Positions 1 to 41,157 of a stretch of DNA of 41,157 nucleotides are shown here, one piece after another. The notes beneath the pieces are model-generated. The model was not told the DNA's origin. It did no database searches and saw only the letters and a program-made list of their open reading frames with translations. This DNA comes from an uncultured Methanobrevibacter sp. (GTDB lineage Archaea; Methanobacteriota; Methanobacteria; Methanobacteriales; Methanobacteriaceae): NCBI RefSeq assembly GCF_902769175.1, contig NZ_CACXNW010000041.1:1-41157 (forward strand), given 5' to 3'. Made by a program: the position numbers and the translations under genes. Numbering within the stretch: position 1 is the stretch's first letter; each line of letters begins with the position of its first letter.

Positions 1-819
1 ATCACTGACAACTTATTTGACCTTGTCAATGATACCACTGTTCCAGAATCAATCAATATTTTAGAACTTGACTCTGAAAGAGGAGTATTATCTCCTACAA
101 GCGAAATAGCAATCAGCGACAATACCATTGCTGCTGGTGTAAATCCATTTGACTTTAAAGTAACTTCAATTGGAGATGGCGATGACATAAATGTAGGTCC
201 TCAAAACCTCACTCCTGAAAGAAAGGCAACAGTAATTGTTTTCGAAAACATGAACACAACTGCTGTTTCCCCAGCTGACGGAGGAAAAACCGGAGAATAC
301 TTCGTATGGAGATTAACAGATGCTGACGGCAAACCATTAGCAAACACTCCTATGGAAATCGGTTTCAATGGTGTAGTCTACACCTACGAAAAAGACGGAA
401 TCATTACCGATGAGGACGGTTACGCTAAATTGCAAATCAACCTCGGATACAAAGGTGTATACACCTTCGCTATCTGTTTCTTAGGCAATGATAACTACAA
501 TGCTTCATTCGTAGTAGCAAAAATCACTGTAGACACACAAAAAGGTACCTTAACTGTTTCTAACAAATCTTACGCAGCTACCGCAAAAACAAAAACATTA
601 ACTGCAACCTTCAAAACCGCAAAAGGAAGCCCAATTGCAGACAAATGGGTCACATTCACAGTTAATGGAAAAACCTATAAGGCAAAAACCAATGCTAACG
701 GTGTAGCAAGCGTCAACGTAAGCTTAAACAAGAAAGGAACCTATAATTTCGTTGCTAAATTCGCTGGAGACAGTACATACACTGCAATTAACAAAACAGC
801 AAAATTAACCATAAAATAA
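1..819 (+). CDS. Adhesin-like surface protein, C-terminal part (cut by window start)
   Basis: The frame is open from base 1 to TAA at 817-819, so this is the last 272 residues of a longer protein; the first ATG in frame (250) is internal. Two Ig-like modules of about 90 residues are visible. Each has a conserved turn resembling DADGKP or TNANGVA, a Gly-Tyr/Thr-Tyr strand such as KGVYTF or KGTYNF, and a closing LTIK strand. This is the stalk architecture (Big_3-like or invasin-like) of archaeal adhesin-like proteins. The protein ends in a Lys-rich Ig module with no membrane anchor. Exported attachment or cell-wall function is inferred from the family; the ligand is unknown. It is codon-intact in the visible part, unlike the two neighbouring adhesin genes. 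Confidence 0.85.
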   Translation: MTDNLFDLVNDTTVPESINILELDSERGVLSPTSEIAISDNTIAAGVNPFDFKVTSIGDGDDINVGPQNLTPERKATVIVFENMNTTAVSPADGGKTGEYFVWRLTDADGKPLANTPMEIGFNGVVYTYEKDGIITDEDGYAKLQINLGYKGVYTFAICFLGNDNYNASFVVAKITVDTQKGTLTVSNKSYAATAKTKTLTATFKTAKGSPIADKWVTFTVNGKTYKAKTNANGVASVNVSLNKKGTYNFVAKFAGDSTYTAINKTAKLTIK

Positions 820-840
820 GTGAAAATTAAAATTTGTTTG

Positions 841-896
841 TGAAAATTATTATAAAATTTATTTTTATAATTAATTTTCATATTTTATTTTTTTTT
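841..896 (+). terminator. Hairpin plus T-rich tract after the first adhesin gene
   Basis: An inverted repeat pairs TGAAAATTATTATAAAA with a near-perfect complement ending at 880 and is followed by a T-rich run to 896, about 20 bases after the stop codon. The layout fits an intrinsic-type terminator. Confidence 0.55.
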
Positions 897-899
897 AAA

Positions 900-1019
900 A
901 AAAAAGTTAGAAAAATTTCAATTGATGAAAAGAAAAATAATTAAAACTTATTTTAAAATAAAAAGTTAGAAAAAATTTCAAAGGATGAAAAGAAAAATAA
1001 TTAAAAATTATTTTTAATA
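900..1019. repeat. Two-copy tandem repeat, unit about 59 bp
   Basis: Two copies of an A-rich unit containing GTTAGAAAAA, ATTTCA and GATGAAAAGAAAAATAATT start near 901 and 960 with a few differences. It lies just downstream of the first adhesin gene. No coding potential is seen. Confidence 0.7.
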
Positions 1020-1132
1020 AAAGAAAATAATTCTTAATTATTTTAATGTGAAAAAATATTTCTTCTGAAGTATTTTGAAAATATCCTAAAATATGAAATA
1101 GAAGAAAAAAAGAATGGAAAAAACTAAAAAAA

Positions 1133-1233
1133 TGAGTTTGTAAAAAAGTTTAGGCTTAAAATTATAATATTAATTTTTACTTATAAAGAAATCTAATAAA
1201 ATTAAAATAAGCCTATAAACTTTTACAGTCTCA
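1133..1233. repeat. 101-bp inverted-repeat element (MITE-like or hairpin RNA)
   Basis: The terminal arms 1133-1158 and 1208-1233 are inverted copies. Both outer ends read TGAG, both arms contain GTAAAA and GTTT, and both inner ends read AGGCTTA. The two arms differ by two 2-bp indels and a two-base mismatch. The spacer is about 50 bp of AT-rich DNA without a gene. It may be a miniature inverted-repeat element or a long RNA hairpin; no target-site duplication is obvious. Confidence 0.5.
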
Positions 1234-1448
1234 AAAAAATAAAAAAATATATATTTTTATTAACATATTATTATATAGTAAACTATATAAAGATTATTTT
1301 ATATAATATCAATCATAACTGTATTTTTATAAAAATATTAAAATCAGTTAAACTTACTGGAAAACTTTTTAAATAAAAAATGATAATTAAAGAAATATAT
1401 GAAAAATCATATTTTTAAGCTAATGATTTCGGGGAGGTGAAATCAAAT

Positions 1449-3743
1449 ATGGATTTAAAGCATAAATTAGTTTTGATATCCATGATATTAATTACTATTT
1501 TATGTGTCTCTTGTGTTTCTGTTGTTTCTGCAAGCAGTTTAGGTAATGACCTTACAGACTATAGACTATCTGAACAGAATGATTTGCAAAGTTCTTTAGA
1601 GTATCTAAGAAATAACGAGGATAATCTAATTAATGAAGAAAATCCTGATTCTGCTGATTTAATAAAGAATTCAAGTGATGAATCAACTACTTTAAATGAT
1701 GGAGAAGAGGAAGAGCAACCGGATACACCTGATTTAATTCATGAGGAAAGCACTGATGTAAACTATGTATACCCTAGCAATATCAAAAAATATTTCCTAA
1801 ACGGCATTTTAGATCCTAAATATGAAAATAAGACATTTGTGTTTATTGGTGATTTTGAAGATTTAGGAAAATTAACCATAAATGCACCTTATGTGAATAT
1901 ATCTGGATTGAATGCAAATTTAAGAAATATTGTATTTGATATTCAAAAAACAAACGTATGCTTATCTAATTTAAATTTAGTGCTGGATAAGGAATTTGAA
2001 AAAAATCATGGTGCTGCGATATTTGTGGCTTCAGACAATGCAATATTAAATAACTTGACAATTAATTATACAGTTCCAGATAATGTAGAAGCTTATGGCA
2101 TATTAGTTAACGAGTTCATCGACAGAGATGTGGAAAATCTAAGAATAACTAACAGCCAAATTAATTTTGAAGGACATAATGAAGATTTAGATGTGTACAA
2201 TTGTGCAGTGAAACTGATTGGAGCCTATGACTCCATAATGGAAAACAACACCATTATATGTTCACTTCCTTTAAAATTAATCAACTAGGGTACAGGACCT
2301 GAAAGTTTAGATTCAGAATATGCTTTTGCTGTAGGTTTAGAATATTGTGATTCATTTGTTTTAAACAACAATACAATAATTACAGATGTGAATAAAAGAC
2401 CTGCTATTCAATACACTACATTGGATTCAATTTCAGTAAGTCAATCAGAAAATGTTTTAATAAGCAACAATTCAATTTTCATGACTGATTTTGTTACTCC
2501 ACAAGGTGTTGAAAACTTCCTTTATGGAATAAATGCATACAATCTAAATGATTTGCTTATTACAAACAATAGCATATCCATCATAACAACAGGTGGTAAA
2601 TTAGCTTTAGGTACAGCATATCCAATACAGATTGCTGGTCCAACAAGCGGTATAAACATTACTGAAAACAATATTTCATCTGTTTCCAATGGACCAAACC
2701 TTGGAATATATTCTCAAAACTTCTTTGGGGATACTGAGTTATTCGTAAGCAATAACCTCATAAATATTACAGGATTGGCTGGACAGCATGAATGGTCTTT
2801 AGTTGCAGGTATTGAATCTCAAGATACTTACTCTGAAATCTTTAACAATACCATTGAAGTTCATAGCATTGGTGAAGTAAAAGATGGAGATAACATTTAC
2901 GGTGTTAGCTATCGCCAATACACTGCAGATTCTCATACTTTCCAAATTGAAGACAACACAGTATATGGTGATACCAAAACTGCAGTTTATCTATTGGATT
3001 CTGATGATTCAAATGTTAAAAACAATACTGTAATCTCAACTCTTGATGATGCAAAAACTGGTGATGACAGTTTTAGAAAGGGAAACTATACCCACACCAA
3101 CACTAATGACGAAGGCAATCGCGTTATAAGGGCAGATGATTATTATAGAAATATGAACCCTAACGTCAATGGTGATGGAGATTCTACTGATACAAACCCT
3201 CATGTCAATCCATTAATACCTCATCAAGGAGATAATGGAGACAGTGGACAAAATCCTATGGTCAATCCGGCAATTCCATGATATAACCCAACTCATGGAA
3301 TTAATGATGGCGAAGGTGAAACCACCAATAACAGTGATCTCATCGATGATGGAGGATCTGATGATGGTGATGTTCAAGGAACCATCAACGATAATAGACC
3401 GTATAATGGACATACCACTACTGCAAATGATGATGGACAAAATAGAGAACATTCAAATAATAATTGCAATGATAACTTAAATAACATTACAAATACAAAT
3501 GACGGAACTCTTGCTTCAAACAGCACTGATGCAAGTCCTGGACTATTTGGAACTGATCCTATAGGAAAATCTCCAGATTCCTCTTCCCAAGGAGAAGTGG
3601 AAAGTTCAGCTAAAAAAGCATTTAAACTCGATGAAGTAATGGATTTCGCTAAAGACAACACATTTGAAATGCTTTTACTTATCATTTGTGCATTAATATT
3701 ATTAATTGTTGGATACAAACGTAAAAATACATTTCTTAAATAA
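1449..3743 (+). pseudogene. Adhesin-like / parallel beta-helix surface protein, interrupted by TAG and TGA
   Basis: One reading frame runs from ATG 1449 to TAA 3741-3743 (764 codons) with two in-frame stops, TAG at 2286-2288 and TGA at 3279-3281; the frame is kept through both. ATG 1449 sits 8 bases after GGAGGTGA. Residues 1-28 are a signal peptide ending VVSASS. An acidic linker follows, then a long Asn-rich right-handed beta-helix with recurrent NN(T/S)I turns (residues about 110-540). Next is a low-complexity Asp/Asn/Gly region, and at the C-terminus a hydrophobic segment followed by YKRKNTFLK, a typical membrane anchor with a positive stop-transfer. The intact anchor and frame suggest recent nonsense mutation, sequence error or readthrough rather than old decay. 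Inferred cell-surface adhesin. Confidence 0.75.
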
Positions 3744-3782
3744 TTAGTTTCTAAAACTAATTATTTCTATTTTTTTTCTTTT
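3741..3782 (+). terminator. Intrinsic-type terminator
   Basis: A perfect 10-bp stem, TAATTAGTTT at 3741-3750 and AAACTAATTA at 3754-3763, overlaps the stop codon and is followed by a T-rich tract to 3782. Confidence 0.75.
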
Positions 3783-3840
3783 TATTAAAAATTAAAAACT
3801 TTTTTTGTATAAATTACTTTTTTAAAATCTTTTTCTGAAT

Positions 3841-3999
3841 AAAAATAATTTCTAAAACCAATCATTTAGTTAAAACAGATTGTCTCTAAAATAAAAATAA
3901 ACTTCTAAAAACAATCAATTAGTTAAAACAGATTGTCTCTAAAATAAAAATAAACTTCTAAAAACAATCAATTAGTTAAAACAGATTGTCTCTAAAAAA
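3841..3999. repeat. Three-copy tandem repeat, unit 53 bp
   Basis: The landmark GATTGTCTCT recurs at 3878, 3931 and 3984. Copies 2 and 3 are nearly identical and copy 1 differs at a few bases. The remaining gap to 4125 is AT-rich, with GAGGGG (4112-4117) as the ribosome binding site of the next gene. Confidence 0.85.
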
Positions 4000-4125
4000 A
4001 AAACAGCCATTATATAAAAATTATATAATAATTATATAAAAATAATTAAATATATTAAATATAAATTAAAAAATATAAATTATACTTTAATTTTTTTAAA
4101 ACTAATATAATGAGGGGAAATTAAC

Positions 4126-7100
4126 TTGAAAAAATATAAAATTTTATTGATAATTTCAATTATCACTATTTTATTATCCTTATCTGCTGTAAGTGCAGTT
4201 GATTTGAATGATGAACCAGTGAATATTGAAAATGATAATACTCATAGGATACTAAGTGAAAACAGCTTATTAAATGATGATTCAATTGATGAAAGCATTG
4301 GAGATTCCAATCTTAATTCAAATGAACTGAATGCAAACAATCTCTTAAGCAATGACAATGAAATTTATGTAGACATAAATAATGGTGACGATTCTAACGA
4401 TGGAAAATCATTAGATAATCCCGTGAAATCCTTTGAAAAGGCTATGAATTTATCTGGAGACAATTATACCATTCATTTATCTGATGGAGATTATACAGGA
4501 TTAGAGAATACTGGAATAAGAATAAATAAGTCATTGAATATTGTAGGAAATGAAAACACCACTTTTAATGGATTAAATGAAAATCATATTTTTATTATTG
4601 AAGATGGCTTGACAGACAGCTTTAAAAACATCAGCTTTATTAATGGATGCAAAAATCCTGCTCAAAGCGATTCAAAGAATGTTTATGGTGGAGCATTGGA
4701 AATTAAAAATTCCTATGTCAACATAGATAACTGTAAATTTGTCAATAACCTTCTAGACTTTGACAGTGAGGAAAAATACAAATATGGTGGAGCCATAAGC
4801 AATATAGGGGATTTGACAATAAGCAATTCCTATTTCTATAATAACAGCATCATCTCATATGGCAATAAGATTTCATTTGGAGGTGCAATATACAATAAGG
4901 GAAACCTTACTGTGAAAAATTCCTCATTTATTGAATCCAAAGGGGAAAAATACACTTATGGAGCATGAATATACAATGATGGAACTGCTTATATGGAAGA
5001 CAGCATCATTGCAAATTCATATTCAAAAGAGGAATCAAGAGGATCTGCAATATATAATAAAGGAAATTTCACCTTAAAAGATTCAATAATTGAAAACAAC
5101 ACCGTTGAAAGATATAACTTCAATTACATATATGGAAACATTTTTAATTCTGGAAAATTAGTAGCTGTAGGCAACATTTTCAGAAACAACAGAGGATACT
5201 ATAAGCCACCAAATACCCAATATGAAGGAAGTCCTAACATCTACAATCTTGGAGACTTGGAATTAAGCTATAATGTCTTTACTAACAATGCACCTTTCAA
5301 TTTGATTTCCCCAGACTTGTACATTAGCGGAGGAAAAGACATCAATATAGACAATAACTTTTGGGATACAAACAACAATCCTTTCAAGGAAAACAAGATC
5401 AATTTAGATATGGCGAACTCCTGGATTGTATTAGATTTAAACCCAGAATACTCAAATATAGACATCAATGAAGAGTTAGAAATCATTGCATCCTTAAAAT
5501 CAAGCAATGATGATGTCGTTGAATTGAATTTATTACCTGCATTAAACATTAGCTTATTTATAGACAATGAATTAGTCAGCTAAAAGGAATTCATTGATGG
5601 AATCAGCAACTTTAATCATAGCTTTAGCGAAAAAGGAAATTACAACATATCCGGAAAAGTGAATAATCTTACAAAATCCATTATAGTCGATGTAGGTAAA
5701 AAGGAATCATTTATTGATTTCAATATAAGCGAAAACATCAATTATACTGAAGATTTGGAAATTAACTTAACCGTTTTTGATGAAGATTCCAACCCATAAG
5801 CGGAAATGTTACTGTTCTATTAAATGATGATGAGCATTCAGTTAACTTAATTGACGGAAAAGGAAACCTCACCATTTCCAATTTAATACCAAATGATTAC
5901 ACTTTAAGATTAACTTATGAAGGAAATGAAGATTACAGCAAAGCGATTGAAGAAAAGAATTTCACAATAAGCAAAAGCACAACTAACTTATCCATTGAAA
6001 TAGAAGAGATTACCGTTGGAGAAACAGGTCATGCCATAATTACAATAAGTCCAGAAGTTCTTCCAGGAGAAGTTAAGCTATACATAGATGGCGAGTATAA
6101 ACAGACCCTAAACCTATATAATGAAAGCACTGACTTAAACCTTAACGGATTTGCTAGAGGAGAATATCTAATCACTGTAGAATATTTAGGATCCACCTAT
6201 TATGAAGCTGCCAATGCAAGTGCAAGATTTAAAGTAAAAAGCTTAGACGGATCAATATCAGTATCCTATGATGACATAAAAATAGGAAATAACGCTACAG
6301 TGGTAATAGAATCAGATGCTGAGGATTTATACGACAATGCAATTCTTGAAATAAACGGCAAGGAATATGACATCTATATTCAAAACGGCACTGCAAACAT
6401 TACACTTGTAAACCTAACAAATGGAACATATGACATTAAGGTAATGTACAAGGGAAATGAAAAATATGGTCCATCTAATGCTTCCTGTTCATTTAATGTT
6501 TCCAAATATACATCTGAACTAATTGTAGACATTATTGCAGACGAACAAAGCGGAAGTGGAGATACATTTAATGGAAATATCATTGTAAAAACCGAACCTG
6601 ACAACTGTACAGGAGACATAACTCTATTTGTAAACATTAGGCAATACACATTAAGCCTTAAGAATGGAATCTGCAACTTCAGTGTAGAATTTGATAAGGG
6701 AACAAATTATATCTTTGCATTCTACGAAGGAGATTATTTCTTTGAACCAAATAGCTGGAACACAACATATGGAGCAGAAGATGAATTCTATTTAATCGGA
6801 TATGATATTGCAGCTTATGAATATAATGACTTTAATTACACTGTCCTTTTAGTGGAAAAGAATGGAATGACAATGCCAAATCGGATTGTTAATGTCACTT
6901 TCAATGGAGAATATTACACCATCACAACAGATAATGAAGGAAAGGCATACTTCCCATTGAATCTGAATGTTGGTGAATATTCAATAAATGCAAGCTATAA
7001 AAACAAGACAGTAAGCAATAAAATCATTATAAAAGCGATTGAATTCAATTTGATTACATATAATATAACTTATGGAGAAAACAAATCCATTGAAGTAATA

Positions 7101-9482
7101 TTTAGTTCAAGCAACAACATTAGTGGAAACAATAATGAAAATAATGGTGGAAATTCAACTGAAAATCTAACCATAAATGGAAAAGTCCATTTAAAAATAA
7201 TCGATCTTGACAACAATATTGAAATTCTTGATGAAGAGATTTTAATTCAAGACAATAAGGCATTATATGACCTAAGCCAAATGAACGTCGGAAACTATAT
7301 GGCCATCACAAAATATGTGAATGACCTATATAATTCAAGTGAAAAAAACAGCACATTCAATATTAAAAAGGCTGAAGGTAAGATAAATCTTGAATGTGAA
7401 GACATTAACTTTGGTGAAACTGCTGAAATAATAGCAAGTCTTCCAAATGCAGTTGGAAATATCCAATTCAAGATTAATGGAACAATTTATAATGTAGAGA
7501 TTTCCGATTCAAGTGCCATCCTTAATTTAACAGATTTAAATCCTGGAACATACTCAGTTGAAGCAAGCTTTGATGGAGATTCCAACTATTATCCATGTGA
7601 AGCAAATGCAGGATTTTCAGTTAGAAATTCAACTACAGACTTGAATATCTACATCAACAATACAGAGTATGGAAAGGACATCACTGTCATTGCAGAACTT
7701 AATGAGGATGCTAAAGGAAAGGTTACATTTAAAATAAAGGACTTGGAACATGTCAGTGAAATAAGTGATGGAACTACAAGCTGGACATTTAACGGCATTG
7801 AAGCAGGCAGATACAATATCGAAGCAATATATTCAGGAGACAGCCAATATATTCCTAAATCCAATAATGCTTCATTTGAAATAAGCAAAGCAAATTCATC
7901 AATAATCCTATACACTGATGATGTATGCCTTTATGAAAACATTCGAATATATGCAAATCTAAGCAAAAATGCAACTGGAACTGTGACTTTCAGCATAGAA
8001 GGGTACTACTCTCCAAGAGATAAGAACATTATAAATTCTAGTGCAAACGGGTATATTTCACCTTTAGATGAAGGAACCTATACTGTTTTAGCAACTTATA
8101 ATGGAGATAGAAACTATCTGCCATCAAGCACAAGCTATCTTTTAAATGTCAGCAAAATCAAATCAATCCTAACAGTTGAAATCAAGGATAGGAATGTCAA
8201 TGATACAATAGTCATTAATGCCAAACTGATATCTGCAAATAATGATAAGCTAAGCGGAAATGTCATTGTAACAATTGATGGCAAATCATATACTGTTTCT
8301 GTAAGCAATGGTGCAGGATCATTAAACATAGGAAAAATGGCTGTAGGCAATTACAGCTTTACAGCTAGCTATGAAGGAAATGATAATTTCAGCAAAGCTT
8401 CAGCAAAAGGAGAATTCAAGGTTATAGACACATTATTAAATGCTAAACTTGAATACAAAGACTTTAAAGAATACTATAAAGCAGGCAAACAACTTGTAGT
8501 AAAGCTCTTAGATTCCAATAACAAGCCAATAAGCGGAGAAACAATCTACCTCTGCCTAAATAAAAAGGCATACAAAGTAACAACTGATGCAGATGGAAAT
8601 GCTAAGCTAACCATTGGATTGAATCCTGGAAATTATACAATAGACATCAAGTTCAATGAGTCTAAAACATACCACGAGCTTTCAGGAAAAGTGAATGTAA
8701 CTGTATTGAAAACAATACAAGCCAGTGACTTGACAAAAAAATACAATACTTCAGGCCAATATTTGGCTATGTTTTATAATCCTAATGGAAAGGCATTAGG
8801 AAATACAAAAGTCCAAATCACTATTGGAAAGAATAAATATTCCTTCACTACACTTGCAAATGGATTTTTAAGGTTAAACATTAATTTAAATCCTGGAAAA
8901 TACACCATTAAAGCAACCAATCCTGCTAGTGGAGAAGTGGCACAGAATACCATATTTATATTCCAGAACCTAATGTGCAACAAGAATATAGTTAAATACT
9001 ATAAGGCAAAATCTGTTTACAGGGTACGTGCATTTGGAAACAATGGAAAAGCAGTAGCTGCAGGACAAATAGTTACATTTAAGATTGGAGGCAATACCTA
9101 CAAGCGTAAAACTAATAAAACTGGATATGCTTACCTTACAATCACTAATCTAAAACCAAAAACTTACACAATTAAAGCAACATACAATAAGTTTACTGTT
9201 TCAAATAAGATTACTGTTAAGCCTCTTTTAACTGCAAAGAACGTTTCATATAAAAAAGGCAAAAAGGTAAGGTTCAGTGCAAAATTAGTTAACACTAAAG
9301 GAAAAGCTATTAAATGCAAAAGAATTACTTTTAGAATTAAAAATAAAAAGTATTATGCAAAAACAAATGCCAAAGGAGTGGCAACAGTTACAATAAAAAT
9401 AGCTCTAAAAGTAGGAAGCCATAAAATCCAAAGTGTTTATGGAATAAATAAGATTACAAAAACTATAACTATTAAAAGATAA
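4126..9482 (+). pseudogene. Large adhesin-like protein with beta-helix and Ig-like repeats, broken by two stops and one frameshift
   Basis: The gene starts at TTG 4126, 8 bases after GAGGGG; the upstream ATG at 4110 closes after four codons. The original product would be about 1785 residues: a signal peptide (1-25, ending SAVSA), an Asn-rich linker, and a Pmp-like beta-helix with repeated GGAIYNKGNLT units (about 75-440). About fifteen Ig-like modules of 80-95 residues follow, with landmarks such as AxYxGDxxYxPS and PGxYxI, then a Lys-rich C-terminal end. The frame is interrupted by TGA at 4966-4968, TAA at 5581-5583 and a one-base loss in the C run at 5793-5795; inserting one C restores NPISGNVT. 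From there 1229 codons remain open to TAA 9480. No membrane anchor is seen, so retention may rely on the Lys-rich modules. Inferred surface adhesin, inactive or phase-off as written. Confidence 0.8.
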
Positions 9483-9518
9483 GTGGATCTTCCACTTATT
9501 ATTTTTCTTTTTTTTTTA
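9480..9518 (+). terminator. Intrinsic-type terminator
   Basis: An 8-bp stem, TAAGTGGA at 9480-9487 and TCCACTTA at 9491-9498, with a TCT loop overlaps the stop codon and is followed by a T-rich run to 9518. Confidence 0.8.
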
Positions 9519-10557
9519 AGTATTGCGTTTAATTTTCAACACAACGATTCTTTTTTTAAATTTCTGTAAATTCATTTACTATAATATTTCCACTATAAAA
9601 AAAATCTCATTATATTCTTTCACTATAATATTTCTTTTTTAAAAATTTTTAATGAATATTTTTACAATATATTTCTAATTGAAAATCTATTTATTAAAAA
9701 ATTAAAAATATCTAAAATATTTTTTTAAAAATTTACTATTTTATGAAAAAGTGATGAAGTGATGTACATTAATGAAATTAAAAAAACAATATTATTGAGA
9801 TGAATAGAAATAATGAATTAATAGATTAAATATTTTAATAGATGTATTGATAAACTATCATTTAATCAATCGATATTTTAATATAAATGATATCAAAAAA
9901 TTTATAAAAAGTTTACCATATTTATCTAAGAAATTCTGAAAAAAAATAGAATATACCATTAAAAAAAATCACCATAAAAAATAATCAAAAAAAATTCACT
10001 TTTGAGAAATCCATAAAAAAAATAATCAAAAAAATTCACTTTTGAGAAATCCATAAAAAAATGATCAAAAATAATTTTTCATTTTTTAAAAAATCTCGGA
10101 AAAATGTAATGAAAAATATTAAAATTTTTTAGAAAAATAAAATGAAAAAAATTAAAATTTTCTAAAAAAAATTAAATGAAAATGAATGAAAAACAGATAT
10201 TGTTTATATAATTTCGAACAAAAAACTTACAGTAGAAATGCACCTCTCACTAATAGAAAAAAATTTTTTGTCAAATAATAGAAAATTATTGAAAAAAAGA
10301 AAAATAAAAAACTAAATATAAATATTATAGGAATTATAAAATTATATAAGATTAGAATTTTAAATAATAAAATTTTAATAAATAAAATTCAAAATAAAGA
10401 ATTTTTAAAAAATTTAAAAAAAACATCAAAATATTGATTTTTGTAGAAGAAATTTTTCCCTGTAGAAAAAAAAAAATTTACAGAACTAGTGAAAAATACT
10501 AATGTAAAATGAAAAAAAAAGTTTACAAAAATCAAAAGAAAATAGGGTGTAGATAAA
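9519..10557. other. 1-kb AT-rich intergenic region
   Basis: No convincing gene on either strand; short open frames here are Phe/Lys-only by-products of the A/T runs. It holds one short tandem repeat (listed). The ribosome binding site GGGTG at 10543-10547 serves the next gene. Many TATA-like sites make a single promoter assignment unsafe. Confidence 0.5.
9973..10060. repeat. Tandem repeat, unit 40 bp, about 2.3 copies
   Basis: ATTCACTTTTGAGAAATCC occurs at 9994 and 10034, each followed by an A run and a TAATCA or TGATCA landmark. Confidence 0.75.
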
Positions 10558-11049
10558 ATGGATGGAAAATTAGATATCGATTCCTTTGAAAAAGCAATAA
10601 ATGATTTAAATAAAAATTTAAGTGATGTAGGTTTACTTTTTAGAGCCAACATGCCTTTACTCGCTACTGATGCGACACAAGAAACTAAAGAAAACTGTGT
10701 AGATAAAATGTCCGATAGAATAGCGGAATTGCTTGATTCATTTAGGGAAAGCTATAGTTACTACAATAATTTTTATGAAAAACTTAAGGAAAATGTCAAA
10801 AATGAAACTATTGAAAACCCAGAAGAATATGAGGTTTTCTTTAACCATGCAACTGAAACATTTCCAAAATATATTGATGAACTTGGACAAAGCATTGACA
10901 GCTTATGTAATATTCCTGTGAAAACCGAAAAATTCAATTCAACCATGAGAGAATTAGGTTCAATAAGTGAAAACTTCCGCTTTGACTTTAAAAGAACATT
11001 GGCAGTAGCTGATGTATATAAGATACAAAAAGAAATGAAACAAGAATAG
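10558..11049 (+). CDS. Hypothetical helical protein
   Basis: I do not recognise this 163-residue protein. It has no signal peptide or membrane segment. The sequence is rich in Glu, Lys, Asp and Asn, with heptad-like spacing of Leu, Ile and Phe, and probably folds as a bundle of four or five long helices. Two Cys (residues 46 and 121) are not arranged as a metal site. ATG 10558 follows GGGTG by about 10 bases. The gene is 28 bases upstream of the first of two methyltransferases on the same strand, so co-transcription is likely. A role as partner or regulator of those enzymes is only a guess from position. Confidence 0.75.
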   Translation: MDGKLDIDSFEKAINDLNKNLSDVGLLFRANMPLLATDATQETKENCVDKMSDRIAELLDSFRESYSYYNNFYEKLKENVKNETIENPEEYEVFFNHATETFPKYIDELGQSIDSLCNIPVKTEKFNSTMRELGSISENFRFDFKRTLAVADVYKIQKEMKQE

Positions 11050-11077
11050 TTGCTGAAATAATCTAAATGGTGGAAAA

Positions 11078-11893
11078 ATGACATTTCAAATAAATGATCC
11101 TGAAGATATTGATTGGGCTTACTTTTGGACAAGGAAATTGGAAGCTAAAAAGGATAGGGCTAAAGACTGGAATAAGGCTGCACCTAACTTTGGAAAATCT
11201 GCAAAAAGAGATGATTACCACATCAAACTAATAGAAAAGATAGATGTTAGCAAAGATGACAGCCTTCTTGATTTAGGTTGTGGTGAAGGAACCATAACTA
11301 TTCCCCTTGCAAAAAGGGCAAAAAATGTTACAGGAGTGGATTCATCCTATAAAATGCTTGAAATATTAAATGAAAAGGCGCAAAAGGAAAATGTTGATAA
11401 TATAAAAACAATTGAAAAGGATTTAAGCCAAATTACTTTAGAGGATGTAGGCAAACATGACATTATTGTAGCTTCAAGATCATTGAATGGAGTGCTAAAT
11501 ATAAAGGAAACCATTGCAAATATAAATGAAATAGCCAATAAGTACGTTTACATAACCCTTTTTGGACCAAACAATTGGAAAATAGAAAGGGAATTTTATG
11601 AGTCAATCCAAAAGGATTATAATGAATTTCCATCCCATAGATATTTCTTCAATATACTTATAGATATGGGAATCCATCCAAATGTTGAAAACCTAAACAT
11701 AGGCCATGAAAGAGAATACGAAAGTATAGATGAAGCTATAGAAAGCGGCAAATGGAGATTGGATTTCTTGAATGACGATGAAAAGAAATCATTATATAAG
11801 TATTTAGAGGATATTCTTGAAGAAAATGAAAATGGAAAGCTTTCCAATCCTAATGATAAAGCTGACTGGGTTTTATACTGGTGGAAGAAATGA
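11078..11893 (+). CDS. Class I SAM-dependent methyltransferase (copy 1)
   Basis: The 271-residue protein has a Rossmann-type methyltransferase core. Motif I is LDLGCGEGTIT (residues 64-74), motif II ends in Asp88 (VTGVD), and a motif IV-like strand HDIIVASRSLNG follows near 128-139. The N-terminal 50 residues are an Asp/Trp-rich helical cap (IDWAYFWTRK) and the C-terminus is WVLYWWKK. The acceptor substrate cannot be read from the sequence; the class covers small molecules, lipids, RNA and protein. It is clearly paralogous to the next gene over its whole length, a tandem duplication. Its stop codon overlaps that gene's ATG as ATGA, implying translational coupling. GGTGG lies four bases before ATG 11078. 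Confidence 0.85.
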   Translation: MTFQINDPEDIDWAYFWTRKLEAKKDRAKDWNKAAPNFGKSAKRDDYHIKLIEKIDVSKDDSLLDLGCGEGTITIPLAKRAKNVTGVDSSYKMLEILNEKAQKENVDNIKTIEKDLSQITLEDVGKHDIIVASRSLNGVLNIKETIANINEIANKYVYITLFGPNNWKIEREFYESIQKDYNEFPSHRYFFNILIDMGIHPNVENLNIGHEREYESIDEAIESGKWRLDFLNDDEKKSLYKYLEDILEENENGKLSNPNDKADWVLYWWKK

Positions 11894-12714
11894 AAACAGA
11901 AGATAAAATAGACCTATTAGAGCTTGATTGGGAATACATTTGGCAAAAATCAATTAAAAAGGGATTGAAAAAAGAAAAGAACTGGGATAAAATAGCTAAA
12001 GACTATGGAAAATGGCTTGAAAATGATGATTATCCAGAAGTTCTTTTAGAAGAGATGAGAATAACTAAAGATGATACTGTCTTGGATTTAGGGTGTGGAG
12101 AAGGTACAATCACCCGAAAAATAGCTAAAAGAGCAAAATCCGTCACTGGAATTGATAAATCTGAATTAATGATAGAAGAGCTAAATAAAAAGGCCAATGA
12201 AGAAAATATAAGCAATATTAAAACCATTCAAAAGGATATTAAAGACTTAAGCTATGAGGATATTGGAAATTATGACATTGTACTTGCCTCCAGATGCTTA
12301 AATGGAATATACAATATAAAAGAAACTGTTTTGACACTTAATGAAATAGCTAAGAAATATGTTTACATAACTGTTTTTGGATCATCAAGCCATGAATATA
12401 AAAAGGAAAAAGAAAAAATTGCAGGAAAACCATTTAAAGCAGGACCTGATTATAGTGTACTCTTCCTTCTTTTGAAAAGCATTGGAATTGAAGCAAATGT
12501 CCTTCAATTGGAATGTAAAAATCTAAAGGAATACCATGACTTTGATGAAGCAATCCAAAGGTCAATGTGGAAACTTGGAGAGCTTGAAGAAGAAGATAGG
12601 ATTAGATTGGAAAATTATTTTAAAGAACTGTTTGTTAAAAACGAAAGAGGCAACTGGATCAATCCTAAAGATAAAACAGATTTAGTATTAATCTGGTGGA
12701 AAAAAGAGGAATAG
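11890..12714 (+). CDS. Class I SAM-dependent methyltransferase (copy 2)
   Basis: Start: a GTG at 11881 is in frame, but ATG 11890 is preferred because it forms an ATGA overlap with the upstream stop and lies six bases after GGTGG. The product is 274 residues. Motif I is LDLGCGEGTIT (about 65-75), followed by VTGID and an acceptor-side strand YDIVLASRCLNG. It shares the helical cap (LDWEYIWQK, NWDKIAKDYG) and the IWWKKEE tail with the upstream paralogue. Sequence between the core and tail has diverged, so the two copies may act on different substrates or as a heterodimer. The pairing is seen; the function is unknown. Confidence 0.85.
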   Translation: MKTEDKIDLLELDWEYIWQKSIKKGLKKEKNWDKIAKDYGKWLENDDYPEVLLEEMRITKDDTVLDLGCGEGTITRKIAKRAKSVTGIDKSELMIEELNKKANEENISNIKTIQKDIKDLSYEDIGNYDIVLASRCLNGIYNIKETVLTLNEIAKKYVYITVFGSSSHEYKKEKEKIAGKPFKAGPDYSVLFLLLKSIGIEANVLQLECKNLKEYHDFDEAIQRSMWKLGELEEEDRIRLENYFKELFVKNERGNWINPKDKTDLVLIWWKKEE

Positions 12715-12732
12715 CTAAAAAAAACTGTTTTT

Positions 12733-12835
12733 TATGTAGAGTGAAATAAAAAAAGTAAATAAAAAAAGTCTACATTCATATAGAGTAATAAAAAAAGTAA
12801 ATAAAAAAAGTCTACATTCATATAGAGTAAATAAA
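12733..12835. repeat. Two-copy tandem repeat (42 bp) between convergent genes
   Basis: GTCTACATTCATATAGAGTAA occurs at 12768 and 12810 (42-bp period), each preceded by A runs. TATGTAGA at about 12734 is inverted relative to TCTACAT, so a hairpin is also possible. The block lies between the stops of the methyltransferase (plus) and the aldo/keto reductase (minus). Its minus strand is U-rich and could serve termination of the reductase mRNA. Confidence 0.7.
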
Positions 12836-12888
12836 AAAAATTAAAAAAAAAAACTATTTTTAATAATTAAAAAATAAGAAAAAAGGAA

Positions 12889-14058
12889 TTAATGATACTC
12901 TTCATCATGGAAGAAATCAAATACCTTTTCCATCTCTGCAGGAATGTCAATTCCCTGTGGACATTGTATATTGCACTCACCACAGAAAGTACAGCTATCT
13001 GAACGTTCATCCTTATTTACTAACCAGAAATAAGGAGCTGCAGTTTTATCAATATAATCCAAGCTTTTAGCAATGTTGTACTGCTTAAAGCAATGAGGAA
13101 TATCCACTCTATTATGACAAGGCATACAATATCTGCAGCCAGTACAAGGAATTTCCTCCCTTGATTTATAAACTTGAGTAACATCCTTTAGGATTTGCCT
13201 ATCATGTTCGCTCATGGAATCTACATCACAGTTTTCTGCAATGGCAATATTTTGCTTTACCTGATCCATATTGCTCATACCACTGAATACAGAAGTTACA
13301 AGAGGCTTATCCCACAAATATTCAAATGCCCATTCAACAGGAGTTCTTTTCTTATCAGCAGTATCCCAAAGAGCTTGAACTTCATCAGGAATGTTGTTAA
13401 TCAGACTTCCACCTCTGAGAGGTTCCATAATGACATTTCCAAGACCTGCCATTCCGACAAACTCTAAACCTCCAAGACCGCTTTTATAATCCTCATCAAG
13501 ATAGTTCACTTGAGTTAAGATTACATCCCACTTATCATAGGAATCCATAATTGTAAAGAATACATCCAAATCATCGTGGAAAGAGAAACCTACATACTTA
13601 GCTCTTCCATCCTCAAGAATGCTGTCTAAGAATTCTAAAACATCCATGCCATATAATTTATTCCAGAAGTCTATCTTTAAGGAATGCAACATGTAAATGT
13701 CAATATAATCAGTTTGCAACCTTTCCAATTGCAAATCAAGGAACTTATCCATATCTTCCCTTTTATTTACGAGCCATCCAGGCCATTTGGTTTGTATGAC
13801 AACATCATCACGAATGCCTCTATCCGCAAGATATTTGCCTAAAAACGGTTCAGCATTACCTCCCAAGTTTCTGTTTTTACTATGGAATGAATAAGCAGTA
13901 TCAAAATAATTTACTCCATGCTTAATTGAATAATCAAACATTTTAGCAGCTTCAACCTCATCAATATCGTAGAAATGTTCCTTATGAGGTAAACGCATAC
14001 ATCCAAAACCTAAATTAGATACTTCCAAATCTGTTTTACCTAATTTTCTATAAAACAT
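12889..14058 (-). CDS. Aldo/keto reductase-type oxidoreductase with C-terminal 4Fe-4S domain
   Basis: The 389-residue protein joins an aldo/keto reductase barrel to a ferredoxin-like tail, the COG1453 arrangement common in methanogens. The N-terminus has LGKTDLEVSNLGFGCMRLP, then the active-site region with Asp/Tyr (NYFDTAYSFH, about residues 50-60) and a Lys (IQTKWPG, about 90). A later barrel strand reads YVGFSFH. The C-terminal quarter has two Cys clusters, CTGCRYCMPCxxxVDIPHC near 307-326 and CTFCGECNIQCPQG near 358-371, fitting two 4Fe-4S clusters. It probably moves electrons between a small carbonyl or unknown substrate and Fe-S carriers; the true substrate is unknown. GGTGA lies five bases before the ATG. 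It is monocistronic in appearance. Confidence 0.9.
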   Translation of the reverse strand: MFYRKLGKTDLEVSNLGFGCMRLPHKEHFYDIDEVEAAKMFDYSIKHGVNYFDTAYSFHSKNRNLGGNAEPFLGKYLADRGIRDDVVIQTKWPGWLVNKREDMDKFLDLQLERLQTDYIDIYMLHSLKIDFWNKLYGMDVLEFLDSILEDGRAKYVGFSFHDDLDVFFTIMDSYDKWDVILTQVNYLDEDYKSGLGGLEFVGMAGLGNVIMEPLRGGSLINNIPDEVQALWDTADKKRTPVEWAFEYLWDKPLVTSVFSGMSNMDQVKQNIAIAENCDVDSMSEHDRQILKDVTQVYKSREEIPCTGCRYCMPCHNRVDIPHCFKQYNIAKSLDYIDKTAAPYFWLVNKDERSDSCTFCGECNIQCPQGIDIPAEMEKVFDFFHDEEYH

Positions 14059-14274
14059 TGTGTCACCTAAAAATCACTTTAATTATATCATATTATGTTT
14101 ATTGAAATATATAAAAATAGCTAAAGTTCTTTTAGAAAAGAATAAACAATTAATAAATTAAAAGAAAATAAACTAAAATTAAAAAAATAATGCTAAAAAT
14201 TATTAAAAAGAGTAAAAAATTAAGAATAAAACTAAAAAACAAATAAAAAAAAGGGTAATTTGTTAAAAAGAAGA
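14059..14274. other. AT-rich gap upstream of the reductase
   Basis: About 216 bases with TATA-like sequence near 14080-14115 on the reductase side; a promoter is probable but not precisely placed. No gene seen. Confidence 0.35.
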
Positions 14275-14675
14275 TTAAACATCCTCATGATTAAAGAATA
14301 AATATAGATTGGAATCAACTTTTCTTAATCTATCTTTAGATTCAACCAATAAGTCAACTCTTTCTTCATCACTAAATATTTTCCATCATAGATTAATGGA
14401 ATATCTGCTAAATCTCCTAAAAAAAGGATTTTAACTTGGTCTTTACTTAAAATGGATGAAAATCTTATTAGCTTATTAAAATGCTGTGATTCAAATTCCA
14501 AATCCTTTGAATCTAAAATTTCCTGAAATTTAATCATTTCTTCATTATAAATTGGAACTAATTTAACTGCAACATTATAATGCCACTCTTGATCCCAAGG
14601 ATGCAATTCCTTTAGCTTTTCAATTAGGAAAATAGTGGAATCCTCTAAATTTTCTCCAAAATCATTAAAATCCAT
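14275..14675 (-). pseudogene. Hypothetical small protein, frameshifted near its 3' end
   Basis: The open frame from ATG 14675 reads 116 residues and ends at 14325, but the last 17 residues are out of register. Adding one base in the A run at 14374-14376 restores a 133-residue protein ending EERVDLLVES, then VDSNLYLFFNHEDV and TAA at 14275-14277. The restored tail has normal amino acid composition, so the longer frame is real. The protein is acidic, soluble and helical, with no motif I recognise. It starts 12 bases after the zinc-ribbon gene's stop codon, suggesting one operon. The disruption may be a sequence error. Confidence 0.65.
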
Positions 14676-14687
14676 TTTATCCCTAAA

Positions 14688-14936
14688 TTATCCAATAGAC
14701 ATGATAATAATTATTATTAATAGAATCAAGATCACTCCACAGCATAGAGAACCTAATCCTCCCCCATTGTTATTATTTGTATAGGTAGGGCTGGAATTAG
14801 TTGTGCTTGAAGAAGAAGAGCTTCCTCCTCTTAAGCTGTTTCCTAAATTAGGAGCTATTAGTCTTGCGCCGCAATTACCACAGTATATTGCAACGTCTCT
14901 ATTTTCATGACCACAATTTGAACATATCTTTGACAT
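14688..14936 (-). CDS. Zinc-ribbon protein with C-terminal membrane anchor
   Basis: The 82-residue protein starts with a double CxxC zinc ribbon (CSNCGHENRDVAIYCGNCG, residues 5-23). A flexible Ser/Thr/Asn/Gly linker (about 36-62) follows, and then one hydrophobic helix, CCGVILILLIIIIIMSIG, that ends the protein. This is a tail-anchored layout with the zinc ribbon probably in the cytoplasm. Such small zinc-ribbon proteins are common in methanogens and mostly uncharacterised. A strong GGGGG ribosome binding site lies about four bases before the ATG. The frameshifted hypothetical gene follows 12 bases downstream. Confidence 0.85.
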   Translation of the reverse strand: MSKICSNCGHENRDVAIYCGNCGARLIAPNLGNSLRGGSSSSSSTTNSSPTYTNNNNGGGLGSLCCGVILILLIIIIIMSIG

Positions 14937-14990
14937 TTACCCCCTTTTAAACCTAAAACAATTTAAATGAAAAAATTGAAAATGCTTGAC

Positions 14991-15908
14991 TTAAGCATTT
15001 TCAGTCATTATTGGAACTACCTGTTTCTTACGGGAAACAACACCTTCCAATAATACGGTATTGTCTTCTAATTTAACGCCATAAGCCTTTTCTACAAGTG
15101 CAGCATCTTTACCAAGAGCAATGACTTGAGAATTGCTGTTTACAATGTCAGTAATTAAAAGCATGAATAAATCCAACTCTTCATCTTCAATGATTTTTTC
15201 CATTCCAGATTCCAAATCATCTTTCATTTTCATCACTTCAGAGATATCTGCAGTGTTTACTTGATTTACAATGGATTTTACATCTTTAAAGTCAATTTGT
15301 TTAGCATCTAAGCTTAATATTTCAGGAATGGTGAAGCTGGATAAGTCAGTACCTGCCTTTAACATCTCTAAACCATAGCTTTCATAATCAATTTCAGCAA
15401 GCTCAGCAAGTTCTTCAACAGCTTTCTTATCATCTTCAGTGGTTGTTGGAGATTTTAAAAGTAAAGTATCTGATATGATTGCAGATAACATTAATGAAGC
15501 AATGGATTTATCTGGAGTAAAACCATTTTCCTTATATAACTTTAACAATACAGTTTCAGTACATCCAACAGGTTCAGTTCTGACAAATAAAGGATATGAA
15601 GTTTCAAAAGCTATCTTATGATGATCAACAACTTTTAAAATTGTTGCATTTTCTATATTGTCTGCAGATTCGCTTGGACTGTTGTGGTCTACAAGAATTA
15701 CTTCTGCATCATCTTCTACTTTTTCAATTAATTCTGGAGCTTCAATATCAAAATGATTTAAGACAAACTCTGTTTCTTTGTTGAGAGCTCCTAATCTACA
15801 TGCAACTACATCATTACCTAATTTGGTTTCTAAATCAGCCATTACAAGACTTGAAGTTATTGAGTCAGTATCCGGACTTTTATGACCAAAAATATAAACT
15901 TTACTCAT
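14991..15908 (-). CDS. ppaC: Manganese-dependent (family II) inorganic pyrophosphatase
   Basis: The enzyme hydrolyses pyrophosphate to two phosphates and so pulls biosynthetic reactions forward in the cytoplasm. The 305-residue length and motifs fit family II (DHH superfamily): GHKSPDTDS with His9, Asp13 and Asp15; VDHNSPSE with Asp74 and His75; VDHHK with Asp95, His96 and His97; and the C-terminal substrate-binding SRKKQ at 292-296. No CBS or DRTGG regulatory insert is present, so it is the short, unregulated form. The start codon is ATG 15908 after a GGTGA-like site. An imperfect palindrome with a TATA-like centre lies 60-100 bases upstream (15967-16007). Confidence 0.95.
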   Translation of the reverse strand: MSKVYIFGHKSPDTDSITSSLVMADLETKLGNDVVACRLGALNKETEFVLNHFDIEAPELIEKVEDDAEVILVDHNSPSESADNIENATILKVVDHHKIAFETSYPLFVRTEPVGCTETVLLKLYKENGFTPDKSIASLMLSAIISDTLLLKSPTTTEDDKKAVEELAELAEIDYESYGLEMLKAGTDLSSFTIPEILSLDAKQIDFKDVKSIVNQVNTADISEVMKMKDDLESGMEKIIEDEELDLFMLLITDIVNSNSQVIALGKDAALVEKAYGVKLEDNTVLLEGVVSRKKQVVPIMTENA

Positions 15909-15966
15909 TTTTTCACCTAATAAATTGATAAATAAATAATATTAAAAAAAGATTGAATTATATTTT

Positions 15967-16007
15967 AGTTTAGAAACTTAGATTATAAAAATCTAAGCAT
16001 CTAAACT
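15967..16007. promoter_or_regulatory. Two-tier palindrome around a TATA-like core upstream of ppaC
   Basis: AGTTTAGA (15967-15974) pairs with TCTAAACT (16000-16007), and inside it CTTAGAT (15977-15983) pairs with ATCTAAG (15991-15997). The 7-base centre is TATAAAA. Fifteen base pairs with only two 2-base interruptions is unlikely by chance even in AT-rich DNA. The position suits the TATA box of ppaC on the minus strand, or of the small plus-strand frame at 16063. It could be a repressor operator or a 5' UTR hairpin. Confidence 0.45.
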
Positions 16008-16062
16008 TGAATTAATAACTATACCAAAAAAGAAAACTAGAAACTAATGTAAAGGGGGTGAT

Positions 16063-16170
16063 ATGTTAAAAGAATATTCTAAAAGTATAGTTAAAAATTC
16101 TATGATTATATATATAGAATCAAGACATATAAATACTTTGCTATCATTAACAAGCAATGATAAAAATTAA
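16063..16170 (+). CDS. Possible 35-residue small protein with strong ribosome binding site
   Basis: ATG 16063 is preceded by AAAGGGGGTGAT, one of the best Shine-Dalgarno matches in the window. The frame closes at TAA 16168-16170 and is followed by a T run. The peptide is basic and partly hydrophobic (begins MLKEYSKSIVKNSM). I do not recognise it. It is divergent from ppaC and shares the palindromic promoter region. The strength of the site is the main support; composition is not diagnostic. Confidence 0.35.
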   Translation: MLKEYSKSIVKNSMIIYIESRHINTLLSLTSNDKN

Positions 16171-16750
16171 AATTTTTTTATAACCATTGAAAAAGAAATA
16201 AAATAAATTTTAAGTACTTTGAAATAGCATAAACTAAAAAAATAGAATATTTATTACTCAACAATTGAAATAATAATTAACAATGAATAAAATGCAAAAT
16301 AAAGTCTTAAAAATAGATTTAAGAATATTTAAAAATTTTATAATAAAACAATGTTATAAAAATAAACTGTTTAATGAAAATCTGTAAATCATTATTAAAC
16401 TGTTTAAATGAATTTTAAAAACAATAAGAGAATGAACAAATAATTAAAATCAGGACTAGAAATAAATTTTTAAAAAAAATAAGCAAAAAAACAAAGAATT
16501 AAAATCAAGAAATATAATCCAAATATTTGAAAATATCCAGAAAATATATCTTTGATTTAAAATTCGAAGTTTTAAGTATTTTCCTATAAAGAACATCTTA
16601 ACTTCCAATGAAATGATCATCATTAGATGAATGCTTTTCACCAAAAGCCAATGTTCCTTGATAATAATATGAATATATTAATATAAACAACTAATCCGAG
16701 AGCATTTGAAAAGAAATAATTTAGAAAAAAATAAAAAAAATGAAAATGCC
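16171..16750. other. AT-rich region with possible gene relics
   Basis: No intact gene. On the minus strand at about 16545-16680 one frame reads protein-like sequence (TLAFGEKHSSNDDHFIGS before a stop), and a second frame at about 16650-16715 reads a hydrophobic stretch (NALGLVVYINIFILL). They look like the decayed ends of one or two unidentified genes. Evidence is compositional only. Confidence 0.25.
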
Positions 16751-16915
<165 letters not shown>

Positions 16916-16963
16916 AAGATCTTGATTCTTTAACTTATAACATAAGTATTGCAATACAATCAA

Positions 16964-18309
16964 TCAAACTACATTTAAATCTTCCTTATCCTTTGATTCA
17001 AAATGCCAGAGGAGTAAGAACAATATAATTAAATTTAATATCGCTTGCAAGACTTCATTAAATGCAATAGCAATTATTATGGAGAAACCAAAAAGGAAGG
17101 TAAGGCCTTATTGATAGAATCATATATACTTCAAGAGCCATTTTTAAAAGTGTTAGTACAAGGGAATAATAACTTTTACCAAATCCATCCAACATTTTAG
17201 AGGATATGATAGATATAGGAATACTTAAAAGTATGAATACTCCAAGACAGTAATGACAAAAACTGAAGGTTCCATATCCAGAATGCTGAAAGCATTATAG
17301 ATAAAATCCCTCATATAAATAAAGATGATTGAAATTACAATTGAGGTTAAAAGTGATATCTTAAGCACATATTTATACATCTGCTTTAACTTTCCAACTT
17401 CCTTCGCACCGAACAAGTGACCTGTAACACTCATTAACCCTCTACCGTATCCTTTTACTGGAGCTATAAGCAAATCTTTTATTTTAATTGATGTTGCATA
17501 AAGGACGATACCCTTTGTACCTAACTCCTCAATCAATATTCCATTTAGGAACACTGCGTAAAGACACCATAATGCATTGTCAAAGAAATTAGGAATAGCG
17601 ACTTTTAAGATTTCATAATATATTTTAGGACTGTTTTTAAAATATTTTAAGCTTAATGGAACCTTAGTCCTTTGGGAATAGTACCAATAAAACGTTACTA
17701 TGACAGATATTAAGGTAGCGAGAATGGTAGCAACTGCTGCACCGAAAACACCCATGCCAAATGTAAAAATGAAAATAGGATCCAAAACTAAATTTAGGAT
17801 ATTTGCTCCAATCATTACAAATTTAGGTGTTTTTGAGTCCCCTTCCGCTTGTAGTGTCTCAGCAAAATAATTCTCTAATAACAACACGACAGAACAGGCC
17901 AATAAGGGCATAATATATAAAACTACCAAATCTAAGGATTCCCTTATTTTCATCAAAACGAAAATTTCATTTAAAAAGAATATGCTTATCAAACATATAA
18001 CCCATATAATGCCGATAACAACTAATCCATGTATTATTGAGTTGTATGAACCTTCATAATCACCAAACCCAATAAACCGGGACATTATAGAATTAGTTCC
18101 CTGACCTATAGAATCCCAAATGAACAAATCAAGACAAATAAGGGAGCAGTTACACTTACAGCATAAAATCCTTGAGCAGATAGCTTTGAAACCCAAAACA
18201 TATCAACTAAACCGTAAAGTGCATCAAAAATCATAAAACCTAAAATTGGAATTGTCAATTTCCAAAAGGATTTTTTAGGAGAGCTAACTAAATCAATTTT
18301 ATCATACAT
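16964..18309 (-). pseudogene. MATE-family multidrug/Na+ antiporter, three frameshifts
   Basis: Reading across three frames gives a MATE-type transporter of about 448 residues, the usual family length. It runs from ATG 18309 (KSFWKLTIPILGFMIFDALY) to TGA 16964. Landmarks include VDMFWVSKLSAQGFYAVSV in the first helices, GQGTNSIMSRFIG and AEGDSKTPKFVMIGANILN, which match MATE loop motifs. Breaks are at 18115-18117 (GGG in the gene, probably GGGG originally), about 17241 (one base lost) and about 17108 (one base gained or two lost). Twelve membrane helices would be expected. MATE proteins export drugs or toxins using Na+ or H+. Three breaks suggest a true pseudogene, though sequence error is possible. 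Confidence 0.8.
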
Positions 18310-18528
18310 AGACTTAATTATATATAGATATTTTATAAATAACTTTTGTTAAATTTTTGATAATATTCAATGTTTTGCTTTTTTTATCAAAATTACTGTA
18401 ATATATTCAAAAATTAATTATTTTAGTTTGAATGTTTTGATTGGATTTCTTGAAAAAAAGATAAAAGATTAAAGAAATTAAAAAAGGATATTCAAACATG
18501 TCTAATAGCTTAAAGAAACCAAAAAAAA
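18310..18528. other. AT-rich gap between MATE relic and hsdM-like gene
   Basis: About 220 bases, no gene seen. It probably carries the MATE promoter and the terminator of the modification operon. Confidence 0.35.
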
Positions 18529-20451
18529 CTATTCAAACAAATTATCTTCAATATCCAATTCCCTGCAAACTTTTTTAATTTCTGAAGTAACTTCCTTAAT
18601 TTCCTCTATTTTTGATTGATGCTCTTTTATTAATTCATCAGCATTTATTTTTTTAGGTTCAGGATAAGTGTCTACATAACGAGGAATGTTTAAATTAAAA
18701 TCATTCTTTTCAATATCCTCAATACTTGCCCTATAGGAATAAATTTCATCCTTTTCAGCTGTAAGGGAATGCTTATCCACTTCCACCCTATTTTTGTAAA
18801 TATCAACTATTATATCAATATCCTCTTCCCTGAAATTGTTGATTAGCTTAAAATAATTGAATTTGCGGGAAGCATCAATGAATAAAACATCATCATATAT
18901 CCTATTTTTCTTAAATATCATTAGACAGGTAGGAATATTGGTACTATAAAACATGTTTGCTGGAAGGCCAATGACAGCATCCAAATAATTGTTTTTGATG
19001 ATTTGCTTCCTAATAGCTCCTTCAGCAGCAGATCTGAATAAAACACCATGAGGAACAACAACAATCATGATTCCATCATCATCCAAATGATATAGCATAT
19101 GCTGAATGAAAGCGTAATCCGCTTTTGTGCGAGGAGCAATCATTTTATAATCCATAAATCTTACATCATCAAGATATGCCTTATCATCAGTCCATTTGGA
19201 ATTGAATGGGATTTCACTTACAACTGCATCAAATGTGTAATTCAAGTGTTGAGGCTGTTCCAAAGTATCTCCCTGCTTAATGTCAAAATCATTATAATGA
19301 ATGTTGTGGAGAATCATATTTTCCCTTGCAATATTATAGAATGATGCATTAATCTCTTGACCACAAATGAAATTGCAGGTTAACTCTTTGTAAACTTCTA
19401 TAAGCAATGAAGCGGAACCACAACAAGGATCATAAACAGAAAATATATGATCTTTTTGAGAAGCTATCAACCTTGCAATTAATCTTGAAACATCCTTAGG
19501 AGTATAATAATCAAGAGAATTAGATGAATTCAGTGAAAATTCGCTTAATAAATATTCAAATCCATTTCCAATAATATCATCAATGTACTCTTCATAATCT
19601 GGGTCTTCATCCTCAAAATCATTTCCATAATCATCATAAAAATCTCTATCAATATCAGCATCAACCTTAGGTTCAATAATTAAGCTCTTTTCAAACATTA
19701 AGGCGTCTGCTTCAACACTTAAGCTCTTTTTAGCCCTTAAGTATTCTGCTTCAATACTATTGAGCTCTCTTAATTGATTAAACTCAGCATCCATATTACT
19801 CTTTCTGAAATGGTGAGGAGGCAAATTAGACTTGTTGGCTAAACGAGACCTTTTTAAATCATAGCTATGATGAGGAGTTTTAGCATATTTGCTGTTTTCA
19901 ATAGCAGACCGATGAAGAAGAGTATTATTCAGATTAGGCTTGCTTAAATCAAAATGAACTGAAGAAAGAGCATCCAATATATTAAAAACAACTCTATTCT
20001 TATCCTCTAAGGTTTTTCCTAATTGAGATGCATTCAAGTCCACTCCTTCAAATAAATTTAAGAAATCCTCTTCACTAGCCCTTCCACGAGAGGACTCACT
20101 GATTTCATTGAAGGCCTTTTCCAATTCCTCAATAATGATATTTCCATAATTTTTAGAAGAGACAACATTTCTAAATAAAAGGTCTGGCTTTAAAAAGTAT
20201 CCTAAATCCCTTATTGAATTTTCCATTAAGTTATTTTTATAAATATCCTCATTATAGGCATCTTCAAAATCAATATAATCCCATTTTATTTTTTTATTAA
20301 CGTATGCCTCTACTTTTTCAGACAAATACTTGTAAGAGATAAAACCTAAAAAATACTTTTGAAATTCGTCATCAGTTAAAAAACCGATTTTCTTTTCCCT
20401 CTTTAAATCCTCATAAATAGACCATAATTGGCGCCCTAAAAAATTTGCCAT
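18529..20451 (-). CDS. hsdM: HsdM-like type I DNA methyltransferase subunit with altered motif IV
   Basis: The 640-residue protein has an HsdM N-terminal helical domain (FLGRQLWSIYEDLKREKK, then LTDDEFQKYFLGFISYKYLS). An unusual insert of about 100 residues follows (about 200-300), ending in a very acidic stretch. The N6-adenine methyltransferase domain has YYTPKDVSRLI, motif I DPCCGSASLL and an EINASFYNIARENMILH strand. HsdM normally has (N/D)PP(Y/F) at motif IV; here the same place reads VVSEIPFNSKW, so the catalytic Asn is Glu and the first Pro is Ile. The enzyme may be inactive or altered. The C-terminal part (PHGVLFRSAAEGAIRKQI, then FNLNIPRYVDTY) is typical. It follows the hsdS-like gene by 35 bases; no hsdR is nearby. 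Confidence 0.85.
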   Translation of the reverse strand: MANFLGRQLWSIYEDLKREKKIGFLTDDEFQKYFLGFISYKYLSEKVEAYVNKKIKWDYIDFEDAYNEDIYKNNLMENSIRDLGYFLKPDLLFRNVVSSKNYGNIIIEELEKAFNEISESSRGRASEEDFLNLFEGVDLNASQLGKTLEDKNRVVFNILDALSSVHFDLSKPNLNNTLLHRSAIENSKYAKTPHHSYDLKRSRLANKSNLPPHHFRKSNMDAEFNQLRELNSIEAEYLRAKKSLSVEADALMFEKSLIIEPKVDADIDRDFYDDYGNDFEDEDPDYEEYIDDIIGNGFEYLLSEFSLNSSNSLDYYTPKDVSRLIARLIASQKDHIFSVYDPCCGSASLLIEVYKELTCNFICGQEINASFYNIARENMILHNIHYNDFDIKQGDTLEQPQHLNYTFDAVVSEIPFNSKWTDDKAYLDDVRFMDYKMIAPRTKADYAFIQHMLYHLDDDGIMIVVVPHGVLFRSAAEGAIRKQIIKNNYLDAVIGLPANMFYSTNIPTCLMIFKKNRIYDDVLFIDASRKFNYFKLINNFREEDIDIIVDIYKNRVEVDKHSLTAEKDEIYSYRASIEDIEKNDFNLNIPRYVDTYPEPKKINADELIKEHQSKIEEIKEVTSEIKKVCRELDIEDNLFE

Positions 20452-20486
20452 ATCATAACCCCAATAATTTTATAAAAATAATATAA

Positions 20487-21044
20487 TTAAGTCAGTTCGT
20501 CTAATAGATTTTTCATAATCATCTTTTCATTCTGTCTTTCTATATCCACTAATTCCAAGTTTAAATTAATGCGCTTATCCATTAAATTAAATAATTTGCC
20601 ATATTTCCTTTGAGTTTCATAATCAGGAACAGGCAATCTGATTTCCTTTAGGTGAGTGGTTTTTAAAATCTTTAATGTGGTTCCTTCCTGAATCTTATGC
20701 AATTCCTTTGGGAAAATATCACTTTTTAAAAGATGGAATATGAAATCAACATCAAATCCTTCCTTGACTCTTACAACTGCATAATACATTGGAATGAGTA
20801 TTTCCTCTACTTCAAGCTTGCTGACAGTAGATCCTGCAAGCAAAATAACAATATCATTTTTTCTAGAGTAGAATTTAGGATTTATATCATCAGAAACATT
20901 TACCTTATCCGTATCAATTTTAGAACTGTCTTCATATATCTTTTTAAGCATTACCTTTTCTTCCAAATGTCCTTTTTGATAACGTTTAACTCTGATTCCA
21001 GTAAAGATTTCTGCAATGTCGCCAAACTTATATTCTTTTATCAT
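20487..21044 (-). CDS. hsdS: Half-length HsdS-like specificity subunit
   Basis: At 185 residues this is about half of a usual HsdS. It holds one target recognition domain (about 1-140: YKFGDIAEIFTGIRVKRYQKG, then LKILKTTHLKEIRLPVPDYE at its end) and one central coiled-coil repeat (about 145-180, NLMDKRINLNLELVDIERQ). Two copies, or dimerisation, would be needed to build a two-part recognition site. There is no sign of a cut second half downstream, so it may be a natural half-subunit. GGTGAG precedes ATG 21044. It is the first gene of an S-M pair without a restriction subunit. Confidence 0.8.
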   Translation of the reverse strand: MIKEYKFGDIAEIFTGIRVKRYQKGHLEEKVMLKKIYEDSSKIDTDKVNVSDDINPKFYSRKNDIVILLAGSTVSKLEVEEILIPMYYAVVRVKEGFDVDFIFHLLKSDIFPKELHKIQEGTTLKILKTTHLKEIRLPVPDYETQRKYGKLFNLMDKRINLNLELVDIERQNEKMIMKNLLDELT

Positions 21045-21223
21045 ATACTCACCGCAATATTAAAAATTAAAAATCAATGATTAATTTCCTTCTAAAATAT
21101 ATTTTGTAATTACTTGTTCTTAAACTTAAGGGCATAATTTATAAAAATTTTAAAAAAATAGGATAAAAACAGCAGGATCATTTAAACAATGAAAATGAAA
21201 AAGAAGAATTAGAGATGAAAAAG

Positions 21224-21507
21224 AAAAGATAATCCCCTTGAATATCTTTTCATACATAGAATAAGAATCACCCCCAGTTCTTATCCCATAAGAATAAAGG
21301 AATACAACTCACCCCCAAATCATATCCCTATGACAATAAACCATGATTAAAGAATAAGAATCACCCCCAGTTCTTATCCTAAATGAATAAAGGAATACAA
21401 CTCACCCCCAAATCATATTCCCATGACAATGAATCAATATATTTAGATTAAGAATAAGAATCACCCCAATTCTTATTCAAACCCTAAAATATAATCACCC
21501 CATATTA
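21224..21507 (+). ncRNA. Candidate structured RNA: seven hairpins with C-rich loops
   Basis: Seven consecutive inverted repeats enclose CCCC or CCCCC. Stems are: AAAAGATA/TATCTTTT (21224-21250); ATAAGAA/TTCTTAT (21261-21284 and 21354-21377); GGAATA/TATTCC (21392-21421, and an imperfect copy at 21299-21328); a perfect 10-bp GAATAAGAAT/ATTCTTATTC (21452-21478); and AATAT/ATATT (21488-21506). Six loops read (T)CACCCC(C). The block is partly a 93-100 bp tandem repeat (landmarks at 21258, 21351, 21451). The plus strand is followed by a T-rich tract near 21520-21541, and TTTATAAAAA near 21137 could be a TATA box, so a plus-strand RNA is plausible. No coding frame fits. Transcription itself is not shown. 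Confidence 0.4.
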
Positions 21508-21599
21508 CATGGCTTGCTAATTTACTTTTTGGATTTTTTTACTTGCAAACAAATTAATAGATAATAATCACCAGATCTTGAATCACCATAATCATTTTT

Positions 21600-21693
21600 C
21601 AAATTCAATCTTTTTTATAAATTCATCGAGATTAGAATTAAGTTTTCAAATTCAATCTTTTTTTATAAATTCATCGAGATTAGAATTAATGAT
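21600..21693. repeat. Two-copy tandem repeat, unit 47 bp
   Basis: CAAATTCAATCTTTTTT starts at 21600 and 21647, each followed by ATAAATTCATCGAGATTAG. On the minus strand a protein-like fragment NSNLDEFIKK appears in both copies, so it may come from the end of a lost gene. Confidence 0.75.
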
Positions 21694-22150
21694 GAAACTT
21701 ATTTTAATCAATCATTAAGGATCGGTGCTTTGTCAGAATTTGAGATGGTAGAAACAAAACAACGAACGAAGTGCTAAATGAATACAGGAGTTGAAACAAT
21801 GAAATAATCAAACAGGGAGGCTAACATTACACCAATCCCATTAATGAAAACCCTTTTCAAGTTCCAATTAATGTTTTTTAATGATTGAAAAAAATAAGCT
21901 TTTCAAATTAACTAAGTTTTTTTTCTAATCACAATTAGTAATATGAACTAAGTTATATATAAAGTTTTCGTTCTAAAACTTAATGACACTTGACTTAAAT
22001 TATATGACAATATTAAAATAAAAAGGAAAAAATAGAAAAAGATGGCAAAAAATCATTGCAAATCAGATAAGAAAACAGTGAAAATAGTAAAAAAAAAGAT
22101 TAGAATAAAAATTAAAGAAATAATAAAAAAATAAAAGATTTTAATTAATT
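21694..22150. other. Intergenic region downstream of the secreted-protein gene
   Basis: No intact gene. The stretch 21720-21830 is less AT-rich than its surroundings and shows short broken frames on the plus strand (for example EFEMVETKQ), possibly a gene relic. Around 21950-21981 lies a TATA-like TTATATATAAAG next to an inverted repeat AAGTTTT/AAAACTT (21962-21981). The rest is A-rich DNA before the stop of the next gene. Confidence 0.35.
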
Positions 22151-22945
22151 TTAATTAAAATCTTGATTATAAGCATCTGTATCTTCCACACCGTTTGTAT
22201 AATGCTTATTGTTTTTAGTGTCAATAGCTTCATTAGGCCCATTCATACGATCAATATGGTGAAGATCATTTGCATCATCGTACTCCCTAATGTAGTCATT
22301 GTCCTGACCAGACCAGTAATATCCATCAGGGACAGTTGCTGATGATGAATTTGACTGAGTTCCATTTGAATTTGGATTGAACATAGCTCCACTATTAGAG
22401 CCTGTGCTGTCAATACCAGTATTGTTTGCATCTGCAGCAGTTACATTCTCTCCTTGATAGGTTTCAGTGCTGTTAGCATCTTCATTAAAGTATTGATATC
22501 TTGCAGAAGAAATCATATGCTCCAATATTTCAGGATCCTTACAAATTATCAAAATATTGTCGTGTGTGACATAGTTACCAATGAAAGCCATATATGTGCC
22601 ATTTTCTTCATTATGCCAAACGGTTTCATTTCCAATTGTTTCCTGAACTGAATGTGCCATAAATTCATTGCGTATATATTCCAATTCAACTGCAGCAACC
22701 TGATTGCCTTGTTCACTATTGAAAAACATCAAAGTCAAATCATGTTTGGTATCATTTATAACATGAATTCCCCCATTGATAGTGGTATTGCTGACTTGAT
22801 CACTTACAGGCATTTCAATGCTGGATGTGCTTGAAAGTTCAACCCTGCTGTAATGAACAGTTTCATCAAAGTTTAATAAAAAGAAGGAACAGGACAAAAC
22901 AACGACAATAACTAAAGCAACAAGTAATAAACGCCTTAAATCCAC
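22151..22945 (-). CDS. Membrane-anchored or secreted hypothetical protein
   Basis: The 264-residue protein begins with MDLRRLLLVALVIVVVLSCS, an uncleaved signal anchor or signal peptide, then an extracellular part. Residues about 35-150 look folded (mixed strands, for example HDLTLMFFNS and GTYMAFIGNYV). Residues about 155-205 are a flexible Asn/Ser/Thr/Gly linker with many N-glycosylation-type sequons. The C-terminal 55 residues are acidic and His/Asn/Asp-rich (YYWSGQDNDYIREYDD). The start is GTG 22945 after GGAGATG. I do not recognise a family; this layout is typical of lineage-specific surface proteins in Methanobrevibacter. No neighbour suggests a function. Confidence 0.75.
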   Translation of the reverse strand: MDLRRLLLVALVIVVVLSCSFFLLNFDETVHYSRVELSSTSSIEMPVSDQVSNTTINGGIHVINDTKHDLTLMFFNSEQGNQVAAVELEYIRNEFMAHSVQETIGNETVWHNEENGTYMAFIGNYVTHDNILIICKDPEILEHMISSARYQYFNEDANSTETYQGENVTAADANNTGIDSTGSNSGAMFNPNSNGTQSNSSSATVPDGYYWSGQDNDYIREYDDANDLHHIDRMNGPNEAIDTKNNKHYTNGVEDTDAYNQDFN

Positions 22946-23352
22946 TTAAAACATCTCCATAAAAATTATATGAAAAGTTAAATCCTTTTATATATTTATT
23001 AATTTAAATGAAATTATTTATAAACTTAACTTAAAAAAAAATGCAAAAAAGTTAGAAAATAGATAAAAATTGATGAAAAATAATGAAAATAATGAAAATA
23101 CGAAAATCGATGCAAATAAGAAAATAAAAATAATAAAAAAATTAAGAAAAATAAAAAAAATCAATGCAAAACAATAAAATAAAAATAATAAAAAAACTAA
23201 GAAAAATAAAAAAAATCAATGCAAAACAATAAAATAAAAATAATAAAAAAACTAAGAAAAATAAAAAAATCAATACAAATAAGAAAATAAAAATAATAAA
23301 AAAATTAAGAAAAATAAAAAAATAGAAAAAAGAATTAGAAAATTCTAAGAAT
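22946..23352. repeat. Intergenic region with four-copy tandem repeat, unit 54-55 bp
   Basis: The landmark (T)GCAAA or TACAAA recurs at 23112, 23166, 23221 and 23275, giving about four copies from 23101 to 23335 of an almost purely A/T unit. It ends just before the stop codon of idsA (minus strand), so it is the 3' flank of that gene and T-rich in its transcript. The part 22946-23100 should hold the promoter of the secreted-protein gene. Confidence 0.8.
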
Positions 23353-24348
23353 TTAAGATGAACGAGCAATTACGAAATCTGCTAAAGCGATAAGCATTTG
23401 TTTAGCTTCAGAGTCAGGTAATATTTCGAGTACTTTCTTAGCTCCATCAACGTTTTCTAATGCGAGATTGTGAGCATATTCAATGGAACCATATTTATTG
23501 AATAAATCAATTGCTTCCTGTACATTCTCTTGTGAAGAATTCTCTTCTTTTAAGATTTCAAGTAATCTTTCGTGATCTTCACCTTCAGATTCAGCTAATG
23601 CCTTTACAACCATAAGAGTCATTTTGCCTTTAGCGATGTCACTTCCAACAGGTTTTCCTAAATCCTTTTCATCACTGATTACATCTAAGTAGTCATCTTG
23701 GATTTGGAAAGCAGTACCAATCATTCTACCATATTCATATAATGCATTAACGGTTTCATCATCGGCTCCACCCATAATAGCTCCTGCTTTAGTGGCAGCT
23801 GCAATCAATGCACCTGTTTTCTTGAAAATCATTTCAGAGTATTCATCTTCCTTAACATCAAAGTTTCCTTCAAAGCTCATGTCAGAAGCTTGACCTTCAC
23901 AGATTTTTACACAAGCATCTGCAACAACAGCCAATGCATTTGCAACATGTTCATGGTTTGCATTTTCCTCTTTGGAATCAATGCCCATTTCAAATGCTTT
24001 TGAGAATAAGGTGTCTCCAGCTAAAATAGCTAAAGGTTCATCCCATACCTTATGTACGGAAGGCATTCCCCTTCTCATGTCGTCATCATCCATGATGTCA
24101 TCATGGATAAGTGAAAATGTATGAATAAGCTCTAAGGCAGCAGCAGTTTTTAAGGCATCTTCCTTATTTCCTCCAACTGCTTCTGCAGAAATTAAAGTAA
24201 GAGCTGGCCTAAGCATTTTTCCACCAGCTTTAGTTAAGTAAAGACAAGCATCCTGCAAATCCTGTGGTTCAATTACTCCGAGATTTTCTTCAATGGTTTT
24301 TACAACATCTATTGAATATTGTTTTAAGACATCAGTAACGTCAGACAT
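23353..24348 (-). CDS. idsA: Short-chain isoprenyl diphosphate synthase (FPP/GGPP synthase)
   Basis: The enzyme condenses isopentenyl diphosphate with allylic diphosphates to make farnesyl and geranylgeranyl diphosphate, precursors of archaeal ether lipids. The 331-residue protein has the first Asp-rich motif [12 protein letters not shown] (83-94) and the second [17 protein letters not shown] (217-233). Also present are GGKMLRP (42-48), which binds the homoallylic substrate, and [14 protein letters not shown] (177-190). GAGGG lies about eight bases before the ATG. It is the last gene of the cluster mvk-IPK-fni-RNase J-idsA, the same order as in other Methanobacteriales. Confidence 0.95.
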
Positions 24349-24590
24349 TTTTTTTCTCCCTCTTAAAATAACAATAAATTAAGAATAAAGTTAATAAATT
24401 AAATTGAATTTATTTTCAGTATAATATTTATTTAAACTTTATTAAATAGTTATTTAATTATTATTTAAATTTTATTAATTTTTTTAAAGAAATTCATTTA
24501 TTATAAAGTCAAACAGTTGAATGGGTTAATTAAAAAGTTTTAAACTCAAGTTAATAATTAAACAAAGATTTTATTTAACACAAATAACCT
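24349..24590. other. AT-rich promoter region of idsA
   Basis: No gene seen. TTTATTAA/TAATTATTTAAATTT-like elements near 24430-24480 could serve as TATA box for idsA. With the following repeat, the full gap to RNase J is 352 bases. Confidence 0.35.
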
Positions 24591-24700
24591 AGTGAAAATA
24601 TTTTAATCAAACTTTTTCTAAAAGTTTGATCTTTAATAAAACCCTTATTTTATCAAGACCAAGTGAAAATATTTTGATCAAACTTTTCTAAAAGTTTGAA
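24591..24700 (-). terminator. Duplicated hairpin (71-bp repeat) after the RNase J gene
   Basis: Two copies of a perfect 10-bp hairpin TCAAACTTTT/AAAAGTTTGA lie at 24607-24629 and 24678-24699. Each is preceded by AGTGAAAATATTTT (24591 and 24662), so a 71-bp unit was duplicated. The first hairpin met by the transcript begins two bases after the RNase J stop codon. Probable 3' end or mRNA stability element. Confidence 0.6.
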
Positions 24701-26047
24701 TTAATGGCCATTAAACACTTGAGCTTGAGCATTCCTTAAAATATGGATATTGTTTCCAATTCTGTATCCTTCCTCTTCTGCAAGCTCCCCATAAGCTACC
24801 AACATGTTCAATTCACCGTGAGCAGGTATGATATGCTTAGGACAGAGCATTCTTAGGAAATCCCTATGGTCTTCACGACCTGCGTGTCCTGAAACGTGAG
24901 CATTTGCATAGATTCTTGCACCATTTGATTTTAATTTAGACTCAAGAATGTGTCTGTTTGCAGCATTGGTTGGATTTGGAATGATAGGTGCTGAAAATAT
25001 AACATTATCTCCTCTTTTAACATTGAATGGAGTTCTTCCACTTGCTATTCTTGGAAGCAATGCATCAGGTTCACCTTGGTGTCCTGTAGTGACCAATAAA
25101 TACTTGTCCCTATCATCTTCAGCTTTCATAAGAGCCTTGTTTACTGCCTTTGGAGATCCATAAACATATGCGTTCTTAGGCAATTTCAATATTCCCAAGT
25201 TTTGAGCGATTCCACAGAACCTTTCCATAGAACGTCCAAGCAATAATATTTCCCTATCGCTGCCCTTTGCAATATCTGCAATGGTTTGAATCCTTTCAAT
25301 GTGAGATGAGAAAGTGGTGACAATCATACCTTCCTTAGCTTTTAAAGGCTCTCTCATCAAGTCTTCCAATACAATTCTTGCAACCTTTTCAGAATATGTT
25401 CTGGTTTCAGTGTAGTTAATTGCATTTGTAGTTTCTACAATGAGGGCCAAAACTCCTTTTCTTCCTAATTCCCTAAGCCTATTGTAATCAGGTGGTGGGG
25501 ATACCTTTTGGTGATTGTCAAACTTAAAGTCCAATGCATATACGATAATTCCTTCATTGGTGTGCAATACAGGGAATACAGCTTGAGGAATACTGTGAGT
25601 GGACTGAACAAATTCCAAGGTAACGTCCTTAGACAATTTAATCTTGCTTCCAGGATTAAGAGGTCTGATTGGATTGTTTACCTTAAATTTACGTTCTCCT
25701 TTAATTTGCTTTTCAATCAATGCAGTAGTATATGGAGTTCCGATGATTGGAGCGTCATATCTGTGAGCCAATTTGGCAACTGCACCTATGTGGTCCAAGT
25801 GACCGTGTGAAAATACAATTCCCTTTACCTCTCCGTCTACATCCTTCATTATGGTATCATCAGGAATAATTCCCCTTTCAATTAAATCTAAACTATGCAT
25901 TCTGTCTATATCTGTATCCTCGTGGATACTAATCCTATCTAAGTGAATACCCATATCAAATATGACAACATATTCTCCTACCTTAACTGCAGTCATATTC
26001 TTTCCTACTTCTTCATATCCACCTATTGCAATAACTTCTACAGTCAT
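24701..26047 (-). CDS. Archaeal RNase J (5'-3' exoribonuclease, metallo-beta-lactamase/beta-CASP)
   Basis: The 448-residue protein is a beta-CASP ribonuclease. The metal site is HGHLDH (81-86), with further ligands expected in STHSIPQA (about 150) and the second Asp strand YALDFKFDNH. The beta-CASP domain follows, with TTFSSHIERIQTIADIA and the GHQGEPDALLPRIA loop. Late motifs are HVSGHAGREDH and PAHGEL. Archaeal RNase J degrades RNA from 5' ends and acts in RNA turnover; euryarchaeal members are short and lack the bacterial C-terminal domain, as here. GGAGGAT precedes the ATG. It lies between fni and idsA as in related genomes, so this housekeeping nuclease is co-located with lipid genes. 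Confidence 0.95.
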   Translation of the reverse strand: MTVEVIAIGGYEEVGKNMTAVKVGEYVVIFDMGIHLDRISIHEDTDIDRMHSLDLIERGIIPDDTIMKDVDGEVKGIVFSHGHLDHIGAVAKLAHRYDAPIIGTPYTTALIEKQIKGERKFKVNNPIRPLNPGSKIKLSKDVTLEFVQSTHSIPQAVFPVLHTNEGIIVYALDFKFDNHQKVSPPPDYNRLRELGRKGVLALIVETTNAINYTETRTYSEKVARIVLEDLMREPLKAKEGMIVTTFSSHIERIQTIADIAKGSDREILLLGRSMERFCGIAQNLGILKLPKNAYVYGSPKAVNKALMKAEDDRDKYLLVTTGHQGEPDALLPRIASGRTPFNVKRGDNVIFSAPIIPNPTNAANRHILESKLKSNGARIYANAHVSGHAGREDHRDFLRMLCPKHIIPAHGELNMLVAYGELAEEEGYRIGNNIHILRNAQAQVFNGH

Positions 26048-26138
26048 TTATATCCTCCTTTTTGTTATTTTCCGTAAATTAATAAGTGTGAATTTTTATT
26101 ATTAAAAAATAATCATAATCTATTCTAAAATATAAAAA

Positions 26139-26345
26139 ATAAGAGTTAAGCCCTTAAATTAAAATCAGCTTCTAAATTAAAACATAAGAGTTAGACCCCT
26201 AAATTAAAATATAAGAAATAGCTCCTAAATTAAAACATAAGAGTTAGACCCCTAAATTAAAATATAAGAAATAGCTTCTAAATTAAAACATAAGAGTTAG
26301 ACCCCTAAATTAAAATATAAGAATTAGTTTCTTAAATTAAAAAAT
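26139..26345. repeat. Four-copy tandem repeat, unit 53 bp, after fni
   Basis: CATAAGAGTTAGACCCCTAA starts at 26183, 26236 and 26289, with a diverged earlier copy near 26139. It ends five bases before the fni stop codon and so forms its 3' flank. The rest of the gap to 26048 is AT-rich with no gene; RNase J's GGAGGAT site is at its far end. Confidence 0.85.
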
Positions 26346-26350
26346 AGAAC

Positions 26351-27400
26351 TTATCTTCTAGCATAAGCTTTTGTATCAAAGCCTCTTGCTTCAAGCCAAT
26401 CCTTAGTTTCTCCTTTGATTACGAGGCTTGAGCTTTTTAACTCTTCAATATTGGAAGCTCCAACTAAAAACATTGCTATTCTTAATGATTCATTAAATCT
26501 TTCCACCATTTCAGCTAATGCATTTTGTCCTTCATAAGCTCCCTTTAATGCTGGCAATGCCATACCTACAGCATCTGCACCAAGGGCAATAGCTTTTGCA
26601 GCATCAAGCCCTGAACGAATGCCTCCAGAAGATATCACTGGAAGATCAACTGAATTAACCACTTCTGCAGTGCTTACTGCAGTTGGGATTCCCCAATCCC
26701 AGAACAGTTCTCCCATATATCTATCATCTGCACGGTAAGTTTCAACAGCTGCCCAGCTGGTTCCTCCAGCTCCTTCAATATCAATGAAACTGACACCTGC
26801 CTTTTCAAGAGTTTTTGCATCTTCTGCAGAAATCCCTGTACCTGTTTCCTTTGCCATAACAGGAACCTTAACGCTTTTGCAAATTTCTGCTATTGAATCT
26901 ATATATCCTCTTGCATCAACATCTCCTTCAGGCTGAATAGCTTCCTGTAAAGGATTTAAATGAATTGCTAAAATATCACTGTCTAATATTTCAACAGCTT
27001 TTTCTGCTAAATCAGATTGAGGTGCTCCAATATTACCTAAAACAAGTGCAGATGGAGCATATTCCCTTACAACATCATAAGTGTCTCTTAATTCTGGATT
27101 GACAATAGCGGCTCTTTGACTACCTAAACCTAAACCAATTTGTTTATCTTCTGCAATTGTAGCCAATTCCATATTGATTTCCTTTGCAGCAGGATGTCCT
27201 CCGGTAATAGCTGTAATGAATAAGGGAGATTCTAATTTCTTGCCAAAAACCTCTGTTGAAATATCAATTTCTTCCTTATGAACTTCAGGCAATGCTCTAT
27301 GAATCAATTCTATATCTTCAAAGCCTGTAGTTTTATCCTTGTAATTGACATCATAATTTTTGCAAATTAATAAATGTTCTAATTTTCTATCTGAAATCAT
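26351..27400 (-). CDS. fni: Isopentenyl-diphosphate delta-isomerase, type 2 (FMN-dependent)
   Basis: It interconverts isopentenyl and dimethylallyl diphosphate using reduced FMN. An in-frame ATG at 27466 would add 22 residues rich in Tyr and Ile. I prefer ATG 27400 ([13 protein letters not shown]), the normal family N-terminus, with GTGA just upstream; the product is 349 residues. Landmarks are [39 protein letters not shown] with the Gln/Glu near the metal site, [22 protein letters not shown] and [19 protein letters not shown] at the FMN phosphate. It sits between IPK and RNase J, in the mevalonate cluster. Confidence 0.95.
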
Positions 27401-27976
27401 TTTTTCACGTTTATAATTATAATAAGCATAATAAGATAAAATTAATATGAAAAAATATTCAATCATCCGAACCTAAAAAAAGATAAAAAAATTCTAAGGC
27501 ATACACTATTCAAAACTTTCAAAATAGTCTAAAAAACGGTTTAAAGATAGTAAATCTTTATAAATATATCTGATATGCCATCAATGCATAATTTATGAAA
27601 TATTATATTATCAATAATTCTTAAATAGAATTTTAAAAGAAAAATCAATTTAACAATCCCTTTTTTAAAGTTAAATCAATTATATCTTACGTGTTTAATT
27701 AGGTCCCGAATGAATTTAAAAATATTAAAAGCATCACATTAATAATAAAATATTAATTTTAAATTTTTAAATTCAAAATATATGGAAAATGCCATATATT
27801 TCAACTATTTATATTTTTAAATTTCATTATATTTAAATATTGGGTAAAAATAGAGTTATTTTAAGAAAAACATTAATAGAGAAATGAAATATTAAAGATA
27901 AAAAATAGGAAAATAAAAATGAAAAATGGAATATCATTTCCTATGGATTTTTTCAAAAATTAAGAAAAATAATTAA
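27401..27976. other. 576-base gap between IPK and fni
   Basis: No gene seen on either strand. It contains a perfect inverted repeat at 27776-27801 (listed separately) and AT-rich stretches with TATA-like sites that could give fni its own promoter. A gap this long means fni is probably not simply co-transcribed with IPK. Confidence 0.4.
27776..27801. promoter_or_regulatory. Perfect 10-bp inverted repeat upstream of fni
   Basis: AAATATATGG (27776-27785) and CCATATATTT (27792-27801) are separated by six bases. Orientation is unknown: it may be the 3' hairpin of the IPK transcript or an operator. Confidence 0.4.
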
Positions 27977-28792
27977 TTATTTTCTGCAGATCTTAGTTCC
28001 ATTTACTTTTTTGCCTTGTAAAGCCTTTGCTATTACTCCTTCTTCATTTGCATTGATTATCTCAGATGCAATGCCATAATCAGCTAAATCCAATAGCTCT
28101 TTTACCTTACCTACCATTCCACCAGTTACATCAACATTGGTAGTGGATTCCAAAAACTTAATGTCTTCAATGGAGTTTACCTCATCAATGTGAACTGCAT
28201 CATCATGTGTCTTAGGGTTTTTGGTATAAACTCCAGCAACATCCGTTCCAAGAACTATCCTATCTGACTTTAGGAATTTGGCAATGTATTGAAGGACTTG
28301 ATCTCCAGAGATAACAGCTATCTTAACTTCATCATCTATTACAACATCTCCAAATAAAACAGGTATAAATCCCTCTCTAATGTATGTTTTCAATAGATTC
28401 AAGTCAAAATCATAGATTCTCTTATTGTGAGAGGTTATGAATGATGATGGAGGAATTGCAATACATGGTATTCCATGCTCAATCAAAGATTGGCATATGA
28501 TTGAATTAAGCTTCTTAACCTCATTCTGAACTTCAGCAAATCCTATTCTCTTTTCAAGATAATCCTTCATTTCAAATGGCTCTCCAATCTGATACTTCTT
28601 AGCTGGAGGATGTCCAAATGAACCGGCTCCATGAACAATGATAAGGCCATCTATCAAATCATTGCTGATTTCCTCAGCGTATAATGATTGTCTAATCTCT
28701 TCAGCAATTCTATTTAAATTGTCATAATCCACTTTAGGCTCTGCTGAATCCTTTTCAGTTAATATGCTTCCACCAATTTTTAAAATAATCAT
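27977..28792 (-). CDS. Isopentenyl phosphate kinase (archaeal alternative mevalonate pathway)
   Basis: It phosphorylates isopentenyl phosphate with ATP to isopentenyl diphosphate, the step that defines the alternative archaeal mevalonate pathway; the Methanothermobacter homologue has been characterised biochemically. The 271-residue protein belongs to the amino acid kinase fold. It has ILKIGGSILTEK (3-14), the conserved HGAGSFGHPPAKKY (54-67) with the catalytic His61, VISGDQVLQYIAKFL and LGTDVAGVYT at the ATP side, and GGMVGKVKELL with the phosphate-binding Lys. It lies 74 bases downstream of mvk on the same strand and probably shares its transcript. There is no frame disruption. Confidence 0.93.
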   Translation of the reverse strand: MIILKIGGSILTEKDSAEPKVDYDNLNRIAEEIRQSLYAEEISNDLIDGLIIVHGAGSFGHPPAKKYQIGEPFEMKDYLEKRIGFAEVQNEVKKLNSIICQSLIEHGIPCIAIPPSSFITSHNKRIYDFDLNLLKTYIREGFIPVLFGDVVIDDEVKIAVISGDQVLQYIAKFLKSDRIVLGTDVAGVYTKNPKTHDDAVHIDEVNSIEDIKFLESTTNVDVTGGMVGKVKELLDLADYGIASEIINANEEGVIAKALQGKKVNGTKICRK

Positions 28793-28866
28793 AAAATCAC
28801 ACTATAAATAAGAACAGTAAATAAATAAATATAAAAAATTGAAATAATAAATTTGATTAAAAAATC

Positions 28867-29850
28867 TTAAGGCAAAGGAGGAGCTCTTCTATTTACTAAA
28901 ACTCCATCTTGAGAGAATTTGATTTTAATTGTCCTATCCTCTACATCAATTGCATCTGCAACCTCATCAACATTGTCTTCTCTGCATAATGAGATTATGC
29001 TTCCACCGCCACCTGATCCAGTGATTTTAGAAGCAAGTGCTCCATTGTCACGAGCAGTGTAAATCATTCTAGACAATTCAAAGGTATTTACACCTAAAGA
29101 GTCAAGCAAACCTTGATTCAAATTCATCAATTCAGCCATTCTGTCAACATCATTCTTTATGATTGCAACTCTTGCCTCATTTGCAATCTTTCCCATTGTA
29201 GAAATGATTGGATCCACTAATTCAGGATAATTCTCCTTTAATGTCTTTACATTCTTAACCATTTTTGCAGTGTTTCCATACTTATTTGTAAAGCCTACAA
29301 CAAATGGAGCATCTAAAGCCTTTTCAAAGCGAACAATCTTTTTTTCACGGGATAAGTAAATCAATCCACCGTATGTGCTTATTAAAGTGTCTAAAGGACT
29401 TGCTATTCCTTGAACATCTTCCTCTACACCATGGGCTTCATGTGCAAGGGTTTCCTTATTGAATTCCACTCCATGGAAATGATGCAATGCAGCAATTGTT
29501 GCTACTGTTACAGCAGCTGAAGAACCTAAACCAGAGCCAATAGGCAAATTAAGTGAAAGATCCATATCTATAGGACTGTGGTCATGGAATTTGCCCATAG
29601 CATTGAGTATATAACGGATAATTCCTGGCTTGCCTCTTATCAATGTATAAGTTCCTCTGCGAGTATCCATCCTAACCTCAAAACCTAAATCATTAGACTT
29701 TAATGTGGAGTACTTATTTTCAGACTTGCGCAGACTTACAACTGCCCTTTTATTAACTGCCCCTGCAATTGCCGGCTCATCATAAACTACAGAATGCTCA
29801 CCGAAAAGGATTGTTTTTCCTGGTGCAGAAGCTACTGATATATGTCTCAT
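28867..29850 (-). CDS. mvk: Mevalonate kinase
   Basis: It phosphorylates mevalonate, the first committed step after HMG-CoA reductase. The 327-residue GHMP kinase has SAPGKTILFGEHSVVYDEPA (8-27) and the ATP-binding motif PIGSGLGSSAA (103-113). The catalytic Asp154 is in SPLDTLISTYGG, and the C-terminal glycine loop is KITGSGGGGSI. GGGAG lies about nine bases before ATG 29850. It heads the block mvk-IPK. In related genomes mvk directly follows the MEMO gene; here about 5 kb of adhesin, glyoxalase and tRNA sequence separates them. Confidence 0.95.
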   Translation of the reverse strand: MRHISVASAPGKTILFGEHSVVYDEPAIAGAVNKRAVVSLRKSENKYSTLKSNDLGFEVRMDTRRGTYTLIRGKPGIIRYILNAMGKFHDHSPIDMDLSLNLPIGSGLGSSAAVTVATIAALHHFHGVEFNKETLAHEAHGVEEDVQGIASPLDTLISTYGGLIYLSREKKIVRFEKALDAPFVVGFTNKYGNTAKMVKNVKTLKENYPELVDPIISTMGKIANEARVAIIKNDVDRMAELMNLNQGLLDSLGVNTFELSRMIYTARDNGALASKITGSGGGGSIISLCREDNVDEVADAIDVEDRTIKIKFSQDGVLVNRRAPPLP

Positions 29851-30199
29851 CTAATAATTCTCCCTATTTTTTTTAATTAATCCAATGATTGGTTTTAAAA
29901 TACTAATTTTTGTTTTTACATACTAAAATTATCGATTTATAAGTACTAATTTTTGTTTAACGTACTAAAATTATTGGTTTATAAGTACTAATTTATGGTT
30001 TTAAAATGCTAAATTTAGTTTTAACATTTTATAAAACTTTCTAAAAAATTATAATATATTTATAGATTTATATTAAATAGTATAAAAACTATGCGATGAA
30101 ATGGAAAAAATATAAAGGAAAAATGAGGATAAATGTAAAAAATATGGAAAAATTGGGAAAAAAGGAAAGGAAAAGAATGTTTATTATAAAAGCCATAGT
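29851..30199. repeat. Gap upstream of mvk with 42-43 bp tandem repeat
   Basis: ACTAATTTTTGTTT followed by ACTAAAATTAT(C/T)G recurs at 29902 and 29945, with a diverged third copy at 29987, covering about 29895-30010. This is one of the few repeats in the window that lies upstream of a gene. The promoter of mvk should be inside or next to it. The remaining bases to 30199 are A-rich. Confidence 0.7.
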
Positions 30200-30358
30200 A
30201 TGAATATGGAAAAGATAAAAGAAAAGGAATGTTACACCTGCAAATATTTGGAATTTGATTTGGATTTATGCACCCAATTCTTTTGCAGATACCATGAAAA
30301 GCTAATTAAACAGGATGACAGCTGTGAAAATTGGGCAAAAAATCCTCAACAAAATTAA
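30200..30358 (+). CDS. Small Cys-rich protein, possible zinc-binding
   Basis: The 52-residue frame from ATG 30200 to TAA 30356-30358 has five Cys and one His in a zinc-finger-like order: CYTC (11-14), CTQFFCRYH with Cys24, Cys29 and His32, and SCENW near residue 42. Composition is protein-like, unlike the surrounding AT-rich DNA, and the ending CENWAKN recalls small conserved methanogen proteins with CxxC and C-x-W motifs. No good ribosome binding site is visible and ATG 30206 is an alternative start. It is the only plus-strand gene in this part of the window, 54 bases before the tRNA on the opposite strand. Confidence 0.65.
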   Translation: MNMEKIKEKECYTCKYLEFDLDLCTQFFCRYHEKLIKQDDSCENWAKNPQQN

Positions 30359-30411
30359 AAGAATAAAATAAAATTATAAAAAAAATAGAAAATAAAAAAA
30401 TAGTAAAAAAG

Positions 30412-30484
<73 letters not shown>

Positions 30485-30741
30485 AAAAAAAATTTAAACC
30501 AAATGATATAATAATATTTGACTTTTATTATAAATAAATTTTTACATTGATGTGAAACCATAAATCATCCAATAGAATATATGAAAATAATAAATTAATA
30601 AAAATCATTAATTTGTAAAATAAGAATATTAAATTAAAATAATAAAAATCATTAATTTGTAAAATAAGAATATTAAATTAAATAAATAAAAATCATTAAT
30701 TTGTAAAATAAGAATATTAAATTAAAATAATAAAATCATAA
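30485..30741. repeat. Tandem repeat, unit 44 bp, 3.3 copies
   Basis: AAAATCATTAATTTGTAAAA begins near 30601, 30645 and 30689, with a truncated copy near 30733. It lies just downstream of the adhesin-like gene that ends at 30797 and upstream of the tRNA. The bases 30485-30600 are AT-rich and should hold the tRNA promoter; no gene seen. Confidence 0.85.
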
Positions 30742-30787
30742 CGTTAAAAAATAAAAAAAATAAAAAAGAGTTGATTTGATTAAACTC
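30742..30787 (-). terminator. Terminator of the adhesin-like gene
   Basis: On the minus strand GAGTT/AACTC form a short stem (30768-30787) ten bases after the stop codon, followed by a T-rich run of about 25 bases. Confidence 0.55.
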
Positions 30788-30796
30788 CTTTTTAAA

Positions 30797-33106
30797 TTAT
30801 TTTAAAGGTTTTGGCTTTTGCATATTAAAATGCTTTGCTTCTTTAACTTCAAAGTTGGTTGATTTGGTACTTGCCTTAAAGAATTCTGTTTGCTGGAGTG
30901 TTGCCTTAGCAGTGTATTTTCCAACCTTAAGACCTAAAACATTCAAGGTTCCCTTACCGTTAGTTACCTTCACAACATAGTTTTTATTGGCAAGATTTAC
31001 AATGACCTTGCCGGTAAATGATGCATTTGTAGTCACTGTAATGATTTCCTCTTGACCCGGATAAATGTTTTTAGATGAAATCTTCAAATTAGGGTCAATC
31101 AAATCCTTAGGATACACTTAAAAAGCAACAGATTCGGTACTTGCCTTAAATTTATCGTCACCTGCAAAGCTGACAGTAGCAAGATACTCACCATGAGCTA
31201 AATCCCTATCAATCATAATCCTACCCTTACCTGCAAGCACAATTACATTGTAAACAGTACGGGAATCATTTAATTTGACTTGAACTTTACCAGTGAAAGT
31301 CCTATTAGCACTGATATCAACAATTGCTTTATCTCCTTCAGTGATATTCTTCACCTTAATGCTCAAGTTAGGATCAACTAAATTCGGTTCCTTCTTATTC
31401 ACTTTGAAAGTAGTGGAATTATTAGCCTCTTTAAAGGTATCATCACCAGCAAAGTTAACAGTGACAAGATACTCGCCAACAGCCAAATCCTCATCAATGG
31501 TAACGCTACCAGAACCATCAACAATGCTTACAGGATAAACAGCATTGGAGTTGTTTAAGTAAACTTTAGCCTCACCATTTAAAGTATTGTTAGTGCTGAT
31601 AACAGCAACAGCCTTCTCATCTTCATAAATATCATTAACTTTAATGCTTAAGTTAGGATCAGCTTGAACTTTTTTATTGACCTTAAAGGTGGTGGAATTT
31701 TCAGCCTGTTTAAAAGTGTCATCACCTGCATAGCTTACTGTTGCACGGTAATCACCAGGAGCCAAATCTTCATCAATGGTAAAAGTAGCTGAACCAGAGA
31801 AAACATGTACAGGATAAACAGCATCAAAACCATTCAACTTAAGTTCAACTTTACCATTCAAGCTATTGTTAGCGCTGATAACAGCAACCGCTTTCTCACC
31901 TTTAGTGATATCATTCACCTTAACCCTTAAATTAGGATCAACTGGAGCTTTTTGATTAACATTAAAACTTGTAGTAGCTTCAGCAGAATGATGTGTTTTG
32001 TTTCCTTCAAATACAACCTTAACATCATAAGTACCGGCATCCATTTTTTCATGCATTTGAATGGTTTGTGTATTAGTCACTTGAACTTCGTTGATTGTGA
32101 TAATCTCATTATCCTTTGATAATTGGACCTTAACCTTGGCTGGTTCTTTAAAGGATGTCTGGAGGTTAATGATTGGGCTTTCACCGGTTCCAATGTCCTT
32201 CGCATACGCGTACATTGTTGGAGTGAATTTTTTCACTTCAAATGTTGTGGAATTTTCATCTGCATTGAATCTATCGTCACCATCATAGCGAACAGAAGCG
32301 GTATAATTCCCTTCTTCCAAAGTATCACTAAATGAGAATTGGGCATGACCATCCTTCATCATGACAGGATACTCAGAGGTGTAACCATCTAACTTAACAT
32401 AAACAGTGCCATTTAGTTTTTTATGTGCAGTGATAGAAGCAGTTACCTGTTCCCCTACATTGATGTCATCAACATTTATCTCTAAATTAGGATCATTTTC
32501 CATTACATTTACTTCAAATGTTGTAGAAACTTTCTGTGGATAATAAAGATTGGTTCCAGGATAATCAATTGTCACAGTATAATTGCCAGGTTCCAAAAAT
32601 TTTTCCTGATTGAGATAACACTCCCCATAACCTTGATGAATGTCAAATTCATAATATTTAAAAATACTAGAAAAATCAGGACAATATGCTGGAAGGTCAA
32701 AACAATTTAATTTTTCATCAACAAATACCTCAAGAACAGGAACTTCGCCTTCTTCAATATCTTCAATATGCATTCTTATATTAGGTTGTTTTCTTCCTTC
32801 AGAGAGGTTTTCTGTGCTGTTTTTAATTTATATTTTACTCTTATTGAGATTTAGAACTTCATCATTTCCTGCACTATTGCTCTCATCATCCATAACTCTT
32901 TTGCTTTCATCATTTCCTATTGCTTCGCTTTCATCATCACTTATACTGATATTGGCATCTTCAACTGCCATATCCCTTTCATTATCATTTTGATTGATAT
33001 ATTTATTATTGTTATCATCTTGGTTTAAATCAATAGCGCTTAAAGGAGCCAAACAAAACATAACAATAATAAATATACAAGCAAACTTTAACCTTGAAAT
33101 TTTCAT
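30797..33106 (-). pseudogene. Adhesin-like protein with Ig-like repeats, interrupted by two TAA codons
   Basis: One frame runs from ATG 33106 (after GGTG) to TAA 30797-30799, 769 codons, with in-frame TAA at 32828-32830 and 31118-31120 and no frameshift. Residues 1-25 are a signal peptide (FACIFIIVMFCLAPLSAIDL), followed by a Ser/Asp/Glu linker of about 70 residues. Then come about seven Ig-like repeats of 88-90 residues, each with DPNLxIKVNDI, a Gly-Lys/Glu turn, and a closing AGDDxFKxAENSTTFKVNKK. Several repeats are nearly identical at DNA level, so recombination between them is likely. At 31118 the repeat consensus predicts Lys where TAA stands, so AAA to TAA is the simplest change. No membrane anchor is present. 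Inferred surface adhesin. Confidence 0.8.
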
Positions 33107-33261
33107 GATTACACCTTTGATGTATATAATTGATTGCTTGGGAATCTTGATTAAATTAACAGCCTTTAAATCTAAGCAGAATTTGCTAACACCACATTTT
33201 AAAAAAGCATTAGAAAATACTAGAAAGAAGATTAATTAATGCTTAGAAATATGAGTGTGAT

Positions 33262-33370
33262 AAATTCTAATTGTTATCTTATTATTGTCATCCTCTTGGT
33301 TTAAATCAACAGTAATTAAAGGAACTAAATAAAACATAACAATAATAAATATACAAGCAATTAAGAAAAT
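33262..33370 (-). pseudogene. Remnant copy of the adhesin 5' end
   Basis: On the minus strand this reads IACIFIIVMFYLVPLITVDL then NQEDDNNK, an evident duplicate of the neighbouring adhesin's signal peptide and first linker residues. About 20 bases at 33338-33357 are identical to 33057-33076. The frame is lost soon after. It may be the scar of a lost tandem paralogue. Confidence 0.65.
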
Positions 33371-33781
33371 AACATTAAAACATCCCCATAAATTTGACAT
33401 CAATATTCTTAAATTATTAATTGGGAATATAAATGATTTTCCGCAAGCAAGCACTTGCTTGCATTTTAAATAAAAAAATAGTATTAAGGTTTTTAAAGAA
33501 AATAAATAATGATAAAATTATTAAAAAAAAGAAGAAAATGCAAAAAAGATAATTTTTTCTAAAAAACAATTATAAAGTAAGAAATTGTTCAAAAAAGATT
33601 ATTTTTTCTAAAAAACAATTATAAAGTTATGAATTGTTCAAAAAAGATTATTTTTTCTAAAAAACAATTATAAAGTTATGGATTATTCAAAAAAGTAATA
33701 AATAAAGATTAAAAATAAAATAAATTCACAAAATAAAAAAAAAAAAAAAAAAAAAAACAAAAACAATTAAAAATTGCTTTT
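33371..33781. repeat. Gap with three-copy 49-bp tandem repeat and a 23-A run
   Basis: TTTTTTCTAAAAAACAATTATAAAG starts at 33553, 33602 and 33651 (copies span about 33545-33695). A run of 23 A lies at 33735-33757, giving poly-T on the strand of the upstream glyoxalase gene. The whole block is the 3' flank of that gene. No gene seen. Confidence 0.8.
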
Positions 33782-34171
33782 TTAATTCCTTTCCATAACT
33801 TCTATTTTATATCCATCCGGATCAGTTAGGAAATAGTATTTTTCACTTCCATCTTCATATAAGCTTTTTAAAGGACATACTTCGTATCCTGCATTGATAT
33901 GCTCTTCTCTAACTGCTTCAATATCTGCTACAAGAACAGCAAGATGTCCGTATCCTGTACCTATTTCATAAGGGACTTCAGGGTCATAATTATAAGTAAG
34001 CTCCAATTCAAAAGGGGATTGGCCATCAGTCAAATAGACCAATGTGAATTTGCCTTCAGGCTTATCCACTCTCCTATTCTCTTTCATCCCCAATGCTTCA
34101 TCATAAAACTTCAATGAACGTTCAAGGTCAAAGACTCTAATCATTTCATGTATCATCATACAATTTACCAT
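33782..34171 (-). CDS. Glyoxalase I-like (VOC family) protein
   Basis: The 129-residue protein matches the lactoylglutathione lyase branch of the vicinal oxygen chelate fold. Two beta-alpha-beta-beta-beta halves are present: HEMIRVFDLERSLKFYDEAL then LELTYNYD, and GYGHLAVLVADIEAV then DPDGYKIEVME. The four metal ligands of glyoxalase I line up as His8, Glu57, His76 and Glu124, so a Ni- or Zn-type active site is intact. Detoxification of methylglyoxal is the usual role, but methanogens lack glutathione, so the thiol partner is uncertain. ATG 34171 is chosen after GTGAT; ATG at residue 5 or 6 is possible. It appears to be a single-gene unit. Confidence 0.88.
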   Translation of the reverse strand: MVNCMMIHEMIRVFDLERSLKFYDEALGMKENRRVDKPEGKFTLVYLTDGQSPFELELTYNYDPEVPYEIGTGYGHLAVLVADIEAVREEHINAGYEVCPLKSLYEDGSEKYYFLTDPDGYKIEVMERN

Positions 34172-34499
34172 GATATCACATTATTATAATTTAATTTACG
34201 CACATAATAATTTTTCCATATTTTTTTATATTGTACAATATTATTTGATAAAATTGGATTTAAATTAAAAATATTAAAATTCATTAATAGTTTGTTTAAG
34301 ATATTTGTCTTTTTAGAATTGATAAAAAATAAGGTTTTCTAAACTGCAATTGACAAAAACAGGGAAAAATAGAAAATTAATAACTCAATCGACAAAAATA
34401 ATAAAAAATTAGAAAATTAGTGACTCAATCGACAAAAATAATAAAAAATTAAGAATTATAACAGATAAAAAAAAAAAAAAAAGTTAAAAATCTAAAACT
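34172..34499. repeat. Gap with three-copy 40-bp tandem repeat
   Basis: ACTCAATCGACAAAAATAAT and its first, diverged copy start at 34343, 34383 and 34423. A 16-A run at 34467-34482 lies 18 bases from the next stop codon. The first 170 bases probably hold the promoter of the glyoxalase-like gene. Confidence 0.8.
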
Positions 34500-35111
34500 T
34501 TAATCTTTATTAAAAATTACAGATCTTGCCTTACTTGGAAACTCTTTAGGATTTATGCCTGCAGTTCTCCAAACAAAGAACTCCATAATCAAAAATGTTA
34601 CGAATAGCCAAATAAATCCGAAAATCCAGTCCATAAGAACAGTTATTCCAGATTCAATAAGAAAAATAATGCATAAAATAGAAAATACAGCAAAAAATTC
34701 CCCTGTAATCATTCCAGGAGTGTAAGGCTTTTCCAGTTTTGCAAGTTTAATTCCCATTATATGTATAAAACCTTCAAATACTCCAAGAAGCAATACTGCA
34801 CAGGATAAAAATAGAGCATTTGGAAAAATTAATGCTAAAAAAGTTATTGCAAAAATGAAAATATCCGGTTTAGCATACATGTCATGAAGGTCTATATTTG
34901 AAAGGTCTATTTGCCATATCCCAAACATCACGTCAAAAAATCCTCCCGGAAAACGCTGTTCTTCCCATTCATGCAATGTTACGATACATGTTGCAATTAT
35001 GATTATTTTTTGAATTACAGCAAGGCTATTCCACATTATCACTCCAATGACTAATAACAAGATAGAATATGCTGTTAGGCAATGCAAACTGTATTTATTG
35101 AAATTTTTCAT
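34500..35111 (-). CDS. HXXEE-domain multi-pass membrane protein
   Basis: The 203-residue protein has five or six hydrophobic segments and the signature HEWEEQRFPGG (His47, Glu50, Glu51) directly after the second segment. Acidic and His residues also flank later helices (GVFEGFIHIMGI, GEFFAVFS). These features fit the HXXEE family, whose conserved His/Glu suggest metal binding or a membrane-embedded hydrolase-like site, but whose function is not established. It starts at ATG 35111 and stands between the glyoxalase-like gene and MEMO, in the accessory insertion. Confidence 0.75.
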   Translation of the reverse strand: MKNFNKYSLHCLTAYSILLLVIGVIMWNSLAVIQKIIIIATCIVTLHEWEEQRFPGGFFDVMFGIWQIDLSNIDLHDMYAKPDIFIFAITFLALIFPNALFLSCAVLLLGVFEGFIHIMGIKLAKLEKPYTPGMITGEFFAVFSILCIIFLIESGITVLMDWIFGFIWLFVTFLIMEFFVWRTAGINPKEFPSKARSVIFNKD

Positions 35112-35197
35112 ATTTAATCGCCAGATACCACAAACTTTTTTTTAGAAATTGATTTTTTTCATTAACTCATCTTTTATGAAAAAACAATTGAAAAAAT

Positions 35198-36042
35198 CTA
35201 ATACCATACACCAGAACCATATCCTACAACAGATGCATAATCCAAAGTTATGTCACCACTTGTTGAATGCTGCAAAAGCTCAAAGTTTTTCTGACCTAAT
35301 TTTTTAGAAAATTCCATACTTGCCATAGTTGGACCATATCCATAGTGATTTGTTCTTTTTTGACAACTTGATAAACACCTTCAGTATTTACATTGAAGAC
35401 TTCATTAAACACAAGGTTGTCATGTTCAATGGTCTTTTCTTGAGACTTAAAATGAGATAAATCAGTACTATCAATCAAAGTGATTTTTCTTCCTATATTT
35501 TGGCTAGCTTCATAGATGGAATTTGCCAAATCAACTGATGCTTCAACAGACTGGCCCATCATGCAAATCGGAACTATATTGAAGTTGCTGTCAAAGTATT
35601 TTAAAAATGGAAGCTGAACTTCACAGCTATGTTCCTTTAAGTGTGCATTAAAATCAGCTTTAGCAAAATTAGAGTTTTTTATTATTTCATTTGCAAGTTC
35701 ATTGTCCACTTCACAAACACCATTAGGAACTACCCAAGATCCTTCATTGTATACTGAAACATCTGCTCCATATCCTGTATGGTTAGGGCAAAGAATTACA
35801 AAGGTTTCTGGAAATCCGTCTTGAACCAGCTTTGAGTAGGCATGAGCTGCAGTTGGGCCAGAATAGACATAACCTGCGTGTGGGACCATAATTGCATTTA
35901 CCTTCTTTTCCTTATTGATTCTAGAGAGTTTAGGCACTTCTCCAGGACCTAATCTATGTTTAAAACAATCCTCAATTGATTCTCTTAAGTATTTAACATT
36001 ACTTTCATAAAATGCTCCGGCAACTGCAGGTTCTCTAATCAT
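35198..36042 (-). CDS. MEMO1/AmmeMemoRadiSam-B family protein, frameshifted
   Basis: The family shares the fold of LigB-type dioxygenases; its archaeal role is unknown. ATG 36042 (MIREPAVAGAFY) is preferred to 36054 because GGGTGA lies four bases before it. Landmarks are VPHAGYVYSGPTAAHAY with its metal-type His, CPNHTG, and KEHSCEVQLPFL. After KKEQITM the frame breaks at about 35340; shifting it restores GYGPTMASMEFSK and the end VVGYGSGVWY with TAG at 35198-35200. The family normally has TxCGxGP here, so a four-base loss (TGTG) that removes the conserved Cys is the simplest explanation. The restored length is 282 residues. It is followed by accessory genes rather than mvk. Confidence 0.85.
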
Positions 36043-36054
36043 ATTTTCACCCAT

Positions 36055-36322
36055 TTTTAATTTTTCATAATAATTAATCTTTAATTAAATATAGATTTAA
36101 TTCATTTAATATAAAAATTTATTTTAAAAAAGTGAAAACAGAAAATAATTTGAAAAATCGATAAGAATAGATAAAATAGATAAAAATTGAAAAATAGATA
36201 AAAATAGAACTTAAAAAGTTTAAAAAAAAAAGTAAAATAATTTTGAAAAATCGATAAGAATAGATAAAATAGATAAAAATAGAACTTAAAAAGTTTAAAA
36301 AAAGTAAAATAATTAAAGAAAA
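36055..36322. repeat. Gap downstream of rpsB with 93-bp direct repeat
   Basis: TGAAAAATCGATAAGAATAG occurs at 36151 and 36244, and the homology extends through AACTTAAAAAGTTTAAAAAA (about 36151-36313). The unit itself contains shorter ATAGATAAAA repeats. No gene seen. Confidence 0.75.
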
Positions 36323-36345
36323 TTCCTTCCAACTAGTGGAAAGAA
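36323..36345 (-). terminator. Hairpin terminator of the S2 transcript
   Basis: On the minus strand TTCTTTCCA pairs with TGGAAGGAA (one mismatch) around a 5-base loop, then a T-rich stretch follows. Confidence 0.6.
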
Positions 36346-36352
36346 TTTTAAT

Positions 36353-36385
36353 CCAGGTTTTGCACTCGAAAGAGCGGAAAACTGG
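36353..36385 (-). ncRNA. GC-rich 3' UTR hairpin directly after rpsB
   Basis: Three bases after the S2 stop, CCAGTTTT pairs with AAAAC-CTGG (one bulged C), and the inner part CGCTC-TTTC-GAGTG forms a second stem. It is much richer in G+C than anything around it. Distinct from the terminator hairpin that follows; possibly an RNA processing or protein-binding site. Confidence 0.45.
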
Positions 36386-36387
36386 CC

Positions 36388-36953
36388 TTAGAATTTTAAT
36401 TCAAAGTCAGAAGATTCTAAGTCTAAATCTTCGTCTTCGCCAAGAATGCCTCTTTCTCTTAAGATTTGTCTTGCAAGTAACCAGTAGATTAAAGCAATAG
36501 CTTTTCTACCTTTGTTGTTAGATGGAACACAAATATCTACGTTAGCAAGTAAGTTTTCAGAATCGCATAAACCTACTACAGGAATACCGTTTTGTTTGGA
36601 TTCTAAAATTGCTTGAGAGTCGGATCTTGGGTCAGTTACAACAATAACTTTAGGTTCAATGAATTTAGCGTATTGTGGGTTGGTTAATGTACCTGGGATG
36701 AATCTACCAGGAATGGTTTTACAGCCAGTTACTTCACCGAATTTTTTAACAGGAGCTTGACCGTATTGACGGGTAGCTACTACTAAAATGTCATCTGGGT
36801 CGTATTTTGCTAAGAATTTAGCAACAGCTCTGATTCTTTCATCAGTTTTACGAACCGAAAAATGTATTTTTCCATGTCACTAGTTTTTTGTTGGGTACCA
36901 ATGTGTAAACCAGCAGCTAAATACTTTTCTAAAGGGATTAATAAATCTGACAC
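36388..36953 (-). CDS. rpsB: 30S ribosomal protein S2, frameshifted in this sequence
   Basis: S2 binds the 16S head-body junction late in small-subunit assembly. Translation from GTG 36953 (after GGTGATAAA) gives [20 protein letters not shown] and DMEKYIFR. The frame is then lost at 36855-36856; inserting one G restores [18 protein letters not shown] and the rest ([49 protein letters not shown]). The acidic tail ends with TAA at 36388-36390. The restored length is 188 residues, normal for archaeal S2. Since S2 is essential and normally single-copy, a one-base sequence error (GGG read as GG) is the likeliest cause. It lies between ferredoxin and MEMO, the usual archaeal order. Confidence 0.92.
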
Positions 36954-37145
36954 TTTATCACCATATAATATAAAATTTTTAGTTTATTTAAATCAATATA
37001 ATTTTAACAATTCTTAGTAATTTATAATTTTTAGTAATTTCTAAAAACCATTTTATTCTTAATTAAATTATTAAAAAATAAGATAAGAATTCAAATAAAA
37101 TCCTATTGGAGATTATTTGAAATTCTTGTCTCGAAATCAACAAAT

Positions 37146-37297
37146 TTATTCATCTTTGATTGTAATGCAGTCGTTAGGACACATGTCGACACATACTTCA
37201 CATAAAGTACATTCGTCTTCATGATCAGTTACGATTTTGTCTCCGTCTAAGGAAAAGATTTTTCACATTTGCTTGCATCAATAATAACAGTTGACAT
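37146..37297 (-). CDS. Small 4Fe-4S ferredoxin-like protein, frameshifted in this sequence
   Basis: ATG 37297 follows GGTG and starts MSTVIIDASKCEK. Adding one A to the run at 37259-37263 restores IFSLDGDKIVTDHEDECTLC and EVCVDMCPNDCITIKDE, a 50-residue protein. The Cys pattern CxxCxxCxxxCP, plus the later Cys, gives one 4Fe-4S site; Cys11 is outside it. It may pass electrons or serve as a small Fe-S adaptor. The gene sits between eno and rpsB in the ribosomal/RNA polymerase cluster. The frameshift is a single-base homopolymer change. Confidence 0.8.
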
Positions 37298-37580
37298 TTT
37301 TACACCATTTTCTTCTAAAATTTTTTTATTAATTAATAATTTAATTAATAAACTTGATAAATAAAAAGTCCTATTTAATTAAAGTTTATTAACAAATTAC
37401 CTATTTAATTAATCTTAAATTTTTAGCACTATTAAAAAGATTTAGTTTAATAGTTTATAAATTTAACTACTTATTAAAGTAAACTCGCTCAAATTTACTT
37501 TTAATAATGATTTATTGGAACTTAAATTGAAAAACAATCCAAATAGAACAAATCAACTATTTTAATAGGGATTTGTTCAA
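37298..37580. other. AT-rich gap downstream of eno
   Basis: About 280 bases without a gene. It should contain the 3' end of the enolase mRNA and a promoter for the ferredoxin-S2 unit; TTATAAATTT near 37454 is a TATA-like candidate. Confidence 0.35.
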
Positions 37581-38829
37581 CTAGAATAGATTTGCCATTC
37601 TAGGATTGGACATTTCCTCTTCAATCCTAATGAGTTCATTTAGCTTAGCTATTCTTTCTCCACCTATTGCACCGGTTTTTATCATAGGAGCACCAAATGC
37701 AATTGCCAAATGAGCAATTGTATCATCACAGGTTTCTCCAGACCTATGAGAAACAATAGGCATTATATTATTTTCCTTAGCTAATCTAACAGTCGCATAA
37801 GTGTCTGTTAAAGTACCTATTTGGTTAGGCTTGATGATGATTGCATTTGCAGCTTGCTTTTCGATTCCATTAGCCAATAGCTCGCTATTGGTAACAAATA
37901 AGTCATCACCGCAGATGCGGCATTTATTGCCTACCTTTGCAGTCAAATCTGCAAATCCATCAAAGTCCCTTTCATCAAATGGGTCCTCAACATAAAACAT
38001 ATGATAAGTATCAATCAAGTCCTTTACATAATCAACTTGGTCTCCAGTATCTCTTTTAAGACCATCTTGACCATAGACATACTTTTCTTCTTCCTCGTTC
38101 CAGAATTCAGATGATGCCATATCCAAACCAGGCTTGATTATAAAGCCAAGCTCATCACCAACTTCCTCACAAGCTTGAGCCTGAATCTCTAAAGCTTGAT
38201 CGTTTGAAATGTTTGGAATCCATCCGCCTTCATCTCCTTTTCCACCGGTAAAATTAGGGTCTTTTTTAGATATGAGTTCCCTTAATCTCTTATGAACTTC
38301 AACATTAGCAAAAACCGCTTCTGTTATATCATTTGCTCCAACAGGAACAACTAAAAACTCCTGAATATCTGGTGCATTGGAACCTGCATGTGCACCTCCA
38401 TTCATCATATTACCTAAAGGATAAGGTATTTCCTTAACGAAATTACCTCCTAAGAAATTATAGAGAGGTAAACTATAACTCATTGCTGCTGCTTTTGCTG
38501 CAGCCATAGAAACAGCTACAGTGGTATTTCCTCCAATTGCAGATAAATTATCGGTTCCATCAATTTTCCTTAAGAATTTCATCAATATCTTCAATGTCCT
38601 CAGCAGCCATACCAATAAGTTCAGAGGAAATCAAATCCTCAACTTCAGAAATCACTTGACTAATTCCTCCATCAGGTAAAGAAACCACTTCTCTGGAACC
38701 TGTGCTTGCACCGCTAGGAGCTACAGCTCTTCCAAATCCGTTCCAAGTAATTATATCTACTTCAACAGTAGGATTTCCTCTGCTGTCTAAAATTTTTCTA
38801 ACACGAACATCTTCGATTACGCTATCCAA
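37581..38829 (-). CDS. eno: Enolase, frameshifted in this sequence
   Basis: It interconverts 2-phosphoglycerate and phosphoenolpyruvate; in methanogens it serves gluconeogenesis. ATG 38829 begins [20 protein letters not shown]. The frame breaks after DEILKE at the four-T run 38564-38567; removing one base joins it to [19 protein letters not shown] and gives 415 residues, the family length. Catalytic and metal regions are intact: [45 protein letters not shown] with its Asp, KPNQIGT with the catalytic Lys, and [16 protein letters not shown]. The gene is essential or nearly so, so the extra A is likely a sequence error. Confidence 0.93.
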
Positions 38830-39425
38830 AATAACACCTCAAAGCTTTAAGAACAATTCAAACCAAAATTAAATTTCAATCCCAATTATTCTAGTTTATG
38901 CAGATATTATTAAGATATGCAATAGCTAGTTTTCCTATAAATAAGACTTATGAATTGCACAATATATAATTTAGACTAATCTTAACCAATATCATCAACA
39001 TTAGAAATATCGACCATTAGACTACTGACTTTCCAGACAATTAGACTAATTCAGACCTAATATCGACTAATCAATTAATTAATCAATAATTAACATTTGC
39101 CAATGAGATTCAAGGAATCCTTCAATTCGTCTTACCATAAAATCTATAATGGATTATATTTAATCATAAAAAAACTAGAAGGTTGATTTATAGATTGCAT
39201 ATGATATTCTTAATTTAAAGAAATAAATAAATTCAAATAAATTATATGATTTAAAATCTAAATAAAATACTTTTAATAATTTATTTATAATAATATTAAG
39301 TTTTTTATTATTTAAATACTTAATTATCAAGAATATTTAATAAAATATCTTAATAAGATTTTGCTATTTTAAGTTTAGCCAACTTATTCTTTTTTTAAAA
39401 AAGAATAGAGAAAAGAATAAAAAAT
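38830..39425. other. 596-base gap between rpoK and eno
   Basis: No gene is seen on either strand. TTAGACTA-type words recur at about 38970, 39016 and 39041, one of them inside a palindrome AATTAGACTAATT near 39039. The A/T-rich stretch 39220-39370 follows the rpoK stop. The gap probably carries the promoter of eno and possibly an operator. Confidence 0.35.
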
Positions 39426-39644
39426 TTATTCTTTGTGTCTAACGTTTAAAGGTAAAATACCTAATTCAAGTTCTTTTGTAGCTATATCAATAGGATCAAG
39501 AGACTTTGAGCTTTTAATGAATTTTTCAACTTCCTTATGGTCCATTGGTTTAGCACCCATTGAAAGCTGAATAGCTCTTGCACCTAAAACTCTAGCTTTT
39601 TCGAATCTTGTTAATTTTTTTGTATTGTTTTTATTTGCAGCCAT
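39426..39644 (-). CDS. rpoK: DNA-directed RNA polymerase subunit K (Rpb6/omega homologue)
   Basis: RpoK clamps the largest RNA polymerase subunit and helps assembly. The 72-residue length and the conserved helix [20 protein letters not shown] (11-30), followed by [16 protein letters not shown] (54-69), are diagnostic. The first ten residues are Lys/Asn-rich. It lies between RpoN and enolase, as in other Methanobacteriales. No disruption is seen. Confidence 0.95.
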
Positions 39645-39794
39645 TATTTAACTCCTAATTATTAAAAAATAATCAATAGTATAAACTATTAATAGCTAAT
39701 GAATCCTCATGTCTTTGAAAATAACCACTTTCAATCAAATCGTGTTTAATCATAATCCCAAAAATAAAAAAATATAAAATGAAAAAGGATAAGA

Positions 39795-39931
39795 TTATTC
39801 CCAAGTTTCAACATGAGAAATTAACATTCTTCTACAACAATATCTTGTAATACCCATATCATCCAAAATATCTTTTGACTCTTCACCATAGAAACGGGTT
39901 TTCCACAACTTATACATCGTATAGGTATCAT
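39795..39931 (-). CDS. rpoN: RNA polymerase subunit N (Rpb10 homologue), internally deleted
   Basis: The start [13 protein letters not shown], with the first zinc CxxC, is followed out of frame by [14 protein letters not shown] and [18 protein letters not shown], with the second zinc CC pair; TAA is at 39795-39797. Family members are about 55 residues with an FDE-containing stretch between the two halves; here about ten residues are missing and the frame changes. A deletion of about 28-31 bases at 39891-39896 explains this. RpoN is essential, so an assembly or read error is likely; the stretch GTTTC at the join could have promoted collapse. The gene is below the size of routine gene calls. 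Confidence 0.85.
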
Positions 39932-40417
39932 ATAATCATCATTTCCTTTTTATATAAACAATATTTCATAATGATCTTTTCATAATCAGTTATAATTACA
40001 GATTATGAAAATCAAATCATGAAATGAATTAATTAAATTTTACAACTTTCTCCAATCTTAAATTAAAAAAAATAAAGATAGGAAAATACTTACAGAGAAT
40101 TTGATAAATTTTACATAATCCAATGATTCCCAACCAATATCAAAACCAATCAATGGATTTCCAGTACTAATCAAGCAAAATCAACCAAGAAGTTTCCAGT
40201 ACTAATCAACCAAAAACCATAAGAGATCCTATGTTAACTAATACCAAAACCAACCGATAGATTTCAATACTAATCAACCAAAAACCATAAGAGATTCAAT
40301 GCCATCAAGTACCAAAACCAATAAGAGATTCTATGCCAATCAAGTACCAAAACTTATGAGAGATCCAATACCAATCATGAATCCATTGGAAATGTAAAAC
40401 TTTGAATATAAATGAAA
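39932..40417. repeat. Imperfect tandem repeat (about 34 bp) between rpsI and rpoN
   Basis: From about 40100 to 40395 words such as ACCATAAGAGAT, TTTCCAGTACTAATCAA and AAGTACCAAAAC recur. ATAAGAGAT or its variant stands at 40219, 40287, 40321 and 40357 (steps of 68, 34 and 36). Copies differ too much for a CRISPR array. The block begins right after the S9 stop codon and separates S9 from RpoN, which are usually close together. The bases 39932-40100 are AT-rich. No gene seen. Confidence 0.75.
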
Positions 40418-40816
40418 TTACCTGTAACTTTTTTGTTTACGAGCTCTAGCTCCAGGACCACCGTATTTTTTAGGTTCGGAACGTCTTGGGTCTCCTACTA
40501 ACATGGTTCTGTCGTATTGAGTGTAAATCTCTTTTAAGTCCATGTCTTGAGTCCATTGAACTAAACCTTTTGCAATTACCATACGTGCAGCTTCAGCTTG
40601 GCCCATAACTCCTCCACCATTAACATTGATAGAGATGTCTACATTGTTTACAACGTCTCCAGCTAATTCTAATGGTTCGGTTAATTTTAAACGTGCAAGC
40701 TCTGGAGAATAAAGTTCTAAAGGAACTTTATTAATTCTTACTTTACCGGTACCTTCTCTTACAGTACCTCTTGCAATAGCTGTTTTACGCTTACCGCTAG
40801 TATGAACAACTTTCAT
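40418..40816 (-). CDS. rpsI: 30S ribosomal protein S9
   Basis: S9 sits in the small-subunit head with its C-terminal Arg near the P-site tRNA. The 132-residue protein has the family landmarks [23 protein letters not shown] (7-29), [23 protein letters not shown] and the basic tail [17 protein letters not shown]. The start is ATG 40816 with GGGAG upstream. It is 85 bases downstream of L13, forming the classical L13-S9 pair. Unbroken frame. Confidence 0.96.
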
Positions 40817-40901
40817 AACAATTACTCCCTTATTTAATATAATTCGTATAATAATCCTTAATTAGAATATTTCTAAAGATTAAAAGCAAATCGAATGATA
40901 T

Positions 40902-41157
40902 CTATTCGAATTTAGCTCCTAAAAGTTTAGAGATTTCTCCTAATTCCATTCCTTTTTTAATGTCGTTATATTCAGCTTCAGGCATGGTTATGAGTTCAGC
41001 ATCTGCATACTCTTCAGGTACACCTACAAATGCTTTGAATCCTTTAAAAGCAGTTTTTCCTTTTGCTTTTTTCATAGGTAACATACCTCTTACGGTTCTT
41101 CTGAATATATCTTCTGGTCTTCTTGGGTATTTAGGACCTAAGTCACGAGGGTTAGAG
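40902..41157 (-). CDS. rplM: 50S ribosomal protein L13 (cut by window end)
   Basis: The frame is open from the window edge to TAA at 40902, giving the last 84 residues; the true start lies outside and the Met at 41084 is internal. Family landmarks are [18 protein letters not shown] and [18 protein letters not shown], followed by [13 protein letters not shown] at the end. L13 is an early-assembly protein of the large subunit and pairs with S9 downstream. Confidence 0.94.

Follow-up and report, generated by a model that had tools for sequence, protein, structure and literature searches.

Upstream of an hsdS gene in an uncultured Methanobrevibacter sp. lies a row of short inverted repeats with a recurring center, and the question raised by this locus is whether the row is a mere DNA repeat or a selected RNA structure and, if the latter, which strand is selected and what it might be for. 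The window referred to here is the whole stretch analyzed, 41,157 nucleotides of contig NZ_CACXNW010000041.1 (assembly GCF_902769175.1), and all coordinates are positions in it. An earlier note on this DNA, made from the letters alone, had described seven successive stem-loops, and these were borne out at positions 21223-21516. The duplication that it had seen was also found, as an 86-nt direct repeat with 92% identity and a spacing of 93. Two of its generalizations hold for most of the array only: the loop is not kept in the first hairpin by coordinate, where AAGGGGAUU replaces the usual loop, and the stem is broken in the last.

In the order of the minus-strand RNA, the broken member comes first (21488-21506), with a 5-bp core, the loop GGGGUGAUU and a longer imperfect stem spanning 21478-21516. 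Hairpin 2 (21452-21478) is the perfect 10-bp stem that the note had singled out, with the loop UGGGGUG. It is followed by hairpin 3 (21391-21422; 12 bp including four G-U pairs, loop UGGGGGUG) and hairpin 4 (21351-21380; 10 bp, loop CUGGGGGUGA), the duplicates of which are hairpin 5 (21298-21329; 12 bp including four G-U pairs) and hairpin 6 (21255-21290; 13 bp including three G-U pairs), respectively. In hairpin 7 (21223-21251) the stem is intact and the loop has diverged to CAAGGGG, the normal loop being present in several orthologues. A covariance model, R1, matched five of the seven, hairpins 2 to 6, each on the minus strand with an E value between 4e-9 and 5e-6, four of these being its own training sequences and the only independent match being that to hairpin 2 (21449-21481, E 5e-6). 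No open reading frame of at least 80 amino acids was found within 21080-22151, and Rfam gave no match up to E 1 over 21000-22160; at the gathering score, the only Rfam match in the window was a tRNA.

Of 19 genomes of the genus, 11 carry the array, each at a single place. These 11, all from the Methanobrevibacter ruminantium/olleyae group, are the window genome (G000), G002, G004, G005, G007, G008, G011, G012, G015, G016 and G018. Every one of the 11 arrays lies upstream of an orthologous hsdS on the same strand, and the order of the locus, where the contig suffices, is DHH phosphoesterase, hsdM, hsdS, array, an unknown protein of about 255 aa, polyprenyl synthase and RNase J. A BLASTN search of 99 genomes, the source genome included, gave clear homologues confined to the genus; the array of G007, with very different stems, was missed by BLASTN and reached via an HsdS profile. 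The eight array-less genomes are G001, G003, G006, G009, G010, G013, G014 and G017. In G003 and G009 the contig ends at the array position, with hsdS, hsdM and a second conserved RNA (nc2, see below) present in the former and hsdM and nc2 in the latter. Only a divergent HsdS was found in G001 and G006, and there was no HsdS match at 1e-10 in G013, G014 and G017.

A dispersed repeat was considered and rejected, the R1 clusters sitting at a single locus per genome; many of the R1 matches in the 11 array genomes are sequences that trained the model. The array thus shares with REP-type repeats the palindromic units in intergenic DNA, but not the dispersal. Under stricter filters, R1 recovered no further cluster besides the genus loci in 138 genomes of the family. 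Beyond the genus, isolated single matches turned up in five genomes of the family (E 0.0018-0.06); these, and another at G016:C97, were taken as chance. A viral origin was likewise rejected: scanning viral contigs with one exact pattern gave 15 single matches and no array, and no viral relative of HsdS was found.

Structure is far more abundant in these arrays than composition predicts. An unbiased search of the 11 arrays identified 56 hairpins of at least 8 bp, 5.1 per array compared with 0.93 after shuffling, and GGGG was present in 54 of the 56. Each array holds three to nine hairpins, with stems mostly of 8-16 bp. Picking by the core pattern GGGG..TG gave 64 matches, 63 of which were scored after a weak site in G011 had been dropped; their summed stem score was 1220, which none of 500 shuffles of the flanks reached (476±20), and for all 64 it was 1228, reached by none of 300 (487±22). 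The constancy of the core is partly due to this picking pattern, inside which GGGGUG falls. A slightly different core pattern gave 63 hairpins, 58 of them distinct. The alignment used for covariation was made of the 47 distinct five-G hairpins; the 11 distinct four-G hairpins were left out, the gap introduced by MAFFT having fallen outside the loop.

In this alignment, 84% of the 564 stem cells are paired. Two-sided changes affect 12 of 12 stem pairs, where shuffling gives 10.1 and 39 of 500 shuffles reach the observed count, and 133 cells, where shuffling gives 50.6 and none of 500 shuffles comes up to the observed number, with the proviso that the hairpins contributed by closely related genomes are in part duplicates and not independent. 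The covariation score was 0.63 versus 0.25 after shuffling (0 of 500 as high) and 0.13-0.25 when slid. These compensatory changes support selection for stem and loop beyond a mere DNA repeat, as the earlier note had suggested, and the pattern it had named as telling, stems that change in a compensating manner around unchanged loops in other Methanobrevibacter genomes, is strongly evident. The stem decay that it had set against this is limited to single members, among them the G011 hairpin at -476 with its weak stem, and in the window hairpin 21223-21251 and one G005 hairpin it is the loop rather than the stem that has changed. The array is a real and strongly conserved structured RNA element.

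Wobble pairs reveal which strand is selected. Under symmetric scoring, in which G-U and A-C are treated alike, the hsdS (minus) strand has 669 Watson-Crick, 53 G-U, 5 A-C and 20 other pairs, and in the unfiltered set there are 54 G-U versus 6 A-C. Counted per distinct hairpin, 32 lean toward G-U, one leans toward A-C and 24 are ties. The corresponding p-values, 3.5e-11 and 7.9e-9, overstate the independence of the data because the hairpins of close relatives are partly mutual copies; in the diverged genomes G011 and G007 alone, the counts are 4:0 and 4:2. Furthermore, a hairpin search with plus-strand pairing found 28 hairpins, compared with 56 on the minus strand. The folding z-score fails to separate the strands (-4.1 minus, -4.8 plus), and in the minimum-energy fold of the minus strand of the window the duplicated hairpins pair with each other. 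From the excess of G-U over A-C, we conclude that the minus strand is the selected RNA and that its loops read UGGGG(G)UGA. The plus-strand UCACCCC loops of the earlier note are not supported and that strand is rejected, since the 53 G-U pairs would become mismatches there, whereas its alternative, GGGGGUGA loops on the minus strand, proved correct.

Signals on either side of the array suggest how such an RNA may be made. A predicted promoter, P1, would drive minus-strand transcription from a TATA box near 21960 (TTTATATA, 21956-21963), which is present in 11 of 11 genomes; the 131-nt region around it has BLASTN matches in the array's own 11 of the 19 genus genomes (E<=5e-18). The operator-like element GTCATTAAGTTTTAGAAC (21970-21987, minus strand) lies upstream of P1, is the sole zero-mismatch match in the genome and has a related copy before hsdS. 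The sequence TGTCATTAAATTTAAGAAC before the TATA box occurs as a close variant in nine genomes, in looser form in G011 and in deviating form in G007. A promoter-like site, P2, lies between the array and hsdS and carries the operator-like element GCCCTTAAGTTTAAGAAC (21116-21133, minus strand), with CTTAA(G/C)TTTAAGAAC and then an A+T-rich stretch at 11 of 11 loci.

The predicted RNA would begin with a 5' domain (21677-21932, minus strand) that alignment A5 and RNAalifold fold into long-range closing helices and an internal helix, followed by the hairpin array presenting UGGGG(G)UG(A) loops. The predicted helices are paired in 94% of cells, and two-sided changes occur in 11 of 41 pairs, a number that none of 500 shuffles reached (2.4 on shuffling); both the structure and the change counts derive from that one alignment. 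Within the RNA region, the closing helix has its 3' strand present twice, owing to a direct repeat of 47-48 nt (21596-21689). The other end is less sharply marked. A U7 run at 21152-21158 is a weak candidate for the end of the array RNA, which in the window would then be about 780 nt long, ending before P2. A run of at least six T between array and P2 was present in 11 of 11 genomes, where shuffling expects 7.1, and U-runs inside the unit were not depleted (1-4 versus 0.7-1.9 expected). These signals allow for a stand-alone RNA, about 530-1050 nt long across the genomes, and also for a single transcript running through hsdS.

The operator pattern at three mismatches was found 48+48 times, with no enrichment over the reversed control (67+69), and its best matches, at P1, in the leader of a vWA-domain gene on contig 9 and at P2, give a suggestive hint of a regulon. 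The leader of this vWA gene has a P1-like promoter region (L119 1455-1770 on contig 9 of the window genome, L182 in G012 and L185 in G004), and in the window genome it contains a hairpin with a AGGGGGTG loop. It was absent among the R1 matches up to E 5. The vWA gene is a possible regulon partner of the array locus.

The gene that every array precedes encodes a half-length HsdS of 185 aa with one specificity domain (20487-21044, minus strand; Pfam Methylase_S, E 1e-4; PADLOC Specificity_I). It is 68-79% identical to nine relatives, with a mean column identity of 83%, which is high for a specificity subunit. Next to it lies a gene for an HsdM-like protein of 640 aa (18529-20451, minus strand; Pfam N6_Mtase, E 1.5e-90; TIGR00497 above cut-off), with 3lkd and EcoR124I HsdM as relatives by profile. 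The pair resembles a type I restriction-modification system in its HsdM family and its HsdS specificity domain, but a Pfam scan of 18 window proteins identified no HsdR domain, the HsdS is of half length, and the genes are placed between two conserved RNAs. In an active type I methyltransferase, two specificity domains, or a dimer of half-length HsdS subunits, would be expected.

The HsdM-like protein also departs from an active type I methyltransferase in its motifs, and a loss of methyltransferase activity is predicted. Motif IV, NPP(F/Y), is altered to (Q/E)IPF in 13 of 13 genomes of the array clade (EIPF in the window), and motif I, GSGS, has become GSAS in 12, including the window genome, and GSSS in one, such that the second glycine of GSG is lost. 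Two solved HsdM structures that were aligned have NPPY and GSGS at the matching positions. An HsdM was aligned at 16 further loci. The canonical ANPPF and GSGS are found at 11 of them; the remaining five deviate in a different manner, and two of those five are only 20-22% identical. The loci L057, L056, L070, L071 and L073 have non-canonical HsdM motifs as well and are devoid of a GGGG array; the family may contain further type I systems that have been repurposed. At 14 divergent HsdS loci, neither GGGGTGA nor TCACCCC was found in 670-900 nt upstream.

That the loop stays nearly constant on stems that vary freely, in three to nine copies, argues for a partner that binds the loop and is bound in several copies. 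We therefore tentatively favor the hypothesis that the array RNA is a multivalent decoy, each hairpin of which would bind one copy of an RNA-binding factor and so titrate it as CsrB does CsrA. The HsdS-HsdM pair, reused as a nucleic-acid-binding regulator, would be the first candidate for this ligand because this hsdS follows every array, the methyltransferase motifs have changed and HsdS shows high conservation. Against a decoy speak the stem lengths, discussed below, the minimum-energy fold in which duplicated hairpins pair with each other, and our knowing of no protein with an affinity for UGGGGUGA loops. The array is present in the cultured rumen methanogen Methanobrevibacter ruminantium M1, which we take G011 to be, near 1,182,470-1,182,831 of its chromosome, and transcription and binding are thus directly testable.

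The comparison with CsrB and CsrC can be taken further. According to one account, these RNAs sequester CsrA through multiple high-affinity sites with GGA in predicted hairpin loops or other single-stranded regions, and CsrA SELEX hairpins mostly have four or fewer contiguous pairs (PMC7652899). Like CsrB/CsrC and RsmY/RsmZ of the Gammaproteobacteria, the array has several hairpins, one G-rich loop motif, differing stems and a variable copy number. By our own comparison with CsrB and RsmZ, the loop also resembles the core of the local Shine-Dalgarno sequence, GGA there and GGUG here. Unlike them, the array is archaeal, has UGGGG(G)UGA rather than GGA in its loops, mostly 8-16 bp in its stems, an extra 5' domain and a linkage to hsdS-hsdM; it has no Rfam match at the array region of the window. 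It is CsrB-like in design and, by the tests run, not a member of the CsrB family. CsrA is, to our knowledge, rare in archaea.

The main and serious rival is that the 5' domain and hairpins are a cis-acting, untranslated leader of hsdS-hsdM, in which binding of HsdS-HsdM or another factor would control the operon by feedback, attenuation or stability. We regard this as possible, if on balance unlikely. The position directly upstream of hsdS on the same strand in every case fits cis-regulation, and the conserved T7-T8 run that comes after the initial short hairpin in the 5' domain might act as a conditional terminator. The U-runs are weak as borders of a unit, and this weakness of the case for a separate RNA end lowers the decoy hypothesis and raises the leader. 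However, P2 with its own operator copy separates the array from hsdS in 11 of 11 genomes, and up to nine sites seem to exceed what a cis-acting switch needs.

It is improbable, in our judgment, that the GGGGGUGA loops instead act as Shine-Dalgarno look-alikes that tie up 16S rRNA at its 3' end. The attraction of this idea is energetic: pairing of UGGGGGUGA with GGAUCACCUCCU, assumed to be the 16S rRNA tail (two patterns for it gave no match in four genomes, complete M1 included), would yield -13.8 kcal/mol versus -8.3 at a typical local site, and GGGGTGAT precedes the start in some genes (L181, L185). Yet GGGGTGA accounts for none of the 43 ribosome sites assigned among 111 open reading frames, many of them orthologous; these sites read AGGTGA, GGAGG, GGTGA or GGAGGTGA, and neither AGGTGA nor GGAGGTG occurs in any of the 11 arrays. 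The note had placed GGGGGUGA ribosome sites at three positions in the window, of which 16054 was confirmed, 1431 reads GGGGAGGTGA and 14940 (minus strand) reads GGGGGTAAATG.

That the repeats act as DNA, as iterated palindromic sites or cruciforms such as an operator bound by HsdS-HsdM, we consider quite improbable. HsdS is a DNA-binding specificity subunit, and inverted repeats with a constant center resemble bipartite sites. An excess of G-U over A-C pairs of 53 to 5, however, is meaningless in duplex DNA; moreover, the stems are free in sequence while their pairing is maintained, and the spacing varies with the 4, 5 or 7 G of the loop. Very improbable is a pair similar to type III toxin-antitoxin systems, in which the repeat RNA inhibits the protein encoded downstream. 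In loci of the ToxIN type, a repeat RNA stands in front of a protein gene, as it does here, but the protein is HsdS/HsdM, with no ToxN-like ribonuclease or other ToxN relative, and the repeats conserve a structure, not a fixed sequence. The assembly of G-tracts from four loops into a G-quadruplex scaffold would be in keeping with the GGGG in almost all array hairpins, but G005 has only three G4 loops and the UG(A) that also recurs after the tract is superfluous for a quadruplex, and we give it scant credence. Hardly tenable is the earlier note's own model of a plus-strand RNA with C-rich loops blocking Shine-Dalgarno sites: the loops are complementary to GGGGGUGA (best case -19 kcal/mol), but the plus strand that the model needs forms half as many hairpins and is not the selected one, and GGGGGTGA-N(1-9)-ATG is rare, with 4, 8 and 5 matches in three genomes (the eight include one array hairpin) and 1, 4 and 1 in reversed-pattern controls.

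The second conserved RNA, nc2 (16484-16706, minus strand), lies behind hsdM in 11 genomes and has a TATA-like box of its own, preceded by the element AATGCTCTTGG. These 11 genomes differ from those of the array in that G003 and G009 are included and G004 and G016 are cut by contig ends; in G007 and G011, nc2 gave no BLASTN match and was recognized via its end motifs and position. Two-sided changes were seen in 6 of its 30 predicted pairs, and the terminal hairpin of the relatives (GATTATTC..GAATAATC) is lost in the window genome. In the other genomes nc2 lies between hsdM and the DHH gene. A seemingly fragmented MatE-family gene (17225-18196) separates hsdM and nc2 in the window, the only one of eight loci compared to have such a gene at this position.

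The array RNA, hsdS, hsdM and nc2 look like one cassette because G010, a genome that is 99% complete, has the same neighbors with no array, 5' domain, hsdSM or nc2 between them, and is thus a single empty site lacking all four. A more ambitious version of the decoy hypothesis, which we think fairly unlikely, is that a domesticated HsdM and half HsdS would form an RNA- or DNA-binding regulator controlled by the sponge RNA and by the second RNA of the cassette, in a circuit of the CsrA/CsrB type that these rumen methanogens would have made from restriction-modification parts. In bacteria, RNAs are known that sequester a protein by an array of hairpins. In the titles and opening lines of abstracts of the open-access papers listed in the searches, neither an archaeal protein-sequestering RNA of this kind nor the present element was mentioned. 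An archaeal RNA of this kind, conserved and with a partner open to testing, would show that the sponge design evolved convergently and that restriction-modification proteins can be recruited as regulators. Near the cassette, on the plus strand, the window also contains a conserved element of about 140 nt (15968-16110) with a tiny reading frame (MLKEYSKSIV..), the start site of which is GGGGGTGATATG in several relatives; this element is also present in G010 and therefore lies outside the cassette.
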